Positions 1 to 64,000 of a DNA stretch of 64,000 nucleotides are shown in pieces (the first letter of the stretch is position 1; every line of letters begins with the position of its first letter). Below the pieces are notes generated by a model, which was not told the origin of the DNA, did not search any database, and was given only the letters and a program-made list of their open reading frames with translations. Source of the stretch: Flavisolibacter tropicus (GTDB lineage Bacteria; Bacteroidota; Bacteroidia; Chitinophagales; Chitinophagaceae); NCBI RefSeq assembly GCF_001644645.1, contig NZ_CP011390.1:310001-374000 (forward strand). The letters are read 5' to 3'. The translations under genes and the position numbers were made by a program.

Positions 1-320
1 GAGCGTTTGAAAGATTGAAACTGGTATTCTCTTCTAATATGTTTCTCTTTCTCTTGTTCTGCTTCTTTTTTCACTTCGGCAGAAACGGTAAGAATGTTTT
101 GATCTACATCAATCTTAAAATCCTCTTTGTTGAAGCCGGGTACTACCAGTTCTAAAGCAAATCCGTTTTCTACCTCTTTAACGTTTGCCGGAGCGAAGTG
201 TTTGAAATTTGATGTCTGAACATCATCTCTATATAAAGACGTAAAAGGAGTAAAAAAGTTATTCATCAAATTGTTAAAAGAGTTATCCATTTGTTGATTT
301 TTAAATTTTACAAGTGTCAT
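1..320 (-). CDS. Hsp20/alpha-crystallin small heat shock protein (partial)
   Basis: Reading the minus strand from an ATG at 320 gives an open frame that runs off the window start, so the C-terminus is missing. The visible 106 residues have a short N-terminal arm rich in Asn and Phe. An alpha-crystallin domain follows, with the typical strand stretches VENGFALELVVPGF and FKIDVDQNILTVSAE and a Lys/Glu-rich loop after them. Small heat shock proteins are ATP-independent holdases that bind unfolding proteins in the cytoplasm. A second in-frame ATG ten codons downstream (MDNSFNN) may be the true start. The gene is divergent from the bacilliredoxin gene, which would fit shared stress control, but no operator is evident. 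Confidence 0.9.
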   Translation of the reverse strand, partial: MTLVKFKNQQMDNSFNNLMNNFFTPFTSLYRDDVQTSNFKHFAPANVKEVENGFALELVVPGFNKEDFKIDVDQNILTVSAEVKKEAEQEKEKHIRREYQFQSFKR

Positions 321-479
321 AGTTATCAAGCTTTTAGGGTTAATAATCAATAATTGTTTCTTTCTTAATCCCAAACGGCATACCATCAGGTATTTTTATG
401 CCATTACGTCACTGTTTAAACATTGAGCATGACATAATTTCTTAACAATCAGTTTATTATTGTAATAATTACAGTTTGC

Positions 480-487
480 TACCTTTG
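480..487 (+). promoter_or_regulatory. Bacteroidota -7 element upstream of bacilliredoxin gene
   Basis: TACCTTTG matches the Bacteroidota -7 consensus TAnnTTTG exactly. It ends 16 bases before the ATG at 504, predicting a short leader of roughly 10-12 nt. The -33 TTTG is not clear; a TTG at 460-462 is the nearest candidate. Confidence 0.6.
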
Positions 488-503
488 CAAAAATTATAAT
501 AGT

Positions 504-920
504 ATGTATCCAGTAGAAATAGTTCAACCCATGAAAGAGGAGTTGACAGAAAATGGTTTTAAAGAATTACTGAATGGCCAGGAAGTGGAATCTCAACTGC
601 AACAGAAGGGAACAACTTTAGTTATGATCAATTCTGTTTGTGGTTGTTCAGCTGGTACGGCTCGCCCAGGTGTGTTAATGGCTGTTGCAAACGCTGCTAA
701 GAAACCTGATTTTTTAGCTACATCCTTTGCGGGCTTTGATGTAGAAGCTGTGCAAACCTTGCGTCAACATTTAATGCCTTATCCTCCATCTTCTCCAGCT
801 ATTGCTTTGTTTAAAGATGGAGAGTTGGTTCATTTTATCGAGCGTCATCAGATTGAGGGCCGTTCTGCACAAATGATTGCAACTAACCTAATCAGTGCAT
901 TTGACCATTATTGCAACTAA
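504..920 (+). CDS. BrxA/BrxB family bacilliredoxin
   Basis: The 138-aa protein is a full-length member of the YphP/YqiW (BrxA/BrxB, DUF1094) thioredoxin-fold family. The diagnostic CGC redox motif lies at residues 46-48 within NSVCGCSAGTARPG. Members act in the cytoplasm on mixed disulfides between protein cysteines and low-molecular-weight thiols; in Firmicutes the thiol is bacillithiol. Bacteroidota that lack a known bacillithiol pathway also carry the family, so the partner thiol here is open. The start is the first ATG after a strong -7 element. It stands alone between a divergent hsp20 and lgt. Confidence 0.92.
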   Translation: MYPVEIVQPMKEELTENGFKELLNGQEVESQLQQKGTTLVMINSVCGCSAGTARPGVLMAVANAAKKPDFLATSFAGFDVEAVQTLRQHLMPYPPSSPAIALFKDGELVHFIERHQIEGRSAQMIATNLISAFDHYCN

Positions 921-1006
921 ACTTTCCAAGTAAGTAGTTTGTGGTTTGTAGTTATGGACTAATATTGCCGGTTCAAACTATAAACCGCAAACTATAAACG
1001 CTTTAC

Positions 1007-2170
1007 ATGTATCCCAACCTTTACTACGCTTTTAAAGATTTATTTGGAGCTGATATTCCGGCCCTTCGGTTTGTTAATTCATTTGGTTTTTTTGTAGCAC
1101 TTGCATTTTTAGCAGCTGCTTCCATTCTTACAGCAGAGCTTAAACGTAAAAGTAAAGCTGGTTTATTGCAACCGGTTGACGAGCAAGTGTTAGTTGGGCA
1201 GCCAGCAACTCCTTGGGAATTGGCGACCAATTTTATTTTAGGCTTTGTACTGGGATATAAAATTCTTGCTCTTTTCTTTTTAAGTCCTGAAGCAAAAGAA
1301 GATCCTCAGACTTTTATCTTTTCGGGTATGGGTAACTGGCCCTTAGGAATTGGTTTAGGTTTGTTCTTTGCGGGTTTGAAATGGTGGGAAAAAAGAAAGC
1401 GTCAATTACCGCAACCTGAAAAACGAACTGTTCGTATTTGGCCTCAAGATCGGGTAGGAGAGATAACTGTGCTTGCATTGATCTTTGGGATCGTTGGTGC
1501 TAAGCTTTTTGATATTTTTGAGAACTGGAGTGACTTTTTAGAACATCCTGCAGCTTATTTACTTTCTCCTGCAGGGCTAACTTTTTATGGCGGACTTATT
1601 TGTGCTGCCATTGCTATTATTCTATTTGCCAGAAAAAATAAAATTCCTTTGCGTCATTTGGCTGATGCAGTGGCGCCTGCTTTAATGCTGGCTTATGCTA
1701 TTGGCCGTATTGGTTGCCATGTAGCCGGTGATGGTGATTGGGGAATTGTTAATACAAGCCCAAAGCCATTTGAATGGTTGCCTAACTGGATGTGGGCTTA
1801 TAACTATCCTCATAATGTAAATGAGGCTGGTGTTGCTATTCCGGGTTGTGTTGGGCGTTATTGTAATCAACTTCCACAAACTGTTTATCCAACTGCATTT
1901 TATGAAACTATAGCCTCAACAATTTTGTTTTTAATTCTTTGGAGTTTACGCAAAAGGTTAAAACCCTATGGTGCCATTTTTTGCCTCTATCTTATCCTCA
2001 ATGGCATTGAACGTTTCCTAATTGAAACTATCCGAGTAAACAATCAAATGGATTTGTTTGGTCTACATCCTACACAAGCAGAAGTTATAGCTATTGGACT
2101 TATTGTTACTGGAATAGCCTTGTGGGTATTCCTTTCAAAAAGATTTAATAGTAGAGTTGTTAAATCATAG
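1007..2170 (+). CDS. lgt: Prolipoprotein diacylglyceryl transferase
   Basis: This integral membrane enzyme transfers diacylglycerol from phosphatidylglycerol to the lipobox cysteine of prolipoproteins, the first step of lipoprotein maturation. The 387-aa protein has about seven hydrophobic segments. The Lgt signature region appears as YAIGRIGCHVAGDGDWG (near residue 235), and a C-terminal HPTQAE segment follows. It is longer than the roughly 260-290 aa of proteobacterial Lgt because of an N-terminal extension and a loop between the central helices (residues about 255-295). Several predicted lipoproteins in this window (3335, 16853, 18524, 36533, 42308) would be its substrates. Confidence 0.92.
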   Translation: MYPNLYYAFKDLFGADIPALRFVNSFGFFVALAFLAAASILTAELKRKSKAGLLQPVDEQVLVGQPATPWELATNFILGFVLGYKILALFFLSPEAKEDPQTFIFSGMGNWPLGIGLGLFFAGLKWWEKRKRQLPQPEKRTVRIWPQDRVGEITVLALIFGIVGAKLFDIFENWSDFLEHPAAYLLSPAGLTFYGGLICAAIAIILFARKNKIPLRHLADAVAPALMLAYAIGRIGCHVAGDGDWGIVNTSPKPFEWLPNWMWAYNYPHNVNEAGVAIPGCVGRYCNQLPQTVYPTAFYETIASTILFLILWSLRKRLKPYGAIFCLYLILNGIERFLIETIRVNNQMDLFGLHPTQAEVIAIGLIVTGIALWVFLSKRFNSRVVKS

Positions 2171-2290
2171 TTATTAGTACCAGTTCTCTACTAAGAGTTA
2201 ACCCTCATGATGCGTAATTGCTATGGTGTAGTATAGTTTTTGATGCGCATATTATGTGGCAAATCATTATGAATTATGGGTTTTGCGCTG

Positions 2291-2298
2291 TACTTTTG
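2291..2298 (+). promoter_or_regulatory. -7 element of the sigma factor gene
   Basis: TACTTTTG matches TAnnTTTG exactly and lies about 98 bases upstream of the ATG at 2396, so the mRNA would have a leader of about 90 nt. No clear TTTG is seen 19-21 bases upstream of it. Confidence 0.5.
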
Positions 2299-2395
2299 CA
2301 GATAGTGTCGAGATGTATTTAACTACACATTAGCATTATCCTGCAGCTCAAATTGGTCTTTATTTCGTTCATTATAAAAAACAAGGATAAATAAC

Positions 2396-3253
2396 ATGAG
2401 GCAGCTTAAAATTGCTACCCAGATCACGAACCGCGATTCCCAAGCCGTAGAAAAGTACCTCCAGGAGATCTCAAAGATTCCGATGATCACACCTGAGGAG
2501 GAAACTACACTTGCCCAGCGCATCAAAATGGGGGATCAGCGTGCATTGGATAAGTTGGTGCAAGCCAACCTCCGTTTCGTGGTTTCAGTAGCAAAGCAGT
2601 ATCAACATCAGGGTTTGTCTTTAAGCGATTTGATCAACGAGGGTAATTTAGGTTTGATCAAGGCCGCTCAACGTTTCGATGAAACCAAGGGTTTCAAATT
2701 CATTTCATATGCTGTATGGTGGATTCGCCAGTCCATTTTACAGGCATTGGCAGAGCAGGGTCGTTTAGTCCGCTTGCCTCAAAACAAAATTGGCACCTAC
2801 AATAAAGCTAACAAAGCGTACATGGCTTTTGAACAAGAGCATGAGCGTGAACCAAGTACAGAAGAGTTAGCTGATATCCTGGAAATGAGTGAGACAGAGA
2901 TCAACAACATTTTCCAAAGCAATACCCGTCATACTTCGTTAGATGCTCCTGTACATGAAGCAGAAGACGTAGCCATGGGTGATTTATTAGAAGGTGGTGA
3001 TGATACCGATGATGATGTGATGAAAGATTCTTTGCGTAATGAAATTCGTCGTGTATTAAAATCACTATCACCTAGAGAAGCCGAGATTGTAAATGCATAC
3101 TTTGGTTTGGATGGTGAAAATGGTGTTACCATTGAACAAATTGGTCAGAAGTACGACCTTACAAAAGAACGTATTCGTCAGATCAAAGAGAGAGCGATTA
3201 AGCGTTTGCAGAAAGCTCGTTATAGCAATGCGTTAAAAGCCTATTTGGGCTAA
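2396..3253 (+). CDS. rpoD: Primary RNA polymerase sigma factor (RpoD/SigA type)
   Basis: The 285-aa protein directs RNA polymerase to housekeeping promoters. It contains a short region 1.2 (YLQEISKIPMITPEEE) and region 2 with LRFVVSVAKQYQ, LSDLINEGNLGLIKA and the -10 recognition segment ISYAVWWIRQSILQAL. Region 3 and region 4 follow, the latter with the helix-turn-helix VTIEQIGQKYDLTKERIRQI near residues 240-260. It lacks the long acidic region 1.1 and the non-conserved region of E. coli sigma70, which is normal for Bacteroidota primary sigma factors of about 285-290 aa. A strong hairpin with a T-run follows directly, so it looks monocistronic. Confidence 0.96.
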   Translation: MRQLKIATQITNRDSQAVEKYLQEISKIPMITPEEETTLAQRIKMGDQRALDKLVQANLRFVVSVAKQYQHQGLSLSDLINEGNLGLIKAAQRFDETKGFKFISYAVWWIRQSILQALAEQGRLVRLPQNKIGTYNKANKAYMAFEQEHEREPSTEELADILEMSETEINNIFQSNTRHTSLDAPVHEAEDVAMGDLLEGGDDTDDDVMKDSLRNEIRRVLKSLSPREAEIVNAYFGLDGENGVTIEQIGQKYDLTKERIRQIKERAIKRLQKARYSNALKAYLG

Positions 3254-3276
3254 TACGATACAAATTGATGGGTTTT

Positions 3277-3312
3277 AAACGGCCTTGGTTTAATTAAACC
3301 AAGGCCGTTTTG
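3277..3312 (+). terminator. Rho-independent terminator after rpoD
   Basis: A near-perfect inverted repeat with arms built on AAACGGCCTTGGTTTA is followed by a T-rich tail, 24 bases after the rpoD stop codon. Confidence 0.9.
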
Positions 3313-3334
3313 TTTAATAACTTTACGAGTAGTT

Positions 3335-4222
3335 ATGAAAAACAGCCTTTTACTTTTTGTCATTTCATTAAGCTTTTTCAGTTGTGAAAAAAAAGTAGAT
3401 TTTCAGCTGGAGAAAACGCAGCCCAAGTTAACCATAGAAGCTACCATTGAAAATGGGCAAGCTCCAATAGTGATTTTAAGTAATTCGATTGATTATTTTT
3501 CAACGATTTCATTACAACAGTTGTCCGGTATATTCGTTCATAATGCCATAGTTGAAATTTCTAACCAGCGTCAAACACATCGCTTAAAAGAATATGCAAT
3601 ACCCGTGGGGCCTGGTTTGTTTTATTACTATTATTCAACTGATTCATCTTCTTTATCAACGGCCATTACTGGCGAATTGAATATGGCTTACACCTTAAAC
3701 ATAACTAGCCAAAACGAACAATATTCTGCTGCTACTACTATTCCTAATATCACTAAAAAGATTGATTCTATTTGGTGGAAGCCTACGCCTAATGATACTT
3801 CCAATAAGAAAGCAACGGTAATCATGAAGGCCACAGACCCACCTGGATTTGGAGACTATGTGCGGTATTGGACTAAAAAGAATCGAGAGAGCTTTTTACC
3901 AGGATTAAACTCTGTCTTTGATGATTTAATAATTGATGGAACCACTTATGAATTGGAAGTAGAACCTGGTTTTAATAGAAACAAAAGCTGGAGTGATAAT
4001 GAGAAGGAGAGTGTTTTTCATAAGGGAGACACGGTTGCAGTTAAATTAAGCAATATAGACAAGGCTACATATGATTTCTGGCGAACTATGGAATATACCT
4101 ATCAATCTGTTGGCAATCCTTTCTCTACACCTACAAAGGTCATTTCGAATATAAAAGGCAATGCACTGGGTTATTTTGGAGGATACGCCTCTCAATACCG
4201 CCAGCTGGTTATTCCACAATAG
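3335..4222 (+). CDS. DUF4249 family lipoprotein
   Basis: The 295-aa protein starts with a lipoprotein signal peptide whose lipobox is SFFSC, with Cys at about residue 17. The mature part opens with PKLTIEATIENGQAPIVILS, the hallmark of DUF4249, and continues as a beta-rich domain. In Bacteroidota DUF4249 lipoproteins are often encoded beside TonB-dependent receptors and are presumed surface or periplasmic. Here no receptor gene is adjacent, so the substrate is unknown. It sits between the rpoD terminator and trxB, on its own. Confidence 0.8.
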   Translation: MKNSLLLFVISLSFFSCEKKVDFQLEKTQPKLTIEATIENGQAPIVILSNSIDYFSTISLQQLSGIFVHNAIVEISNQRQTHRLKEYAIPVGPGLFYYYYSTDSSSLSTAITGELNMAYTLNITSQNEQYSAATTIPNITKKIDSIWWKPTPNDTSNKKATVIMKATDPPGFGDYVRYWTKKNRESFLPGLNSVFDDLIIDGTTYELEVEPGFNRNKSWSDNEKESVFHKGDTVAVKLSNIDKATYDFWRTMEYTYQSVGNPFSTPTKVISNIKGNALGYFGGYASQYRQLVIPQ

Positions 4223-4232
4223 TGTATTTCTT

Positions 4233-4265
4233 TTTGTCAATACTTTTGAATTACTAGTATTTTTG
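4233..4265 (+). promoter_or_regulatory. trxB promoter, TTTG-N21-TATTTTTG
   Basis: A TTTG at 4233-4236 is followed 21 bases later by TATTTTTG at 4258-4265, matching both Bacteroidota -33 and -7 elements with near-normal spacing. A second -7-like TACTTTTG lies at 4241-4248 without a partner. The predicted start leaves a leader of about 14-16 nt before the ATG at 4286. Confidence 0.65.
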
Positions 4266-4285
4266 GCGTTAATCATTTTCAAGCA

Positions 4286-5233
4286 ATGGAAAATTCCACT
4301 ATAGAAAAAGTACAGCTTTTAATTATTGGCTCTGGTCCGGCGGGGTATACGGCTGCCGTTTATGCGGCTCGTGCGAACATGAAGCCGGTTTTATACCAAG
4401 GTATACAGCCTGGAGGGCAATTAACCATTACCACTGATGTTGAAAACTATCCAGGTTTCCCTGAAGGTATACAAGGTCCTGAGTTAATGATCAATTTTGA
4501 GAAACAAGCACAGCGTATGGGGGCAGATCTGCGCTATGGTTTAGCTACTAAAGTAGATCTTTCAAAGCAGCCTTATAAGGTATGGATTGACGATGAAAAG
4601 GAAATTGAGGCCAATGCAATCATTATTGCTACAGGAGCCTCTGCTAAATGGTTAGGAATAGAAAGTGAGCAGCGATTGAATGGATATGGCGTAAGTGCAT
4701 GCGCTGTTTGTGATGGCTTTTTCTTTAAAGGAAAAGAAGTTGCTATTGTAGGTGCCGGTGATACAGCTGCAGAAGAAGCTTTATATCTTTCTAAGCTATG
4801 TACAACGGTTCATATGTTGGTGCGTCGTGATGAAATGAGAGCCAGCAAGATCATGCAGGACCGTGTGTTGAATACTTCTAACATTAAGGTTTATTGGAAC
4901 TCAGAAACTGATGAAATATTAGGTGAGAAAACAGTAGAAGCGGTTCGCATTAAAAACAATAAATCTGGAGAACTAACAACAGTCCCTATCAAAGGGTTCT
5001 TTGTTGCCATTGGTCATCAGCCCAACTCTGACATTTTTAAGGACTGGCTAAAAATGGATGAAGCCGGTTACATAGAAACAATACCCGGAACTTCAAAAAC
5101 GAATATAGAAGGTGTTTTTGCATCCGGTGATGTTCAAGATAAAATTTATCGCCAGGCAGTAACTGCAGCTGGAAGCGGCTGTATGGCAGCATTAGACGCT
5201 GAACGATATCTTTCTGAAAAGGGTTTCCATTAA
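4286..5233 (+). CDS. trxB: Thioredoxin-disulfide reductase
   Basis: This NADPH- and FAD-dependent enzyme reduces thioredoxin in the cytoplasm. The 315-aa sequence has the FAD Rossmann motif GSGPAG at residues 15-20 and the redox-active pair Cys139-Cys142 in CAVCDG. The NADPH-binding motif GAGDTA is at 156-161, and the C-terminal FAD motif is GVFASGDVQD. Length and order fit the low-molecular-weight class. It has its own promoter just upstream and is followed 37 bases later by folB, which could be co-transcribed. Confidence 0.97.
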   Translation: MENSTIEKVQLLIIGSGPAGYTAAVYAARANMKPVLYQGIQPGGQLTITTDVENYPGFPEGIQGPELMINFEKQAQRMGADLRYGLATKVDLSKQPYKVWIDDEKEIEANAIIIATGASAKWLGIESEQRLNGYGVSACAVCDGFFFKGKEVAIVGAGDTAAEEALYLSKLCTTVHMLVRRDEMRASKIMQDRVLNTSNIKVYWNSETDEILGEKTVEAVRIKNNKSGELTTVPIKGFFVAIGHQPNSDIFKDWLKMDEAGYIETIPGTSKTNIEGVFASGDVQDKIYRQAVTAAGSGCMAALDAERYLSEKGFH

Positions 5234-5270
5234 GCAGCAATTCATACCAGTTTTTACTCTATAATAGAAT

Positions 5271-5636
5271 ATGGCAGGCGCCCTGACTATACAGTTACAA
5301 AATGTGCGGTTTTTTGCCGGACATGGGTTGTATAAAGAAGAAGCTCTTGTAGGTAATGAATTTGAAATAGATGCATTCATTACTTACAAGGCTCCTAAAG
5401 ACATAGTAGGGGCCATTGATGAAACAGTTGATTATGTAAAAGTGTACCAGCTGATTGAGGAGATTATGTATCAGCAAAAGGGGCTGCTTGAAACATGCGC
5501 CATGCAAATAGCTGACCGGATTCAACAGCAATTTCCATTTGTAAAGAAGGTTTCCATAACAATCAGAAAAGTACATGCACCCATAACCAACTTTGCCGGA
5601 ACGGTAGGCGTTACCTATTCTAAACGATATAAGTAA
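5271..5636 (+). CDS. folB: Dihydroneopterin aldolase
   Basis: The 121-aa protein is of normal FolB length and fold. It has the N-terminal strand TIQLQNVRFFAGHGLY, the conserved ETVDYVKVYQLIEE segment and a C-terminal KVHAPITNFAGTVGVTYSK. The enzyme cleaves 7,8-dihydroneopterin to 6-hydroxymethyl-7,8-dihydropterin and glycolaldehyde, the step before HPPK and FolP in folate synthesis. folP lies about 38 kb away in this window, so the pathway is not clustered. The next gene starts only 6 bases downstream, suggesting a short transcription unit. Confidence 0.93.
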   Translation: MAGALTIQLQNVRFFAGHGLYKEEALVGNEFEIDAFITYKAPKDIVGAIDETVDYVKVYQLIEEIMYQQKGLLETCAMQIADRIQQQFPFVKKVSITIRKVHAPITNFAGTVGVTYSKRYK

Positions 5637-5642
5637 TACTGA

Positions 5643-6395
5643 ATGAAGACCACCATTCTTTTACTGTTCTCTTTTTGCACTTTATTCTCCAAGGCACAAG
5701 ACGAACAGCAGCTTTTGGCACAAGCTAGTCAGCAGGAGGCGGCATTAAATGAAAATGCAGCATTTGAGACCTTAAAACAAGTCCTTCGAATTAATCCACA
5801 TAATTACAACGCCTTATGGAAGATAAGTGAGCTTTGTAGCCGAATAGGTAACCGCCAATCTACTAAAGAAAAGAAACAAGCTTTTTTTAATGCTGGTAAA
5901 TCGTATGCTGAAGCTGCTATTAAAGTGAATCCCAATGCTGCCGATGGATACTATGCATTAGCGGTTGCCATGGGACGTTATGCTTTAGCTCAATCAGGTA
6001 GGGACAAGATCAATACTGTAAAAGAAATTCGCGCTAATGCTGAAAAAGCTATTAAGCTGAATCCCAATCATGGGCGTGCCTGGCATGTATTAGGAAAATG
6101 GCATTATGAAGTGAGCAATTTAAGTATGTTAGAGAAAGCAGGCGTTCGCATAATGTATGGTGGATTGCCAGAAGCTTCCTTAAAAGAAAGTATAAAAGCC
6201 TACGAGAAAGCAAAAGCACTTGAACCCAATTTTGCTCTGAATTACCTGGAGCTGGCAAAGGCCTATAACCGAAATGATGAAATATCAAAGGCTATTGAAT
6301 GTTTGCGCAAACTTCCAACACTTCCCAATAAAACATTGGATGACAACCGCATCAAAGCTGAAGGAGCAACTTTGCTAAAAGAATTGAGCAACTAA
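5643..6395 (+). CDS. Exported TPR-repeat protein
   Basis: A cleavable signal peptide (MKTTILLLFSFCTLFSKAQ) precedes about 230 residues of TPR-like helical repeats. Examples are INPHNYNALWKISELCSR, VNPNAADGYYALAVAMG, LNPNHGRAWHVLGKWHYE and LEPNFALNYLELAKAYNR. The spacing resembles the eukaryotic RMD-family TPR proteins found in Bacteroidota. It is expected to be a periplasmic protein-protein interaction module; no enzyme motif is seen. The gene follows folB by 6 bases and its last codon overlaps the convergent MATE gene by 4 bases, so the two transcripts overlap at their 3' ends. Confidence 0.8.
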   Translation: MKTTILLLFSFCTLFSKAQDEQQLLAQASQQEAALNENAAFETLKQVLRINPHNYNALWKISELCSRIGNRQSTKEKKQAFFNAGKSYAEAAIKVNPNAADGYYALAVAMGRYALAQSGRDKINTVKEIRANAEKAIKLNPNHGRAWHVLGKWHYEVSNLSMLEKAGVRIMYGGLPEASLKESIKAYEKAKALEPNFALNYLELAKAYNRNDEISKAIECLRKLPTLPNKTLDDNRIKAEGATLLKELSN

Positions 6396-7735
6396 ATTGT
6401 CATTTTTTTCCATTTATTACTACGGATATAGAAATACGAAAGTGAAAATAGAATTGACCAATATAGAAGTTCGGACATCCATCCCCATAAAATACCCAGC
6501 TTGAATACTTCCAGAACTAAGAATACATAGGTGCAATAAAATATTATAGCTCCCAATTCTATTAAAAAAGTAACCCTGCTATTACCAGTACCTGTAACAG
6601 CATTTAGCCAAATGGTACCAAATGACATAAATAACATTGCCACAGCAACCGTTCGAATAACAGGGATACCTTCTTCTATAAAAGCTGCATCTGATCGGAA
6701 TAAAGAAAGGTAGAACTGCGGGAAAACATTCAATATGATAAAAACACCTGCAGCAATACTTACACTAAGGGTCATGATCTTCGTAACCAATTTGACTACC
6801 TGGTCTTTTTTACCTTGACCGATTACATTGCTCACCATTGTATTGGCTGTAGAAGCCAAGGCCCAGATAAAAGTGCCAAAAAAGCCAAATACAGTGCGCA
6901 TGGTAGTAGATATAGCTAAACCAGTTTGTGAAGCATTACGCGCTACCAGCATATAAAAGAAAAACCAACTAATAATGGAAATGGCATGTTGAAAAATGAG
7001 GGGACCGGCTATTTTTAAGATCAACCGGGCATTTGCTTTATCCAACTGAAATGATTGAAATAAACCATAAGTGTTTGTAATCCCTTTTTGGCGCAATACC
7101 ATAAAGATGACAAACATGCCGGTAAACTCTGCAATAATCGATGCTACTGCTGCACCATTAAATCCCATAGCAGGAAAGCCAAATCCGCCATAAATAAGCG
7201 CATAATCAAAGAATACATTAGCAATGGTTTCAGCCAAGGTGCCGGCAACTAAAAATTTACTCTGATTAATTCCAACTAGTAATGCATTCCGCATTTGGTA
7301 GATATACAAAAAGGGAAGTCCCAGTATTCGGATGTTTAGAAAATTTATAACCGGGGTAGCCTGACTTTCTGATAAGAAAGTTTTAAATATGAGAGGCGCA
7401 GCAAACAGTGTAAACAAAATGCCTACAGTAGCTATTGAAAGAGCGATAAAAATCCCTTGTGTAAAGATCTTGCCGATTTCTTCAGGCCTGTTTTCTCCGG
7501 CGCGTCGCGAGATAAGCATTTGCAGACCATTGTTCAATCCATACCCAATACCGCCAAAGATCAGGTAATAAACACCGGTAATACTGGCATTAGCAAGTGA
7601 AGTTTCACTGTGGTGACCTAAAAAAATATTATTGATAATCAGGTTCAATTGAGGGACCAGTAAGGCTAGGCTTATTGGTAAGGCAATTTTCCAGATCTGC
7701 TTATAGTTGGTTTCTACTTGTAAAGACGTTGACAT
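6392..7735 (-). CDS. MATE family efflux transporter
   Basis: The 447-aa protein has twelve hydrophobic segments in two homologous halves, the size and pattern of the MATE/NorM family. Its N-terminal segment ISLALLVPQLNLIINNIFLG carries the usual membrane entry, and the loop GENRPEEIGKIFTQG occupies the usual position after helix 2-3. MATE exporters expel cationic drugs or metabolites using proton or sodium gradients; the substrate here cannot be told. A -7 element lies 10 bases upstream of the ATG, so the leader is very short. Confidence 0.9.
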   Translation of the reverse strand: MSTSLQVETNYKQIWKIALPISLALLVPQLNLIINNIFLGHHSETSLANASITGVYYLIFGGIGYGLNNGLQMLISRRAGENRPEEIGKIFTQGIFIALSIATVGILFTLFAAPLIFKTFLSESQATPVINFLNIRILGLPFLYIYQMRNALLVGINQSKFLVAGTLAETIANVFFDYALIYGGFGFPAMGFNGAAVASIIAEFTGMFVIFMVLRQKGITNTYGLFQSFQLDKANARLILKIAGPLIFQHAISIISWFFFYMLVARNASQTGLAISTTMRTVFGFFGTFIWALASTANTMVSNVIGQGKKDQVVKLVTKIMTLSVSIAAGVFIILNVFPQFYLSLFRSDAAFIEEGIPVIRTVAVAMLFMSFGTIWLNAVTGTGNSRVTFLIELGAIIFYCTYVFLVLEVFKLGILWGWMSELLYWSILFSLSYFYIRSNKWKKMTI

Positions 7736-7745
7736 AACAAGGGAG

Positions 7746-7753
7746 CAAAAGTA
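7746..7753 (-). promoter_or_regulatory. -7 element of the MATE gene
   Basis: TACTTTTG on the minus strand matches TAnnTTTG exactly and ends 10 bases before the ATG at 7735, predicting a leader of only about 5 nt. Confidence 0.55.
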
Positions 7754-7819
7754 ATGGAAAAGCCTACGGCATCAGGAACAATAAGCAGATTATACTTACT
7801 TTGCAACAAACAACGTTCA

Positions 7820-8605
7820 GTGAAAACGCTATTTCAACTAGGGGATCAAAGTAAGAATGTGAATAAGGTATTATGTGAGTGGAGCCGACAACACTGTTGC
7901 CTGGCCGGTTTTGATTCCAAGGCAAATCAACTCTCCTGGCTGACCTACAATACATATGACCAACTGGATGAAGCAACGATCCAGACTATAATTAATGAGG
8001 TGACAAGCTCAGGAACTATAATTGTTTCATCGGCCTTTCCTGAATCCATTTTTACACCATTAGGTTATAATGGGGAAGAGGTTTTGCAGAATTTATACAA
8101 TTCTGCAAAACCTGTGGTTGCGCTTTCGGATAATGTAAATGAATGGCAAGTAAAAAATCATTATCTGCTGCCTAAAGCCATTCATAATGTGATCAACCAT
8201 AAGTTCTCCAATGTATCTTATATCAACTTCTTTACTGTAGCTTTAAAAGGAGATAACGGGATAGTGGCCAGCGAACAAATAGCAGTTCATTTTTCACCTA
8301 ATCAGTTTTCCGTATTGGTTAAAAAAAGTGGCCAGCTTCAATTAGCACAACTCTACAGCTATCAGTCACCATTAGATGTTGTCTATTATTTAATGAAAAT
8401 TGTTGATGAATTTAATCTATCTAAAGAAGAGACTGTTTTGATAATTTCTGGTCTTATTGAAGAAAGCTCTGACTTGTATAGAGAAATGTACCAGTATTTT
8501 CCAAACATTCAATTTGCCACGTCAACAATGCCTTCAATTGAGGGTGATACTTATCCATCACATTTTTTTACGTCTATTTATAATTTAGCAGCATGCGTAT
8601 CATAA
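7820..8605 (+). CDS. DUF3822 family protein
   Basis: The protein belongs to DUF3822, a Bacteroidota family of about 260-280 aa with an ASKHA/actin-like look. The body contains the segments VVALSDNVNEWQVKNHY and VSYINFFTVALKGDNG. I place the start at the GTG at 7820 (VKTLFQLGDQ), giving 261 aa. Family members begin at this point as I recall them, and the upstream in-frame ATG at 7754 abuts the divergent MATE promoter. Its end overlaps rsmD by 13 bases; DUF3822 and rsmD are commonly adjacent in this phylum. A role linked to RsmD or ribosome assembly is only inferred from that context. Confidence 0.75.
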   Translation: MKTLFQLGDQSKNVNKVLCEWSRQHCCLAGFDSKANQLSWLTYNTYDQLDEATIQTIINEVTSSGTIIVSSAFPESIFTPLGYNGEEVLQNLYNSAKPVVALSDNVNEWQVKNHYLLPKAIHNVINHKFSNVSYINFFTVALKGDNGIVASEQIAVHFSPNQFSVLVKKSGQLQLAQLYSYQSPLDVVYYLMKIVDEFNLSKEETVLIISGLIEESSDLYREMYQYFPNIQFATSTMPSIEGDTYPSHFFTSIYNLAACVS

Positions 8606-9147
8606 GTGGAGATCTTGGTGGTAGACGGATTAATCCACCTACAAATATGCCATACACCCGCCCTACAACCGATATTGCCAAGGAGGGGTTGTTTAATATT
8701 CTTCAAAACAATCTGGACTTTGAAGATTTAAAGACCCTGGATCTATTTGGCGGTACAGGTAGTATCAGTTATGAGTTAGCGTCAAGAGGTGTAGAAGACC
8801 TAACCATTGTGGAGAAGGACACACAGATGTTTAACTTCATTAAGAAAACGGCAGAGGCTTTGAAGTTGGAAAACTTTAAGGTTGTGAAGTCGGATGTTTT
8901 CAAGTTTATTGAAAACAGCGGTGAGCAGTATGATTTTATTTTTGCAGGTCCTCCCTATGCATTACAAACTATTGATGAATTACCCAAACTCATATTTGAA
9001 AAGAAATTATTGAAAGTGAATGGTTGGTTTATTTTAGAACATACACCAAGGAACGATTATAAAACGTTTCCTTATTTTAAATGGGAGAGAAGCTATGGAA
9101 CTACAATCTTTTCCTTGTTTGTCAACAGCTTTGCTACTACAGAATAG
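8593..9147 (+). CDS. rsmD: 16S rRNA (guanine(966)-N2)-methyltransferase RsmD
   Basis: The 184-aa protein matches RsmD in length and order. It has the N-terminal MRIISGDLGGRRI and TRPTTDIAKEGLFN segments, the SAM-binding motif LFGGTGS at residues 51-57 and motif IV at 118-122. The enzyme methylates the exocyclic amine of G966 in 16S rRNA. One oddity: motif IV reads AGPPY where the family normally has an Asp or Asn before PPY/PPF (DPPY), so Gly119 replaces a residue that contacts the target base amine. It overlaps the DUF3822 gene and is followed 3 bases later by the cyclo-ligase gene. Confidence 0.9.
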   Translation: MRIISGDLGGRRINPPTNMPYTRPTTDIAKEGLFNILQNNLDFEDLKTLDLFGGTGSISYELASRGVEDLTIVEKDTQMFNFIKKTAEALKLENFKVVKSDVFKFIENSGEQYDFIFAGPPYALQTIDELPKLIFEKKLLKVNGWFILEHTPRNDYKTFPYFKWERSYGTTIFSLFVNSFATTE

Positions 9148-9150
9148 GAT

Positions 9151-9720
9151 ATGCTAAAAAAAGAGGCCCGTAGGATCTATAAAAAGAAGAAGGAAGAGTT
9201 GTCTGCTTCGGAACAACTGAAAGGGGATGACTTGCTATTGATTCAATTTCAAACAGTAGATTGGCCTCAGGTTACGAATGTGCTTAGCTTTTATCCTATT
9301 TTAGAGATGAAAGAAATCAATTCGTTTATTCTCACTGATTATTTGCATTTTAGAAATCCCTCTTTGCAATTTTTTTATCCAAGAGCCAATTTTGATAGCC
9401 ATACGATGCATGCTATACATTGCACAGCGGATACATCATTTGAGGAAAATAAATATGGCATATTTGAACCCGTTCAGGGGGAGGTTATTGATCCAAGGGA
9501 GCTGGATATGATCATTGTTCCATTATTGGCCTTTGATATGAACGGGCATCGTGTTGGTTATGGAAAAGGATTTTATGACCGTTTTTTGAAGGAGTGCCAT
9601 GAAGATTGCCTGATTGTAGGCGTTTCTTATTTTGAGCCTGTTGAAGCCATTGAGGATACGGGTGAATTTGACGTACCTTTAGACCTTTGTATTACACCGC
9701 AACAGGTTTATGTTTTCTAA
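9151..9720 (+). CDS. 5-formyltetrahydrofolate cyclo-ligase
   Basis: The 189-aa protein has the family start LKKEARRIYKKKKEEL, where the basic residues contact ATP. It also has the C-terminal signature RVGYGKGFYDRFL, the glycine-rich phosphate loop diagnostic of MTHFS. It converts 5-formyl-THF to 5,10-methenyl-THF with ATP. It lies in a tight run with rsmD upstream (3-base gap) and lpxK downstream (11-base overlap), so translation is probably coupled to lpxK. Confidence 0.92.
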   Translation: MLKKEARRIYKKKKEELSASEQLKGDDLLLIQFQTVDWPQVTNVLSFYPILEMKEINSFILTDYLHFRNPSLQFFYPRANFDSHTMHAIHCTADTSFEENKYGIFEPVQGEVIDPRELDMIIVPLLAFDMNGHRVGYGKGFYDRFLKECHEDCLIVGVSYFEPVEAIEDTGEFDVPLDLCITPQQVYVF

Positions 9721-10783
9721 TTGGTTTTTGAAGTCATTTCGCATTCTACTTCTTCCATTTGCTTTTTTATATGGTGGAATAGTCATCTTTCGTAACTGGT
9801 TATATAAGAAAAACGTACTTAAATCCACTTCATTTGGTTTGCCACTAATTGGTGTTGGTAACCTATCTGTAGGAGGTACGGGAAAATCGCCGATGGTGGA
9901 GTACCTGGTGGCTCATTTAAAGCAGAAATATAAAGTAGCTACATTAAGCCGGGGATATAAACGTAAAACTAAGGGCTATGCGTTAGCGAATGAGCGAACT
10001 ACAGCTCTTGAAATAGGTGACGAGCCTATGCAGTTTCATCGCAAGTTTCCTGATATACCTGTAGCCGTTGGGGAAGAGCGTATTGTGGCCATTCCCCAAT
10101 TATTACATGACCGCCCAGAAACAGATATTGTTATACTTGATGATGTTTTTCAACATCGCGCTATAAAACCGGGTTTCAACATTCTGCTAACCGATTGCAA
10201 TAACCTGTTTACCCGCGACTTCTTTTTGCCAACAGGCGACCTAAGAGATCAACGTAGCAGTTATAAAAGGGCAGATGTGATCATTGTTACCAAATGCCGG
10301 ACCGACTTATCTATAACAGAAAGGGATAAGCTTATAAAAGAGATAAATCCGTTATCTAATCAACAGGTATTTTTTACTACCATATCTTATGGCACTCCAT
10401 ACCATATTACAAATTATACTTCCTTTGATCTAAACCAACAGACAGAGGTTTTATTAGTTACGGGCATAGCTAATCCGAGGCCACTAAAAGAGTACCTGGA
10501 AAGCCTCATTCACACCTATACTATGATGAATTACGGTGATCATCATATATTTTCTATTGATGATTGGCGCGACATTAAAAAGCGTTTTGAGGGTATTGAT
10601 GCTGAGCATAAAGTGATTCTTACTACAGAGAAGGATGCCATGCGGCTGATGAAGTTTGATTCTGAATTACAGTCACTTCCTTTCTACGTTATACCTATTG
10701 AGCACAAATTCTTATTTGAGCAGGGAACAATGTTTGATGATATAGTTATTAAATTCATTGAAAATTTTAAACAATCTGTTTAA
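9710..10783 (+). CDS. lpxK: Tetraacyldisaccharide 4'-kinase
   Basis: LpxK phosphorylates the 4' position of the lipid A disaccharide precursor at the inner membrane. The 357-aa protein has an N-terminal hydrophobic anchor (FRILLLPFAFLYGGIVIF) and a Walker A variant GGTGKS at residues 55-60. The LpxK segments LSRGYKRKTKGY, DEPMQFHRKFP and DVFQHRAIKPGFNILLTD follow. Its start overlaps the cyclo-ligase gene by 11 bases, and the RNase R gene begins 3 bases after its stop. Confidence 0.95.
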   Translation: MFSNWFLKSFRILLLPFAFLYGGIVIFRNWLYKKNVLKSTSFGLPLIGVGNLSVGGTGKSPMVEYLVAHLKQKYKVATLSRGYKRKTKGYALANERTTALEIGDEPMQFHRKFPDIPVAVGEERIVAIPQLLHDRPETDIVILDDVFQHRAIKPGFNILLTDCNNLFTRDFFLPTGDLRDQRSSYKRADVIIVTKCRTDLSITERDKLIKEINPLSNQQVFFTTISYGTPYHITNYTSFDLNQQTEVLLVTGIANPRPLKEYLESLIHTYTMMNYGDHHIFSIDDWRDIKKRFEGIDAEHKVILTTEKDAMRLMKFDSELQSLPFYVIPIEHKFLFEQGTMFDDIVIKFIENFKQSV

Positions 10784-10786
10784 AGC

Positions 10787-12835
10787 ATGGGCCGAAAAAA
10801 CAATAAGAATACCAAGAAAGGCAAACGGAAAGGCAGTCAGAAAGAAACTTACAAGGGAAGATTAGAAATAACCCGTTCAGGGATGGGGTTTGTAATTGTG
10901 GAAGGTTTGGAATCTGATGTTTTAGTTCGTCCCCCCGATTTCAATACAGCTTTGAATGGCGATACTGTAAGAATTCATGTGAAGCCGAACCGTGATGGGA
11001 AGCGCATGCAAGGGGAAGTGGTTGAAGTACTGGAACGTAAGCAGCTCGAGTTTATAGGCAAGCTGGAAATGAATAAAGGTTTTGCCTTTTTTGTGGGAGA
11101 CAGCAAGAACCGGATGCCGGATATTTATATCCCGGAAAAAAACTTCAACAATGCGAATGAAAATGATCGTGTTGTTGTACGTATTACAGAGTGGGAGCAA
11201 GGGACCGGAAAGCGTCCAGTGGGAGAGGTGGTAACTGTGCTGGCTGCAGAAGATGCCAATGACATGGCTATGAAGGAAATCTTGTTGGAAAATGGCTTTC
11301 CGCTAGAATTTCCTGAAGAAGCAATGGAGGAAGCTGCACGAATTAGTGATGTGATACCAGAGGCTGAGATCAATAAAAGAAGAGACTTTAGAAACACGCT
11401 AACTTTTACTATAGACCCCGTAGATGCAAAGGATTTTGACGATGCATTATCTATTCGCGTATTGAAAAACGGGAATTATGAAATAGGTGTGCATATTGCT
11501 GATGTGGGCCACTATGTGGAAGAAGGTACTGCATTAGATGAAGCAGCCTATACAAAGGCGACATCCGTTTACCTGCCCGACCGCGTGAACCCAATGCTCC
11601 CTGAGCATATTTCTAACGTACTCTGTTCATTGCGTCCACACGAGGATAAATTGACTTTTTCGGCCGTATTTGAAATGACGCCGAAAGGTGCCGTAAAGAA
11701 ATACTGGCTAGGCAAGACTGCTATACATTCTGACCACCGTTTTACTTACGAAGAGGTTCAGGAAATAATAGAGAAGCAAGAGGGGCATCTTTTGGACGAA
11801 ATATTGTTGTTAAACAATATTGCCCAGCGCTTACGGAAAAAGCGTTTTGACAGTGGTGCTATTAATTTCTCCTCTCAGGAAGTGCGGTTTAAGCTGGACG
11901 AAACAGGTAAGCCGATTGGGGTTGTTGTTAAGGAAAGCAAAGAGTCCCACCAATTGATTGAGGAATTTATGCTTTTGGCAAATAGATATGTGGCACAACA
12001 CGTATCAGAAATTGAGATCAATAAAAAGCCGTTGCCTTTTCCTTACAGGGTACATGATCTGCCCAGTGAAGAAAAACTTTTGCCCTTTATGGCCTTTGCC
12101 CGCAAGTTTGGACATAAGTTCGACATGTCTTCACCTGAAAAAATTGCTGAATCCTTCAATCAAATGCTGGAAGATGCCCAAGGAAAGCCAGAGCAGCATG
12201 TATTGGAGCAGTTAGGTATACGCACAATGGCTAAGGCCGTTTATACAACCGAAAATATTGGTCACTATGGCTTAGGCTTTGAGAACTATTGTCATTTTAC
12301 TTCTCCAATACGTCGTTATCCAGATATCCTGGTGCATCGGGTGCTTTTAGGGGTATTAAGGGATAACATTAAGCCCGATAAGAAAATGGAGCAAAAGTGT
12401 AAGCATAGTAGTGAGCGGGAACGGGCCGCTATGGAAGCGGAAAGGGCAGCTAATAAATACAAACAGGTGGAGTATATGCAAAACTTCCTGGGCGAAGAGT
12501 TTGAAGGCGTTGTAAGTGGGGTTTCGGCTTTTGGCTTTTGGGTAGAAACTGTAGAACACAAATGTGAAGGAATGGTGAGTATAACTACCTTGTCGGATTA
12601 TGATGATTTCCGCTTAGTTGATACAGAATATGCATTAGTAGGAATGCGGAGTAGACGTAAGTTCCGGATGGGAGATAAAGTGCGTATTAAAGTTGTAGCG
12701 GCGAATTTAGAGAAGAGACAATTAGATTATGAATGGGTGCTTTCGACTACTGCCGAATCATTTGAAAACAATAATGTCGTTGAAGAGGCACCTAAAAAAG
12801 CAAAACGGAAAAAGAAAAAGAGCACAGAAGATTAA
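10787..12835 (+). CDS. rnr: Ribonuclease R
   Basis: The 682-aa protein is a processive 3'-5' exoribonuclease of the RNase II/RNB family. Cold-shock-like domains lie in the first 150 or so residues. The RNB domain starts at about residue 200 with TIDPVDAKDFDDALSI, holding the metal-binding aspartates. HIADVGHYV, YLPDRVNPMLPE and the C-terminal HFTSPIRRYPDILVHR follow. An S1 domain (GEEFEGVVSGVSAFGFWVE) ends the fold. Both termini are strongly lysine-rich (GRKNNKNTKKGKRKG and KKAKRKKKKSTED), as expected for RNase R, which degrades structured RNA. It is the last gene of the rsmD-lpxK run. Confidence 0.96.
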   Translation: MGRKNNKNTKKGKRKGSQKETYKGRLEITRSGMGFVIVEGLESDVLVRPPDFNTALNGDTVRIHVKPNRDGKRMQGEVVEVLERKQLEFIGKLEMNKGFAFFVGDSKNRMPDIYIPEKNFNNANENDRVVVRITEWEQGTGKRPVGEVVTVLAAEDANDMAMKEILLENGFPLEFPEEAMEEAARISDVIPEAEINKRRDFRNTLTFTIDPVDAKDFDDALSIRVLKNGNYEIGVHIADVGHYVEEGTALDEAAYTKATSVYLPDRVNPMLPEHISNVLCSLRPHEDKLTFSAVFEMTPKGAVKKYWLGKTAIHSDHRFTYEEVQEIIEKQEGHLLDEILLLNNIAQRLRKKRFDSGAINFSSQEVRFKLDETGKPIGVVVKESKESHQLIEEFMLLANRYVAQHVSEIEINKKPLPFPYRVHDLPSEEKLLPFMAFARKFGHKFDMSSPEKIAESFNQMLEDAQGKPEQHVLEQLGIRTMAKAVYTTENIGHYGLGFENYCHFTSPIRRYPDILVHRVLLGVLRDNIKPDKKMEQKCKHSSERERAAMEAERAANKYKQVEYMQNFLGEEFEGVVSGVSAFGFWVETVEHKCEGMVSITTLSDYDDFRLVDTEYALVGMRSRRKFRMGDKVRIKVVAANLEKRQLDYEWVLSTTAESFENNNVVEEAPKKAKRKKKKSTED

Positions 12836-12837
12836 GG

Positions 12838-12871
12838 GAAATGGGGAATGTGAATTTCGGATTGCGGAAGT
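12838..12871 (+). repeat. Degenerate G/A-T rich flank before the four-helix-bundle gene
   Basis: The stretch contains GAATTTCGGATTGCGG, related to the GATTG-CGGATTG stretch found inside the dispersed repeats near 19.5 and 59.4 kb. A similar stretch after the next gene (13250-13285, rich in TTTCGC) reads like an imperfect inverse of it. Such degenerate flanks often accompany this gene family in Bacteroidota, by my recollection of these genomes. Confidence 0.4.
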
Positions 12872-12886
12872 GTAAACTACCAAAAT

Positions 12887-13255
12887 ATGACTGAATTTAA
12901 AATTCGTACCAAGGAATTTGCTTTGAATATTATCAAGTTAATAAAAGAAATTCCGTCAGATAAGATTGCTGATGTCCTCAACAAACAATTATTACGTTCG
13001 TCAACTAGTGTAGCTGCTAATTACAGGGCTGCATGTAGATCCCGCTCTCATGCTGAGTTTATTTCAAAAATTGGGATCGTAGAAGAAGAGGCTGATGAAT
13101 CAACTTTTTGGTTGGAATTGATATCCGAGTCTAATACCCACAATTCAGATTCCCTTCAAGTATTATTAAAAGAATCAAAAGAATTAACGGCTATTTTTAC
13201 CAGTTCTGGAAAAACAGCCAAAGCAAATAAAGTTCTAAATAACAAGGGAAAGTAA
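12887..13255 (+). CDS. Four-helix bundle protein (23S rRNA intervening-sequence protein family)
   Basis: The 122-aa protein matches the S23/IVP four-helix bundle family. It starts with FKIRTKEFALNIIKLIKEIP and continues with LLRSSTSVAANYRAACRSRS and EFISKIGIVEEEADESTFWLEL, the conserved surface helix motifs. These small proteins are found as free-standing genes in many Bacteroidota and inside rRNA intervening sequences in Leptospira and others. Homologous folds (Avd) serve in diversity-generating retroelements, but no reverse transcriptase or template repeat is nearby. The function is unknown. It interrupts an otherwise tight gene run and has repeat-like flanks, so it may be an inserted module. 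Confidence 0.88.
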   Translation: MTEFKIRTKEFALNIIKLIKEIPSDKIADVLNKQLLRSSTSVAANYRAACRSRSHAEFISKIGIVEEEADESTFWLELISESNTHNSDSLQVLLKESKELTAIFTSSGKTAKANKVLNNKGK

Positions 13256-13292
13256 TTTCGCATTTCGCGTTTCCCCTTTCGCATTTTAGTAT

Positions 13293-14258
13293 ATGTACAC
13301 ATTTGAAGAACTGTCGAAGCTGTTTATAGAAAAATTTGAAGTTGACCATTTTCCAGCTTCGCCTAAAACATTATATGATCCTAATCGCTATTTTTTACAA
13401 TTAGGAGGTAAGCGGATCAGACCCGTATTATGTGTGATGGGCAATGACCTGTTTGATGTTATAAACCCTGATACATGGCCCGTAGCAAAGGCCATTGAAC
13501 TGTTTCACAACTTTACCCTTATTCATGATGATATAATGGATAACGCCCCGCTACGCAGAGGGATGCAAACTGTTCATGAAAAATATGGTCAAAGTACAGC
13601 CTTATTAGCAGGTGATGTAATGTTGGTTAAGGCTTATGATTATTTGAATGCCATTTCAAGGGATTATTCCAAGAATATAATTGCCCTCTTTAATAAAACA
13701 GCCCGTCAAGTTTGTGAGGGCCAGCAGCTGGATATGGACTTTGAAAAAAAGCAGGAGGTAGGATTTGAGGAATACTTGAATATGATCAACCTTAAAACTT
13801 CGGTTCTGTTGGCTGCCAGTCTGCAATTAGGTGCAATATTAGGTGGAGCGAGCGAGCGTAACCAGCAGCTTATTTATGAGTTTGGGCGGAAATTGGGGCT
13901 GGCATTCCAGGTGCAAGATGATTATCTGGATGCCTTTGGAGACCCGGATAAGTTTGGAAAGCAGGTGGGCGGTGATATTAAGGCCAATAAAAAAACCTTT
14001 TTACTGATTCATGCTCTAGAGGCTGCATCTGCCGATCAGAAGACGGCATTAAATGAGCTTTTACATTCTGATGGGGATAATAAGGTGGAGCAAGTGCTAG
14101 CCATATTTAAGGCTTGTAAGGTAGATCAATGGGCTGCTTCATTAAAAGAGCAGTTTATGAATGAAGCCTTTACTCATTTAGAAGATATAGCTGTTGTAGC
14201 TAAACGGAAAGAGCCTCTAAAACAATTGGCAAATTATCTTGTGGAAAGAGAACACTAG
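13293..14258 (+). CDS. Polyprenyl synthetase family protein
   Basis: The 321-aa enzyme condenses isopentenyl diphosphate with an allylic diphosphate to make a trans-polyprenyl diphosphate, either short chain (FPP/GGPP) or the quinone side chain. The first Asp-rich motif DDIMD is at residues 79-83, followed by PLRRG. The second, DDYLD, is at 209-213, and GGKRIRP lies at 38-44. The residues before the first Asp-rich motif (FTLIH) are aliphatic and one is Phe, so product length cannot be fixed from sequence alone. A bidirectional terminator follows. Confidence 0.92.
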   Translation: MYTFEELSKLFIEKFEVDHFPASPKTLYDPNRYFLQLGGKRIRPVLCVMGNDLFDVINPDTWPVAKAIELFHNFTLIHDDIMDNAPLRRGMQTVHEKYGQSTALLAGDVMLVKAYDYLNAISRDYSKNIIALFNKTARQVCEGQQLDMDFEKKQEVGFEEYLNMINLKTSVLLAASLQLGAILGGASERNQQLIYEFGRKLGLAFQVQDDYLDAFGDPDKFGKQVGGDIKANKKTFLLIHALEAASADQKTALNELLHSDGDNKVEQVLAIFKACKVDQWAASLKEQFMNEAFTHLEDIAVVAKRKEPLKQLANYLVEREH

Positions 14259-14282
14259 GTTTGAAGACTTTCTCTAAAAATA

Positions 14283-14309
14283 AAAAGGCACCCAAATGAG
14301 GTGCCTTTT
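14283..14309. terminator. Bidirectional terminator between convergent genes
   Basis: AAAAGGCACC and GGTGCCTTTT pair around a 7-base loop, with A- and T-runs on the outer sides. It can stop transcripts from the polyprenyl synthetase gene and from the minus-strand gene ending at 14332. Confidence 0.85.
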
Positions 14310-14331
14310 CCCTTTAAAACGATTATTTTGA

Positions 14332-14721
14332 TTACATAGCGGCGTTTAAATTAAAGCCCATAGCTAAGCAGGAAATAATAATTGCCAGATCCATTACTAT
14401 ACTAAGTAGGAAGGCTGGAATGGTATATTTTGTAGGCATAGCGGCCAAGTTGGTAACCAGTGCGGTCATCATTGCCACAATAGCCATGATCCAAAAAAAG
14501 ATAAAGTTGCCAGATAAAATAATTGCAAATAATGTAATTGGTGTTAATGCACAGCCATGGCCAGCTAAAGCCAAGCCCAACCAAACAAAGCGGTTCTTTT
14601 CCTGGCCTTCGCACCAATTAATAAAACGGCTAAAGGCTGTGGGTTTACCAGTAGTAATTTTATAAGAGGTAGGGATAGAATGTTGAATAGTATGTGCCAT
14701 TGTCATTTCGTTTTGTTTCAC
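14332..14721 (-). CDS. Small integral membrane protein, unknown function
   Basis: The protein is 129 aa if started at 14721, or 123 aa from the ATG at 14703 (MAHTIQHS), which may be the real start. A polar N-terminus of about 45 residues contains FSRFINWCEGQEKNRFVWLG. At least three hydrophobic segments follow (LAGHGCALTPITLFAIILSG, FIFFWIMAIVAMMTALVTNL, IPAFLLSIVMDLAIIISCLA). I do not recognise the family. It is convergent with the polyprenyl synthetase gene and divergent from the amino-acid permease. Confidence 0.7.
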   Translation of the reverse strand: MKQNEMTMAHTIQHSIPTSYKITTGKPTAFSRFINWCEGQEKNRFVWLGLALAGHGCALTPITLFAIILSGNFIFFWIMAIVAMMTALVTNLAAMPTKYTIPAFLLSIVMDLAIIISCLAMGFNLNAAM

Positions 14722-14875
14722 AAAATTGCTTTTAGCTGATTTTCCATCTGTTGACTTGCATGTATATAGTACCTGATTTTTGTCAGCTTTACATTTGACA
14801 AAACACAGAATGTAGAAAACTCCTGAGCTTTGCTGTTCCTTTTTTCTCTATTTTGTCGCTTCAAAAATTTTAGAC

Positions 14876-16579
14876 ATGGCGAATTCGCTTTTCCGGAAGA
14901 AATCCATTGATCAAATCAAAAAAGACTATGATTCTACACATGGAGGGGAAGCTGGAAATTTGAAAAAAGTACTGGGCGTTCGGGATTTGACGTTCTTAGG
15001 GATAGCTGCTGTTATTGGTGCCGGTATCTTTTCGACTATTGGAAATGCGGCTTTTAATGGGGGGCCGGGTGTTACTATTTTGTTTGTTATTACTGCAATT
15101 GCCTGTGGATTTTCAGCCCTTTGTTACGCAGAGTTTGCCAGCCGAGTGCCAGTAGCAGGAAGTGCTTATACCTATTCCTATGTCACTTTTGGCGAGCTTA
15201 TAGCCTGGATTATTGGATGGGCCCTTATATTGGAATATGCCATTGGAAACATTGTAGTGGCCATATCCTGGAGTGGTTATTTTAATAATCTTTTGGAAAA
15301 TGTGTTCCATATCCATTTGCCCGAATGGATGTTGGTGGATCCGATGACAGCTAAGAAGGCCTTTACAGAAGCCAGTACAGCATTTGCTGCAGGACCTGTT
15401 ACTGATCCTACTCATTTAAAGAATTACCAGTTTGCAGTAGATGCCTGGAATTCAGCTCCAACCATCGGCGACTGGCATATCTTTTTTAACCTGCCGGCTT
15501 GTATTATTGTTATTTTGATCACTTGGTTAGCGTATACGGGTATAAAGGAGAGTAAGCAAACGGCTAACTATATGGTAATGTTCAAAATAGCTGTGATCAT
15601 CTTTGTAATTGTTGCGGGTGCATTCTTTGTTGATACCAATAACTGGACGCCCTTCCTGCCCAATCGCTTTGAGGGGGTGTTAAGAGGTGTTTCGGCTGTG
15701 TTCTATGCATATATAGGTTTTGATGCTATTTCAACAACAGCAGAAGAAGCGAAGAATCCGCAGCGGGATATGCCACGAGCAATGATCTACTCTTTATTGA
15801 TCTGTACCGTACTTTATATCCTGGTAGCCTTAGTATTGACAGGAATAGAAAATTATTCAAAGTTTCAAAATGTGAATGATCCATTGGCCTTTGTTTTTGC
15901 AAACCGGGCACCATGGATTGAAACTGTAATATCAGTTAGTGCCGTTGTGGCTACAACGAGTGTGCTACTGGTATTCCAGTTAGGCCAACCACGTATTTGG
16001 ATGAGCATGAGCCGTGATGGACTTTTGCCAAAACAATTTCAAAAGATTCACCCTAAGTATCAGACGCCTTCTTTCGCAACTATCGTTACGGGTTTTTTAG
16101 TGGCAGTGCCCGCGCTGTTTTTGGAGGATTCGCTAGTGACAGATCTAACCAGCATTGGTACCTTATTTGCGTTTGCACTGGTTGCTGGCGGTGTGCTATT
16201 GCTGCCACCTCGCCCACGTGAAGCAGGACGTTTCTTTTTACCGTATATCAACGGCCGCTTCATAATTCCTGTAATTTTTGCTTTATTCCTATATGCCTTT
16301 CATGGACGGTTGACAGATGCCTTTGCAAACTTTGGTAACGAAAACCACCAGGAGGTACTGTTCATATTATTTGTCATTATTTCCCTAATCATTACAGTAT
16401 TGACAGTAATTAGGAACTATTCTTTTATTCCAATTATGGGTGTATTATTCTGCCTGTATTTGATGGTAGAGATTCCTGCTAACAGCTGGTTTGTATTCTT
16501 TGCCTGGATGGCGTTAGGTCTTTTCATCTATTTCCTGTACGGATTTAGAAATAGCAAGCTGGCAGACGTAAAAGCCTGA
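14876..16579 (+). CDS. Amino acid permease (APC superfamily, cationic amino-acid transporter type)
   Basis: The 567-aa protein has twelve to fourteen hydrophobic segments. The APC signature lies in helix 1 (FLGIAAVIGAGIFSTIGNAA) and in YIGFDAISTTAEEAKNPQRD, a hallmark of the CAT/YfnA subgroup. SMSRDGLLPKQFQKIHPKYQTP in the cytoplasmic loop is also typical. It is expected to import an amino acid by proton or sodium symport at the inner membrane; the substrate cannot be told. An inserted loop after helix 3 (residues about 145-200, DPMTAKKAFTEAST) is longer than in short family members. A terminator follows. Confidence 0.9.
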   Translation: MANSLFRKKSIDQIKKDYDSTHGGEAGNLKKVLGVRDLTFLGIAAVIGAGIFSTIGNAAFNGGPGVTILFVITAIACGFSALCYAEFASRVPVAGSAYTYSYVTFGELIAWIIGWALILEYAIGNIVVAISWSGYFNNLLENVFHIHLPEWMLVDPMTAKKAFTEASTAFAAGPVTDPTHLKNYQFAVDAWNSAPTIGDWHIFFNLPACIIVILITWLAYTGIKESKQTANYMVMFKIAVIIFVIVAGAFFVDTNNWTPFLPNRFEGVLRGVSAVFYAYIGFDAISTTAEEAKNPQRDMPRAMIYSLLICTVLYILVALVLTGIENYSKFQNVNDPLAFVFANRAPWIETVISVSAVVATTSVLLVFQLGQPRIWMSMSRDGLLPKQFQKIHPKYQTPSFATIVTGFLVAVPALFLEDSLVTDLTSIGTLFAFALVAGGVLLLPPRPREAGRFFLPYINGRFIIPVIFALFLYAFHGRLTDAFANFGNENHQEVLFILFVIISLIITVLTVIRNYSFIPIMGVLFCLYLMVEIPANSWFVFFAWMALGLFIYFLYGFRNSKLADVKA

Positions 16580-16600
16580 AATGACTCACTTCATTAAATA

Positions 16601-16633
16601 AAAAAGGACTGTTTTGAGGACAGTCCTTTTTTA
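16601..16633 (+). terminator. Terminator after the amino-acid permease gene
   Basis: AAAAAGGACTGT pairs with ACAGTCCTTTTT around a 7-base loop, 21 bases after the stop codon. Confidence 0.9.
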
Positions 16634-16766
16634 TTTTCTACTACTCAAGACAATAAACCAGCTTAACTAAACTGGAAGTTGAGCACATACGTATGGTAGC
16701 CAAAAGGTAAAATGGCAGTGTAGATGCGCAATCTATACAATAGAAAATACATTTTAATACATATGT

Positions 16767-16792
16767 AAAGCCACTGTGACAGTGGCTTTTTT
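16767..16792 (+). terminator. Orphan terminator hairpin
   Basis: AAAGCCACTG pairs with CAGTGGCTTT across a 3-base loop, with a T-run after it. No open reading frame lies between it and the permease terminator at 16633. The 130 bases in between could hold a small RNA or a gene remnant; no clear -7 element was seen. Confidence 0.7.
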
Positions 16793-16852
16793 AATTTGGT
16801 AGATAGAAGCTGAACTCTAGCTTTTTATTATATTTTTCTAATTCTAACTGTC

Positions 16853-17326
16853 ATGAAACCAATCCTATTTTATTTCCTTGCTGTTTTTTGCTTACTAACT
16901 GGATGCAAAAAAGAGAATGCAATAGAGAGTTTTTATATTAAACATAAGGTTGATGGAGTCGTAAAAGAGTACAAAATTGCCATTGTAGCCAGTAAGAACA
17001 AAATTGGTAATGAGTACTATTTTGTTTTAAGTGGCCGCAGAACATTAAACACAAATCAAACAATAATTGTTGACTTTGCAGATGGATCTCCAATAGTCGA
17101 GAGAACATATCAACAGAATGACAATTTTGAGTATCATATAGCTTATGGGGATGAAAATAATAACCTTTATACCACTCAAAGAGTTACTAACCCGCAGGTA
17201 AATGTTACAATTACCAAGCTATCGGGCTCTACAGTTAGAGGAAGTTTTAGTGGCCGCGTTTATGACGATTTCACTAATAAGTATGTAACTATTACGGAAG
17301 GAGAATTTTATGCCGAGCTTCAATAG
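16853..17326 (+). CDS. Hypothetical lipoprotein
   Basis: The 157-aa protein opens with a lipoprotein signal peptide ending in the lipobox LLTGC (Cys about 18), then KKENAIES. The mature part of about 140 residues is predicted to be beta-rich, with TVRGSFSGRVYD near the end. That resembles the small beta-sandwich lipoproteins common in Bacteroidota, where the phrase GSFSG often marks the last strand. I do not recognise a named family. It is flanked by hairpins on both sides and so is probably transcribed alone. Confidence 0.72.
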   Translation: MKPILFYFLAVFCLLTGCKKENAIESFYIKHKVDGVVKEYKIAIVASKNKIGNEYYFVLSGRRTLNTNQTIIVDFADGSPIVERTYQQNDNFEYHIAYGDENNNLYTTQRVTNPQVNVTITKLSGSTVRGSFSGRVYDDFTNKYVTITEGEFYAELQ

Positions 17327-17384
17327 CACCTTCATGGTGGTGATATTATAATTATCTAACCTGATTACTTGTTCGTAATTTTGC

Positions 17385-17435
17385 TAGCTTCTTTTATTTC
17401 AATGAACTTGTCATTGAAATAAAAGAAGCTATTTT
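17385..17435 (+). terminator. Long perfect hairpin with T-run
   Basis: Perfect 21-base arms (17385-17405 and 17411-17431) surround a 5-base loop and are followed by TTTT. It is long enough to end the upstream lipoprotein transcript. A perfect -7-like TAATTTTG lies immediately upstream at 17376-17383, so the hairpin could instead form the 5' end of the mRNA for the gene at 17456. Confidence 0.8.
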
Positions 17436-17455
17436 ACTGTATACACATTTGCAAT

Positions 17456-18475
17456 ATGAAGTTTCAGATAGGTGATAAAGTACTGGTGTTACACTCTAAT
17501 GAAGAAGGAGAGGTAATTGACATTATTAATGAAAAGATGGTAATGGTAGAAGTTAGGGGCGTACGTTTCCCGGCTTATATTGACCAGCTTGACTTTCCTT
17601 ATTTTAAGCGATTTACGGAAAAGAAACTGTTTCCTCAGAAAAAGGAAAAGCGCTATGTTGAAGATGTACGTAAAGAGAAAACCCTTCCCAGGGAAAAAGT
17701 GGTGGATGGTGTTTGGATTTCCTTTCTGCCCAAGTTTGAAACCGACGAGTTTGGCGATGATGTAGTAGAAACATTAAAAATTTACCTGATCAATCGGACA
17801 GAGCAGTCCTACCACTTTATTTACCGTCTGCAATTTTTTGGTAAGACTGATTTTGAGCTTAAGAACGAAGTGTTACCGTTTACTGATTTCTACGTGCATG
17901 ATATTCCTTTTTCGGATATGAACGATAGTCCAACCTTTGCTTTCGAGTTTTCATTACCCATTCCAGAAAAGTTGAAAGCGGAATATTATGAAACAACATT
18001 GCGTTTGAAGCCCAAGCAATTGTTTGATAAAATAGCTGAAATACAGCAAAAAGGTGAGGCCACCTTTGCTTATCGCCTATTTGAAAACTATCCCAACAGA
18101 CAACAAGAAGAGAAGTTGGACCTGGGCAAGCTTTCCGCCAAGGGTATGAAAGTGTATGACGCGAAGGATGTGCGTAAACATTTGCCTCCAGCACGTTCTG
18201 TAGTAGATCTTCATATTGAAAAACTAACAGACAACTGGGAGCGAATGTCTAATATGGAAATATTGGATATTCAGCTCCGTGAGTTTGAAAAATGGTACGA
18301 GTTGGCTGTTGCCCATCGCCAGCCTAGTCTGATTATTATCCATGGCGTAGGAAAAGGTGTTTTACGCAATGAGATCCATGATATTTTGCGAATGAAAAGA
18401 GAAGTAAAGTCTTTTGTGAATCAATATCATTCTTCCTTCGGTTACGGTGCTACTGAGATCTTTTTTCAATATTAG
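17456..18475 (+). CDS. DUF2027 domain protein with C-terminal Smr domain
   Basis: The 339-aa protein begins with a small SH3-like/KOW-like domain (FQIGDKVLVLHSNEEGEVIDI) and then the DUF2027 beta domain. It ends with an Smr domain from about residue 245 (VVDLHIEKL ... LIIIHGVGKGVLRNEIHDIL, then GYGATEIFFQY). Smr domains bind nucleic acids and many are endonucleases; the HGxGxG loop is intact here. The architecture is specific to Bacteroidota. It is not MutS2, because no ATPase domain is present. RNA cleavage or ribosome-associated quality control is possible but not shown. Confidence 0.85.
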   Translation: MKFQIGDKVLVLHSNEEGEVIDIINEKMVMVEVRGVRFPAYIDQLDFPYFKRFTEKKLFPQKKEKRYVEDVRKEKTLPREKVVDGVWISFLPKFETDEFGDDVVETLKIYLINRTEQSYHFIYRLQFFGKTDFELKNEVLPFTDFYVHDIPFSDMNDSPTFAFEFSLPIPEKLKAEYYETTLRLKPKQLFDKIAEIQQKGEATFAYRLFENYPNRQQEEKLDLGKLSAKGMKVYDAKDVRKHLPPARSVVDLHIEKLTDNWERMSNMEILDIQLREFEKWYELAVAHRQPSLIIIHGVGKGVLRNEIHDILRMKREVKSFVNQYHSSFGYGATEIFFQY

Positions 18476-18523
18476 TCAAAAGGAAGTGCAACAGTTTTGG
18501 TTAGGCCAGTGTCAATGGGACAA

Positions 18524-18940
18524 ATGAAGAATATGAGACTGGTTACGCTGTTTTTTGCATTGCTGTTAGTGGTTTTGACTGGTTGCGATAAATTGGAAAA
18601 GAATAAAGAATTTGCTGCTACCTATAAGGGAACTTTTGTTAGAACAGAAGGTACTACACTTAGTAATGAAATAGTAGCTAACGTAACCTTGAACTTTACT
18701 AAGAATACATTTAGCGGGTTGAGTGATAGACGTAATTATCCAGCCATTTGCTCTGGGAAATTTTCGATCAGTCAATCCAAACTGATGGTAACCAACAGTT
18801 GTTATTTTACGGCTGATTTTGATTGGGCTTTAGTATTCAATGGTGAATACAATTATGAGCTAAAAGGGAACCACTTAAAAATCTGGCGTTCTTATGGGAA
18901 TGGATCTAAAGATGTTTATGAACTTACCAAAGTAGAGTAA
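18524..18940 (+). CDS. Hypothetical lipoprotein
   Basis: From the ATG at 18524 the protein has 138 aa, with a lipoprotein signal peptide and lipobox VLTGC followed by DKLEKNKEF. An upstream in-frame ATG at 18497 would add nine residues before the basic n-region (MKNMRL) and is less likely. The mature part of about 115 residues looks like a small beta-barrel or lipocalin-like fold (ATYKGTFVRTEG, YNYELKGNHLKIW). I do not recognise a family. It follows the DUF2027-Smr gene closely and precedes rnpB. Confidence 0.7.
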   Translation: MKNMRLVTLFFALLLVVLTGCDKLEKNKEFAATYKGTFVRTEGTTLSNEIVANVTLNFTKNTFSGLSDRRNYPAICSGKFSISQSKLMVTNSCYFTADFDWALVFNGEYNYELKGNHLKIWRSYGNGSKDVYELTKVE

Positions 18941-19014
18941 TCATAACAGACAAGGGGAAGAATCAAGCAATAATAAAATCACGTTAATCTGCCTCAAATC
19001 CACTCATCTGTAGT

Positions 19015-19022
19015 TAATTTTG
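19015..19022 (+). promoter_or_regulatory. -7 element of rnpB
   Basis: TAATTTTG matches TAnnTTTG exactly and ends 5 bases before the first paired base of the RNase P RNA P1 stem, placing the predicted transcription start at its 5' end. Confidence 0.7.
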
Positions 19023-19026
19023 CAAT

Positions 19027-19415
19027 ACTGCAAGCTGCACTATCGATTCCGTTTAAATCGGGATAGGAAAGTCCGGACAGCATAGAGCAACGTATCCAGC
19101 TAACGGCTGGACATCCTCCTTCAAACGGGGAGCGAGACAGTGCCACAGAAAATAACCGCTCTGCTTTGGCAGAGTAAGGGTGAAAATGTGGGGTAAGAGC
19201 CCACGGTTGCTAGTGGTAACGCTAGTGGCGGGTAAACCTTGCGTGCTGAAATGCCATGTATAGGATCGACAGAAGGCGGCTCGTCTTCGTTCCTGTTGAA
19301 AATCAGGACGCGATCCAGGGTAGGCAGATACAGGTAGTCAGTAATGACCATCGCAGATAAATGATAGTGGTTCCGCTTCTGGCGGGATACAGAATCCGGC
19401 TTATAGGCTTGCAGT
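19027..19415 (+). ncRNA. rnpB: RNase P RNA, bacterial class A
   Basis: The catalytic RNA of RNase P, which matures tRNA 5' ends. The P1 stem is formed by ACTGCAAGC at 19027-19035 and GCTTGCAGT at 19407-19415. The universally conserved 5' block AGGAAAGTCCGGAC lies at about 19064, and the 3' block ACAGAATCCGGCTTATAGGC closes P4 near 19390-19408. The length of about 390 nt and the internal GGTAAACC block fit the A-type. A perfect -7 element precedes it, and a short T-run (ATTTTT) follows P1. A protein-like reading of this region on the minus strand is spurious. Confidence 0.96.
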
Positions 19416-19445
19416 TATTTTTGCTCTCCTAATTTCATTATCGCA

Positions 19446-19770
19446 GATTTGGGGAGTTTGGGGTTTGAAATTGGTTGGAGGCGGGTGGGTTTTGTGATTG
19501 CAGATTTTAGATTGGCGATTGCGGATTGAGGGGGAAAGCCGCTTGCTTTTAGTATCTTTAGGGTCTTCTTTTAAGGTGTTTTCTGCCTTTCTTATTACAC
19601 TTTTCTTTACTACTTCTTATGAGTTTATAAGGGTGACCGGATGACGACATACGGGTCAAGGTACGGGTGAGGTAGGGCCAAGGATCGGCCGAGGTACGGG
19701 TGAGATACGGAGTAACCTAGTCTTCCATACGGAGTAACCATGAAGGGACAGAGGCGTAGCAATGAAGGAA
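19446..19770 (+). repeat. Dispersed repeat, copy A
   Basis: About 325 bases that recur in the same orientation at 59346-59680. The best conserved blocks are GATTGCAGATTTTAGATTG, then GCTTTTAGTAT, then GGATCGGCCGAGGTAC with GGTGAGATACGGAGT, and finally CTTCCATACGGAGTAACC with ATGAAGG. Inside the copy, GGTACGGGTGAG and ATACGGAGTAACC each occur twice, so it has its own substructure. No protein is encoded. Together with the terminator at 19864 it fills the 19416-19963 gap between rnpB and the CPBP gene. Confidence 0.85.
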
Positions 19771-19863
19771 CGTAGGAGTAGCAGGCAAGGAAGTACCAAG
19801 GATTAATGGGATTTGGGGAAGGATTGACAGGATTAGAAAAAGTATGATTTTGATTTACTCCAT

Positions 19864-19891
19864 AAAAAAGCACCCCTTAAGGAGTGCACTT
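19864..19891 (-). terminator. Terminator for the minus-strand CPBP gene
   Basis: On the minus strand GCACTCC pairs with GGGGTGC (one G-T pair) and a run of six T follows, about 75 bases after the CPBP stop codon. Confidence 0.75.
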
Positions 19892-19963
19892 AAATTATAA
19901 GAAAGTTTGAAGGGAGGAATGAGTGATATATTATTGCCTTTATTAATGCCTTTCACAATGGGG

Positions 19964-20868
19964 CTAAAAATAGAGATTGCCTATATAGCCGCCTAGTTCC
20001 ATCATCCAGGCGATACCAAGATGCACCATTAAGCCGCCCCAGATGGTTCGTGTATGATACGTTACCACTCCTAAAATAAGTCCACCAAAAAAGGAGGAAA
20101 TGCATTCGCCTAGCGGTTTTCCAAAGTGGATGGTGCAGTAAAACAAAGCCATAGGAAGGATGGCATCTTTTCCCACCCATTTGGCAAATGCTAATATTAA
20201 AAAACCACGGAAAAAGAGCTCGATGCCCACAAAGTCAGAGCCATAGGAGAGCTCAAATAGCAGTTTTTTCCAGCCTTCGGTTACATGTATATGATTGGCG
20301 ATGTTTTTTATTTTGGGATACATGGCTAGAAAGTCGGGTTGTGTAGATGCAGCTGTAATCAGCGGTAGCATAATCATCAGCATAAGCAGGTAAGGCTTTG
20401 CTTTAAAGCCTTTTGTGGTAGTGCCATAAAATGGCTGCTCTTTATTAAAAACTGCCAGGTTATCCCTAAACAAATAAACATTACGGCAAGCTTAAATGGC
20501 CAGTAAATAACCTGATTCCAATATTCATTATCTGCTTTGTTGGAACTGATAGCGAAGTCGAGATTAGCGGCCATTTTCCAGGCAAAGAAAGCGGGTGCTA
20601 TTAAAAGCAAAGCAACAAACTTTGAATTGAATTGGTGAGTAAAATGCTTAAAGCTATAGTACAATAGGTAAGGAAAAGAAAGTGCAAGTAGGAATATAAA
20701 ATACCAACCTGAAACTGACAGGTAAAACGGTTGCTTGCTTAAATAGGGACTGATAGAAAAATGATAGTTGCAAAAGATCATTAAACTAATCAGGCTTACA
20801 CTAACTGTAAATACCCCTTTATTTAATGATAACCAATACTCCCGCAGATAACCAAAAATAGACCTCAT
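19964..20868 (-). pseudogene. CPBP family intramembrane metalloprotease, split by a frameshift
   Basis: Two overlapping minus-strand frames together make one CPBP (CAAX protease/bacteriocin-processing, Abi) protein. The upstream frame (start 20868) supplies the N-terminal helices. It then passes WQF and runs into unrelated residues before stopping at 20377. The other frame continues as FNKEQPFYGTTTKGF and carries the catalytic region, with IELFFRGFLI (motif 1) and the His-bearing FYCTIHFGKPLGE and MVHLGIAWMMEL. Joining them needs one extra T in the T5 run at 20447-20451. It could be a real inactivation, a phase-variable tract, or a sequencing error in a homopolymer. The divergent fRMsr gene is intact. 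Confidence 0.75.
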
Positions 20869-20984
20869 GAGACGTTAAAAAGAGGTGTAAAATAGCCAAA
20901 CTCTGGGGTTTTATAGAAGCATTATATAGCTGTTTTTGGGTGCAGCATCTGGTTTGGTTAATTTAGCCACCAAATTTGGAATGT

Positions 20985-21461
20985 ATGGCAGAAGACTTAC
21001 TTATTATAAAAGGAACAAAAGTGGAACAATATGAGGCTTTAATTCCGCAAATAAAAGGTTTGTTGGAAGGCGAGCCGGATATGGTAGCCAATTTGGCCAA
21101 TGTTGCAGCGGCTTTAAAAGAGCAGTTTGGCTGGTTTTGGGTTGGGTTTTATATGATCAAGCAAGATGAATTAGTATTGGGGCCATTTCAAGGGCCGGTA
21201 GCCTGTACGCGCATCAGAAAAGGCAAAGGTGTATGTGGCAGTAGCTGGGCGCAGGAAAAAACGTTGATCGTACCCGATGTAGAAAAATTTCCTGGGCATA
21301 TTGCCTGTAGCAGCCTTTCTAAATCAGAGATAGTGGTTCCGCTATTTAATAATGGAGAAATTAAGGGAGTTTTGGATGTAGATAGTGAGGTACTAGACCA
21401 ATTTGATGAAACGGATCAAAAGTATTTAGAAGCAATAGTGAAACTGATTCCATTAGATTAA
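20985..21461 (+). CDS. Free methionine-(R)-sulfoxide reductase (GAF domain)
   Basis: A single GAF domain of 158 aa. The three cysteines typical of fRMsr/MsrC are at residues 74, 84 and 108 (PVACTRI, KGVCGSS, HIACSS), and the GAF core is FGWFWVGFYMI. The enzyme reduces free methionine-R-sulfoxide using thioredoxin. I choose the ATG at 20985; an in-frame TTG nine bases earlier is less likely. Together with trxB and bacilliredoxin it adds to the oxidative-repair content of the window. Confidence 0.93.
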   Translation: MAEDLLIIKGTKVEQYEALIPQIKGLLEGEPDMVANLANVAAALKEQFGWFWVGFYMIKQDELVLGPFQGPVACTRIRKGKGVCGSSWAQEKTLIVPDVEKFPGHIACSSLSKSEIVVPLFNNGEIKGVLDVDSEVLDQFDETDQKYLEAIVKLIPLD

Positions 21462-21482
21462 TATTGAAAGATCGGTTTAAAT

Positions 21483-21522
21483 AAAAAAGCTCATCCATAT
21501 AATTATATGGATGAGCTTTTTT
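21483..21522. terminator. Bidirectional terminator, 40-base palindrome
   Basis: A perfect palindrome with A6 and T6 ends, centred on AATT, lies between the convergent fRMsr and cupin genes and can terminate both. Confidence 0.92.
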
Positions 21523-21524
21523 AT

Positions 21525-21854
21525 TTAATGCTCAAATTTATAATCTTCCCGTTCTGGGTTGAAGACGTCTAACAACTGACATTCAGTAATAGCTCTGCCG
21601 CCATGCAACACATGAGGTGGTATAACGGCAACGATCCCGGGTTCTAATAGACGTGTTTCACCATCAACAACTAATTCAAATTTACCTTCTAAAACATGCG
21701 CTACTTGCTCATGTAAGTGAGAGTGTATGGGCATTGTGGCGCCTGCTTCTACATGCCAATAAACAAAGCTCATCGTTCCCGTATGAATAGTTTGAGCTTT
21801 ATATCCTTTTATTATTTCTTTTGTCGGTAAATTTTTTAAATTTATGAAAGGCAT
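21525..21854 (-). CDS. Cupin domain protein
   Basis: From the ATG at 21854 the protein is 109 aa ([14 protein letters not shown]), a small single-domain cupin. Motif 1 is [17 protein letters not shown] with metal-binding His, His and Glu. Motif 2 is [10 protein letters not shown] longer frame to 21950 would add 32 residues with no cupin homology and is rejected. Such cupins bind a metal and often small carbonyl compounds; the substrate is unknown. [12 protein letters not shown] at the C-terminus is typical of this Bacteroidota subgroup. Confidence 0.88.
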
Positions 21855-21964
21855 TGCTAATACAGTTTTATTAAGGGAAATTACGGCTTCCCTCTTTTTA
21901 GAGAGATAAATATTATTAAAGCACAGATCGGCATAAATTTTATTGCACATTTAGAAAAAGGTTT

Positions 21965-22177
21965 ATGCAAGAACGGAAAGGAAATACAAGCGGTCGGCAT
22001 GAGCATCCTTTGCCACGAGAAATCAGCAGGCGAGAGGCTGACGCTGCTGCAGCAGCGCACAAGCAGGCCGAGCATGATATGGAAGAAGATGCTGAATTAA
22101 CATCCCATAGCCCTAATGATGACTTAGATGAAGAAGAAACAGCGCGTTTAGGTGAAGACAAAACGGATTTGATCTAA
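21965..22177 (+). CDS. Small acidic hydrophilic protein
   Basis: The 70-aa protein has no hydrophobic segment. It is rich in Glu, Asp, Arg and Ala (READAAAAAHKQAEHDMEED) and likely disordered. No known domain is recognised. It is followed 26 bases later by another small hydrophilic gene, and similar proteins lie at 24758 and 24978, so this part of the window is enriched in such genes. They resemble the stress-induced hydrophilins of Bacteroidota, which is an inference from composition only. Confidence 0.6.
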   Translation: MQERKGNTSGRHEHPLPREISRREADAAAAAHKQAEHDMEEDAELTSHSPNDDLDEEETARLGEDKTDLI

Positions 22178-22203
22178 TTTATTAACATCATCAAACTGAA
22201 ACT

Positions 22204-22407
22204 ATGTCTCGAGATAAAAAACCAACAGCCAGAGAAGAAAAAGCGCCCCATCCACCATCGAATAATAAACCGGTTGCTAATACCCGTAGGCCAGAATTCA
22301 GAGAGCATATTGAGCTTTTTAGGAATAATGGCAACACTTCTCATCGTATACGCTCAGAACGGCAGATATTGTGGGAGAACGATCTTTACGAACGCCAAAG
22401 TATATAA
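22204..22407 (+). CDS. Small basic hydrophilic protein
   Basis: The 67-aa protein is Lys/Arg/Asn/Pro-rich at the N-terminus (SRDKKPTAREEKAPHPPSNN). A short probable helix, FREHIELFRNNGNTSHRIR, follows. No family is recognised. It follows the 70-aa acidic protein gene by 26 bases, suggesting co-transcription of an acidic-basic pair. Translation from this ATG is supported only by context and composition. Confidence 0.5.
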   Translation: MSRDKKPTAREEKAPHPPSNNKPVANTRRPEFREHIELFRNNGNTSHRIRSERQILWENDLYERQSI

Positions 22408-22431
22408 TACGGTTATACGTAGTCGAAAAAT

Positions 22432-22466
22432 AAAAAAGCCTTGTTCTGTATATATTAAACAAGGCT
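22432..22466 (-). terminator. Terminator for the ACBP gene
   Basis: On the minus strand AGCCTTGTT pairs with AACAAGGCT and is followed by TTTTTT, 27 bases after the ACBP stop codon. Confidence 0.8.
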
Positions 22467-22492
22467 GAAACTTCTTTGAAAGAGAATGTTTA

Positions 22493-22753
22493 TCAATTCG
22501 TTTTTAGTCGATCTATCAAATTGATATAACTCTGCATTGCCTCTTCTTTTGTTTTTCCTTTTAGTCCGTTCCAAGCTTCGTACTTAGCCTTGGCCACAAA
22601 ATCAAATGGATTTGCTGGAGGATCTGTATTAACGTCTCCTTCTGTTCCCTGTTTATATAGTGAATACAATTGCAATAATGTTTCATTAGATGGCTTCTCG
22701 GTTAAGGCTTTGCTTTCCGCTATTGCGTTTTGAAATTGTTCGTGCAAATTCAT
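22493..22753 (-). CDS. Acyl-CoA-binding protein
   Basis: The 86-aa protein is a single ACBP domain, the full length of the family. LLQLYSLYKQGTEGDVN carries the Tyr and Lys that contact the CoA phosphate, and AKYEAWNGLKGKTKEEAM is the most conserved helix. ACBPs bind medium- and long-chain acyl-CoA esters in the cytoplasm. The family is common in eukaryotes and patchier in bacteria but regular in Bacteroidota. The upstream ABC exporter is not obviously related. Confidence 0.95.
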   Translation of the reverse strand: MNLHEQFQNAIAESKALTEKPSNETLLQLYSLYKQGTEGDVNTDPPANPFDFVAKAKYEAWNGLKGKTKEEAMQSYINLIDRLKTN

Positions 22754-22829
22754 GATCTCAAAGTTTGGGTGAATATATAAAATAAAACTACAGTTTGGTG
22801 ATTACTCTATTGACTGAACGATAATGTAG

Positions 22830-23939
22830 TTAGGTGTCTAGCGGTGGCTCATATAAACTGTAACTGGTAAAAAATAAAAGTAGAGCAATAAAAATTGTGA
22901 GCGTTGCCCACCACGTATATTGTTCACTGTTAAAAAAGAAGACAGAGACGAAGCTGACGCCAAAAATAATTTTCACAAATTCATTTCGGTCAATAATTCC
23001 GCTATACTGAACTGTTGTAAAAAGTAGTAATGTGTGAACTAACGTAAAATAAACAGCGAGTATTTGCTGTATCCCTAGAAGGGGGTATCCTGCTAAAATA
23101 AGATAAAGCAGCTCTGGCAGGAGTAATACTATAAAAGTGATATAATACATTAAGAAAATTCGGATAGGTTGAATAGGTAAGTTTCTAAAGAACTGCAATG
23201 ACAATTCTATAAACCTAACAAACTGAAATGCAAGCGCCGCATGCGTTATTATAATTAGCAGTAAGAATAATACAAGTGAGTCGTGATCATAACGATCACC
23301 ATTCCAAACTAAGGCTATGTAAAAGGCAATAAGAGATATCAGTTTTAGTACAAGAAGTTGTTTCTTCTTTTTCTGAAATGATAATCGAAGTAATAGAAAA
23401 TGAAAGTGTTTGGGTTTTGTTATTTTGAAAAAATTGAAAGCTAGAAGTGGTTTTTTATAAATCCACGTTTTGTTGATTAGATTACTATAGTAAATGCTGC
23501 TGATAGAACAAATGGAAAGTGCAAAGAGAATCAGTATACTTGCTTGCAGCAACTGGTTTTGATGCAAGGCAATTACAACCACTATTGTTATATAAGAAAG
23601 AATAGGAAAGAATAAGAATAACTCAATTAAACTGAGTAATGCAATCTGTTTTTTAAACGGTAATGCTTGAAACTGGTATAAAAAATTGCCCTCTTCTTTC
23701 GTAATACTATTGAAAATAAACTGTGTGCATTTATGATTATAACAGGTCCATAGAAATAGAACGCCTGCTAAAATGATATTTGAGGATAGAATTGACTGAA
23801 TTAGTGAAAAATGATAAGTAACTAACGAGCCAGGGCTAACGGTACCAAAGAATAAGAAAAAGAAGAAAAGAAAAAAGCCGGCATTACTCCTGTAAAAAGG
23901 GATAGCCCAAATTTTAAGAAGCAAATTGAAGAGCTTCAT
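22830..23939 (-). CDS. ABC transporter membrane protein, unknown family
   Basis: The 369-aa protein has roughly ten hydrophobic segments, starting with AGFFLFFFFLFFGTVSPGSL. It is almost free of recognisable motifs. Its start overlaps the end of the ATPase gene by 4 bases (ATGA), so it is most likely the membrane partner of that ATPase. The phenylalanine, isoleucine and leucine content is very high and the base composition AT-rich compared with neighbours. The transported substrate cannot be inferred. Confidence 0.75.
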   Translation of the reverse strand: MKLFNLLLKIWAIPFYRSNAGFFLFFFFLFFGTVSPGSLVTYHFSLIQSILSSNIILAGVLFLWTCYNHKCTQFIFNSITKEEGNFLYQFQALPFKKQIALLSLIELFLFFPILSYITIVVVIALHQNQLLQASILILFALSICSISSIYYSNLINKTWIYKKPLLAFNFFKITKPKHFHFLLLRLSFQKKKKQLLVLKLISLIAFYIALVWNGDRYDHDSLVLFLLLIIITHAALAFQFVRFIELSLQFFRNLPIQPIRIFLMYYITFIVLLLPELLYLILAGYPLLGIQQILAVYFTLVHTLLLFTTVQYSGIIDRNEFVKIIFGVSFVSVFFFNSEQYTWWATLTIFIALLLFFTSYSLYEPPLDT

Positions 23940-24562
23940 TGTTTTATCAGCGATTTGTTTTCAATACGAAGCAATTGAGTCTGGAAAGGGGCTGTGTCCA
24001 TAAAAGATTGATGTGAAGTAATCAAAAATGAGACACCCTGTTGATTATATGAATGGATCAGGGATAAGCAGGTATCTATGGCCTTAATATCTAAAGTAAT
24101 CAAAGGCTCGTCCAGAAGTATCCACTTAGGTTGTCCCATAAATGCTAATATTAGAGAAAGTTTTTTGGTCATTCCGCTGGAGTATGTACCAATCTTTTGA
24201 TGTACATACTGATCTACACCGAATGCTTTAATAAGTCGATTAGTGTCAATAGCATCAGCCTGATTTGTTTGCTGATAGAAATTGATGAGATCCGTGCCTG
24301 TAAGAAAATCAGGATAGATAGGTTCTGCATATGACCAATTCACCAATCTTCGATATTGCATGCGGTGTTTTCGAATATCAATATCATGCACCCGGATGCT
24401 GCCTGAAAACGGAATGAGTCCTGCAATGGTTTTTAGCAAGGTGGTTTTACCAGCGCCATTTTCACCTTGTAGCCAATAAACACCTTCTTTTAATGTAAAG
24501 TTGGGTATAGAAATTACTGGCGCAGTGCCATAGCTTTTCTCATAATGGTTTAAATGCAGCAT
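23936..24562 (-). CDS. ABC transporter ATP-binding protein
   Basis: A 208-aa single ATPase domain. It has Walker A GENGAGKT at residues 33-40, signature YSSGMTKKLSL and Walker B WILLDEPLITLD, with the switch His in LITSHQS. The signature reads SSGM rather than LSGGQ, as in CcmA-like export ATPases. It is translationally coupled to the membrane protein gene (4-base overlap). Together they form a minimal two-gene exporter of the ABC-2 or CcmA type. Confidence 0.92.
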   Translation of the reverse strand: MLHLNHYEKSYGTAPVISIPNFTLKEGVYWLQGENGAGKTTLLKTIAGLIPFSGSIRVHDIDIRKHRMQYRRLVNWSYAEPIYPDFLTGTDLINFYQQTNQADAIDTNRLIKAFGVDQYVHQKIGTYSSGMTKKLSLILAFMGQPKWILLDEPLITLDIKAIDTCLSLIHSYNQQGVSFLITSHQSFMDTAPFQTQLLRIENKSLIKQ

Positions 24563-24757
24563 AGTATTACTTATCTAAAATAGGCTTTCTTAAAAATTGA
24601 ATTCCTAATAACCTCTTAAAAGGGATGAAAGTATCCTTTGTGATTTTAAATGGGTTTATGGCACCAGTTTTTCACTGATAAGTATTTAAAAAAAAGAAAT
24701 GGGTATCAAAAACAATAATTCACAAAGCAGTAAGAAAGGACTTCTAACTATTATAAT

Positions 24758-24898
24758 ATGACAAAAGATGCTAGTCTAAGGCCTCAAACAGATAGCAGTA
24801 CTGAACAAGCTCGACAGCTAGAAAGTGATGACGTAAATGAAGAAACCGCTCAGGGGCCTATAAGCTCACCGTCAGAAGATAACTGGGCTGAAAAATAA
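24758..24898 (+). CDS. 46-aa hydrophilic peptide
   Basis: An ATG at 24758 opens a 46-aa frame with polar, acidic composition (MTKDASLRPQTDSSTEQARQ at the start, EDNWAEK at the end) and a stop at 24896-24898. An AAGGA motif lies about 20 bases upstream. Similar short Ser/Glu/Gln-rich peptides are often annotated as hypothetical in Chitinophagaceae. It is supported by composition and by its place in a cluster of hydrophilic genes, not by homology. Confidence 0.45.
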   Translation: MTKDASLRPQTDSSTEQARQLESDDVNEETAQGPISSPSEDNWAEK

Positions 24899-24977
24899 GA
24901 TAGCTACTTAATTAGATGATGAGTCTTAAATCGGCAGAAAGTTTGAGTATCAATTAAGTACTTTAAAAGGAATGATT

Positions 24978-25320
24978 ATGAAACTCAATAAAAAAAGTGC
25001 AAGCACCGCAACCCCGTCAGAATGAGCAGGATATAAGAGAGCAAGTAAAAGGAGGCCCAACTTATGAAGGTAAAAGGAAGCACGCAGAAAGAGATGGAGA
25101 GCGGGCGCGTCAAGATGAAGCAAAAGGTGCCAGCCATATAAAAGATAAGGGGCATAACCTGGCGGCTGCTGAAGGTAGAATCAACCGTAATAAATCTCAG
25201 AATATTGATAGCGAAGCCCAAAATATCAATGATGCTGATGGTCGCCCATTAACAGATGAAGAAGCACATCATGCAAGGTTTAAAGCTGGCCAGGGACGTC
25301 AAAAGGGCAGTAACAAGTAG
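24978..25320 (+). CDS. Lys/Glu-rich hydrophilic protein, apparent frameshift near the start
   Basis: The main frame encodes 107 aa from a GTG at 24997 and is strongly charged (YEGKRKHAERDGERARQDE) with no hydrophobic core. The GTG has no ribosome site. An ATG at 24978 (MKLNKK) follows AAAAGG by 8 bases and would join the same frame if the A7 run at 24990-24996 were one base shorter, giving about 113 aa. So either GTG is used, the A7 tract causes slippage, or the sequence has a homopolymer error. The protein resembles stress-related, possibly disordered proteins. Function unknown. Confidence 0.6.
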
Positions 25321-25382
25321 GCTCTAGGTATTGATGGAGGCCTAGCGCTATTACGCAGACAACAGTAAAGCAGGATAACGTG

Positions 25383-25411
25383 AAAAGCTCATTCTAAGGA
25401 ATGGGCTTTTT
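25383..25411 (+). terminator. Terminator after the hydrophilic protein gene
   Basis: AAAAGCTCATTC pairs with GAATGGGCTTTT (one G-T pair) over a 4-base loop, followed by T. Confidence 0.8.
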
Positions 25412-25440
25412 ACTGGAAAAGTGGGGCCTTCATTTAAAGA

Positions 25441-25599
25441 TTAGTCTTTTAAGAACTGATCTAACATTTCCTCTTTCCGGATTGCATGCATACATTTTTG
25501 ATAGGCTGGGTAAAATAAACCGATAACAACCAATGACAACAAAAAGGCGATTTCGTTGATACCATCGCCATACCCAACTGCCATGTCTAATACGTACAT
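25441..25599 (-). CDS. 52-aa single-span membrane protein
   Basis: A minus-strand ATG at 25599 is preceded by AGGAGGGTGAGAAAT, a strong Shine-Dalgarno that is rare in this window. The product has a short N-terminus (MYVLDMAVGYGDGINE), one hydrophobic segment (IAFLLSLVVIGLFYPAY) and a charged tail (MHAIRKEEMLDQFLKD). Both the ribosome site and the membrane-helix layout favour a real gene. No family is recognised. It lies alone between a plus-strand terminator and prfB. Confidence 0.65.
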   Translation of the reverse strand: MYVLDMAVGYGDGINEIAFLLSLVVIGLFYPAYQKCMHAIRKEEMLDQFLKD

Positions 25600-25838
25600 A
25601 TTTCTCACCCTCCTATAGTTATTATAGGCAAAAGTTTTGCCAAGGGTAGACGCATGACTACTTAAAAGGAAATAGGTTTTTTTAAGGTGGCAGATTGATC
25701 GTTATCATTATGAATGGGGCAAGTAATTGGCCATTGATCAACGTAAACTGGCTGGTTCTATCAAGCTAAATAAGTATTATGCAACTGTTAATACTACTAA
25801 TGCTTTCAAAATCCTGTATTCTGCGGTCCAAAGTATAT

Positions 25839-25846
25839 TATCTTCG
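25839..25846 (+). promoter_or_regulatory. -7-like element of prfB
   Basis: TATCTTCG differs from TAnnTTTG at one base and ends 8 bases before the prfB ATG, predicting a very short leader. Confidence 0.45.
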
Positions 25847-25854
25847 CACCCGCT

Positions 25855-26950
25855 ATGACACAAGAATATTTGAAAGATATGAGGGACCGCGTGGTTGTCC
25901 TGAGGAGGTTTCTTTGACGTCGATACCAGACGTGATAAGATTAATAATGACAAACAACTTTCCCTTTCTCCCGGTTTCTGGGATGATAATGCCCGTGCAA
26001 CCGGCATTTTAAAAGAAATTAAGCTAAATGAATTTTGGGTAAACCTCTATGAGGAGGTGGACGCGGCTGTAGAAGATTTTGCCGTACTTTTTGAATTCTG
26101 GAAAGAAGGCGAGGGTAGTGAAGAAGATGTAAAAGTGGCCTATGAGAAAGCATTAGCTACAATTGAAGAAGCTGAATTCAAGAGTACGTTGAATGAGCCA
26201 GAAGATGAGCTGCCAGCTGTTTTGCAGATCAACTCTGGTGCAGGCGGTACTGAAAGTCAGGATTGGTCAGAGATGCTATCCCGAATGTACCGAATGTATG
26301 GAGAGAAGCAGGGGTGGGGTGTAACCATTTTGGACTGGCAGGACGGCGATGGTGCTGGTATTAAAACCTGTACGTTGCAGTTTGACGGTCCATTTGCATA
26401 TGGGTTTTTGAAAGCTGAAAGTGGTGTGCATCGATTAGTACGTATATCGCCATTCGATTCCAATGCCCGTCGCCATACCTCATTTGCTTCAATCTTTGTT
26501 TATCCACTTGTGGATGACTCCATTAACATTGAAGTAAAGGAAAGTGATGTGAAGATGGAAACTGCACGAAGTGGTGGTGCCGGTGGACAGAATGTAAACA
26601 AGGTAGAGACCAAGGTATTCCTGACGCATATTCCTACAGGAATTGTTGTGGTTTGTCAAACAGAACGTTCACAAATAGGTAACCGTGAAAAGGCCATGCA
26701 GATGCTTAAAAGCCGTTTGTATGAAGAGGAGTTGCGTAAGCGTGAAGCCTTAAAGAATGCTGCCAATGCCAATAAGAAAAAGATTGAGTGGGGCTCGCAA
26801 ATCCGTAGCTATGTATTCCATCCTTATAAAATGATCAAAGACCACCGTACGGATTTTGAAGTTGGAAACGTGGGTCCTGTTATGGATGGTGATTTGGATG
26901 GTTTTATTAAAGCCTATCTGATGATGGAAAAAGAGCAGGAAGCTCAGTAA
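25855..26950 (+). CDS. prfB: Peptide chain release factor 2, programmed +1 frameshift
   Basis: RF2 recognises UGA and UAA stop codons and triggers peptide release. The first frame runs 25855-25914 (20 codons, [12 protein letters not shown] to RRFL) into an in-frame TGA at 25915. Shifting +1 continues from 25916 as [14 protein letters not shown] to the stop at 26950, for 364 aa in total. Downstream, [13 protein letters not shown] carries the stop-codon-reading SPF tripeptide, and [13 protein letters not shown] contains the GGQ peptide-release loop. The shift site CTT-TGA-C with upstream AGGAGG is the classical autoregulatory signal: slow UGA termination at low RF2 raises RF2 synthesis. Confidence 0.97.
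25903..25918 (+). promoter_or_regulatory. RF2 recoding site (SD-like AGGAGG, then CTTTGAC)
   Basis: AGGAGG (25903-25908) is separated by TTT from CTT TGA C (25912-25918), the same 3-base spacing as in E. coli prfB. The internal Shine-Dalgarno pairs with 16S rRNA to promote the +1 shift at CTT. Confidence 0.95.
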
Positions 26951-27044
26951 TTTGAATTAGCTATTTGAATACTATTATTTAAGATTAAAACCTGACACCT
27001 CCTTCAGGATATCAGTATTCCCCAATAGGGGTTGGAGGTTGCAT

Positions 27045-28688
27045 ATGAACCAAGGTTATTTTTCATACCCAATGCCAGTAAACGAGCCGGTTTACAGTTA
27101 TGGACCCGGAACAGCTGAAAGAGCAGCGTTAACGAAAACTCTAGCAGAATTAAAAGGTCAGTTAGCAGATATTCCAATGTATATTGGAAAAGAAGAAGTT
27201 CGTACTGGTAAACTGCAGCCTATATTTCCTCCACATGAAATTGCTCATAAATTAGGTCACTTTCATGCAGGAGATGAATCGCATGTTCGTCAGGCAATTG
27301 ATGCAGCTTTAGCGGCAAAAGAAAGCTGGGCAAATATGACTTGGGAGAGCCGTGCCAATATCTTCCTTCGTGCAGCAGACCTGATCGCTACAAAGTATCG
27401 TTATCATATGAACGGTACCACTATGTTGGGGCAAAGTAAGAATGCCTTCCAAGCGGAGATCGATAGCGCTTGTGAACTGATTGACTTCTTACGATTCAAT
27501 GTACACTTTTTAAGCGAGATCTATAAGCAACAACCTATCAGTGGACCTGGGATGCACAACCGTACGGAATGGCGTCCATTAGAAGGCTTTGTGCTGGCTA
27601 TTACGCCGTTTAATTTCACAGCTATTGGTGGAAACCTGCCAACATCTGCTGCAATGTGCGGTAATGTAGTTGTTTGGAAACCATCTAACTCCCAGATATA
27701 CTCTGCGCAGATGTTTATGCGCATATTAAAAGAGGCAGGCTTACCTGACGGTGTAATCAACCTGATTTATGTAGATGGTCCAACTATTGGTAATGTTTGT
27801 TTCAATCATCCTGATTTTGCGGGTGTACACTTTACTGGTTCAACTGGCGTTTTTAACCAAATGTGGGAAACCATTGGTAAGAATGTTGCCAACTATAAAA
27901 GTTATCCGCGTATTGTAGGCGAAACAGGTGGCAAAGACTTTGTCATTGCTCACAATTCTGCTGATCCTGCAGTAGTAGCAACAGCCTTATTACGTGGTGC
28001 ATTTGAATACCAGGGTCAAAAATGCTCTGCTGCTTCTCGTGCCTATATACCAGCGAGCATGGCCGATAAAGTGCGTAGTCTGTTAGCCGAAGGTATAGAC
28101 AGTTTTAAAATGGGAATTGTAGATGAATTTGGAAACTTTATTAATGCGGTGATTGACGAGAAAAGCTTTGATAAGATCACTAAGCATATTGAAGAGGCAA
28201 AGAATGGAGAAGGGGTAAAAATCATTGCTGGCGGCAATTTCGATAAGTCAAAAGGTTATTTTATTCAACCTACTGTAATTGAGACGACTGATCCAATGTA
28301 CGTTACCATGTGTAAAGAATTGTTTGGGCCTGTTCTGACCATGTTTGTATATGATGACAATGATTTTGAAAAGGCGCTGGAGTTAGTGGATAAAACTTCA
28401 CCTTATGCATTAACAGGTGCTATCATTGCAAATGACAGAAAAGCTGTAGAACTGGCTAGCTATAAGTTGCGTAATGCGGCTGGTAACTTCTATATCAACG
28501 ATAAACCTACAGGTGCTGTAGTTGGTCAACAACCATTTGGAGGTGCTAGAGCTTCTGGTACTAATGATAAAGCTGGTTCAATGATCAACTTGTATCGTTG
28601 GTTGAGTGCTCGTACTGTTAAAGAAACATTCAATCCACCCACCGATTACCGCTATGCGTTTTTGAAAGGAGAGAGTGAGGGAATCTAA
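27045..28688 (+). CDS. pruA: 1-pyrroline-5-carboxylate (L-glutamate gamma-semialdehyde) dehydrogenase
   Basis: This enzyme oxidises glutamate semialdehyde to glutamate, the second step of proline breakdown. From the ATG at 27045 (GGAGG six bases before it) the protein has 547 aa. The NAD-binding GSTGVFNQMWETIG lies around residue 265. The catalytic Glu lies in VGETGGKDF and the nucleophile Cys in GQKCSAASRAYIP. The C-terminal AVVGQQPFGGARASGTNDK is typical of the P5CDH branch. It is a stand-alone enzyme, not fused to proline dehydrogenase, as in most Bacteroidota. A terminator follows. Confidence 0.95.
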   Translation: MNQGYFSYPMPVNEPVYSYGPGTAERAALTKTLAELKGQLADIPMYIGKEEVRTGKLQPIFPPHEIAHKLGHFHAGDESHVRQAIDAALAAKESWANMTWESRANIFLRAADLIATKYRYHMNGTTMLGQSKNAFQAEIDSACELIDFLRFNVHFLSEIYKQQPISGPGMHNRTEWRPLEGFVLAITPFNFTAIGGNLPTSAAMCGNVVVWKPSNSQIYSAQMFMRILKEAGLPDGVINLIYVDGPTIGNVCFNHPDFAGVHFTGSTGVFNQMWETIGKNVANYKSYPRIVGETGGKDFVIAHNSADPAVVATALLRGAFEYQGQKCSAASRAYIPASMADKVRSLLAEGIDSFKMGIVDEFGNFINAVIDEKSFDKITKHIEEAKNGEGVKIIAGGNFDKSKGYFIQPTVIETTDPMYVTMCKELFGPVLTMFVYDDNDFEKALELVDKTSPYALTGAIIANDRKAVELASYKLRNAAGNFYINDKPTGAVVGQQPFGGARASGTNDKAGSMINLYRWLSARTVKETFNPPTDYRYAFLKGESEGI

Positions 28689-28720
28689 ATAATACCACAG
28701 TTTTCTAAACAATTAGATAT

Positions 28721-28753
28721 AAAAGCCTGGCAATTAATATTGCCAGGCTTTTT
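28721..28753 (+). terminator. Terminator after pruA
   Basis: AAAGCCTGGCAA pairs with TTGCCAGGCTTT around a 6-base loop and ends in a T-run. Confidence 0.9.
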
Positions 28754-28780
28754 GTTGTGTTCTTACTAGTTGAATAAACG

Positions 28781-28809
28781 AAAAGCGCCCTGCATTGCAG
28801 GGCGCTTTT
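28781..28809. terminator. Terminator for the minus-strand barrel gene
   Basis: AAAAGCGCCCTGCA and TGCAGGGCGCTTTT face each other across one base. With A/T-runs on both sides it can work both ways; it lies 20 bases after the stop codon of the gene at 28830. Confidence 0.88.
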
Positions 28810-28829
28810 ATAATTAAATAAGGTTAAAC

Positions 28830-29393
28830 TTATTTTTTTGCATTTCCTAAGCTAAGACGGAAACCGAAGTTAAGTCCGATTGTGTTAAAACGGTTATCAA
28901 TACCTTCTCCACCTTGAGAGTTGTATGCTAAAGTAGCATCGATTGCAATCTTTTCATTTAACCAGAAAGCAGGACCTGCTTGGATGGTAAATTCGTTGAT
29001 ACCGTTCGCGTTATCAGCTAAGGCGCTTTTGCGAGTACCAAAGCCATAGCTTGCATCAGCAAAAATGTTGATTTTCTTAGAAGTTGGTTTTAAGAAGTAG
29101 TATCTCAAGAATGGGGCAGCAGTGAAGTCTGTTGAACCTTCATCTGCACCTTTCATTTTACTTGTAGATAAGTCTAAACGCAAACCACCTGCAAAGTTAT
29201 CAGCAAAGAAATAACCAGCGTCAGGAGCAATGTTGAAACTCGTAATACGAGTGTCATTGTCGGCATCAGCTACTTTGCTAGTTGCAAATAATGCATTGCT
29301 ACCAGCACCTACAGTCCATTTACCTTTTTCAGTTTGTGCAAAGACTGCAGAACCTGCAACTACAAGAGCCAGAGAGAATAAAACTTTTTTCAT
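28830..29393 (-). CDS. Outer membrane beta-barrel protein
   Basis: From the ATG at 29393 the protein is 187 aa. It has a signal peptide ending AGSAVFAQ, then eight or so amphipathic strands (FADNFAGGLRLDLSTSK, PFLRYYFLK, NIFADASYGFGTRK) and a final strand TIGLNFGFRLSLG. This is the layout of small OmpX/OmpW-like barrels of Bacteroidota. A longer frame to 29447 has no signal peptide at its start. A perfect -7 element TACCTTTG sits at 29422-29429 on the minus strand. It heads a set of five barrel genes. Confidence 0.85.
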   Translation of the reverse strand: MKKVLFSLALVVAGSAVFAQTEKGKWTVGAGSNALFATSKVADADNDTRITSFNIAPDAGYFFADNFAGGLRLDLSTSKMKGADEGSTDFTAAPFLRYYFLKPTSKKINIFADASYGFGTRKSALADNANGINEFTIQAGPAFWLNEKIAIDATLAYNSQGGEGIDNRFNTIGLNFGFRLSLGNAKK

Positions 29394-29637
29394 AAGATTT
29401 ATGTTTTGTTTTTTGTCGCCGCAAAGGTAGAAAGCTCTCTGTTTCAAACATTCTGAAAATATTTTTTTGTGGATCTATCTGGAATGAATAGTGGAAAAGT
29501 GGGAATGAATTGTAGTAATGTTTGTATAGGTTGTAACAGGTAGGCACATGTGAAAAGTCGACATATTTAACCGCTTGTTTATTAGTGATAATTGACGTTT
29601 CTTGTGCCTTCATTTAAACCAAACTAAACTTCGACTT

Positions 29638-30180
29638 ATGAAGAAAGTACTTATGTTATGCGCATTTGTAATGTGCGTTTGTTTCGCTAATGCTCAGAAC
29701 GGTCAGAATGTTATCAAAGTAAATCCAGTAGGTTTTCTTTTTGGCGCAGGAAGCGTTGCTTATGAAAGAGCGCTAGGTGCAAAGAGCTCTTTTGTAATTG
29801 CTCCTCAGTTCGGCGGTTTCAAATTTGGCGGTGTAAAGTATAGCTCATTAGGATTAGGTGCTCAATACCGCGCTTATTTCTCAAAATCTAAATCTGCACC
29901 AGAAGGTTTTTATGCTGCGCCAAACGTCAATTTCGTTAGCGGTAAAATCAAATATGATGGCTTTGATGAAGAGTCAGCAAAGGATAAATTTACTTCATTT
30001 GGTATTGGTGCATTAGCTGGAAACCAATGGATATTCAATAGCGGTTTTGTTATTGATTTGAATGCCGGTTTCTCTTATCAATCATTCAAATACAAGAATG
30101 ACGAAAATGTAAATGGTTTCAATTTAAAAGGCAACGGTGTTTTCCCTCGCGTTGGTTTTGCCATTGGTTATAATTTCTAA
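29638..30180 (+). CDS. Outer membrane beta-barrel protein
   Basis: From the ATG at 29638 the product is 180 aa with a signal peptide MKKVLMLCAFVMCVCFANAQ. The mature chain has alternating aromatic/hydrophobic strands (FKVYS-like stretches such as FVIAPQFGGFKFGGVKYSS and AQYRAYFSK) and ends in RVGFAIGYNF, the C-terminal aromatic typical of barrels. DUF3575-like small porins have this shape. It is divergent from the barrel gene at 28830 and is followed by its own terminator. Confidence 0.82.
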   Translation: MKKVLMLCAFVMCVCFANAQNGQNVIKVNPVGFLFGAGSVAYERALGAKSSFVIAPQFGGFKFGGVKYSSLGLGAQYRAYFSKSKSAPEGFYAAPNVNFVSGKIKYDGFDEESAKDKFTSFGIGALAGNQWIFNSGFVIDLNAGFSYQSFKYKNDENVNGFNLKGNGVFPRVGFAIGYNF

Positions 30181-30197
30181 TTCAAGTATTCGTATAC

Positions 30198-30230
30198 AAA
30201 AAAAGGCTGCAAGTATTTGCAGCCTTTTTT
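30198..30230 (+). terminator. Terminator after barrel gene 2
   Basis: AAAAAGGCTGCAA pairs with TTGCAGCCTTTTT across a 4-base loop. Confidence 0.9.
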
Positions 30231-30458
30231 ATTTGAAGAATGATAACTCCAATTTGATAAATTAATTATCAATAAAATAATTTATCTGAATAATTAAACT
30301 GTAGTGATTATTTAAACAATCAATAATGAAATAGTAAACTTACGTTGCAGCTTAAACGTATATATACTTTTAATTCTAGCTTTTATATATGATATTTTGT
30401 TTAATGTGTTGAGTGGATTAATCTTGTAAACATTTTTAAACCAATCTAATTTACTCTT

Positions 30459-31022
30459 ATGAAAAAAGTGTTTTTAATCGGTGCCTTCATGGCCGGTGCT
30501 TTCTTCTCTAATGCACAAACTTTCAAACCATTTAAAGTTGACCTTGCTGCTGGATATGCTGTGCCGAGTGGAAAAGGCAGTAAAGGTGGTGTTGTATTAG
30601 CGATCGAGCCAAAGTATGCAATCAATGATAACATCTCTCTTGGTCTGAGAATGGAAGCCGCAATTACTGCTCGTGGTTATGTAGCTTCAAATGGTCAAGA
30701 AGTTAGCGGAGATGTAAAAGCTAGCGCTTCTTACTTAGCTACAGGCGATTATTATTTCAATACAAATAAGTTTCGTCCGTTTGCAGGTCTGGGTGTTGGT
30801 ATTTACAGCCTTGCGAGTGCTTCTGTAGATATGATTGATGAAGAAGCAACAGCGCTAGATGCAGGTACTAAATTTGGAGCTGCTCCAAGGGCAGGTTTTG
30901 AATTTGGTCATTTCCGTACAGCTCTTGAATATAACATTGTTGGTAAATCAGGTGATATCAACAACAACTATTTCAGCGTTAAGTTGGGCTTCTTTATTGG
31001 TGGTGGAAGATTAAGCAAGTAA
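30459..31022 (+). CDS. Outer membrane beta-barrel protein
   Basis: The 187-aa protein has a signal peptide MKKVFLIGAFMAGAFFSNAQ and a small barrel. Strands include ISLGLRMEAAITARGY, FRPFAGLGVGIYSLASAS and the last strand NNYFSVKLGFFIGGGR. It resembles the OmpW-like or DUF3575-like group. About 220 bases of AT-rich DNA upstream without a gene probably hold its promoter. Its own terminator follows, so expression can be separate from its neighbours. Confidence 0.82.
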   Translation: MKKVFLIGAFMAGAFFSNAQTFKPFKVDLAAGYAVPSGKGSKGGVVLAIEPKYAINDNISLGLRMEAAITARGYVASNGQEVSGDVKASASYLATGDYYFNTNKFRPFAGLGVGIYSLASASVDMIDEEATALDAGTKFGAAPRAGFEFGHFRTALEYNIVGKSGDINNNYFSVKLGFFIGGGRLSK

Positions 31023-31041
31023 TACATTAATTATTCAATAC

Positions 31042-31075
31042 AAAAAAGGGCTGCAATATTTGTAGCCCTTTTTTT
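31042..31075 (+). terminator. Terminator after barrel gene 3
   Basis: AAAAAAGGGCTGCAA pairs with the TTTGTAGCCCTTTTTTT region (one G-T pair). Confidence 0.88.
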
Positions 31076-31263
31076 GTATACTCAAATGCAGTTAAGCTTA
31101 ACCATAATCAATATTTCTGCTTTTATGTTATTGTTATTAAACTATCAGTTATCCACATTCCTGATCTGTTTCTCTTACTCTTTTCTACATTATTTTACTT
31201 AATTGCCCTGCTCCCCAAAAAAAGCGGCCTTCTTTTTGTAATGGTGTGGAAAAGAGTTCATAT

Positions 31264-31857
31264 ATGAAAAAACTAACCTTGTTATTAGGCGCGGCTTTAT
31301 TAACCTGTACCACCATCTTTGCGCAATCAACACCAAAATTATTTATTAAGGCTGGTGCTAATCTGGCTGATCTAAAATTAGAAGGAGTAGACAATAGTGC
31401 TACAGATATGAGGATAGGCTTTCATGGAGGCTTAGGTGCTCATTTTCACCTGGCTCCAGAGTGGGCATTACAGCCAGAGTTATTATACTCTCAAGAAGGC
31501 GCTAAGATTGAAAATGATAAAGTAAAACTGGACTATATCAATATACCACTTATGCTTCAGTATATGTTTGATAATGGCTTCAGAGTAGAGGCAGGTCCAC
31601 AATTTGGATTTTTGGTAAATTCAAAATATGAGTTTGAAAATGGTAGTGAAAGAAATCTGGATGAACAATATAAGACTCCTAATGTTGGGATGGGCTTTGG
31701 AGTGAATTATCTTTCTTATTCAGGATTGGGTGTTGGTGCCCGTTATAACTTAGGCTTAAGCAATATTGGAGAAGGATCAACTGATATTAAAACACGCACT
31801 TTGCAGTTAAGTTTATTCTACATGTTAGATCCTCGGCATAAGGCGAAATCAAGATAA
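31264..31857 (+). CDS. PorT-like porin family protein
   Basis: From the ATG at 31264 the product is 197 aa with signal peptide MKKLTLLLGAALLTCTTIFA. The mature chain follows the outer-membrane protein beta-barrel (PF13568-type) plan, with FIKAGANLADLKLEG, LQPELLYSQEGAKI, LDYINIPLMLQYMF and VEAGPQFGFLV. The same series of motifs is found in the next gene. A putative upstream in-frame ATG at 31246 would place residues before the signal peptide and is rejected. Confidence 0.88.
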   Translation: MKKLTLLLGAALLTCTTIFAQSTPKLFIKAGANLADLKLEGVDNSATDMRIGFHGGLGAHFHLAPEWALQPELLYSQEGAKIENDKVKLDYINIPLMLQYMFDNGFRVEAGPQFGFLVNSKYEFENGSERNLDEQYKTPNVGMGFGVNYLSYSGLGVGARYNLGLSNIGEGSTDIKTRTLQLSLFYMLDPRHKAKSR

Positions 31858-31886
31858 CATAAATTAAATAGTTCACAGTTTATTCA

Positions 31887-31915
31887 CGGCCGCAAATTTT
31901 GCGGCCTTCTTTTTG
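31887..31915 (+). terminator. Terminator after barrel gene 4
   Basis: GGCCGCAAA pairs with TTTGCGGCC and is followed by TTCTTTTT. Confidence 0.88.
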
Positions 31916-31948
31916 TAAATAAACACGTAACGAAAAATTTATAGTGAT

Positions 31949-32638
31949 ATGAAAAAGATTAGTTTGTTTGCATTAGCGGTTGCTGCAGGATTTTCGGGTA
32001 TGGCTCAAAGTCAGGATATAAAGCTTAGAACGGAAATGTCAGTTCAAACACGTTTTGGTTTACGCGGAGGCGTTAGTCTATCAGCTTTAGAATTAGATGA
32101 CGAATATAACGGTACTACATACGACATGTCAAAGAAAACCACATTTCATGCGGGCGCTTTTGTAAATATTCCGGTAAGTAGTATGTTTCGCGTTCAGCCT
32201 GAAATCAGCTATTATGGTGGCGGTAGTAAAGTTCATGGAAACTTAATTTCAAATCCGCTGACTACTTCTGGTACTGGAAATTATGAACTTGATTTTCACT
32301 ATATAGGTCTTCCTGTAATGTTTCAATTGCAAACACCAGGTGGCTTTTTTGTAGAAGCTGGTCCACAGGGGGCATTCTTAATTAAGGGTGAAGAGGAAGT
32401 TACTAATGGAGCTAAAACCGATTTAAAAGAAAAAAAGCTGGTTAGAAAGCTGGATTTTGGCGCAGCTGGAGGTATTGGTTATCTTTCTAGAATTGGATTA
32501 GGTGTCAATGCTCGTTATTATCATGGTCTGTCTAATGTATTTAACAGTGATAATGCCCCTGAAGGCACAGGAGATAGAGAAATTAGTACCAGAAGCGTAC
32601 AACTTGGATTAGTTTATCATTTTGGTGCGAATAAATAA
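31949..32638 (+). CDS. PorT-like porin family protein
   Basis: The 229-aa protein starts with a signal peptide (MKKISLFALAVAAGFSGMAQ). It shows the same barrel pattern as the preceding gene: FGLRGGVSLSALELDD, VQPEISYYGGGSKV, HYIGLPVMFQLQ, VEAGPQGAFLI and GLGVNARYYHGLSNV. The close parallel to the gene at 31264 indicates a tandem duplication followed by divergence. PF13568 barrels are of mostly unknown substrate. A terminator follows. Confidence 0.88.
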   Translation: MKKISLFALAVAAGFSGMAQSQDIKLRTEMSVQTRFGLRGGVSLSALELDDEYNGTTYDMSKKTTFHAGAFVNIPVSSMFRVQPEISYYGGGSKVHGNLISNPLTTSGTGNYELDFHYIGLPVMFQLQTPGGFFVEAGPQGAFLIKGEEEVTNGAKTDLKEKKLVRKLDFGAAGGIGYLSRIGLGVNARYYHGLSNVFNSDNAPEGTGDREISTRSVQLGLVYHFGANK

Positions 32639-32657
32639 AGAGATCTTTATTTGTCTT

Positions 32658-32682
32658 GGGCCGGTTTTATACCGGCCTTTTT
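32658..32682 (+). terminator. Terminator after barrel gene 5
   Basis: GGCCGG pairs with CCGGCC over a 7-base loop and is followed by TTTTT. It overlaps the 5' end of an open frame that leads into pyrR, which argues against a pyrR start this far upstream. Confidence 0.85.
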
Positions 32683-32736
32683 CATGTTTACATATACTAT
32701 AGCTTAAAGTTTTACTTTTATAGCAAAATTGTTCCG

Positions 32737-33264
32737 TTGAAAACAGTCCTGACGCAGCAGCAAATATCATTGACCATTAAACGCCTGGCTAATCAACTAT
32801 TAGAAAATCATGTGGATTTTCAGAATACCGTTTTAATTGGTATTCAACCAAGAGGTATTGCGCTGTCTGACCGAATTGTAGAGGAGTTGAAGAAAGAACC
32901 ATTGCTCAATCTACTTTACGGTAAGCTGGATATTACATTTTATAGAGATGATCTGAGAAATGGGATTCATGTTCCCAATCATACCGATATTCCTTTTTCT
33001 GTAGAAGGTAAAAACGTTGTTCTGCTTGATGATGTTTTATATACAGGTAGGACAATTAGAGCTGCATTGGATGCTTTAATGGACTTTGGAAGACCAAACA
33101 AAGTTGAATTACTGGTTCTGATCGACCGCCGTTATAGTCGTCAATTGCCTATTCAGCCAGATTATGTAGGTAAATCTATTGACTCCATAATTTCTCAAAA
33201 GGTAAAAGTGCTTTGGAAAGAAAAAGAGGGAAGAGACGAAGTGGTTTTGCTGGACGATAATTAA
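32737..33264 (+). CDS. pyrR: PyrR-type phosphoribosyltransferase / pyr operon regulator
   Basis: The protein contains the PRPP-binding loop VVLLDDVLYTGRTIRAALDA and the PyrR signatures LIGIQPRGIALSDRIV and ELLVLIDRRYSRQLPI. I place the start at the TTG at 32737 (KTVLTQQQISLTIKRLA), giving 175 aa, the usual PyrR length. The open frame further upstream has no ATG and overlaps a terminator. PyrR binds pyr mRNA in Firmicutes and has weak uracil phosphoribosyltransferase activity; whether it regulates RNA here is unknown. pyrB follows 112 bases later. Confidence 0.9.
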   Translation: MKTVLTQQQISLTIKRLANQLLENHVDFQNTVLIGIQPRGIALSDRIVEELKKEPLLNLLYGKLDITFYRDDLRNGIHVPNHTDIPFSVEGKNVVLLDDVLYTGRTIRAALDALMDFGRPNKVELLVLIDRRYSRQLPIQPDYVGKSIDSIISQKVKVLWKEKEGRDEVVLLDDN

Positions 33265-33361
33265 ATAGGCTTGTACACTGTGGATTTAACTGAATTTGAG
33301 CTTTAAAATAGTTATAACAGGCGCTTAATCATTTCTTTTTAATCAACTTATTGGTTTACCC

Positions 33362-33369
33362 TATCTTTG
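33362..33369 (+). promoter_or_regulatory. -7 element immediately before pyrB
   Basis: TATCTTTG matches TAnnTTTG exactly and ends 7 bases before the pyrB ATG, so transcription from here would be leaderless or nearly so. A T-rich CTTTTT at 33335-33340 is the only -33 candidate. Confidence 0.55.
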
Positions 33370-33376
33370 ATTTTTA

Positions 33377-34306
33377 ATGACACTGTCCTCAAAACATCTG
33401 CTGGGTATAAAGGATCTTACGCCTCAGGATATTTCCCTAATTCTACAAACAGCCCAGCAATTCAAAGAAGTTTTACAGCGGCCCATTAAAAAGGTGCCTT
33501 CTTTACGTGATATAACGATTGTAAACCTTTTTTACGAAAATTCTACTCGTACGCGTATATCCTTTGAGTTAGCTGAAAAGCGTTTATCAGCTGATACGAT
33601 CAATTTTAGCGCTTCCGGATCGTCGGTATCCAAGGGGGAAACCTTATTAGATACAGTGAACAATATCCTATCTATGAAAGTGGATATGGTGGTGATGCGT
33701 CATAGTGCTAGCGGTGCACCTCATTTCTTAGCAAAGCATATTCCGGCAGCCATTATTAACGCTGGCGATGGCATCAATGAACATCCTACCCAGGCCTTAT
33801 TGGATGCCTTATCTATGCAGGAGCAACATGGCACGTTAGAGGGCTTAAAAGTGGCTCTAATTGGGGATATAATGCACAGTAGAGTGGCGCAGAGTAATAT
33901 CTACCTGTTGAAGAAAATGGGAGCTGAGGTGATTGTTTGTGGCCCACCAACCTTAATTCCCAAATACATTACAGAAGCTCTAGGTGTGCCTGTTGAATAC
34001 AATCTTAGAAAAGCGCTTGAATGGTGTGATGTAGCCAATGTGTTGCGCATTCAGCTGGAACGTCAAAACCAGGTCTTATTTTCTTCTTTAAGAGAGTATA
34101 ATCTGGTATATGGAATCAATAAGAAATTGTTGAATAGTCTTTCTAAAAAGGTTACAATCATGCATCCTGGGCCTATTAATCGCGGTGTAGAGTTAGATAG
34201 CGACGTAGCAGATAGTGATCAGTCTATCATACTACAGCAGGTCGAAAATGGCGTAGCTGTACGTATGGCTGCACTTTATCTTTTATCTAATCGCGCAAAC
34301 GCATAA
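33377..34306 (+). CDS. pyrB: Aspartate carbamoyltransferase catalytic subunit
   Basis: The enzyme makes carbamoyl aspartate from carbamoyl phosphate and aspartate, the first committed pyrimidine step. The 309-aa protein has the carbamoyl-phosphate motif FYENSTRTRISFELA near residue 53. Further motifs are SVSKGETLLDT with its Ser and Lys, HPTQALLDAL, and the C-terminal MHPGPINRGVELDSD. No regulatory pyrI follows. It forms a pair with pyrR; pyrE lies 1.2 kb further on, separated by coaD and a Nudix gene. Confidence 0.96.
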   Translation: MTLSSKHLLGIKDLTPQDISLILQTAQQFKEVLQRPIKKVPSLRDITIVNLFYENSTRTRISFELAEKRLSADTINFSASGSSVSKGETLLDTVNNILSMKVDMVVMRHSASGAPHFLAKHIPAAIINAGDGINEHPTQALLDALSMQEQHGTLEGLKVALIGDIMHSRVAQSNIYLLKKMGAEVIVCGPPTLIPKYITEALGVPVEYNLRKALEWCDVANVLRIQLERQNQVLFSSLREYNLVYGINKKLLNSLSKKVTIMHPGPINRGVELDSDVADSDQSIILQQVENGVAVRMAALYLLSNRANA

Positions 34307-34370
34307 GGTATTTGTCAATTCTGTTGATTAAAAATCTCAAACATTAAATCCTTCATATCAAATTCCTGAA

Positions 34371-34847
34371 ATGAAAACCTGTTTATTCCCTGGCACATTT
34401 GATCCCGTTACATTTGGTCATATTGATATCGTAAATAGGGCTTTGTCGTTGTTTGATAAGGTTTATGTAGGTATTGGTGTTAATGTCAATAAACAGCCTA
34501 TGTTTACGGCCGAACAGCGCAGCCACTGGTTTAAGGAGATTTTCAAAGATGAGCCTAAGGTAGATGTAGTGGTTTATGAGGGACTTACAGTAGATTGCTG
34601 CAAACGAATTAATGCTAATTATATTCTCAGGGGAATCCGTTATGTCAGTGATTTTGAGTACGAGAAGGCGATTGCAGATATGAACCGCAGCCTGGATGGA
34701 AATATAGAAACCATTTTCCTGACCTGTTTGCCCCAGTATACTTCTGTAGCTTCCACTTTGGTTAGGGATGTAATACGCAATGGCGGAGATGTTACACAAT
34801 TCATTCCGCCAGTGGTGCATGGATCTATAAAACAAATGACTTTCTAA
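34371..34847 (+). CDS. coaD: Pantetheine-phosphate adenylyltransferase
   Basis: The 158-aa protein is a complete CoaD, which forms dephospho-CoA from 4'-phosphopantetheine and ATP. The nucleotidyltransferase motif is TFDPVTFGHIDIVNRAL (T/HxGH at residues about 9-20), and the second motif SVASTLVRDVIRNGGDV near residue 125 matches the ISSTxxR signature. It follows pyrB by 64 bases and ends 3 bases from the convergent Nudix gene. Confidence 0.96.
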   Translation: MKTCLFPGTFDPVTFGHIDIVNRALSLFDKVYVGIGVNVNKQPMFTAEQRSHWFKEIFKDEPKVDVVVYEGLTVDCCKRINANYILRGIRYVSDFEYEKAIADMNRSLDGNIETIFLTCLPQYTSVASTLVRDVIRNGGDVTQFIPPVVHGSIKQMTF

Positions 34848-34850
34848 GCC

Positions 34851-35450
34851 TTATAAGTGCGCTAAATAGGCTTCCAGTACATCTTTTACTGACGGCTGCA
34901 TATTGTCAAAATAATTGATAATAAAGCTCTTAGGAACCCAACGACATTCTTCAATATCTTCATCAGTTTGGGGATGTAAGTCCTGTTTTTCGGCCTTCAT
35001 ATAATACCAAAACGTTTCTTTTAAAATGTCTTGACCGTGTTCCTGGTAAGTATGATAGGTCCTTTGAATAAAGCTTTCTAAGGCTACATTTTGTATTCCG
35101 GTTTCTTCTTCTACTTCTCTTACGGCGCAGGCCTCTAGCTCTTCCCCGTCATCTAATTTCCCTTTAGGTAAATCCCATTTACCTTTTCTGAAAATTAAAA
35201 GTACTTCCTCATTTGGGGTATAGGCCAATCCGCCTGCAGCTTGTATAACTGTAAAGTCTGCCTTTAACTGTTCAATTTCCTGATCTACATTTTCGGTTAT
35301 TAGAACGAGTTGTTGATCATTTTGACTGAGATCCTTAAGTGCAGATTGTATCCTTGCTTTATTGGCGTTTTCAATGATTTTACTATTGGTAGATTGCTTT
35401 TTGGAAGACGTAATGATTAGTGGAATGGTTGAGAAGTAAATCTTTTGCAT
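34851..35450 (-). CDS. Nudix hydrolase
   Basis: The protein carries an intact Nudix box, GKLDDGEELEACAVREVEEETGI, read across residues about 118-140 (G-x5-E-x7-REUXEEXGU pattern). It is expected to hydrolyse a nucleoside diphosphate linked to another moiety; the substrate cannot be told. I start it at the ATG at 35450 (MQKIYFSTIPL, 199 aa), because the longer frame to 35468 crosses a perfect -7 element. The N-terminal 65 residues before the Nudix domain are Bacteroidota-specific. It is divergent from pyrE. Confidence 0.88.
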   Translation of the reverse strand: MQKIYFSTIPLIITSSKKQSTNSKIIENANKARIQSALKDLSQNDQQLVLITENVDQEIEQLKADFTVIQAAGGLAYTPNEEVLLIFRKGKWDLPKGKLDDGEELEACAVREVEEETGIQNVALESFIQRTYHTYQEHGQDILKETFWYYMKAEKQDLHPQTDEDIEECRWVPKSFIINYFDNMQPSVKDVLEAYLAHL

Positions 35451-35453
35451 GCA

Positions 35454-35487
35454 CAAAAATACTTTCATCTGTAATAGAATACCTTCG
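35454..35487. promoter_or_regulatory. Divergent -7 elements between the Nudix gene and pyrE
   Basis: On the minus strand TATTTTTG (35461-35454) matches TAnnTTTG and ends 3 bases before the Nudix ATG. On the plus strand TACCTTCG (35480-35487) has one mismatch and ends 4 bases before the pyrE ATG. The gap between the two genes is only 41 bases, and both transcripts would be leaderless. Clear -33 elements are not seen. Confidence 0.55.
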
Positions 35488-35491
35488 CATT

Positions 35492-36127
35492 ATGACAGAT
35501 GCAACTATTAGTGCTGAGAAGCTATTGCAGGCGCAAGCCGTTCGCTTAAGCCCAGAGCAACCCTTTACTTGGGCAAGTGGCTGGAAAAGCCCTATTTATT
35601 GCGATAACCGCAAGCTTTTATCACATCCTTTTATTCGGGAATACATAAAAAGCGAACTCTCAAATACCATATTTGAGAAGTTTCCAGATGCAGAATTAAT
35701 AGCAGGGGTGGCTACTGCAGGTATTGCCTGGGGAGCCTTAATTGCTGATCAATTGAAACTGCCTTTCATCTATGTTCGCCCTAAGCCCAAAGAGCATGGT
35801 TTAGGAAATCAAATAGAAGGGGATTATACAGCAGGCCAAAAAACGGTAGTAGTAGAAGATCTGATTTCTACTGGAAAAAGTAGCTTGCAAGTGGTTGACG
35901 TATTAAAAAATAGCGGCCTTGAATTAGCTGGTATGGTCTCTATATTCAACTACGGATTTGATGCTGCTAAAGAAGCATTTGACAAGGCCCAGGTTAACGT
36001 TTATTCCCTGACTAACTATCCTACACTGTTAGAATTAGCTCTTAAAAAAGGAATCATTAAGGCTGAACATCAGGAGGTTTTGTTAAAGTGGCAAAATGAT
36101 CCGGCTAACTGGACTGGAGTTTATTAA
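35492..36127 (+). CDS. pyrE: Orotate phosphoribosyltransferase
   Basis: From the ATG at 35492 (MTDATISAEKLLQ) the protein has 211 aa. It couples orotate to PRPP to form OMP. The signature WASGWKSPIYCDNRKLLSHP near residue 27, YVRPKPKEHGLGNQIEG and the PRPP loop VVVEDLISTGKSSLQV are all present. The in-frame upstream ATG at 35420 lies inside the divergent Nudix coding region and is rejected. It follows the phylum habit of keeping pyrE apart from pyrB. Confidence 0.95.
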   Translation: MTDATISAEKLLQAQAVRLSPEQPFTWASGWKSPIYCDNRKLLSHPFIREYIKSELSNTIFEKFPDAELIAGVATAGIAWGALIADQLKLPFIYVRPKPKEHGLGNQIEGDYTAGQKTVVVEDLISTGKSSLQVVDVLKNSGLELAGMVSIFNYGFDAAKEAFDKAQVNVYSLTNYPTLLELALKKGIIKAEHQEVLLKWQNDPANWTGVY

Positions 36128-36149
36128 ATTCGATAAAATATCATTCTTT

Positions 36150-36512
36150 ATGAAGAAATTCTTGCTATCTCTTCTAACGATTATCCTGCTTTATGGTGCA
36201 GCTTCTGCACAAACAAAAGCTGTTCAAACGGCTAAGATCAGTACGCCAACGATTCAGTGCGATATGTGTAAATCAAAGATTGAAACGTATTTAAAACGTT
36301 ATGATGGTATCAGTTCAATCAATGTGAATGTGAAAAAGAAAGAAGTGACTGTTAAGTACATTACTGACCGTATTAATGAAGAGGAAATTAAAACCGCCAT
36401 AGCCAATGCGGGCTATGATGCCGGTGATATTCCTGCCAATGAAGATTCTTACAAACGCTTACCCAAGTGCTGCAAAAAGCCTGAAGACGGCGGTGGAATG
36501 AAGAAAGAATAA
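36150..36512 (+). CDS. Periplasmic heavy-metal-associated (HMA) domain protein
   Basis: From the ATG at 36150 the product is 120 aa: a signal peptide (MKKFLLSLLTIILLYGAASA) and one HMA domain. The metal-binding CxxC is Cys-Asp-Met-Cys in TIQCDMCKSKIETYLKR, and the ferredoxin-like fold continues through NVNVKKKEVTVKYI. A second Cys pair (KCCKK) sits in the tail. It could carry copper or another soft metal in the periplasm. It begins 22 bases after pyrE with no metal ATPase nearby. Confidence 0.88.
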   Translation: MKKFLLSLLTIILLYGAASAQTKAVQTAKISTPTIQCDMCKSKIETYLKRYDGISSINVNVKKKEVTVKYITDRINEEEIKTAIANAGYDAGDIPANEDSYKRLPKCCKKPEDGGGMKKE

Positions 36513-36532
36513 CCGATCTTATCTATAGCAAT

Positions 36533-37018
36533 TTATAAACCTAACCCAGCTGCGGCTGGGTTTTTTAATAGGGTTGAATCAAGCCTATGTCGGCCGGAAT
36601 AATTTATATCCTTAGTTATATAAACGCCGGCTTTCCCCACCTTAATATTTCCATTTGCCCGCAATAATATCTCTCTATTTAATAAATCTTTCCGGTTCAA
36701 TTTGAGGGCACTGGCTATATCTATTTTCCCTTCTAGTGGAATTATGAACTCTGCATTTTTGGAAACTTCTGTTGTTTGCGGTTGGATGAACTTGCCTAAA
36801 TAGATAGAATCTACATACACATCTAACGCTGTCTCTTTGGCAGTAAGGCCAAATGAATTGGGGTTATAACAAACTACATTGAAGCCAATATCAGCATTTA
36901 TAAAGTTGATTTTTCGTATTCCAAAATCTTCCAATCTTCTAAACTGAGGATCTTTTATATCGGTGCAGGAGCTCAGGAAGGCTAATAGGAGGGCGATTAG
37001 GAGGCTGTAAATCTTCAT
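36533..37018 (-). CDS. LEA type 2 (WHy) family lipoprotein
   Basis: From the ATG at 37018 (MKIYSLLIALLLAFLSSC) the product is a 161-aa lipoprotein with lipobox FLSSC. The mature part matches the LEA14/WHy beta-sandwich: INADIGFNVVCYNPNSFGLTA, YVDSIYLGKF and FIIPLEGKIDIA. In bacteria this family is found as periplasmic lipoproteins of unclear role. It is convergent with the HMA gene and is bordered upstream by the long AT-rich gap. Confidence 0.8.
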   Translation of the reverse strand: MKIYSLLIALLLAFLSSCTDIKDPQFRRLEDFGIRKINFINADIGFNVVCYNPNSFGLTAKETALDVYVDSIYLGKFIQPQTTEVSKNAEFIIPLEGKIDIASALKLNRKDLLNREILLRANGNIKVGKAGVYITKDINYSGRHRLDSTLLKNPAAAGLGL

Positions 37019-37045
37019 GAACATTTTATTGCAAAAATCATGCAT

Positions 37046-38110
37046 CGTCCAAATTTGGGCATTTTAATATTGCACAATTTACAGCTAATATATTTAGTAA
37101 ATAGCTAACTCCATACTTATATTATAATATCTAATAATTGTAGCTTTAAAATAATGTCATAAACTATTAAAAAACAATATATTATGCTATATCAAATCAA
37201 TTAAATATATAAACTAATATGGTGGTATTATTACAACAAATCAATATATTTTAATTATAGTTACCATTTTAAATAAATATGTTGTAAATGATTCATTATC
37301 AGCTGTGAAACAATTTTAAATCTAAATATTATTCAATTAAACTCACATATTATAAAAATGGGTAAATAATGGATATTCACAAATGCATATTTTGCTCTTC
37401 ATCCGAGCATTGTTAATTGTAGAGCTGCTAATTGCTGCTAATAGTATACAAAAATTGCATAGGTACATCTGGTCTGCATTATTGTATTTTAGGTTCATTT
37501 TGTCACTAGTGAACCTTTTGATTATGTATTTAGAATGTCTTTATAATTCATGAATTTTATCATAGACATTGTGGCATAGTTTATTTCAAAATATTATTTA
37601 TTGGCTGCTATTTCGGATGTAATTAATATGGATTCTGTTTGTTATGTAGGTGTAGGTTATTGTAATGATTGTTTGGGTATTAGGTTTTTTGTGTCAAGAG
37701 TTTATTATAATAATGTGCCTCAATGCCTTGAGTTATTCTTTCAAAGTGATGAAAAACTGGGTTGATATATTTTTAAAATGTTTAAGGTCTTTTATTGCAT
37801 GGTTGGCCCTGTATCCTTAATCGACAGTTTTGATTATTAGGTGATTCTTATGCGGATTTTTAATTAAGTTATTGTGCCATATCTTATGTTATTTAATTCA
37901 AAACTTAGCCTAAGATGGTCCAAGATTTTAGTTTTAGCGGCAGACTATTTTAAAAGAGGTGATGGCTCTTAGGTTTGCTTGAGTTGTGGAGATGCAGTTT
38001 ATGATTGGGTGCCGGAGTTACGGTTAAATGCTCTTGGAAAGTATGGTGGTTGAATGGTTCCTATATGGAGTATTTTTGAAATCTGGCTTAAGCGGTAAGT
38101 TAGATTTAGG
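37046..38110. other. AT-rich gap without a gene
   Basis: More than 1 kb with high A+T and frequent stops in all frames, with many short runs such as AATATATT and TTAATTAT. I see no convincing coding frame, RNA gene or terminator until the hairpin at 38116. The plus-strand frame from 38028 is a shadow over the M56 gene tail. It may be a decayed region or a long regulatory spacer. Confidence 0.6.
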
Positions 38111-38115
38111 AATTA

Positions 38116-38166
38116 AAAAAGCCTGGAAATTGAAAGCAATCTACTTTCAATTTCCAGGCTTTTTCC
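38116..38166. terminator. Long terminator hairpin for the BlaR1-type gene
   Basis: Arms of 21 bases (38116-38136 and 38144-38164, starting AAAAAGCCTGG) flank a 7-base loop with A- and T-runs outside, 20 bases after the M56 gene stop codon on the minus strand. Confidence 0.92.
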
Positions 38167-38185
38167 TTAAGGTATATTTCAACTT

Positions 38186-39868
38186 TTACAGACGTACTAC
38201 AGTTTTCTTAATTCGTATTTTTTGTAATTCATCAAGACGTTTTTGTACATCAGCCTTTGCTTTTTCTATTTGTTTAATAGATTCATCAGGCATAATAACG
38301 GCTAATTTGCGATACTCTGCTGCTTTTATCTTATGCAGTTCTGCCATTGTTTTTGAGCAAACTTCTTCGGCACTATCAATTTTGGCAATGGCAATAGACT
38401 GAGCTAAGTTCTCATTTACTTCATCCCAGTTGATCTCTTCATATTTAGTTTTTAAACCCTTCTCTACGTTGTCCCAATTGATCTTTTTGATCTCTGCCAG
38501 GTACTGTTCTTTAGCTATTGCTTTTTCTTTAACAGTCATCCCATCCCCAATAGATTTTTCAACTTCCAGCCATTTCATTTCTAAAATTCTACGACTGTCT
38601 TGCACTGTTTTTTCCACTTGTTCTTTTTGCTCTTTATCCAGAGACATGTCTACATTGTCCAGTGCTACTCGTATAAATGCAGGATCGTTTTGGTTGACTA
38701 CTGGTATAGCGTTTTCGGGAGCGTCAGGTAGAGTATGTTCAACTGGTTCTTGATCTTTTGTAATTACATTTTGAGCTGCAATTATTTTCGGAGTTATTGA
38801 TTTATCTGTTGTTTCGGGATTGGTTTTAGCCAGGTTCGTAGTTTCATCTTTGTTTACAAAGAAGGCAAATGGTTCTGACATATCCTGGAAAGGCAGTGCT
38901 ACCAGGTTGTCTTTTCCGGCAATTAAAATGGAATTAATTACGAATAGAAGAAGCATAACAGCAAAAGCACCAGAGAAATGATAAGTATTAAAAGAAGCCT
39001 TCTTTTTAATGCCTACAATCTTTTCGATACGGCTTAAAAGGTAGTTTTTATTAGCGGCAGCCATAGCAAATTGTGGAATCTGTTGTGCGCTTTTTTCCAG
39101 TTCAAGGAGGGCTGATGCATAGCTAAGTTTGTCATATTCAAATTGTAAAACCAGTTCATCGCAGCAATTTTCTCTTTCCACTTCAGCCCTTTTGATAAAC
39201 AGTTTAACAAAGGGATTAAAGTAGAGCACTGTTTGTATAAGACTCAGAAATAAGTTAATAATGTAATCCTGGCGTCTAATGTGAGACAGCTCATGTAGCA
39301 ATATTGCCTCCAGTTGATCTACGCTCAAGTTATTAATGGATGCAATAGGAATTAAGATGAACGGCTTCAGAAAGCCAATGGTCATTGGAGAAGAAACTAG
39401 CGCAGATAAATATACTTTAACCGGTTTTTTTATGCCCAAATGACTGGAAATACGCTGCGCGAACAAGCGGTAGCGATAGGGAGCCTTACTTACACCAACA
39501 GTTTTAATTTGCTTCAAAAAGATCCAGTTGCGAATAATTTTTACAGTAGGAACAATCAGAAGCAATAGGTAGGTAATAGAGGCGCAGGAAAGCACAATAG
39601 ACAGCTCATTTGTAGATAATTCTACCGAGACTTTGGAGAGAGCTGTCTTGTTAAATCCGTTTTTAAAATAAGTACTGAAGCTTAGCAAAAACCACACAAA
39701 CCCTACAAACACATTGCTTACAGCCAAGAGGTATTTTTGATTACTGGTGAGTTTTGCAAAATGGGTCAGCAATTGAAAAATGCACCATAGCAGCGCCATT
39801 TGCCAAAAACTGTTTAAGGTAGCCCAGCCCAATGCTTGCAAAAAATGCGAGCTGCTCCAGTCTGCCAT
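38186..39868 (-). CDS. M56 (BlaR1-type) membrane metallopeptidase sensor
   Basis: The 560-aa protein has four hydrophobic segments in the first 210 residues or so. The zinc motif HELSH lies at residues 192-196 (ILLHELSHIRRQDY), with the downstream Glu in AEVERENCCDEL. A further membrane segment lies near residue 305. The remaining 250 residues form a charged periplasmic tail with Lys/Glu-rich helices. No beta-lactamase-like sensor domain is present, unlike staphylococcal BlaR1. It lies one base after blaI, so they form a sensor-repressor pair that likely responds to an envelope signal. Confidence 0.9.
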   Translation of the reverse strand: MADWSSSHFLQALGWATLNSFWQMALLWCIFQLLTHFAKLTSNQKYLLAVSNVFVGFVWFLLSFSTYFKNGFNKTALSKVSVELSTNELSIVLSCASITYLLLLIVPTVKIIRNWIFLKQIKTVGVSKAPYRYRLFAQRISSHLGIKKPVKVYLSALVSSPMTIGFLKPFILIPIASINNLSVDQLEAILLHELSHIRRQDYIINLFLSLIQTVLYFNPFVKLFIKRAEVERENCCDELVLQFEYDKLSYASALLELEKSAQQIPQFAMAAANKNYLLSRIEKIVGIKKKASFNTYHFSGAFAVMLLLFVINSILIAGKDNLVALPFQDMSEPFAFFVNKDETTNLAKTNPETTDKSITPKIIAAQNVITKDQEPVEHTLPDAPENAIPVVNQNDPAFIRVALDNVDMSLDKEQKEQVEKTVQDSRRILEMKWLEVEKSIGDGMTVKEKAIAKEQYLAEIKKINWDNVEKGLKTKYEEINWDEVNENLAQSIAIAKIDSAEEVCSKTMAELHKIKAAEYRKLAVIMPDESIKQIEKAKADVQKRLDELQKIRIKKTVVRL

Positions 39869-39869
39869 A

Positions 39870-40253
39870 TTACTGTTTTTTCATTTTATCTAATAGGTTT
39901 TGAATTTGTGCTAACTCATCAGGGCTGGCTTTATGTTCCCCTAAGGCCTGAAGAACCAGTTGGGTAGAAGAGCCGCCAAAAAGGTTGGAGATCATCTTGC
40001 TCAGCATATGTTTTTGCGTCTTTTCCTTGTTTACAGCTGGCTGGTACACGTGTGTACGCATAGACTCGTCTCTTTTTACTAAGCCTTTTTCATTCATAAT
40101 TTGCATCAGCTTCAAAGTGGTGGTATAGCCTACCTCTTTAGTCTTTGCCAATTCTTCATGTACTTCACGCACAGTAGCTAAACCGCGCGACCACAGTATC
40201 TGAAGAATTTCCAGCTCGCTCTCTGTAGGTTTTACTTGTTTTGAAATTGCCAT
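39870..40253 (-). CDS. BlaI/MecI/CopY family transcriptional repressor
   Basis: From the ATG at 40253 (MAISKQVKPTESELE) the product has 127 aa. The N-terminal winged helix-turn-helix contains LEILQILWSRGLATVREVHE and VGYTTTLKLMQIMNEKGLV; the C-terminal part is a dimerisation helix region. The cleavage site region between DNA-binding and dimer domains, which BlaR1 proteases attack, is present around HVYQPAVNKEKTQ. An operator-like palindrome overlaps its promoter, indicating autorepression. The longer frame to 40340 crosses that promoter and is rejected. Confidence 0.92.
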   Translation of the reverse strand: MAISKQVKPTESELEILQILWSRGLATVREVHEELAKTKEVGYTTTLKLMQIMNEKGLVKRDESMRTHVYQPAVNKEKTQKHMLSKMISNLFGGSSTQLVLQALGEHKASPDELAQIQNLLDKMKKQ

Positions 40254-40272
40254 ATTACTTAGTTTTCTGTGA

Positions 40273-40301
40273 CGAATATACGACCAATTTCGTATAACAA
40301 A
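40273..40301 (-). promoter_or_regulatory. blaI promoter with embedded BlaI-type operator
   Basis: On the minus strand TTTG (40301-40298) and TATATTCG (40280-40273, one mismatch to TAnnTTTG) are 17 bases apart. The palindrome ATACGA-N6-TCGTAT (40278-40295) spans the spacer and touches the -7 element, so a bound repressor dimer would block polymerase. Confidence 0.65.
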
Positions 40302-40445
40302 TAGTTTGACTGAAAAATTTTGATGAGTGGTTATCCGCATAACCTTCTATATATTATTATATACAAAAGGTTCTTTTGATTACGCATCACTTTGCAAAAA
40401 GTTACAGATTGGCACTGTTTTCTTGGCGTCTTTCAAAAAGAGAAA

Positions 40446-40931
40446 ATGAGACCAGTAGCAGCACTTGAAGGCGGATTAGCAGGCGCTTTTGCCCTGACAG
40501 CAGTTCACCAATTGGTTAAAAGGGCCATTCCTCAGGCCCCTCGTTTGGACCTGTTAGGTATGGCGGCATTGTCCAAATTGCTAAAGAGCGTTGGTAAAAA
40601 TCCGCCACGAGAGCAATCGCTCTATTACATTACCATGGCCGGAGATATTGTCAGCAATAGCTTGTATTATTCCCTGGCAGGAGTTGGCAAAAAGAAGAAC
40701 TCCCTTTTACGAGGCTCTGTTTTAGGTTTAGCGGCAGGTCTAGGGGCCATTTTTCTGCCTGAACCTCTTGGTCTAAATGCTTCTTATAGCAAACGTACAG
40801 TGCCTACTCAAATAATGACTATAGCCTGGTATACGCTGGGAGGCTTTGTTTCTGCACTGATAATGAAGAAGTTAGAGTCAAGGAGGGAAGCTAAAGATGA
40901 TGGTATGGTTGAAAAAGCTGCCTTACATTAG
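40446..40931 (+). CDS. Hypothetical membrane-associated protein
   Basis: From the ATG at 40446 (MRPVAALEGGLAGAFALTAVH) the product is 161 aa. It has an amphipathic first helix, GGLAGAFALTAVHQLVKRAI, and further hydrophobic stretches (LLRGSVLGLAAGLGAIFLPE and IAWYTLGGFVSALIM). The glycine- and alanine-rich look fits a small membrane protein with three or four spans. I do not recognise the family. The start at 40392 would add 18 residues with no such pattern and is less likely. It is divergent from blaI. Confidence 0.6.
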   Translation: MRPVAALEGGLAGAFALTAVHQLVKRAIPQAPRLDLLGMAALSKLLKSVGKNPPREQSLYYITMAGDIVSNSLYYSLAGVGKKKNSLLRGSVLGLAAGLGAIFLPEPLGLNASYSKRTVPTQIMTIAWYTLGGFVSALIMKKLESRREAKDDGMVEKAALH

Positions 40932-41000
40932 CAGGTAAGTGGTTACTGGCTTTTCTATGAACAGACTATTTATATTACTCTGTTATTCCGAAATGTCCCA

Positions 41001-41070
41001 TATATAAGCTGTATATAATCCACATATAAGCCGTATATAAGCCGCCTCTATATAAAGACGGCTTATATAC
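41001..41070. repeat. 11-bp tandem array closed by an inverted unit
   Basis: Four direct units of exactly 11 bases lie at 41001, 41012, 41023 and 41034 (TATATAAGCTG, TATATAATCCA, CATATAAGCCG, TATATAAGCCG). A longer variant, TATATAAAGACG, follows at 41049. The inverse, CGGCTTATATA, lies at 41059-41069 and pairs with the fourth unit to give a 12-bp-arm hairpin. The rest of the 40932-41290 gap is AT-rich with no coding frame. Confidence 0.85.
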
Positions 41071-41272
41071 AGGATAAATAGAATTGGTATAAGGGAAAAA
41101 GATAATAAATGGCAGGATAAAGTAGGGGTGGCATTATACCTTATAAACAAAGAATGTATAAAATGCTTCCCAAGGGTATATAAATGAGCTAGAGATTCTA
41201 TTTCAAAATGTACCTGAGGAATGAGGAAAATAAATTAAGTATATGTTTTTACAAGGGGAAGGCATTTTCTCG

Positions 41273-41280
41273 TAGGTTTG
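41273..41280 (+). promoter_or_regulatory. -7 element of the DHH phosphoesterase gene
   Basis: TAGGTTTG matches TAnnTTTG exactly and ends 10 bases before the ATG at 41291, so the leader would be about 5 nt. Confidence 0.5.
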
Positions 41281-41290
41281 CGCCTTCTTT

Positions 41291-42298
41291 ATGCAACCTA
41301 TTCAGGACATATTTCCGTTATTAAATGAACCTAAACAGATAGCTATTACCATGCATCAGAAACCTGATGCAGATGCTATGGGTTCTACTTTAGGCCTCTA
41401 TCACTTTTTAAAGCAGTTAGGCCATACCGTACAAGTTATTTCGCCTACTAACTGGGCCCGTTGGTTGAATTGGATGGAAGGTGTAGGTGAGGTGCTGGAT
41501 TACGAGTTACATAAGACAAAGGCTGATGCTTATTTGGATAACACGGACTGGCTGTTTTGCCTGGACTTTAACCGGTTTGACCGGACCAAATCAATGGCAC
41601 CCAAAATTGCCAGTCTTGAATGCACAAAGATCCTGATTGATCATCACCAAGAGCCGGATGTGGCATCCTTTCAATACGGTATTTACAATACAGCAAAGAG
41701 CTCAACCTGCGAAATGGTGTATGATTTCATTGTACAATCAGGTTATCGCGATAAGATTAACCTGTTTGTAAGCGAATGTCTATACGCCGGAGTGGTAGCC
41801 GATACAGGTTCTTTCCGCTTCTCTTCAACCCATGCTACTGTGCACCATATGGTGGCTTACCTAAAAGAGCAGGGATTAGAGCACACCAAAGTGCATGAAG
41901 CGCTTTATGATAACTTCTTAGAGAATCGCTTACGTTTTCTTGGGCATGTATTAAGCAATAGGATGGAAGTTTTCTACGAGCTTAATACAGCGCTGATCAG
42001 CATTCCTAAAACAGACCTGTTGAAGTATGATATTAAAACGGGCGATACCGAAGGTTTAGTTAATTATCCGCTTTCTATACAAGGCATTAAGCTGGTAGGC
42101 TTAGTTATTGATCGCGACGAGGAGCGAAAATGGTCCTTTAGAAGTAAAGGCAATTTTGATTGTAATACCTTTGCCCGTCAATACTTTAGTGGAGGAGGGC
42201 ATTTCAATGCTTCTGGCGGTAGAGATGGCGAATCGTTACCGGAAACTGTACGTAAGTTTAAAAACGCAATCAACGAAAACAAAACTCTTTTACAATAA
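41291..42298 (+). CDS. DHH-DHHA1 family phosphoesterase (NrnA-like)
   Basis: The 335-aa protein has DHH motifs in order: KPDADAMGS near residue 25, LDFNRFD, LIDHHQEP at about 117 and VVADTGSFRFS. It also has the C-terminal DHHA1 loop SGGGHFNASGG. NrnA-type enzymes degrade oligoribonucleotides and pAp (3'-phosphoadenosine 5'-phosphate); related GdpP types cleave cyclic dinucleotides but carry extra membrane and GGDEF domains, absent here. A gap of 9 bases leads to the FKBP gene. Confidence 0.92.
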   Translation: MQPIQDIFPLLNEPKQIAITMHQKPDADAMGSTLGLYHFLKQLGHTVQVISPTNWARWLNWMEGVGEVLDYELHKTKADAYLDNTDWLFCLDFNRFDRTKSMAPKIASLECTKILIDHHQEPDVASFQYGIYNTAKSSTCEMVYDFIVQSGYRDKINLFVSECLYAGVVADTGSFRFSSTHATVHHMVAYLKEQGLEHTKVHEALYDNFLENRLRFLGHVLSNRMEVFYELNTALISIPKTDLLKYDIKTGDTEGLVNYPLSIQGIKLVGLVIDRDEERKWSFRSKGNFDCNTFARQYFSGGGHFNASGGRDGESLPETVRKFKNAINENKTLLQ

Positions 42299-42307
42299 AA
42301 CAACCGA

Positions 42308-43243
42308 ATGAAACTTTCTAATCTTTTTTGGGCAGCAAGTGTGTGCGTAATTGCCGCAAGCTGTGACAGTCAGAATTTCAAAAAAACCAAAGGTGGCATG
42401 CCTTACAAGCTATATGCAAGTAAGACTGGTACCCAAATAGCTCCAGGTAAGTTTGTAAAGATGCACATTGAACAAAAGATCAAAGACAGTGTGCTTTTCA
42501 CTTCTTATAATAGCCTGCCAGTTTATTTCCCTGTACAAGCGGGTACGCAACCATATGATATTTCTGAAGTATTTCTTACACTGAAAGAAGGTGATAGTGT
42601 GTATGCTGAGCAAATGATGGATACTTTCATTAAGAAGAATCCAATGATTTTGCAGCAAACAAAGTTCAAAAATGGCGACAAGATCACTACAAAACTTAAA
42701 ATAATCAAGGTTTTCAATACAGCTGAAGAATCTCGTAAAGACGAAGAGAACGAGCGTTTGGCCTATGTGAAGAAGGAAGAAGTAGATGTAAAGAACTATC
42801 TGTCTAAAAACAATATAAACAATACGCAAAGAACCAACTCTGGAGCTTATGTTCAGGTATTGAATGCGGGTAATGCACCGCAGGCAGATTCTGGTAAATA
42901 TGTAACGGTTATGTATAAAGGTCAAACCTTTGCAGGTAAAGTGTTTGATTCAAATATGGTACCGACATTTGGACATACAGAACCTATGGGCTTCACTATA
43001 GGTGTTGGACAAATGATTAAAGGTTTTGATGAAGGTGTGCGTTTATTAGGGAAAGGTGGAAAAGCTAAAATGTTTATTCCTTCTATGTTGGCTTATGGTC
43101 CTCAGCCACCATCTCCAGACATTAAGCCATTTGAGAACCTGATTTTTGATGTAGAAGTGGTTGATATTTTAGACAAAGCGCCAGCACAGCCGACTATGCC
43201 TCAGCAGCCTCAAAATATTGATGCGCCTCAACCGCGTCAATAG
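42308..43243 (+). CDS. FKBP-type peptidyl-prolyl isomerase lipoprotein
   Basis: The 311-aa protein has a lipoprotein signal with lipobox IAASC. The N-terminal half (SKTGTQIAPGKFVKMHIEQK) looks like a degenerate FKBP domain. The C-terminal half is a clear FKBP, with VTVMYKGQTFAGKVFDSNM, FTIGVGQMIKGFDEGVRLL and GGKAKMFIPSMLAYGPQ. A Pro/Gln-rich tail ends the chain. It is expected to act as a periplasmic or outer-membrane foldase. Two-domain FKBP lipoproteins of this type are common in Bacteroidota. Confidence 0.93.
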   Translation: MKLSNLFWAASVCVIAASCDSQNFKKTKGGMPYKLYASKTGTQIAPGKFVKMHIEQKIKDSVLFTSYNSLPVYFPVQAGTQPYDISEVFLTLKEGDSVYAEQMMDTFIKKNPMILQQTKFKNGDKITTKLKIIKVFNTAEESRKDEENERLAYVKKEEVDVKNYLSKNNINNTQRTNSGAYVQVLNAGNAPQADSGKYVTVMYKGQTFAGKVFDSNMVPTFGHTEPMGFTIGVGQMIKGFDEGVRLLGKGGKAKMFIPSMLAYGPQPPSPDIKPFENLIFDVEVVDILDKAPAQPTMPQQPQNIDAPQPRQ

Positions 43244-43270
43244 TTAGAGTGTAACATATTCAGTAACTTT

Positions 43271-43296
43271 AAAGCCCCTATTTAAGGGGCTTTTTT
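43271..43296 (+). terminator. Terminator after the FKBP gene
   Basis: AAAGCCCCT pairs with AGGGGCTTT over a short loop and ends in TTTTTT. Confidence 0.9.
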
Positions 43297-43492
43297 AGTT
43301 CGTATTTACGAACCGGTCTCGTTTTTATTCCAATAGTCCTAAAGCCAAATCTTCGTTCCCTCGTAAATCTATCCCGCCGTACCATTCTATTTATCAATTA
43401 AGTTCATACCCTTTTTTAAACACAGTATTATATCTATCACAATCCAAATAGCATATAATTGTGTGTAAGATGAAGCGTGTAAAAGGAGTGGC

Positions 43493-44338
43493 TTAAATAG
43501 CAACTCCTTTTTCTTTTTGGTAGGTAGTAACCAGCTTTATGGCCTGCATGGCTTCTTTTACATCATGTACGCGCAGAATATGGGCTCCATTCAACAAGCT
43601 AATGGTATTTAATACAATAGTACCATTGAGTGCTTCTTCGGCCGTAATTTTTAATGTTTTATAGATGGTTCCTTTTCGGGAAAGGCCAACCAGCAAAGGC
43701 TTTTGAAGGTTTTGAAAATAGGAAAGCTCATGTAGTAGCTGAAAATTGTGTGCGATGGTTTTTCCAAAGCCAAAGCCGGGATCTACAATGATATCGTTAA
43801 TCCCCATTCTAATAAGTTCCTTTAATTGCCTGTTCAGTGCATCAAACACATCCAGCACTACATTATTATACGTAGGATTCGCTTGCATGGTTTGAGGGTC
43901 GCCCTGCATATGCATTAGCACATAAGGTACTTGCAGACGAGCCACAGTAGGTAATAAATTGTTATCAATTGTGCCTGCACTTACATCATTAATAATATGA
44001 GCGCCGGCTCTAATAGCGGCCTCGGCTACAGAAGCATAAAAAGTGTCAATAGAAAGAACGGCATCTGGAAAAGAAGCGTGTATGGCTTCAATGGCAGGAA
44101 GCACTCTATTTAATTCTTCTGTTGCGGCTACCCGCTCGCTGCCTGGGCGTGTACTTTGGCCTCCTATATCTAATATAGTGGCACCATCTTGCAACATTTG
44201 GCCTGCGGTTTCCAAAATTGCATCCAAATGATTTTTGCGGCTATTAGAATAAAATGAATCAGGCGTAGTATTGATAATGCCCATCACTACTGGTGTTTCA
44301 AAGTTTAACAGCCGGCCCTTGCAATTGATTGATAACAT
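43493..44338 (-). CDS. folP: Dihydropteroate synthase
   Basis: The enzyme joins hydroxymethyl-dihydropterin diphosphate with p-aminobenzoate in folate synthesis and is the sulfonamide target. The 281-aa sequence has VMGIINTTPDSFY near residue 19, ATILDIGGQSTRPGSE, and IIVDPGFGFGKTIAHN. The C-terminal phosphate-binding HILRVHDVKEAMQAI is also intact. The folP-divergent arrangement with a DUF1599 gene and a BT_3928-like DoxX gene is typical for Bacteroidota. A 198-base gap, GC-poor and without a gene, separates it from the FKBP terminator. Confidence 0.96.
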   Translation of the reverse strand: MLSINCKGRLLNFETPVVMGIINTTPDSFYSNSRKNHLDAILETAGQMLQDGATILDIGGQSTRPGSERVAATEELNRVLPAIEAIHASFPDAVLSIDTFYASVAEAAIRAGAHIINDVSAGTIDNNLLPTVARLQVPYVLMHMQGDPQTMQANPTYNNVVLDVFDALNRQLKELIRMGINDIIVDPGFGFGKTIAHNFQLLHELSYFQNLQKPLLVGLSRKGTIYKTLKITAEEALNGTIVLNTISLLNGAHILRVHDVKEAMQAIKLVTTYQKEKGVAI

Positions 44339-44352
44339 TTAATCTACTTTAT

Positions 44353-44360
44353 TACTTTTG
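44353..44360 (+). promoter_or_regulatory. -7 element before the DUF1599 gene
   Basis: TACTTTTG matches TAnnTTTG exactly, 33 bases upstream of the ATG at 44393 and inside the folP-DUF1599 divergent gap. Confidence 0.5.
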
Positions 44361-44392
44361 GAGCTAATGTAGCCAAACTTAATTGATTACGA

Positions 44393-44953
44393 ATGCAAAC
44401 AGTAGCAGTGAAAAATACTATACAGCAGTACGATGAAGTGATTCAGCAATGTCAAGATATATTCTCTAAAAAAACGAAGGATTATGGTACAGCATGGCGG
44501 GTATTACGCACCATTTCTATAGTTGACCAGATCTACATCAAGGCGCAGCGTATCCGTACTATCCAGGAAAAAGGTACGCAACGCATAGGAGACGATATTA
44601 CCTCTGAATTCATTGGTATTCTTAATTATGCAGTTATTGGGCTTATACAGCTGGAATTGACAGAACAAGATCCAGAGGAGCTGGATGTAGATAAAACCGT
44701 TGAATTATATGCTACTAATATAGCTACGGCAAAAGCATTGATGCTAAATAAAAATCATGATTATGGCGAGGCCTGGCGTAGTATGAGCCAGGAAAGCTTT
44801 GCCGACCTTATTTTAATGAAGTTGCAGCGCATACGTCAAATACTGGCCAACAAGGGCAAAACATTGATTAGTGAAGGTATTGATGCCAACTATCACGATA
44901 TTATCAACTATGCAGCTTTTGCGTTAATATTAATAAACGAAGGCAAACATTAA
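44393..44953 (+). CDS. DUF1599 domain protein
   Basis: The 186-aa protein contains two copies of the same roughly 75-residue unit. The first runs KDYGTAWRVLRTIS ... IYIKAQRIRTIQEKG ... TSEFIGILNYAVIGL. The second runs HDYGEAWRSMSQES ... ILMKLQRIRQILANKG ... YHDIINYAAFALIL. DUF1599 has been linked to nucleotide-modification-associated families by similarity, but no biochemical role is established. It is divergent from folP and ends 3 bases before the DoxX-like gene. Confidence 0.85.
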   Translation: MQTVAVKNTIQQYDEVIQQCQDIFSKKTKDYGTAWRVLRTISIVDQIYIKAQRIRTIQEKGTQRIGDDITSEFIGILNYAVIGLIQLELTEQDPEELDVDKTVELYATNIATAKALMLNKNHDYGEAWRSMSQESFADLILMKLQRIRQILANKGKTLISEGIDANYHDIINYAAFALILINEGKH

Positions 44954-44956
44954 TAT

Positions 44957-46090
44957 ATGAGAACAGCCATAACGGTTATTCGCTTTTTGGTTGGTATTTT
45001 ATTTATCCTTTCCGGATTGATAAAAGCTAATGATCCATTAGGACTTAGCTATAAAATGCAGGAGTTCTTTGAAGTCTGGAATACCTCTTTGGGTGCGAAT
45101 TCCCTGTTGGCCTCTCTATTTACTTATTTACATGAACATTCGTTGGCTTTGTCGGTATTTATGATTGCTCTGGAGATTATGACCGGCGTAGCACTATTAA
45201 TAGGTTGGCAAAAGAAGCTGGTCTTAAATACTCTATTCGTTCTTATTGTTTTCTTTACTTTCCTTACGGCCTATGCGTTTTGGTCTGGCAAGTTTAAAAA
45301 CTGTGGCTGTTTTGGTGATTGTTTGCCTATATCTCCATTAACATCCTTTATTAAAGATGTGGCTTTGCTCGCCATGATTGTACTATTGCTGGCCGGGCAA
45401 CGTTTTATTACCCCAATTACCAGTAAGCGAAATATAAATATTGCGTTAGCGACTAGCTTATTTATAACTATTGGGCTGCAGTGGTATGTATTGAATTATT
45501 TGCCTTTGACCGATTGTTTGCCTTTCAAGAAGAACAACAATATAGCGGAGCAAATGAAGATTCCGGCCAACGCTATACAAGACAGCTTTGCCATGAAGTT
45601 CATTTATGAAAAGGATGGAAAACGTTTTGAGTTTGCTCCAGAGGAATTGCCCGCTGATTTAGGAAATTATAAGTTCGTTGATCGAATTCAAAAACTGATA
45701 CGCAAAGGCAATGCAGAACCACCCATTAAAGGGTTTACACTCAATGGTATTAGTGGTACTGACTCTACGGCCGCTATTTTAAACCAGGATAAGAATATAT
45801 TGGTAATAGGGGAGCACATAAGATCTGAATCGTGGATCAGTGAATTAAAAGAACTTCAGGCTATAACACAAAAGAAGAATATTCCTATATATATTGTAAC
45901 TCCTGACCCGCAGTCAGCCGTTAAAGTACTGCAGGAAAACGGGTTAAGTAATATCTCTGTCTTTAGTTGTGATAATACGGCCGTTCGTACTGCAGCCCGT
46001 ACTAACCCTACAGCCTATTTGCTGCAAAAGGGTACAGTGATCGATAAAAGAAGTTTTCGGCAGATAGATCAGCTAATTGCCATTTTATAA
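44957..46090 (+). CDS. DoxX-like membrane protein with C-terminal thioredoxin-like region (BT_3928 type)
   Basis: The 377-aa protein opens with four hydrophobic helices in a DoxX/MauE arrangement (IRFLVGILFILSGLIKANDP and YAFWSGKFKNCGCFGDCLP, a Cys-rich turn typical of MauE). A tail of about 200 residues follows with a possible thioredoxin-like segment (ILVIGEHIRSESWISELKEL and TNPTAYLLQKGTVIDKRSFR) but no active CxxC. MauE-like proteins help form disulfides or supply electrons. The role here is open. It is 3 bases after DUF1599. Confidence 0.78.
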   Translation: MRTAITVIRFLVGILFILSGLIKANDPLGLSYKMQEFFEVWNTSLGANSLLASLFTYLHEHSLALSVFMIALEIMTGVALLIGWQKKLVLNTLFVLIVFFTFLTAYAFWSGKFKNCGCFGDCLPISPLTSFIKDVALLAMIVLLLAGQRFITPITSKRNINIALATSLFITIGLQWYVLNYLPLTDCLPFKKNNNIAEQMKIPANAIQDSFAMKFIYEKDGKRFEFAPEELPADLGNYKFVDRIQKLIRKGNAEPPIKGFTLNGISGTDSTAAILNQDKNILVIGEHIRSESWISELKELQAITQKKNIPIYIVTPDPQSAVKVLQENGLSNISVFSCDNTAVRTAARTNPTAYLLQKGTVIDKRSFRQIDQLIAIL

Positions 46091-46113
46091 ACTCAATAGC
46101 GTAATTTTCCAAC

Positions 46114-47160
46114 GTGCTAAGCTTTATCCTTAAAAAACTGCTTTATGGTTTACTAGTGCTGGTAGGTGTTACAGTACTGGTTTTTGTTCTTTTTCAAGGT
46201 TTTGGAGATCCGTCGCGTTTGGTGATGGGGCAAACAGGAAGTAAGGCTACGCAAGAAAATATTCGAAAAGAGCTCTACCTTGACCAGCCTAAATACAAGC
46301 AATTCTTACTATATCTCAATGATGTCTCACCTCTAGGTTTTCATACAGCTGAAGAAATCAAAAGCAAAGAGCTGAAAGGCTTTTTTATTGGCGGTGAGAG
46401 AAAGGTTGGATTAAAATTACCCTATCTACGTAAGTCTTACCAAACCAAAAAGGCGGTTAGTGATGTTCTGCTAGAGGCACTGCCAGGTACGTTATTATTA
46501 GCTTTAGCCGCTATGCTTATTGCTGTACTGATTGGTATACCCTTAGGTGTAGTAGCTGCCGTAAAGCAAAATACCTGGTTAGATACCTCCGCCGTGTTTA
46601 CCAGTATAGTTGGCATTTCTGCTCCATCTTTTTTTATGGGGATTATTATAGCTTACCTGTTTGGATTTGTTTGGAGTGAATGGACGGGGCTGCACATTAC
46701 CGGTAGTTGGTTTGATATGGACCTGACAACAGGCGAGAAGCGTTTAACCTTACAAAACCTTATTCTACCTGCCATTACATTAGGTATCCGTCCGCTGGCT
46801 ATAATTACGCAGCTTACCCGTAGTGCTATGTTGGATGTGTTGGATCAGGATTTCATCCGGACAGCTTATGCTAAGGGCTTGAGCAGGCGTGTGGTAATCT
46901 GGAAACATGCCCTTCGTAATGCACTAAACCCTGTGATTACTGCTGTAACTGGTTGGTTTGCTGAACTACTGGCAGGGGCCTTCTTTATTGAATACATCTT
47001 TGGGTGGAAAGGTATAGGGAAAGTTACGGTAGACGCCTTGGAAAAGCTGGACTTTCCTGTGGTGATGGGGTCTGTTCTGATCTCTGCTACCTTTTTTATC
47101 CTGGTAAACATCCTTGCCGATATATTATATGGGATAGTAGACCCCAGGGTAAGAATTTAG
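46114..47160 (+). CDS. Orphan ABC transporter permease (DppB/OppB type)
   Basis: The 348-aa protein starts at a GTG at 46114 and has six hydrophobic spans. The OppB-type N-terminus is MLSFILKKLLYGLLVLVGVT, and the EAA loop FIRTAYAKGLSRRVVIWKHA leads to NALNPVITA. The second permease, the ATPases and the binding protein that normally accompany OppB-type permeases are all absent from the neighbourhood. A roughly 50-residue insert after helix 1 (SKATQENIRKELYLDQ) is usual for the family. It may pair with components encoded elsewhere. Confidence 0.88.
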   Translation: MLSFILKKLLYGLLVLVGVTVLVFVLFQGFGDPSRLVMGQTGSKATQENIRKELYLDQPKYKQFLLYLNDVSPLGFHTAEEIKSKELKGFFIGGERKVGLKLPYLRKSYQTKKAVSDVLLEALPGTLLLALAAMLIAVLIGIPLGVVAAVKQNTWLDTSAVFTSIVGISAPSFFMGIIIAYLFGFVWSEWTGLHITGSWFDMDLTTGEKRLTLQNLILPAITLGIRPLAIITQLTRSAMLDVLDQDFIRTAYAKGLSRRVVIWKHALRNALNPVITAVTGWFAELLAGAFFIEYIFGWKGIGKVTVDALEKLDFPVVMGSVLISATFFILVNILADILYGIVDPRVRI

Positions 47161-47352
47161 AACCTTTTTTCCTTGCTGTTTGATTTTTCCACATACGGTA
47201 AAAGGTCTCTCTGCAATATTGGCTTTAATATATAAGTTGATAAAAATCATATAGAAAACAAACAGTTTAAGTCTTGTCTCCAATCTAAAATGGTGTATCT
47301 TTAGTTGAACCCATCCAGTACCCGCCTATTCAAAACCTTAAATCAGAATTTT

Positions 47353-47787
47353 ATGGAAAGAGTAGCCGATGTATTACGAGCCAAGTACCCCCAGTTTAAT
47401 ACCATTGGTCCCAATCGCTCCATTCATGATGCATTACATCAAATGCACTGTGAGAATGTGGATCATCTTATCGTTTTGGATGATGAACGTTTTGTAGGAC
47501 TTCTGACGGAACATGGTATCACAGAAAAAATAATCTACAGATCCAGGGATCTAGATACGGCAACCGTTAAAGAATTCATGACCACCTATTTACCTGTAGC
47601 TACATTCAATGATTCATTAGAACAATGTATGCAGTTAATGGAGCGTCATAATACACGTTTTATAGCTGTATATGATCGATTTGACTTCATGGGAGTTGTT
47701 TCTTCACATGATTTGATGAAGCAAGCATTGAATAAGCGTAAGGCTACATTTGAAGAGCAAGAAGAGCAATATCCCTGGGACTATTGA
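47353..47787 (+). CDS. CBS-domain protein
   Basis: From the ATG at 47353 (MERVADVLRAK) the product is 144 aa and consists of two CBS units: FNTIGPNRSIHDALHQMHCE with HLIVLDDERFVGLLTE, and TTYLPVATFNDSLEQCMQLM with FIAVYDRFDFMGVVSSHDL. Paired CBS domains bind adenosine nucleotides such as AMP or ATP and sense energy state. The upstream TTG at 47305 has no support. A -7-like TATCTTTA lies at 47295-47302. The end overlaps the convergent DUF721 gene by 7 bases. Confidence 0.88.
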   Translation: MERVADVLRAKYPQFNTIGPNRSIHDALHQMHCENVDHLIVLDDERFVGLLTEHGITEKIIYRSRDLDTATVKEFMTTYLPVATFNDSLEQCMQLMERHNTRFIAVYDRFDFMGVVSSHDLMKQALNKRKATFEEQEEQYPWDY

Positions 47788-48062
47788 ATAACTACTTCTT
47801 TAATTTCTTTTTTTCCTAAAGCTTCGTTTACGCGAAGCTTTATTGTTTCTTTCTGGTAAAGTAATTCTTGTTTTAAGGGGGCTACATTAGTAGTAATAAA
47901 CAAAGTGCCATTGATGATATGGATGCGCTCTGTGTATTTGGCAATGGTTTTACCCATTAGCTGGGCCCATACTTGTTCTATTTGTAATGCTTGAATATCG
48001 CCGCGAATACGGCTGCTTTTTAAAAACTCCTGAATTGCTGCTCCCAAAGAGTACTGTGCCAT
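47781..48062 (-). CDS. DUF721 (DciA-like) protein
   Basis: The 93-aa protein matches DUF721: LGAAIQEFLKSSRIRGDIQA, VWAQLMGKTIAKYTERIHIINGTLFITT and VAPLKQELLYQKETIKLRVNEAL. In other bacteria DciA in this family helps load the replicative helicase, and DUF721 genes are commonly next to recF or gyrB. It lies 14 bases after recF on the same strand and so probably shares its transcript. Confidence 0.88.
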   Translation of the reverse strand: MAQYSLGAAIQEFLKSSRIRGDIQALQIEQVWAQLMGKTIAKYTERIHIINGTLFITTNVAPLKQELLYQKETIKLRVNEALGKKEIKEVVIQ

Positions 48063-48076
48063 GGCTCAAAACTACA

Positions 48077-49165
48077 CTAAAGCTCTATCAATTGGTAGGG
48101 TGTGGATAGTTTTTCCAATTGTTTCTTGAGCCGTTCTCCATTGGTATCGGTAATAAAGATCTGTGCATCTTCATCTGCGGCTACCCGTTGTAAGAGGTTG
48201 CTGATACGTTCTTCATCCAACTTCTCAAAAACATCGTCCAGTAACAGAAAAGGCGAGAGGTGCTTTTCTGCTTTCAATACTTCCATTTCTGCCAGCTTTA
48301 ATGCAAAGAGCAAGCTTTTGCGCTGCCCTTGAGACGCCACACTTTTGAAAGGTTGCTGTCCCATATTAAAGACCAGATCGTCGCGGTGTATACCACTTGA
48401 AGTACGTTGTATTACTAAATCGCGTTGTCGGTTGAATTGAAGCAAAGTAGCCATTGAGTGCTCATGCAGTTCGCTTTCATAGATAAGATTGATTGGCTCG
48501 TAATGTTGTGCGATGTCGTTGTAAAGCTGTTTAACATCTGGGAGAAACTTCAGTAAAAAAGTACTCCGTTTTTTATAGATAGCATCACCTTCAACAGACA
48601 ACTGTTCATCCAATACATCCAAGATGGAAAGATCCCTGCTACCAAACCCTTCCTGGTAGGCCTTTAAAAATGAGTTGCGTTGCTGCAAGATCTTTGTGTA
48701 GTTTATCAAACTTTGCAGGTAAGCCGCATCTAATTGCGAAAGCAATGTATCAATGAATTTACGCCGTTCTTCGCTTCCTCCTAATATCAGTTGAATATCA
48801 TCGGGAGCTATTACTACACAGGGGTAGCGGCCTATGTGCTTTGAGAAGCGCGTATAAAATTCATCGTTTACTGAAAACTCTTTGCGTCCATTTTCCCGAA
48901 GTACGCACACTGCTTTCTCTTCATGTCCACGCACTGTAAAGTGTCCTTCTAAGCGGAAGCCCTGATGGCCATGTTGAGTAATCAAGCTATCCAAACGGGT
49001 AAAGTAACTTTTGGTAAAGCAGAGGTAGTGAATAGCATCCAAGAGGTTGGTCTTTCCCTTGCCGTTCTTTCCCCAAATACCTATAATACGTTCTGAAAAC
49101 TGGAATTCCTCGTGGAAGTAGTTCTTGAATTGAAAAAGTGATATGGAGTGAATGGTTAACCGCAA
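48077..49165 (-). CDS. recF: DNA replication/repair protein RecF
   Basis: The 362-aa SMC-like ATPase loads RecA at gaps with RecO and RecR. Walker A is GKNGKGKT at residues 32-39. The RecF signature segment is LDAIHYLCFTKSYF, the C-terminal ABC signature region SVASQGQRKSLLFALKLAE, and Walker B LLLDDVFEKLDEERI. Length is normal. It sits upstream of the DUF721 gene; no gyrB or dnaN is in the window. Confidence 0.95.
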   Translation of the reverse strand: MRLTIHSISLFQFKNYFHEEFQFSERIIGIWGKNGKGKTNLLDAIHYLCFTKSYFTRLDSLITQHGHQGFRLEGHFTVRGHEEKAVCVLRENGRKEFSVNDEFYTRFSKHIGRYPCVVIAPDDIQLILGGSEERRKFIDTLLSQLDAAYLQSLINYTKILQQRNSFLKAYQEGFGSRDLSILDVLDEQLSVEGDAIYKKRSTFLLKFLPDVKQLYNDIAQHYEPINLIYESELHEHSMATLLQFNRQRDLVIQRTSSGIHRDDLVFNMGQQPFKSVASQGQRKSLLFALKLAEMEVLKAEKHLSPFLLLDDVFEKLDEERISNLLQRVAADEDAQIFITDTNGERLKKQLEKLSTPYQLIEL

Positions 49166-49352
49166 TATTTAAAGGGTTCAGGGCTCAATTTTACTACTTT
49201 TTATAACGTCATCAGCAATAAAGACTCTACAAAATGATGTTTAAGTAACAGTAGTTGTCATAATTGACTTTGAAAGCCGCTTACTATCTGAATTCCAAAG
49301 GATTCTCTGTAACTTTAAGTAAGATCTTTTCATCACCTTTAAACTTAGCTAT

Positions 49353-49811
49353 ATGAACATCCTTCAACGCATGGAGCTTTGGGGAGATCGCCATCACCCC
49401 AAATGGCTGGACATTATACGTATAGCATTAGGTATTTTCCTCTTTATTAAAGGCATTGAGTTTTACAACAATTTAGGTTCTATGATGAGTATGATGGAAA
49501 ATCAAGTTCCATTTGGGTCACTAGTGCTGATATTTATGGCTCACTATGTCATCTTTGCGCATATTGTAGGTGGGCTGTTTTTGGCGTTCGGTATTTTTAC
49601 ACGTGTCGCTTGCATCGCACAAATTCCTGTGTTGTTAGGAGCAATTATTTTTATTAATTCAAAGGGTGAAATGTTTCGGCCATTTTCAGAGCTGATACTT
49701 TCTGTTTTAGTTTTATTACTGTTGATATTCTTTCTAGTTGTAGGTAATGGACCTTGGTCTGCAGAGCACTACTTTGATGAAAAGAAGGCTGAAAGTCAAG
49801 GTACAGTGTAA
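49353..49811 (+). CDS. DoxX family membrane protein
   Basis: The 152-aa protein has four hydrophobic segments (ARIALG-like IRIALGIFLFIKGIEFY, LVLIFMAHYVIFAHIVGGLF, ACIAQIPVLLGAIIFIN and LSVLVLLLLIFFLVVGN) and no extra domain. DoxX-like proteins are linked to redox chemistry at the membrane in some species. The extended gap upstream (49166-49352) has no gene. The downstream stretch to 49962 is AT-rich and empty. Confidence 0.82.
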   Translation: MNILQRMELWGDRHHPKWLDIIRIALGIFLFIKGIEFYNNLGSMMSMMENQVPFGSLVLIFMAHYVIFAHIVGGLFLAFGIFTRVACIAQIPVLLGAIIFINSKGEMFRPFSELILSVLVLLLLIFFLVVGNGPWSAEHYFDEKKAESQGTV

Positions 49812-49962
49812 AGTTCACCAATTATAAATTGTAAGTGATGGTTCTTTAAAACGGAGCTATCTAATGAAGTATTGTTAATTACTTGAATACACTTCTTTTA
49901 AAAACCAAGGGTTACAAGGTGTTATTTGTACTTACTCGCTCTATAACGATTTCGGTAGTGTA

Positions 49963-51159
49963 TTAATTAGCTCTTATACTGATGTATTGAGATTGTCGCT
50001 GTGCAATTTTCCTTTTTAATTCTTTTGCAGCTTCAGTATATCCTCCATCTGCTCCATCTAAAAAGTGAATATGTTTGTCTTTGTAATTTTCAATATAGCA
50101 GGTAATTACACTTTCTCTATTGCTATAATGACCAAATAGTAGCTGGCCAGCATTTTCTTGTTCTGTTAGATAGTTTAAGAATTGGGAGTGTTGTTGTGGG
50201 GTGCCTGAAATTATTGTGTTAATACGTCCATCTATTAGAAGTGAGTCGGAGTGGGAGATAATTTGTTCAATATAACGCTGTGCGTCAAACTTTGGGGATT
50301 TAATGTGAAATTTAAATACAAACCATCCAAAGAGATTTTTGAGAAAAGAATTTAAGAAATAAGTGATTTTCCATTTACCGTATTTGGCCAACATTTCTTT
50401 CTTCAGTCTGGAGAAGCTTAATAAAAGTTTTAGCCGTTCAATAGATAATGGATGCCTATGATTGATATCGCCAAAAACATTATCAATTTGAGATAATGCA
50501 TTGCGGAAGATACTTAACTGGTTTACTAGTTGTGGTGAATCAATCAAATAGCAAACAACTTCATGTTCTGCGACAGGTGGTTTTACGCGATCCCAGCGGC
50601 ATTCCAGACCTGTTAGATTTAATTGACTTGGGCGATCTTCATTTAATGATGAGCTAATATTAGCTGCATACTTTATTTGCTTTTCAGCGTATTGCATTCC
50701 ATTACCAATAATAAGTGCCTTATTTAGAAAGTTATCTACTTTAAGTTTAGTGATTTTTATATGATATCCTGCATTTAGTACTTCTTGGATTGACATGAAG
50801 CCAATATGCATTTCTAATCCAAAGTATTTCTGGCTATTTTGGTTATGCAGAGCTAATCCAGCAAGCACTTCCATTAAAATGGGTTGCGGTACAAGTAGTG
50901 AACCTCCGTCACCTCCAAAAAAGAAAGGGACCTCTATATTCCGCTTCTTGCAAATATTGAGGGCTGCAATCAAGCTGCCGGCAGCTACCAGGTTCACATC
51001 ATTGTGGCGTCCATTATTTATGGCAGCTGTTGAGTTCTTTATATCTGCAATGATTATGTGCCAGCTAGGTGGAATCTGAGAGAAGTTGTGATCGTATAAA
51101 ATGTCGGTTATAGGCAGTTGTAAGGGCGGGAGATCTTTATAGAAGTTTATATCATTCAT
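49963..51159 (-). CDS. DUF3095 protein, nucleotide-cyclase-like
   Basis: The 398-aa protein belongs to DUF3095. Its N-terminal half resembles a class III cyclase core, with IIIADIKNSTAAINNGRHND near residue 37 and PFFFGGDGGSLLVP around residue 82 in place of the two metal-binding aspartate positions. The second half includes LECRWDRVKPPVAEHEV, typical for the family. DUF3095 has no established function that I know of; the cyclase link is an inference from motif spacing. It has an AT-rich coding sequence and stands alone. Confidence 0.82.
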   Translation of the reverse strand: MNDINFYKDLPPLQLPITDILYDHNFSQIPPSWHIIIADIKNSTAAINNGRHNDVNLVAAGSLIAALNICKKRNIEVPFFFGGDGGSLLVPQPILMEVLAGLALHNQNSQKYFGLEMHIGFMSIQEVLNAGYHIKITKLKVDNFLNKALIIGNGMQYAEKQIKYAANISSSLNEDRPSQLNLTGLECRWDRVKPPVAEHEVVCYLIDSPQLVNQLSIFRNALSQIDNVFGDINHRHPLSIERLKLLLSFSRLKKEMLAKYGKWKITYFLNSFLKNLFGWFVFKFHIKSPKFDAQRYIEQIISHSDSLLIDGRINTIISGTPQQHSQFLNYLTEQENAGQLLFGHYSNRESVITCYIENYKDKHIHFLDGADGGYTEAAKELKRKIAQRQSQYISIRAN

Positions 51160-51335
51160 AACTCCTGATTTATGAAGGTTTCCGCTCCTTAAATTTAAGG
51201 AAAGTCTAATGCATTCATCTTATTAGGAAAGTGTTTTCTGATAAAAATGGTTCCCTTTTACAAGGGATTGAATAGTAAACTACCAGAAAAAGCAAAAAAA
51301 TCGTAAATCTGCATTCTTAACATCAAAATCGTACT

Positions 51336-51827
51336 ATGCCTTCTTTTGACATTGTAAGTAAAGTAGAACTGCAAGTCCTTGACAATGCGGTAAACGTAAC
51401 AAAGAAAGAAATTGAAAATCGCTTTGATTTTAAAGGCTCTCATGTCGTTATTGATCTGGATAAAAAAGAATATCTGATTAAAGTTGAAACGGATAGCGAA
51501 ATGCAAATGAAGCAATTGACCGATGTGCTGCTAAGCCGTTCTATGAAGCAGGGTATAGCTCCTGAGGCTTTTGATTTCTCAAAGGAGCCCCATCAAAGCG
51601 GAAAAGTGGTTAAAAAGGATGTGCCCGTGCGCAATGGACTAAAACAGGAAGATGCCAAAAAGGTAGTGAAGCTCATAAAAGACTCAGGTTTAAAGGTACA
51701 GGTGCAGATAATGGATGATTTAGTGCGTGTTACAGGGAAGAAAATAGATGATTTACAGGAAGTTATACAACTTTGTAAGAACAGTAACCTAGGTATTCCT
51801 TTCCAATATGTAAATATGCGGAGCTAA
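51336..51827 (+). CDS. YajQ family nucleotide-binding protein
   Basis: The 163-aa protein matches YajQ (DUF520): PSFDIVSKVELQVLDNAVNV, EIENRFDFKGSHVVIDLDK and the C-terminal LQEVIQLCKNSNLGIPFQYV. Xanthomonas members bind cyclic di-GMP; E. coli YajQ binds GTP and tRNA-like ligands weakly. The exact ligand here is unknown. Its length is normal. The 176-base upstream gap to the DUF3095 gene holds no coding frame. Confidence 0.93.
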   Translation: MPSFDIVSKVELQVLDNAVNVTKKEIENRFDFKGSHVVIDLDKKEYLIKVETDSEMQMKQLTDVLLSRSMKQGIAPEAFDFSKEPHQSGKVVKKDVPVRNGLKQEDAKKVVKLIKDSGLKVQVQIMDDLVRVTGKKIDDLQEVIQLCKNSNLGIPFQYVNMRS

Positions 51828-51845
51828 AAATTAACAGAGTAAGCA

Positions 51846-51877
51846 TTTGGGTGAAATGATAATTTGAATTACCTTTG
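51846..51877 (+). promoter_or_regulatory. rpmE2 promoter, TTTG-N20-TACCTTTG
   Basis: TTTG at 51846-51849 and TACCTTTG at 51870-51877 with a 20-base spacer make the best consensus Bacteroidota promoter seen in the window, about 40 nt upstream of the L31 gene. Confidence 0.8.
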
Positions 51878-51922
51878 CGCCTTTGTAAACACAAATAGCT
51901 GCCTCTAATAAATAGAATTATC

Positions 51923-52171
51923 ATGAAAAAAGGTCTTCATCCTCAAAATTACCGTTACGTAGTGTTTAAAGATATGAGTAACGGCCATAGCTTTTTGAGC
52001 CGCTCTACGGCTGCCACTAAAGAAACCGTGAAATGGGAAGATGGTAATGAATATCCGTTGATCAAATTGGAGATTTCTAATACCTCACATCCTTTCTTCA
52101 CTGGTAAGAATATAATGGTAGATACAGCTGGTCGTATCGACAAGTTCAAGAAGAAATACGCAAAGAAATAA
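51923..52171 (+). CDS. rpmE2: 50S ribosomal protein L31, type B
   Basis: The 82-aa protein is a type B (zinc-independent) L31: [20 protein letters not shown] with [20 protein letters not shown], and no cysteines. Type A L31 carries four zinc-binding cysteines. In species that keep both, type B is made under zinc limitation; in many Bacteroidota only type B is present. A strong promoter lies upstream and a terminator downstream, so it is monocistronic. Confidence 0.95.
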
Positions 52172-52203
52172 TTACAGTTCGCTTTGTTCTGTTCATTATA
52201 CTT

Positions 52204-52231
52204 ATCCCGCCTTCAGCGGGATTTTTTATTT
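52204..52231 (+). terminator. Terminator after rpmE2
   Basis: CCCGC pairs with GCGGG across a 5-base loop and is followed by ATTTTTTATTTTT. Confidence 0.88.
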
Positions 52232-52250
52232 TTACCGGAATTGGTTGGAT

Positions 52251-53429
52251 ATGAACAAGATTGTCTTCACGGAAGAGTTCTGCAGTCCGGAAAATTTATT
52301 CCCTTTTACCCTTACCCGACAGATTCAAGATATACGAATAGGTGTTTTGACCATCCGTGAAAAATGGGAGCAGCTACTTGGTTTGCCCTCCTTTGATAAA
52401 CAGGAAGATGACTATAAGGACCAGGAAAGAGCCCTGATTATTGATGATGCCATAAATGATGATATTCTTTATTTGATTCATGGAAATATTATCCCTACGC
52501 CCAAATTAGCCAAACAAGTAAAGAAGCTTAAGCCGGGGGAATTTATATCTGTACCCGGCCAAGCGGGTCTTGTTTATTGTATTTGCCGGGAGCAAATTGT
52601 TCATAAAGAAAGAATTCGGGTTGAAAAAGCCGTAAAGCTAACGGCTGAATATAAAGAGGTTAAATACCCTTGGGATATTTTTGGATTAAATGCGTGGGCT
52701 ATCCAGCAAGATGTTGAATGGCTGAAAAAGAATAGAAAGCTTCAAGCGCCATCTGATACAAACAAGCTGATCAACGCTGAAGAAATCTACATTGAAAAAG
52801 GAGCTATTGTAGAGCATTGTTTTTTGAATGCCACTGATGGGCCTATCTATATTGGAAAAGGCGCAACGGTAATGGAAGGAGCTATGCTGCGTGGTCCTTT
52901 GGCTATAGGCGAAGGTGCCATAATAAAGATGGGATCAAAAATATATGGTGCTACTACTATTGGACCTTATTGCAGTGCAGGCGGAGAGATAAAGAATAGT
53001 GTGTTTTTTGGCTATTCAAATAAAGCTCATGACGGCTATTTAGGCGATGCGGTTATTGGGGAGTGGTGCAATATGGGCGCTGGTACGTCTTGTTCTAATG
53101 TAAAGAACAATGCCTCTACCATTGCGGTATATACACCAAACGGTCCAGTGCCGGTGGGTTTAAAATGCGGTGTTCTTATGGGGGATTATACCCGTACAGC
53201 TATCAATACTTCCATTAATTCCGGAACAGTGATAGGGGTGAGCTGCAATGTTTTTGGTAACGGTCTAACTCCAAAGTATATTCCGTCATTTTCCTGGGGA
53301 AGCGAAGGCATTAAGCGCTATGAACTGGATAGGGCGCTTGAACATATTGAAAACTGGAAAAAATTAAAGCAACAGACATTGACAACTGCGGAGTCTGTTA
53401 TTCTAAAGCATATTTTTGACCACTATTAA
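52251..53429 (+). CDS. Sugar nucleotidyltransferase-like protein with left-handed beta-helix
   Basis: From the ATG at 52251 (MNKIVFTEEFCSPENLFPFT) the product is 392 aa. The N-terminal part is a GlmU-like putative nucleotidyltransferase domain, lacking the usual GGxGxRL loop. The C-terminal half has hexapeptide repeats (AIVEHCFLNATDGPIYIGKG, TVMEGAMLRGPLAIGEGAII, IGPYCSAGGEIKNSVFFGYS), as in left-handed beta-helix acyltransferases. It may act on a sugar-1-phosphate; the reaction is unassigned. It ends 24 bases before tpiA. Confidence 0.85.
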   Translation: MNKIVFTEEFCSPENLFPFTLTRQIQDIRIGVLTIREKWEQLLGLPSFDKQEDDYKDQERALIIDDAINDDILYLIHGNIIPTPKLAKQVKKLKPGEFISVPGQAGLVYCICREQIVHKERIRVEKAVKLTAEYKEVKYPWDIFGLNAWAIQQDVEWLKKNRKLQAPSDTNKLINAEEIYIEKGAIVEHCFLNATDGPIYIGKGATVMEGAMLRGPLAIGEGAIIKMGSKIYGATTIGPYCSAGGEIKNSVFFGYSNKAHDGYLGDAVIGEWCNMGAGTSCSNVKNNASTIAVYTPNGPVPVGLKCGVLMGDYTRTAINTSINSGTVIGVSCNVFGNGLTPKYIPSFSWGSEGIKRYELDRALEHIENWKKLKQQTLTTAESVILKHIFDHY

Positions 53430-53453
53430 TCCATTTAATTAAATATACTCTCC

Positions 53454-54224
53454 ATGCGTAAACAGATAGCTGCCGCCAACTGGAAAATGAATTTGACATA
53501 TGATCAAGGTGAAGCACTTCTAAAAGAAATTATTGGCGCTGGTATTCAGCTGTCGTCTAATCAGCAGGCTTTATTTGCAGTTCCCTTTCCCTATTTAGCC
53601 ATGGCTAAGGCTGCAGTAAAAGGACAAACTAATTTTGATATAGCCGCTCAGAATTGCTCTAATAAAAAGAGTGGCGCCTATACCGGAGAAGTTTCTGTTG
53701 AAATGCTACAGTCCATGGGTATTGGCTATTGTGTTATTGGTCACAGCGAACGGCGGGAATACTTTATGGAGAGTAATAAGGTATTGGCTGAAAAAGTAAA
53801 TATCTGCCTGGAAAATAACATTACTCCGATCTTTTGTTGCGGCGAGGCATTACAGGTTAGAGAAGAAAGTGCCCAGAATGCTTTTGTGCAACAGCAATTG
53901 GAGGAATCCCTGTTTCATTTAACCCCAGACCAAGTACAGAAAGTGGTCATTGCCTACGAGCCTATTTGGGCAATTGGTACTGGAAAAACGGCATCGACCG
54001 AGCAAGCACAGGAAATGCATGCACATATACGCCAGGTTTTAGCTGGTAAATATGGAGAAGCAGTAGCTGGAAATATTTCCATTCTTTATGGCGGTAGCGT
54101 AAAAGCAAATAATGCAGCAGAACTTTTTGCCTGTCCAGACGTGGATGGCGGACTGGTAGGCGGGGCTTCGTTGTTGGCACAAGATTTTGTGCAGATAATT
54201 AAAGCTCTCAAGTCATCAAACTGA
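53454..54224 (+). CDS. tpiA: Triosephosphate isomerase
   Basis: The 256-aa enzyme interconverts DHAP and glyceraldehyde-3-phosphate. AANWKMN at residues 6-12 holds the catalytic Lys. GHSERREYF has the catalytic His, AYEPIWAIGTGKTAS the catalytic Glu, and YGGSVKANNA and GGLVGGASL bind phosphate. It follows the nucleotidyltransferase gene by 24 bases. In many Bacteroidota tpiA lies next to the DUF1599/DoxX pair; here it is separated from them by about 7 kb. Confidence 0.97.
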   Translation: MRKQIAAANWKMNLTYDQGEALLKEIIGAGIQLSSNQQALFAVPFPYLAMAKAAVKGQTNFDIAAQNCSNKKSGAYTGEVSVEMLQSMGIGYCVIGHSERREYFMESNKVLAEKVNICLENNITPIFCCGEALQVREESAQNAFVQQQLEESLFHLTPDQVQKVVIAYEPIWAIGTGKTASTEQAQEMHAHIRQVLAGKYGEAVAGNISILYGGSVKANNAAELFACPDVDGGLVGGASLLAQDFVQIIKALKSSN

Positions 54225-54238
54225 CGCCAACATATAAA

Positions 54239-54667
54239 ATGGTGATTACCCGTAAAAGTAGTTTGTTATTGAACTTGTTTAAGGTGCGGGTTATTATAGA
54301 CGGGAGTAAGATTTACCAATTAGAAAAAGACAGTTCAATAGAGATTGGCAGTTTAAACAGCAGCTCTCGCATAGTAGTAACAAATGGTTTTCATCATAGT
54401 CCTTGCTTTGAGGTAAAGTACAATCAAAGGAAAGTGTGTTATTTTAATGTGGGTTGCGCTTTGGATGATAACCTGTTAGCTGCGGGAGGGCTGTTGCTTA
54501 TATTACTATACCTGGCTGGATTGACATCTGGAATTCTTTTGCTAAAAGTTGTAAGTTTTTTGCCTATCATTTATTTTTTATACGTGTACTATGTTAACAG
54601 GAAGGAGTTTATCCAGCTTCGGTATAATAACCAACTAATGGGACCTATTAGATCTAAAGACTTCTAA
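54239..54667 (+). CDS. Hypothetical membrane protein
   Basis: The 142-aa protein has a polar N-terminal half with beta-like stretches (FKVRVIIDGSKIYQLEKDSS, RIVVTNGFHHSPCFEV). Two hydrophobic spans follow (LLAAGGLLLILLYLAGLTSG and VVSFLPIIYFLYVYYV), with a short basic tail. I recognise no family. It follows tpiA by 14 bases, within the same transcript, but this may be chance. AT content rises here compared with tpiA. Confidence 0.6.
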   Translation: MVITRKSSLLLNLFKVRVIIDGSKIYQLEKDSSIEIGSLNSSSRIVVTNGFHHSPCFEVKYNQRKVCYFNVGCALDDNLLAAGGLLLILLYLAGLTSGILLLKVVSFLPIIYFLYVYYVNRKEFIQLRYNNQLMGPIRSKDF

Positions 54668-54978
54668 AAATTATTGCTTCTTGGACATTCATCCCTTGAT
54701 TTCTACTTAAAAGAGAAAACAATTAAATATACAATTGAAATTGGGCCTTGTCTTATGGTCAGTCGAATGGGTGAAAATTCTAAGTTTAATAATGAAATAA
54801 TACATAGAAAGGTCGTTAAAAATGTGTATTTCAATAGTCCAATAAATCAGGCTTATTTAATTAAAGGTCATTTGTAGTTTTATATTTCGCTAATGGAGTG
54901 ATTGATAATTTATATCCTTAAATAGATTCACCGACATACCAGTAATAAAGGGCCACCTCTTTTACAATACTATTGTAA
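54668..54978. other. AT-rich gap with a doubtful short frame
   Basis: A plus-strand frame of 67 codons starts at TTG 54674 and ends at 54877. It has no ATG start or ribosome site and its residues show no family pattern. It might be a decayed tail related to the preceding gene. No RNA gene or terminator was seen. Confidence 0.4.
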
Positions 54979-56187
54979 TTAGCTGTTTTTGAAGCGACTC
55001 AAAAGATAAAAATAGAAGAGCGTGAATGATGCTGAACTTCCAATTGCTGCTCCATAAATTGAATAGTGTGGGATGAGAACAAGATCTACAATTACCATCA
55101 CTAGCAGAGCGTATAATGCTGCTTTAATGTTCTCGTTGTTTTTATTAATGCTTGAGAAGAAAGTATCAATAGGATAAGAGGCTGAAAAAAGTAAAACGCC
55201 AGGCATTAAGTAAATAAAGCTTAGATACATTTTATCGAATGTTGCTCCAAACACAAATGGAAATAGCCAATATCCTGTTAGGCAAAGAAAACAGCAAATT
55301 GTAAGACTTACCAGAAAGTATAAGCGACTAAGTTTGGTTACATTTTCCTTTAAAAGTGTATTGCTTGCACTTTGTTGAGTTAGAAGAGGAAGTAGCGTAA
55401 AGGAGGCAAGATTAGGTAGTAGTAAGATAAGTTGTACTATTTTGCCAGTTTGGATATAATTCCCTAAGTCTTTATTGTTGGTCAAATATCGTACTAGCCA
55501 AATATCGCCGCGTAGCAATAGATTAACGCCTAGATTAAAAAGAAAGATATTTAAGCTATAGGTCATAATCTCTTTCTTTAATCGAATAGGCCAAAGTTTA
55601 ATTACTGTTTTCGTTTTAGATAATAGCGTTATAGTTAAAATAGTGCAGGTAAGGATTGAGGCTATAAAATAGGCGCTTAGGTATAAATGTAAAATATGCG
55701 TTTCACCACTGCCATTGAGTGTGTATAAGTAGCAAAGGAGTGAAATATTGCAAATGAATGGAATTAGGCAAGGAATAACAAGTTGGTTAGACGATACAAA
55801 AAGGGCGGTTATTAGTCCTGTTAGAATTGAGCTAAAGACAAAAAGAATTAAAAGAAGTGTGTTGTAATTATAATGGATTATATCAAATGAATAGCTGAAA
55901 TAAAACAGTATTGAAAACAGAAGGGTGGTTATCAATGACCAATGTAGGGTAAGATTAAGCAACGTGCTTACTTTAAACTCTTTTTTAGCGTTAAAGTAGC
56001 TTAATGAAATATCCAATCCCATAGTCAGAAACTGAATGACAAAAGCAAGATTGTTAATAAGGTAAAAGAATGGGCCACTTTGAGAAGCACCTAAAATATT
56101 GGCCAGATAAATATTCAACAAAAAAGAAGAAATGTAGAAAGCTAATCTCCACACTACTCCCTTTAAGAATATATTTTTTAGATGCAT
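54979..56187 (-). CDS. Lipopolysaccharide/polysaccharide flippase (Wzx/MATE-like)
   Basis: The 402-aa protein has about twelve hydrophobic segments with the polysaccharide-flippase start GVVWRLAFYISSFLLNIYLA and ILGASQSGPFFYLINNLAFV. It belongs to the oligosaccharide flippase group of the MOP superfamily. It probably flips a lipid-linked glycan from the inner to the outer side of the cytoplasmic membrane. No glycosyltransferase lies next to it. The coding sequence is AT-rich, unlike the adjoining lepA. Confidence 0.78.
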   Translation of the reverse strand: MHLKNIFLKGVVWRLAFYISSFLLNIYLANILGASQSGPFFYLINNLAFVIQFLTMGLDISLSYFNAKKEFKVSTLLNLTLHWSLITTLLFSILFYFSYSFDIIHYNYNTLLLILFVFSSILTGLITALFVSSNQLVIPCLIPFICNISLLCYLYTLNGSGETHILHLYLSAYFIASILTCTILTITLLSKTKTVIKLWPIRLKKEIMTYSLNIFLFNLGVNLLLRGDIWLVRYLTNNKDLGNYIQTGKIVQLILLLPNLASFTLLPLLTQQSASNTLLKENVTKLSRLYFLVSLTICCFLCLTGYWLFPFVFGATFDKMYLSFIYLMPGVLLFSASYPIDTFFSSINKNNENIKAALYALLVMVIVDLVLIPHYSIYGAAIGSSASFTLFYFYLLSRFKNS

Positions 56188-56381
56188 AAATAGTGTTTCA
56201 CCTTCTAAGTGATTTAATAGCTATTTTTTTAGGTGTTTTAAAAGCTTGTATAGTTTAAGACTGTTGGCCATTTTATGGCACTTAAGGCAAAAGCACAATT
56301 ACCCGCGCACGGTTTTATGCAAATAAAGCTTATTTAACGCTTTAATCATGCGCAAAGTAAAAGAAGCTCAACCCTTTTTGC

Positions 56382-56389
56382 TACCTTTG
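56382..56389 (+). promoter_or_regulatory. -7 element of lepA
   Basis: TACCTTTG matches TAnnTTTG exactly, 28 bases upstream of the lepA ATG. No clear -33 TTTG is seen. Confidence 0.5.
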
Positions 56390-56417
56390 CCCGTTCGTAA
56401 ACCGAAGTATTCCTTAC

Positions 56418-58208
56418 ATGAAGAACATTCGTAACTTCTGCATTATTGCCCATATTGATCACGGTAAAAGTACCTTGGCTGACCGTTTGTTACAAACGAC
56501 TAATACCATCAGCGAACGGGAAATGATGGACCAAGTACTTGATGACATGGACCTGGAGCGTGAAAAAGGTATCACTATTAAGAGCCATGCCATTCAGATC
56601 AATTATAAGCATAAAGGCGAAAATTATACATTAAACCTGATTGATACACCAGGTCACGTGGACTTTAGCTACGAGGTGAGCCGCGCACTTGCTGCCTGTG
56701 AAGGTGCTTTGTTATTGGTAGATGCTACTCAGGGTATTCAAGCACAAACTATCTCCAATCTTTATCTAGCAATTGAAAATGATCTGGAAATCATCCCCGT
56801 TATCAATAAAATTGATATGGATGGTGCCATGATTGAGGAGGTGAAAGATCAGATCATTGATCTGATAGGATGCAAGCCAGAGGAGATATTGTTAGCCAGT
56901 GGTCGTTCAGGGATTGGTATTGAAGGTATTTTAGAGGCGATTGTAGAGCGTATACCAGCTCCAAAAGGTGACCCTGAAAAGCCATTGCAGGCTTTGATCT
57001 TTGATAGTGTATTTAACAGTTTCCGTGGGATTATTGTTTACTACCGGATTTTAAATGGTACGCTGAAAAAGGGTGAAAAGGTAAAGTTCGTGTCTACAGA
57101 TCAGGAATATGAGGCTGATGAAATTGGGATTCTAAAACTAGGTTTAGAGCCTAAGAATGAAGTAGGGGCCGGAGATGTTGGCTATATTATCACTGGTATT
57201 AAGAATGCTAAAGAGGTAAAAGTTGGTGATACAATTACATCCGCAACCAACCCAACGCAAGAAATGATCAAGGGCTTCCAGGAAGTAAAGCCCATGGTAT
57301 TTGCTGGTATTTTCCCGGTTAATACGGATGAGTTTGAGGAGTTGCGCGACTGTATGGATAAGCTGCAGTTGAATGATGCCTCTTTGTCATTTGAGTTAGA
57401 GACCTCTCAAGCCCTTGGCTTTGGTTTTCGATGCGGTTTCCTTGGGTTGCTGCATATGGAAATTATCCAGGAACGTTTGGAAAGAGAGTTTAACCAAACG
57501 GTAATTACTACCGTTCCTAACGTAAGCTTTATAGCCTACACCACCAGGGGTGAGAAGATCATTGTCAATAACCCGGCAGAAATGCCTGATCCGGTAAAGA
57601 CTGATCGCATTGAAGAGCCGTTTATCAAGGCGCAGATTATTACCAAGCCTGATTATATAGGCAATATCATGACCTTGTGTTTAGGAAAACGAGGTATATT
57701 AATTAACCAGAGCTACCTGACTCAAACCAGGGTAGAGCTGATCTTTGAAATGCCGTTGACGGAGATTGTATTTGACTTCTATGATAAACTAAAGAGCCAG
57801 ACAAGAGGATATGCTTCTTTCGACTATTCTCCTATAGGATATAGAGATGCAGACATTGTGAAGATGGATATCTTATTGAATAATGATAAGGTGGATGCTT
57901 TAAGTGCTTTGATACACCGTAGCCGGGCACAGGATTTTGGTAGAAAGCTTTGTGAAAAGCTGAAGGAGTTATTGCCACGCCAACAGTTCCAGATTGCTAT
58001 TCAGGCTGCTATTGGAGCAAAGGTTGTGGCCCGTGAAAATATCTCGGCTATGCGTAAAGACGTAACAGCTAAATGTTATGGTGGTGATATTAGCCGTAAG
58101 CGTAAGCTGTTGGAAAAGCAAAAAGAAGGTAAGAAGCGTATGCGTCAGATAGGTAACGTGGAAGTACCACAAGAAGCATTCTTAGCTGTATTGAAGCTGG
58201 ATGATTAA
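56418..58208 (+). CDS. lepA: Elongation factor 4 (LepA)
   Basis: A 596-aa translational GTPase. G1 is [16 protein letters not shown]3 is [17 protein letters not shown] and G4 is [10 protein letters not shown]. The domain order matches LepA, with the C-terminal [20 protein letters not shown] and the tail [16 protein letters not shown]4 has roles in ribosome back-translocation or 30S assembly, still debated. It stands alone with its own promoter and terminator. Confidence 0.97.
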
Positions 58209-58226
58209 GAAATGAAATACTTGAAT

Positions 58227-58263
58227 AAAAGAAAAGGGATGTTTAAAACATCCCTTTTCTTTT
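58227..58263. terminator. Bidirectional terminator after lepA
   Basis: An almost perfect palindrome with 18-base arms (AAAAGAAAAGGGATGTTT and its inverse) lies between the convergent lepA and minus-strand gene, with A/T outer runs. Confidence 0.9.
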
Positions 58264-58278
58264 ATGATAACTTATGTA

Positions 58279-59295
58279 TTAGTCAGATGATTCGTCTTTT
58301 TTCTTGGCTTTGGACTTATTGCTTTTGTCCATGAGTTTTTGCTCATTTCTGTTGCCTTTTGAATCTAAAAGTGGGTCGCCGACTGGTGGATTGCCTAAAA
58401 GAGGATCTACGCCACTCATATCAACTTTATAATTAAAGACTTTATCAATATGAACCCATTGGCCCTTTTCCCATTTAAAGCCTTCGTAATCGCCATCGGG
58501 AATGTAGGTGTAAGGTTTATCGGGTTCGTCTGACTCAGAAATCAAATGATCGACTAGGATCATGCCTTCTTCATCAATATAATTGACTAACGCACCAGCA
58601 TCTTTTTTGTATTCTATAGCAAATCGATATTGATTAGGCTTTTTAACGCTATCTTTTTGAAAAGAAAATAAGGGGCCACCAAAGACTGGTTGGTTATTTT
58701 GATCAAACGTTAATACATCAATCCATTTTTTATTACTGCGAACACTATAGTCGTCAATGCCAAACAACGTGTAGTAGTTTTTACCGTTATATTGGGTTTT
58801 GATGATGTTGTAGTATACTGCACCAATCCAGTTGGTACGCGTGCGGACAGAGTCAAGAGGACGCTCTGTGAACTCCGAAAAGTCGGAGAGAGGTACTAAT
58901 TTTAAGGAACCATCCAGGGTTCTATATTGGATAGCACCACGCTGGCGGGAGTAATAATCATCAAAAGATAATGACCAGGTAAAGATTCGAAAAGTACTAT
59001 CGGGTGCATATAGTTTGGATATTCCGATAACAGAGTCTAATGGGTAATAGAAAGAGTTCTTTACTTGGAGTGTTCTAACCAGGGTGCGGACAAATTGACT
59101 ATCATTACGCATGCGGCCTGCGGTAAGAGAGTCGATGATAAGGTTTTTAGCCAGAAGTTTTAATGAATCTTCTTTCTTGTGAAGAATCTTTATATCTGCG
59201 GGGGCGATTTTCTGAGCGCTAGCTCCAGCTGATATAAAAGCGGCAATCAATAAGAATAGGATGGTTTTTCTCACTACTAAACAATGATTTAGCAT
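58279..59295 (-). CDS. Conserved secreted protein, unknown function
   Basis: The 338-aa protein has a signal peptide (TILFLLIAAFISAGASAQ) starting near residue 11. A globular mature part follows, rich in aromatic residues (IFTWSLSFDDYYSRQRGAI, NWIGAVYYNIIKTQYNGKNY, YRFAIEYKKDAG). It ends in a Lys/Asp-rich tail (KSNKSKAKKKDESSD). No domain is recognised. The start at 59295 puts a few residues before the signal peptide; a GTG seven codons in would shorten this. It is convergent with lepA and stands before the second dispersed repeat. Confidence 0.75.
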   Translation of the reverse strand: MLNHCLVVRKTILFLLIAAFISAGASAQKIAPADIKILHKKEDSLKLLAKNLIIDSLTAGRMRNDSQFVRTLVRTLQVKNSFYYPLDSVIGISKLYAPDSTFRIFTWSLSFDDYYSRQRGAIQYRTLDGSLKLVPLSDFSEFTERPLDSVRTRTNWIGAVYYNIIKTQYNGKNYYTLFGIDDYSVRSNKKWIDVLTFDQNNQPVFGGPLFSFQKDSVKKPNQYRFAIEYKKDAGALVNYIDEEGMILVDHLISESDEPDKPYTYIPDGDYEGFKWEKGQWVHIDKVFNYKVDMSGVDPLLGNPPVGDPLLDSKGNRNEQKLMDKSNKSKAKKKDESSD

Positions 59296-59345
59296 ATGCT
59301 AAGAACGGCAAAAAAGTTTAAATATTATCTTAAGGTTGACTGTGT

Positions 59346-59680
59346 ATGGGAATTTGAAATTTGAGATTTGGGATTTGAAATTGGGAGGAGCTGGTGGAGG
59401 CTTTGGATTGCAGATTTTAGATTGACGATTACGGATTGGGCAGTAAAGATGCCTGCTTTTAGTATATTTAGTGCCTTCTCATTGGTGTCATTTCTTCTTT
59501 TTTGATTACTCGTTTCTTAATTATTTCTTCATGGTTAGCAGCTAAGGACATACGGACTAAGGTACAGGTGAGATAGGACTGTAGTAGGGGCCGAGGGATC
59601 GGCCGAGGTACAGGTGAGATACGGAGTTAAGTAGGCTTCCATACGGAGTAACCATGAAGGAACAGAGGCGGCGTAGCTGA
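59346..59680 (+). repeat. Dispersed repeat, copy B
   Basis: About 335 bases matching copy A (19446-19770) in the same orientation. Shared blocks are GATTGCAGATTTTAGATTG, GCTTTTAGTAT, GGATCGGCCGAGGTAC with GGTGAGATACGGAGT, and CTTCCATACGGAGTAACC with ATGAAGG. Single-base changes are scattered, for example GGTACAGG against GGTACGGG. It fills most of the 59296-59826 gap between the minus-strand secreted-protein and heptose genes. The rest of that gap is AT-rich and empty. Confidence 0.85.
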
Positions 59681-59826
59681 TCGGGAAGTATGGCAGATGG
59701 GAATTTAGGGATGGCAGATGTAGGGGGATGGGCAGCGTATTGATAGGTTTGATATATTTCTTTAATAATAATATCCGGCTTTAATATTTACCCGTTATTC
59801 TTATATATAACAAAATACCTAAGCAA

Positions 59827-61068
59827 TTATAGAGCTAGAGCAAAGTCTAAGAGGCTATTAAAGCGTAAGTCGATGTCTGGGTGAGGAAAAGGTTCGTTTG
59901 GGTTAGTAGAAGTAATAAAGACATTATAAATGCCTGCGGCTCTTCCAAAACGCATGTCGCTGGGTTTGTTACCGACCATAATGGTTTTGAAGAGGTCAAT
60001 TTGAGGGAATTGGGTGGCAGCCTGAAGGGCCATACCGGGATTAGGTTTGCGGTTAAAGCAGGTGTTGTCTTTTTCGGTACAATAGAAAAAATGGTCGATG
60101 CGGCCACCAGTGGCTTTTACCTCTGCCAGTAGTTTTTGGTGAATATCTGCCAGGTCTTCTTCTGACATTAAACCTTTACCGATGCCTCGTTGGTTGCTTA
60201 TGACTACTATAGTTCCGACCTTTTCACTCAGAATTTTTAAGGCTTTTAAAACGCCGGGACTGAATTTAAACCCATCCCAGTTAAGAACATAGTTCCCAAC
60301 AATTTCATCATTTATAACGCCATCACGATCCAAGAACAAAGTCCATGATTTGTCTACTTTCTTTAAGTCTAGTGGAATGGATTTCAGATCAGACTGGGCC
60401 TTGTTGTAATCTTCAGGTATACCGATATCAATAAAGTAGCCTTCTTGAATGGCTGCATAGAATTTACCCTCTGAGCAGAATTCTTCGAGGTAGTCCTTTT
60501 CGAAGGAAAATTTGGTTGGTAAGTTTCGGCTTAATAATGCTGTTTTGTTTACAAGATAAATACCACCATTGATCAAGCCTTCTTTATAAAATTGTTTCTC
60601 TTTAAAAGAGATGATTTTATTCGAATTCTCTATTTCTACAACGCCATAGCGTTCGAAGTTTAGCATTGGCTTCAATGCTAAGGTGCATTCAGCCTTATTC
60701 TTCTCATGTACGGCAAATAACTCTTTTGCCTGTATACGGAACAATGTGTCGCCATTGGCAACGAGAATATTTTCTGTTTGCGCTTGTTGAATAGCCAATT
60801 GAATAGCGCCGCCGGTACCTAATGGTTCTTCTTCTAATGCAACAGTATAAGATAAAGTAGGATAATGCTCTTGTAGGTATTTTTCAATAACCTCGGCCAT
60901 ATAACCTAACGAAAAGATGAAACGCTCAACGCCTTGCATACGCAGTGCATCAATAACATGAGATAGGAATGGCTTTCCTGCTACTGGTGCCATGCATTTA
61001 GGTAAATCAGGTACTGCTTCACGTAATCTAGTACCAAGGCCGCCGGCTAAAACTATTGCTTCTATCAT
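59827..61068 (-). CDS. Heptose-1-phosphate guanylyltransferase fused to heptose-bisphosphate phosphatase (HddC-GmhB)
   Basis: The 413-aa protein has two enzyme domains. Residues 1-230 are a nucleotidyltransferase with GGLGTRLR at 9-16 and the metal-site NGD at 105-107, most like HddC. Residues 243-413 are a HAD-IIIA phosphatase with DRDG at 247-250, VISNQRGIGKG, RKPNPGM and SDMRFGRAAG, most like GmhB. The latter removes the 7-phosphate from heptose-1,7-bisphosphate; the former adds a nucleotide to heptose-1-phosphate. The GmhB zinc-loop cysteines are only partly kept (YCTEKDNTCFNRKP). The domain order puts both last steps on one chain. It ends the operon. Confidence 0.88.
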   Translation of the reverse strand: MIEAIVLAGGLGTRLREAVPDLPKCMAPVAGKPFLSHVIDALRMQGVERFIFSLGYMAEVIEKYLQEHYPTLSYTVALEEEPLGTGGAIQLAIQQAQTENILVANGDTLFRIQAKELFAVHEKNKAECTLALKPMLNFERYGVVEIENSNKIISFKEKQFYKEGLINGGIYLVNKTALLSRNLPTKFSFEKDYLEEFCSEGKFYAAIQEGYFIDIGIPEDYNKAQSDLKSIPLDLKKVDKSWTLFLDRDGVINDEIVGNYVLNWDGFKFSPGVLKALKILSEKVGTIVVISNQRGIGKGLMSEEDLADIHQKLLAEVKATGGRIDHFFYCTEKDNTCFNRKPNPGMALQAATQFPQIDLFKTIMVGNKPSDMRFGRAAGIYNVFITSTNPNEPFPHPDIDLRFNSLLDFALAL

Positions 61069-61101
61069 CTTCAGGTTGGCTATTAAATCAAATCTGTTTA
61101 A

Positions 61102-61680
61102 CTATACTTCTGCAAAGTAATTTTCTTCTACCAGTTGGCAGATAATATGGCCCAGCATAATATGGCTTTCCTGGATGCGTGGGGTATCTGTAGATGGGAT
61201 ATTCAGCAAATAATCGGAGAGGCTATTCATGACACCTCCGCCCAATCCTGTGAACCCAACGGTATGTACGCCCTTCTCACGGGCAACTTCAAACGCTTTT
61301 ACGATGTTAGCTGAGTTGCCTGAAGTAGAAAGACCAACCAACACATCACCTTTATTGGCAAGGCCATCGATTAAACGCGCATATACTACATCGTAACTGT
61401 AGTCATTTGCCACTGCTGTTAAATAGGAGGTGTTGCAGTGTAGTGCTTCTGCTGGCAAAGCTTTACGGTCGGTATAAAAGCGGCCGGAAAACTCCGCAGC
61501 CAAGTGTTGTGCGTCAGCGGCACTGCCACCATTGCCACAGAAATAGATTCGGTTGCCGTTCTTTAAAGCTTCTGTGATTATATCGGCAATAGTAGCTGTC
61601 GTATTGATCAACTGCTCATTTTCCAGTATTTGTTGTTTAACAGAAATAGAGTCAGCTATAATGTCTTGAATCTTCTTCAT
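61102..61680 (-). CDS. gmhA: Phosphoheptose isomerase (SIS domain)
   Basis: From the ATG at 61680 the protein has 192 aa. It converts sedoheptulose 7-phosphate to glycero-manno-heptose 7-phosphate, the first step of heptose synthesis. The SIS-domain features are IYFCGNGGSAADAQHLAAEF, DVLVGLSTSGNSANIV and IQESHIMLGHIICQLVEE, which includes Glu and His of the GmhA active site. A TTG six bases further out is less likely as start. It lies between hddA and the hddC-gmhB fusion gene, all on the minus strand with short gaps. Confidence 0.94.
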   Translation of the reverse strand: MKKIQDIIADSISVKQQILENEQLINTTATIADIITEALKNGNRIYFCGNGGSAADAQHLAAEFSGRFYTDRKALPAEALHCNTSYLTAVANDYSYDVVYARLIDGLANKGDVLVGLSTSGNSANIVKAFEVAREKGVHTVGFTGLGGGVMNSLSDYLLNIPSTDTPRIQESHIMLGHIICQLVEENYFAEV

Positions 61681-61709
61681 AATCAAATGTAATCCAATAA
61701 ATGTTGGTA

Positions 61710-62732
61710 CTAAATGGTCCAGGTTTTTAGACCATGTTCTACAAACTGATAGTTTTTGTGTTGGCCTCCAAAGCGTTCCAAGCTTTTGATCACACTGTAT
61801 TTAGTATTGCCCGGGCAATAGAAGATCATAAAGCCACCACCACCAGCACCTGATATTTTACCACCCGTAGCACCGGCTTGCTTAGCTGTTTCATAAATTT
61901 CTTCCATTAGAGAATTGGAAATACCTTCTGCCATCTTTCTTTTTTGCTGATAGCCGTAGTCCAGAATTTCTCCGAATTCATTCAGCTTCCCTTTAAGAAG
62001 AGCTTCTTTCATCATTTGGGCTTGCTGCTTTAATTGATGCATAGCTTCAATAGAAGTTTCTTTTTTGGCTACCACATTCTTAGCTTGCTGTTCTATAATG
62101 CGGGCAGATTCGCGGCTTGTAGATGTATAATATAAAAGCAGGTTGTTTTCTAACTCAAAGAGATATTGCTCTTTAATGCGTAATGGGTTTACGATCACTT
62201 TGTCTTCTCCATAAAACTCCATGAAGTTGACCCCGCCAAACGTTGCTGCATATTGGTCTTGTTTACCCCCCGCTAGCTTTAACCGGTTACGTTCAATATC
62301 ATATGCATAATGTGCAATATCATATTCTCCAAGCGGGAGGCGCATCATTTCAGCAAAGGCACCAATTATAGCCACTACAAGGGTAGAAGACGTTCCCAAA
62401 CCTGATCCTGCTGGGGCATCTACAAAGGTGTTTAATTTAAAGCCGCATTTAATGGTGCCATAGTCAGCTTGAATAGCATTATATACGCCTTTCAAAAGGT
62501 CTAATTGACCATTGATAGGAAGTTCATTTGAACGGTCAAATGTTTGTATTTCCTGTCTATCCGATGCTTCCAGAATTATTTGGTCTTCAGTTAAAGGCTC
62601 AATAGTAGCATGTGCGTATAGTGAGATTGTAGCGTTCAAAATGGTGCCGCCGTATAGATCGCTGTAGGGGCTAACATCTGTACCGCCACCGGCTAGACCA
62701 ATACGTAAAGGGGCTTTACTACGGTAAATCAT
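61710..62732 (-). CDS. hddA: D-glycero-alpha-D-manno-heptose 7-phosphate kinase (HddA-like GHMP kinase)
   Basis: The 340-aa GHMP-family protein carries APLRIGLAGGGTDVSPYSD near the N-terminus, the ATP loop APAGSGLGTSSTLVVAII and the C-terminal GKISGAGGGGFMIFY. This set is typical of HddA (and the kinase half of FKP), which phosphorylates heptose 7-phosphate at O1. Its place beside gmhA and the hddC-gmhB fusion favours the heptose role over fucose. The product would be heptose-1,7-bisphosphate, the substrate of the GmhB half of its neighbour. Confidence 0.9.
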   Translation of the reverse strand: MIYRSKAPLRIGLAGGGTDVSPYSDLYGGTILNATISLYAHATIEPLTEDQIILEASDRQEIQTFDRSNELPINGQLDLLKGVYNAIQADYGTIKCGFKLNTFVDAPAGSGLGTSSTLVVAIIGAFAEMMRLPLGEYDIAHYAYDIERNRLKLAGGKQDQYAATFGGVNFMEFYGEDKVIVNPLRIKEQYLFELENNLLLYYTSTSRESARIIEQQAKNVVAKKETSIEAMHQLKQQAQMMKEALLKGKLNEFGEILDYGYQQKRKMAEGISNSLMEEIYETAKQAGATGGKISGAGGGGFMIFYCPGNTKYSVIKSLERFGGQHKNYQFVEHGLKTWTI

Positions 62733-62806
62733 TTATAAATGGCTTATGTGCAGTTTGACATTACTGTTAACAAACCTATCTAAATGTGCCTATTTCTTAA
62801 AGAAAC

Positions 62807-63946
62807 TCACTTAGTAGGGATTGAGTCTACCAGTTCCTTAATTGCTTTCGTTAGGTTTGTCCAAGCGTATTTCTGCTTTTCGGTGCGAAGATGCGGAATA
62901 AAATAATCTTCGCCTAATTGGTAGTACTCCAGAATGGCGTCTGCAATGGATTTAGGCTGGGGTTCGCAAACTAATCCTACTTTATGATCTGGTACTAAAT
63001 CGGGAAGTCCACCTACATTGGTAACGACCATTGGTTTTTCAAAATGATAGGCAAGAGGTGTTACGCCACTTTGTGTAGCGTTGCGGTATGGCTGAACGAC
63101 CATATCGGCTGCGCATAAGTAGTATTTTACTTCCTGATCTTGAATGAATTGGTTCTTCAAGATTACCGTTTCTTCCAGATGGTTATCCTTTATTATTTGC
63201 AGGTAGGGTTTTTCATCTTCATAAAACTCGCCGGCAATCATTAGTTTGATACCTGCCTCTTTAATGCGATTGTCCGTCATGGCCTGTAGCGCCAAGTCGA
63301 GTCCTTTGTATTTGCGAATGAAACCAAAGAATAAAATAATCTTATCGGAAGTTGAAAGTTTCAAATAGGAACGAGCTTCTTCTTTGCTGATCTTTTCACC
63401 AAAGTTGTCATATAGCGGGTGCTGGACCAATTGTGCCGGTTTGTTATTTTCAAACTGACGCAGGTCGCTCATCACCTTTTCACTCATGGTTATAAAGCCA
63501 TCACAGGCTTTTAAGAAATACCTTGTGAAGGTTCGATCTCCGGGCCGATGTTCGTGAGGTATTACATTGTCTGCAATACAAATCACCTTAGTGTGACGAT
63601 TCTTCTTCACCTGTCTTAAAATGGTGCCTAAGGCTGGTCCCATAAACGGTATCCAAAAACGAACGATAATGAAGTCGGGGCGTTCGTTGCGAAGTCTTTT
63701 ACCCACCTTTAACCAATTGGTAGGAGAAATGGAGTTAATAATTGAGTGGATTGTGAGGCCTGTTGGCGCTGGCTCCTCGCTATACTGTGTTTTTCCAGGA
63801 AAAAGTATAGAAGGGTATTGTAAGGAAAAGGAAACTAACTCGCAGGAGTGTCCTTCCTTAATAAATTCCAGAGCCAGTCGTTGGTTGAACGTAGCTAAAC
63901 CACCGCGTAAAGGATACGCAGGACCTATGATCACAATCCTTTGCAT
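62807..63946 (-). CDS. Glycosyltransferase family 4
   Basis: The 379-aa protein has two Rossmann-like halves. The N-terminal GPAYPLRGGLATFNQRLALE binds the acceptor side. The C-terminal FGFIRKYKGLDLALQAM, MVVQPYRNATQSGVTPLAYH (EX7E region) and VVTNVGGLPDLV match GT-B, family GT4. It would transfer a sugar, possibly the activated heptose, onto a surface glycan. Its start codon overlaps the stop of the next upstream gene (TAATG), so the operon extends beyond the window. Confidence 0.9.
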   Translation of the reverse strand: MQRIVIIGPAYPLRGGLATFNQRLALEFIKEGHSCELVSFSLQYPSILFPGKTQYSEEPAPTGLTIHSIINSISPTNWLKVGKRLRNERPDFIIVRFWIPFMGPALGTILRQVKKNRHTKVICIADNVIPHEHRPGDRTFTRYFLKACDGFITMSEKVMSDLRQFENNKPAQLVQHPLYDNFGEKISKEEARSYLKLSTSDKIILFFGFIRKYKGLDLALQAMTDNRIKEAGIKLMIAGEFYEDEKPYLQIIKDNHLEETVILKNQFIQDQEVKYYLCAADMVVQPYRNATQSGVTPLAYHFEKPMVVTNVGGLPDLVPDHKVGLVCEPQPKSIADAILEYYQLGEDYFIPHLRTEKQKYAWTNLTKAIKELVDSIPTK

Positions 63947-64000
63947 TAAACTCCTAGCTTTTCTTCTATTAAATAGGAGTTGCGGCCAGGGGCATTACGA
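63946..64000 (-). CDS. Partial C-terminus of an upstream operon gene
   Basis: The window edge shows 17 in-frame residues (RNAPGRNSYLIEEKLGV) and a TAA that overlaps the GT4 ATG by one base (TAATG). The overlap is the main evidence, since the fragment is too short for family assignment. It fits a translationally coupled gene of the same surface-glycan operon. Confidence 0.5.
   Translation of the reverse strand, partial: RNAPGRNSYLIEEKLGV

Follow-up and report, generated by a model that had tools for sequence, protein, structure and literature searches.

Occurrence of the repeat in the window and in the genome

The stretch of Flavisolibacter tropicus DNA analysed here (64,000 nucleotides; the window) contains two similar noncoding sequences, copy A at 19446-19770 and copy B at 59346-59680, and raises the question of what kind of element they represent. 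An earlier note, made from the letters alone, had described them as a repeat in two copies of the same orientation, and the positions, the orientation and all of the words quoted from the copies were borne out. A search of the genome with copy A finds copy B with E=1.0e-53 and 75% identity over about 300 nt, and their similarity is therefore neither due to chance nor restricted to simple-sequence tracts. Regarding copy number, the repeat stands while the pair does not, since about 80 related copies are interspersed in the genome of 5.94 Mb.

The DNA search with A revealed at least 45 matching pieces (the best 40 of 99 candidates being scored), 22 of which start at 19547-19549; this sharp 5' edge emerged from a DNA search that preceded any definition of a terminal box. 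A covariance model of the 5' part (127 positions, built from 30 copies) detected at least 73 places at E<=1, with the best 150 of 3652 candidates scored, and the pattern ATACGGAGTWAC, which has 100 matches in the genome and 1 in a reversed control, added eight places that do not have the 5' domain. Seven of these eight, detected through the 3' unit alone, were kept as family members; the eighth, C1:1905635, sits inside a coding gene and was rejected. Surroundings of 12 kb were read around 79 places, made up of the eight pattern-only places, with the false one among them, and 71 model matches. The remaining two of the 73 model matches, both weak, were read separately and are elements.

As had been noted for A and B, the copies are intergenic throughout the family, usually 50-300 nt past the upstream ORF and 250-600 nt ahead of the next, with no preference for any gene orientation (+/+ 23, -/+ 21, -/- 18 and +/- 17 of 79). 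Their noncoding character was likewise upheld, with the qualification that an 82-aa minus-strand ORF, for which Pfam gave no match, overlaps copy A; ORFs of at least 80 aa overlap the scored stretch in 15 of the 79 surroundings, at differing positions and on differing strands. Orientation agrees with the GC-skew halves, the boundaries of which were set by eye from local skews, in 50 of 78 places (26+/14- and 14+/24-, false place left out; p=0.017), a weak bias. Divergence among the copies is graded, continuous and large; at one end of the range, two solo copies are 98.8% identical from -1 to +242 and have unrelated sequence directly 5'. The 3' edge of solo copies is diffuse. The 3' motif ATACGGAGTAACCATGAAGG was found within 3 mismatches in 46 of the 79 surroundings (one of them the false place) and was absent from 33; the 3' profile was built from 39 of the 46.

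The family matches none of 4227 Rfam families, in keeping with the earlier note, which had not recognised it as a described one: in searches with 12 element loci and the window, rnpB was the only match above threshold, and three sub-threshold matches lie outside the element. The earlier note had proposed a search of related genomes, which came back empty, as DNA and covariance searches detected the repeat in none of 57 other genomes, 34 of them from the same family (17 congeneric and 17 from other genera), the covariance search of relatives having stricter filters that lose weak matches. Together with F. tropicus itself the set comprises 58 genomes, one per species, of which 47 are at least 90% complete.

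Anatomy of the element

The span first assigned to copy A does hold the repeat, while its initial part, 19446..19547 on the plus strand (GATTGCAGATTTTAGATTGGCGATTGCGGATTG...GCCGCTTGC), is a separate module found in some copies only, and the core extends from 19548 to about 19792. A module of the same class precedes copy B (59346..59457, plus strand) and a few others; because A and B have this upstream module in common, the span originally given began about 100 nt 5' of the core. Across the family, the sequence 5' of the core is unique or belongs to one of few module classes and differs among copies. Other dispersed modules (AACAAGGAATGATG, TTCAATGCTCAA, GAACCGGGATTTGGGGAGATT, CCCCTAAAGGGGAG) build mosaics around the element, for example at L101 and L112 and upstream in L150-L164.

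The core has a common order in the family, starting with the box TTTTGTATCTTTAG and a hairpin, followed by a T-rich stretch, iterations of GGTACGGGTGAG with GGATCGGCCGAGG, two or three ATACGGAGTAACC units phased at 22 nt, and a purine-rich tail that fades near GGCAAGGAA. The number of GGATCGGCC/GGTACGGGTGAG units differs among copies. In copy A, all features of which are on the plus strand, the core (19548..19792; 144.3 bits with the covariance model) runs from the box TTTAGTATCTTTAG at 19548..19561 to GGCAAGGAA, with the hairpin AAGGT-GTTTTCT-GCCTT of 5 bp at 19573..19589, the iterated GGTACGGGTGAG units with their GGATCGGCCGAGG insert at 19660..19704 (units 19660-19671 and 19693-19704), the ATACGGAGTAACC units of 22-nt period and a subsequent ATGAAGG at 19705..19746 (units 19705-19717 and 19727-19739) and the degenerate purine-rich tail at 19747..19792; farther 3', copies differ or enter other modules. 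Upstream of copy A lies the gene for RNase P RNA class A, rnpB (19027..19419, plus strand; RF00010, 227.6 bits), as the earlier note had recognised. Copy B (core 59458..59680, plus strand; 86.1 bits) has a box, TTTAGTATATTTAG at 59458-59471, with a difference (TATATTTA); its hairpin is lost, the pairing being gone, and its 22-nt-phased ATACGGAGT units start at 59619 and 59641 on the same strand.

The promoter-like 5' box

Conservation had been placed highest in the 3' 130 bases, which does not hold for the family, where the 5' box is at least equally conserved. The 13-letter box TTTNGTATCTTTA occurs 53 times genome-wide, and in 52 cases it marks the start of an element, whereas the reversed pattern has 2 matches; the single box outside an element lies 140 nt 5' of a reading frame that by eye resembles a TonB-receptor or carboxypeptidase-regulatory-like protein. 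Among the 66 of 71 copies with 11 or more of the 14 box letters, box positions mostly reach 1.7-2.0 bits and positions upstream mostly stay below 0.4, a constancy that is partly ascertained because both the detection and the anchoring of copies relied on models containing the box.

In Bacteroidota, the -7 promoter motif has the consensus TAnnTTTG, which the TATCTTTA within the box of copy A (19553-19560, plus strand) resembles. The consensus occurs 79 times 5' of 403 ORFs versus 12 times in coding sequence and 30 times on the reverse strand, and TATCTTTA itself 9 times versus 1 and 4, whereas TAnnTTTA in general is hardly strand-specific (89 versus 69 on the reverse strand). Comparison of the box with the following 97 or so positions in nearest pairs of copies (9, 7 and 17 pairs at three levels of divergence, 33 of 34 in all, excluding copies with fewer than 10 box letters and L088) gave differences of 2/126 versus 51/844, 8/98 versus 119/658 and 29/238 versus 555/1573, so that the box varies 2-4 times less than the sequence behind it at all three levels.

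The best explanation for this retention is a function of the box, either as a promoter or as an end that a mobilising machinery would recognise, or both. If the box is functional, each resident copy probably gives rise to a short noncoding RNA with the small hairpin at its start. No conserved -33 element was detected among the box-aligned copies, which counts against a self-contained promoter.

The hairpin and the regulatory RNA alternative

Doublets within the copies had been taken by the earlier note as signs of an RNA or protein-binding substructure. The phased units are genuine, and the RNA part of the proposal proved to be limited to one covarying 5-bp hairpin in a putative transcript that, in copies A and B, is as a whole no better folded than shuffled sequence. 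RNAalifold predicts this hairpin from an alignment of 30 copies (29 distinct), in which 89.7% of the cells are paired, 18 cells are double-changed versus 5.6 in shuffles and the covariation score is 0.419 versus 0.307 (reached in 0 of 500 shuffles). In 68 copies (65 distinct) aligned without structure, from which L088 and two places with 8 box letters were excluded, the signal is weaker, with 73.9% of cells paired versus 64.7% and a score of 0.389 versus 0.263 (0 of 500). Double-changed pairs were no better than shuffled in the 68-copy alignment (324 of 500), nor were further pair types at the hairpin in either alignment (363 and 82 of 500), and RNAalifold predicted nothing from the larger set. 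Kinship among the copies inflates these covariation counts, and the hairpin data would equally fit a hairpin in DNA.

These features bear on the possibility that the family is a functional regulatory RNA, the copies being small RNA genes, each driven by a promoter of its own, which would have multiplied owing to a benefit from the RNA, for example by titrating or reaching targets in trans. The low-variation promoter-like box, the compensatory changes in the hairpin and the intergenic position of the copies agree with such a role. We nevertheless think it unlikely, since the repeat is present in one of the 58 genomes searched, divergence among copies is continuous and large, internal unit number varies, both of the copies folded (A, z +1.07; B, z +0.83) show no more base-pairing than shuffled sequence, and a scan around copy A, the one copy so scanned, detected no terminator-like site on the element strand.

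A paralogous gene family linked to the element

Part of the elements are linked to a family of paralogous genes, here called partner genes, with 33 matching stretches in the genome and proteins of 165-239 aa. The N-terminus is conserved (MAKQxGxxxxxGTIxxxxFYK; invariant M-A-x-Q-x-G-P..TGTID..FY in 14 aligned paralogs) and the C-terminal part is strongly variable. In 12 of the 28 partner proteins at L144-L171 the last two residues are KE, RE or LE. Pfam and NCBIfam gave no match for one member, PHROGs and PADLOC none for three, and a Pfam search with 60 members gave weak matches (best E 0.00098) spread over unrelated families; the fold search, with a model of low confidence, returned no convincing match.

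Linkage was assessed for 32 genes, two of the stretches forming one gene, against 81 element places including the false one. An element lies within 1.5 kb of 15 of the 32 genes, in each case on the upstream side, as compared with 1.36 expected and a maximum of 7 in 2000 draws of uniform random positions, intergenic or not. Eight of these elements are codirectional with the gene, the matched stretch lying 373-417 nt from the gene start, and seven are opposite, at 52-223 nt. Further, diverged copies 5' of partner genes are visible by eye and stand outside the count of about 80 (e.g., at L154, L157 and L173). The noncoding part without a gene is the commoner form: 65 of the approximately 80 have no partner gene within 1.5 kb, and partner-gene matches were found in 14 of the 79 surroundings, every one a known gene, with none elsewhere in them.

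In the gene-bearing form, element and gene make up a unit of about 1.15 kb, from the box to the stop codon. Among L161, L166 and L168 the common DNA starts at the box (-534), and among L161, L165 and L166 it ends at the stop codon, while common DNA with L168 ends 18 nt before the stop (L165, L166) or 7 nt after it (L161). L161 and L166 are 87.4% identical from -534 to exactly the stop codon; for L166 and L168 the identity is 92.7%, again starting at -534, over a stretch that stops 18 nt short of that codon. L165 and L166 are 98.3% identical over the last 759 nt, ending exactly at the stop codon, and 99.6% over the 235 nt preceding these, with no match at 90% in the first 125 nt or so. This pair is a chimera, best explained by gene conversion, and gene conversion instead of transposition can therefore account for some of the pairs.

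A parallel repeat in a second genome of the genus

A genome of the same genus (G014) has 22 matches to the partner protein family, and of 20 stretches examined, 13 have a block with the palindrome GATACTGCGTG..CACG within 700 nt 5' of the gene and 5 have a variant. A search of G014 with the block, 141 nt in length, gave at least 77 matches (the best 40 of 65 candidates being scored), which merge into 38 places once two that touch only the 3' end of the block are dropped. At 17 of the 38 a gene match is no more than 1 kb away, the block always being upstream of it, and 21 are solo; seven of the solo places were read and all have the palindrome or a variant, and in these seven tblastn gave only weak matches to the partner protein (best E 0.018), none of them convincing. 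The palindrome family, with its 17 gene-linked and 21 solo places, is REP-like (L286-L292). The repeat of G014 is unrelated in sequence to copies A and B. So, in two species, one gene family carries a repeat of the species' own in front of it, mostly in solo copies.

Dispersed operator arrays, in which the phased repeats would bind the partner proteins and so control the partner genes and their neighbours, would account for the elements upstream of 15 of the 32 partner genes and for the palindromic nature of the repeat ahead of the genes in G014, which is also found solo there. The 22-nt phasing is in line with protein binding as well, as 22 nt is about two helical turns. Set against this are the 65 copies more than 1.5 kb from any partner gene, the lack of a gene-orientation preference and a protein in which no DNA-binding domain and, with a model of low confidence, no fold match was recognised, and we regard operator arrays as improbable.

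Mobility and the preferred reading

The earlier note had argued that the repeat is no classic MITE, and TIR-like words are indeed no commoner than in shuffled sequence, the inverse of the box (at most 4 mismatches, +150 to +700) being found in 16 of 71 copies versus a shuffled mean of 23.2. The four gene-bearing units with defined ends have no consistent target site duplication, the longest common words being 4-6 nt, and no transposase is recognisable in the element-gene unit. Among 308 flank matches in the loci covered, 41 are not followed by a box, and no empty site was seen in the 25 of these that were viewed. The element is short, noncoding, multicopy, interspersed and intergenic, as a MITE would be; neither TIRs, as known from BOX and BrickBuilt, nor the strong folding of BOX were detected, and we therefore do not class it among the MITEs.

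The earlier picture of an intergenic repeat was thus incomplete, as it did not include the family of about 80 copies, the sharp 5' box and the linkage to paralogous genes. On balance, the family is probably a non-autonomous interspersed mobile repeat, seen in this genome alone among the 58 searched, of which A and B are solo copies. It may be a small mobile element, perhaps with a duplicated gene as its partner. In such an element, the fuller form would comprise the TTTTGTATCTTTAG box, the hairpin, the iterated units, a second promoter-like leader (recognised by eye) and the gene of the orphan family up to its stop codon; the partner protein or another host factor would act in trans, and gene conversion among copies would homogenise and shuffle the internal units. 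A bolder reading, which we hold to be rather doubtful, is that element and gene form a mobile unit of an undescribed class, with no transposase, TIR or TSD recognised, the box as its 5' end and, as its 3' end, the stop codon of a gene with a variable C-terminus. In this reading, the paralogs of each species would carry and spread a repeat of their own, which would come to outnumber the gene in solo copies, and in F. tropicus every solo copy would also be able to start a noncoding RNA.

Alternatively, a Y1 (HUH) transposase could move the element by single-strand transposition as in PATEs and REPs, the subterminal hairpin serving as recognition signal. The lack of TIRs and of a consistent TSD, the position of the one hairpin about 25 nt inside the sharp end, the weak replication-strand bias (50 of 78, p=0.017), the REP-like palindrome of G014 and the occurrence of three Y1_Tnp genes in the genome are compatible with this mode. 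However, no element lies within about 1.4 kb on either side of these three genes, no second hairpin was seen by eye at the 3' end, which is not sharp, and a similar leading-strand share (60.8%) is reported for BOX (PMC3049150), which together make the involvement of a Y1 transposase very unlikely. The three Y1_Tnp (RAYT-like) genes (L279, L280, L281) have other flanking repeats, unrelated to the element. An origin by chance, in which a gene leader underwent segmental duplication and gene conversion and has no function today, might be suggested by the chimeric pairs and the mosaic of other repeat modules in the flanks; it is scarcely credible given the 5' edge that stays sharp where the flanks are unrelated, the constant box in nearest pairs and the parallel case in G014.

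Comparison with known systems

Regarding known elements, the preferred reading of a non-autonomous mobile repeat has its closest counterpart by description within the Bacteroidota in BrickBuilt, a species-limited, intergenic, multicopy MITE of Porphyromonas gingivalis with tandem units of 23 nt (22 nt here) and internal promoter activity, where the present element has a promoter-like feature (PMC4596501). BrickBuilt has 19 copies in one strain, TIRs that were compared with those of ISPg1/ISPg9 and TSDs in three of four copies examined (PMC4596501); unlike it, the present element has about 80 copies, no TIR or consistent TSD, its promoter-like box at the very end and a linkage to an orphan gene. 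BOX of Streptococcus pneumoniae is modular, with constant end modules and variable internal units; its secondary structure is extensive, and its TIRs have been likened to ISSpn2 (PMC3049150). A constant end, variable internal unit number and the strand share (64% here) are common to both, the 3' end module being diffuse here, whereas the present element, judged from A and B, is no better folded than shuffled sequence and has no TIR.

In common with REP/REPIN-RAYT systems and the PATEs of IS200/IS605, the family has solo copies that outnumber gene-linked ones, no TIR or consistent TSD and a subterminal hairpin, and the repeat of G014 is a palindrome; it differs in that the partner gene has no Y1_Tnp or Pfam match and the three Y1_Tnp genes are unlinked to the element. 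RAYTs carry and spread REPs, and a gene family that goes together with a species-specific, mostly solo repeat is reminiscent of RAYT/REP, here with a different protein. If the preferred reading is true, an element with no known transposase has dispersed about 80 promoter-like boxes in a lineage of Bacteroidota and is linked to an uncharacterised protein family that occurs across the phylum; the parallel in G014 would then make this a second case of a REP-RAYT-like partnership, in which the protein is new, and the orphan protein family would gain a role that can be tested.

The partner family in other Bacteroidota

Homologues of the partner protein comprise 145 proteins, three of them named from Flavisolibacter MAGs, and none of the 120 listed has a Pfam domain. 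The family was detected in 13 of the 58 genomes, including that of F. tropicus, with 12 matches in one of them (G031), and at 37 loci in named genomes, among them Chitinophaga, Terrimonas, Aequorivita and Leeuwenhoekiella. In other Bacteroidota, the proteins have about 250 aa and the gene stands ahead of a DUF5675-like gene in 6 of 12 loci read, whereas the partner genes of F. tropicus encode 165-239 aa with a variable C-terminus and have the repeat in front. The pair of partner-family and DUF5675-like gene looks like a conserved cassette. The DUF5675-like genes are at L250, L251, L256, L262, L268 and L270 (about 2501-3900), with PF18925 confirmed in L268 and L270, and in several of these loci small membrane-protein-like ORFs come after them.
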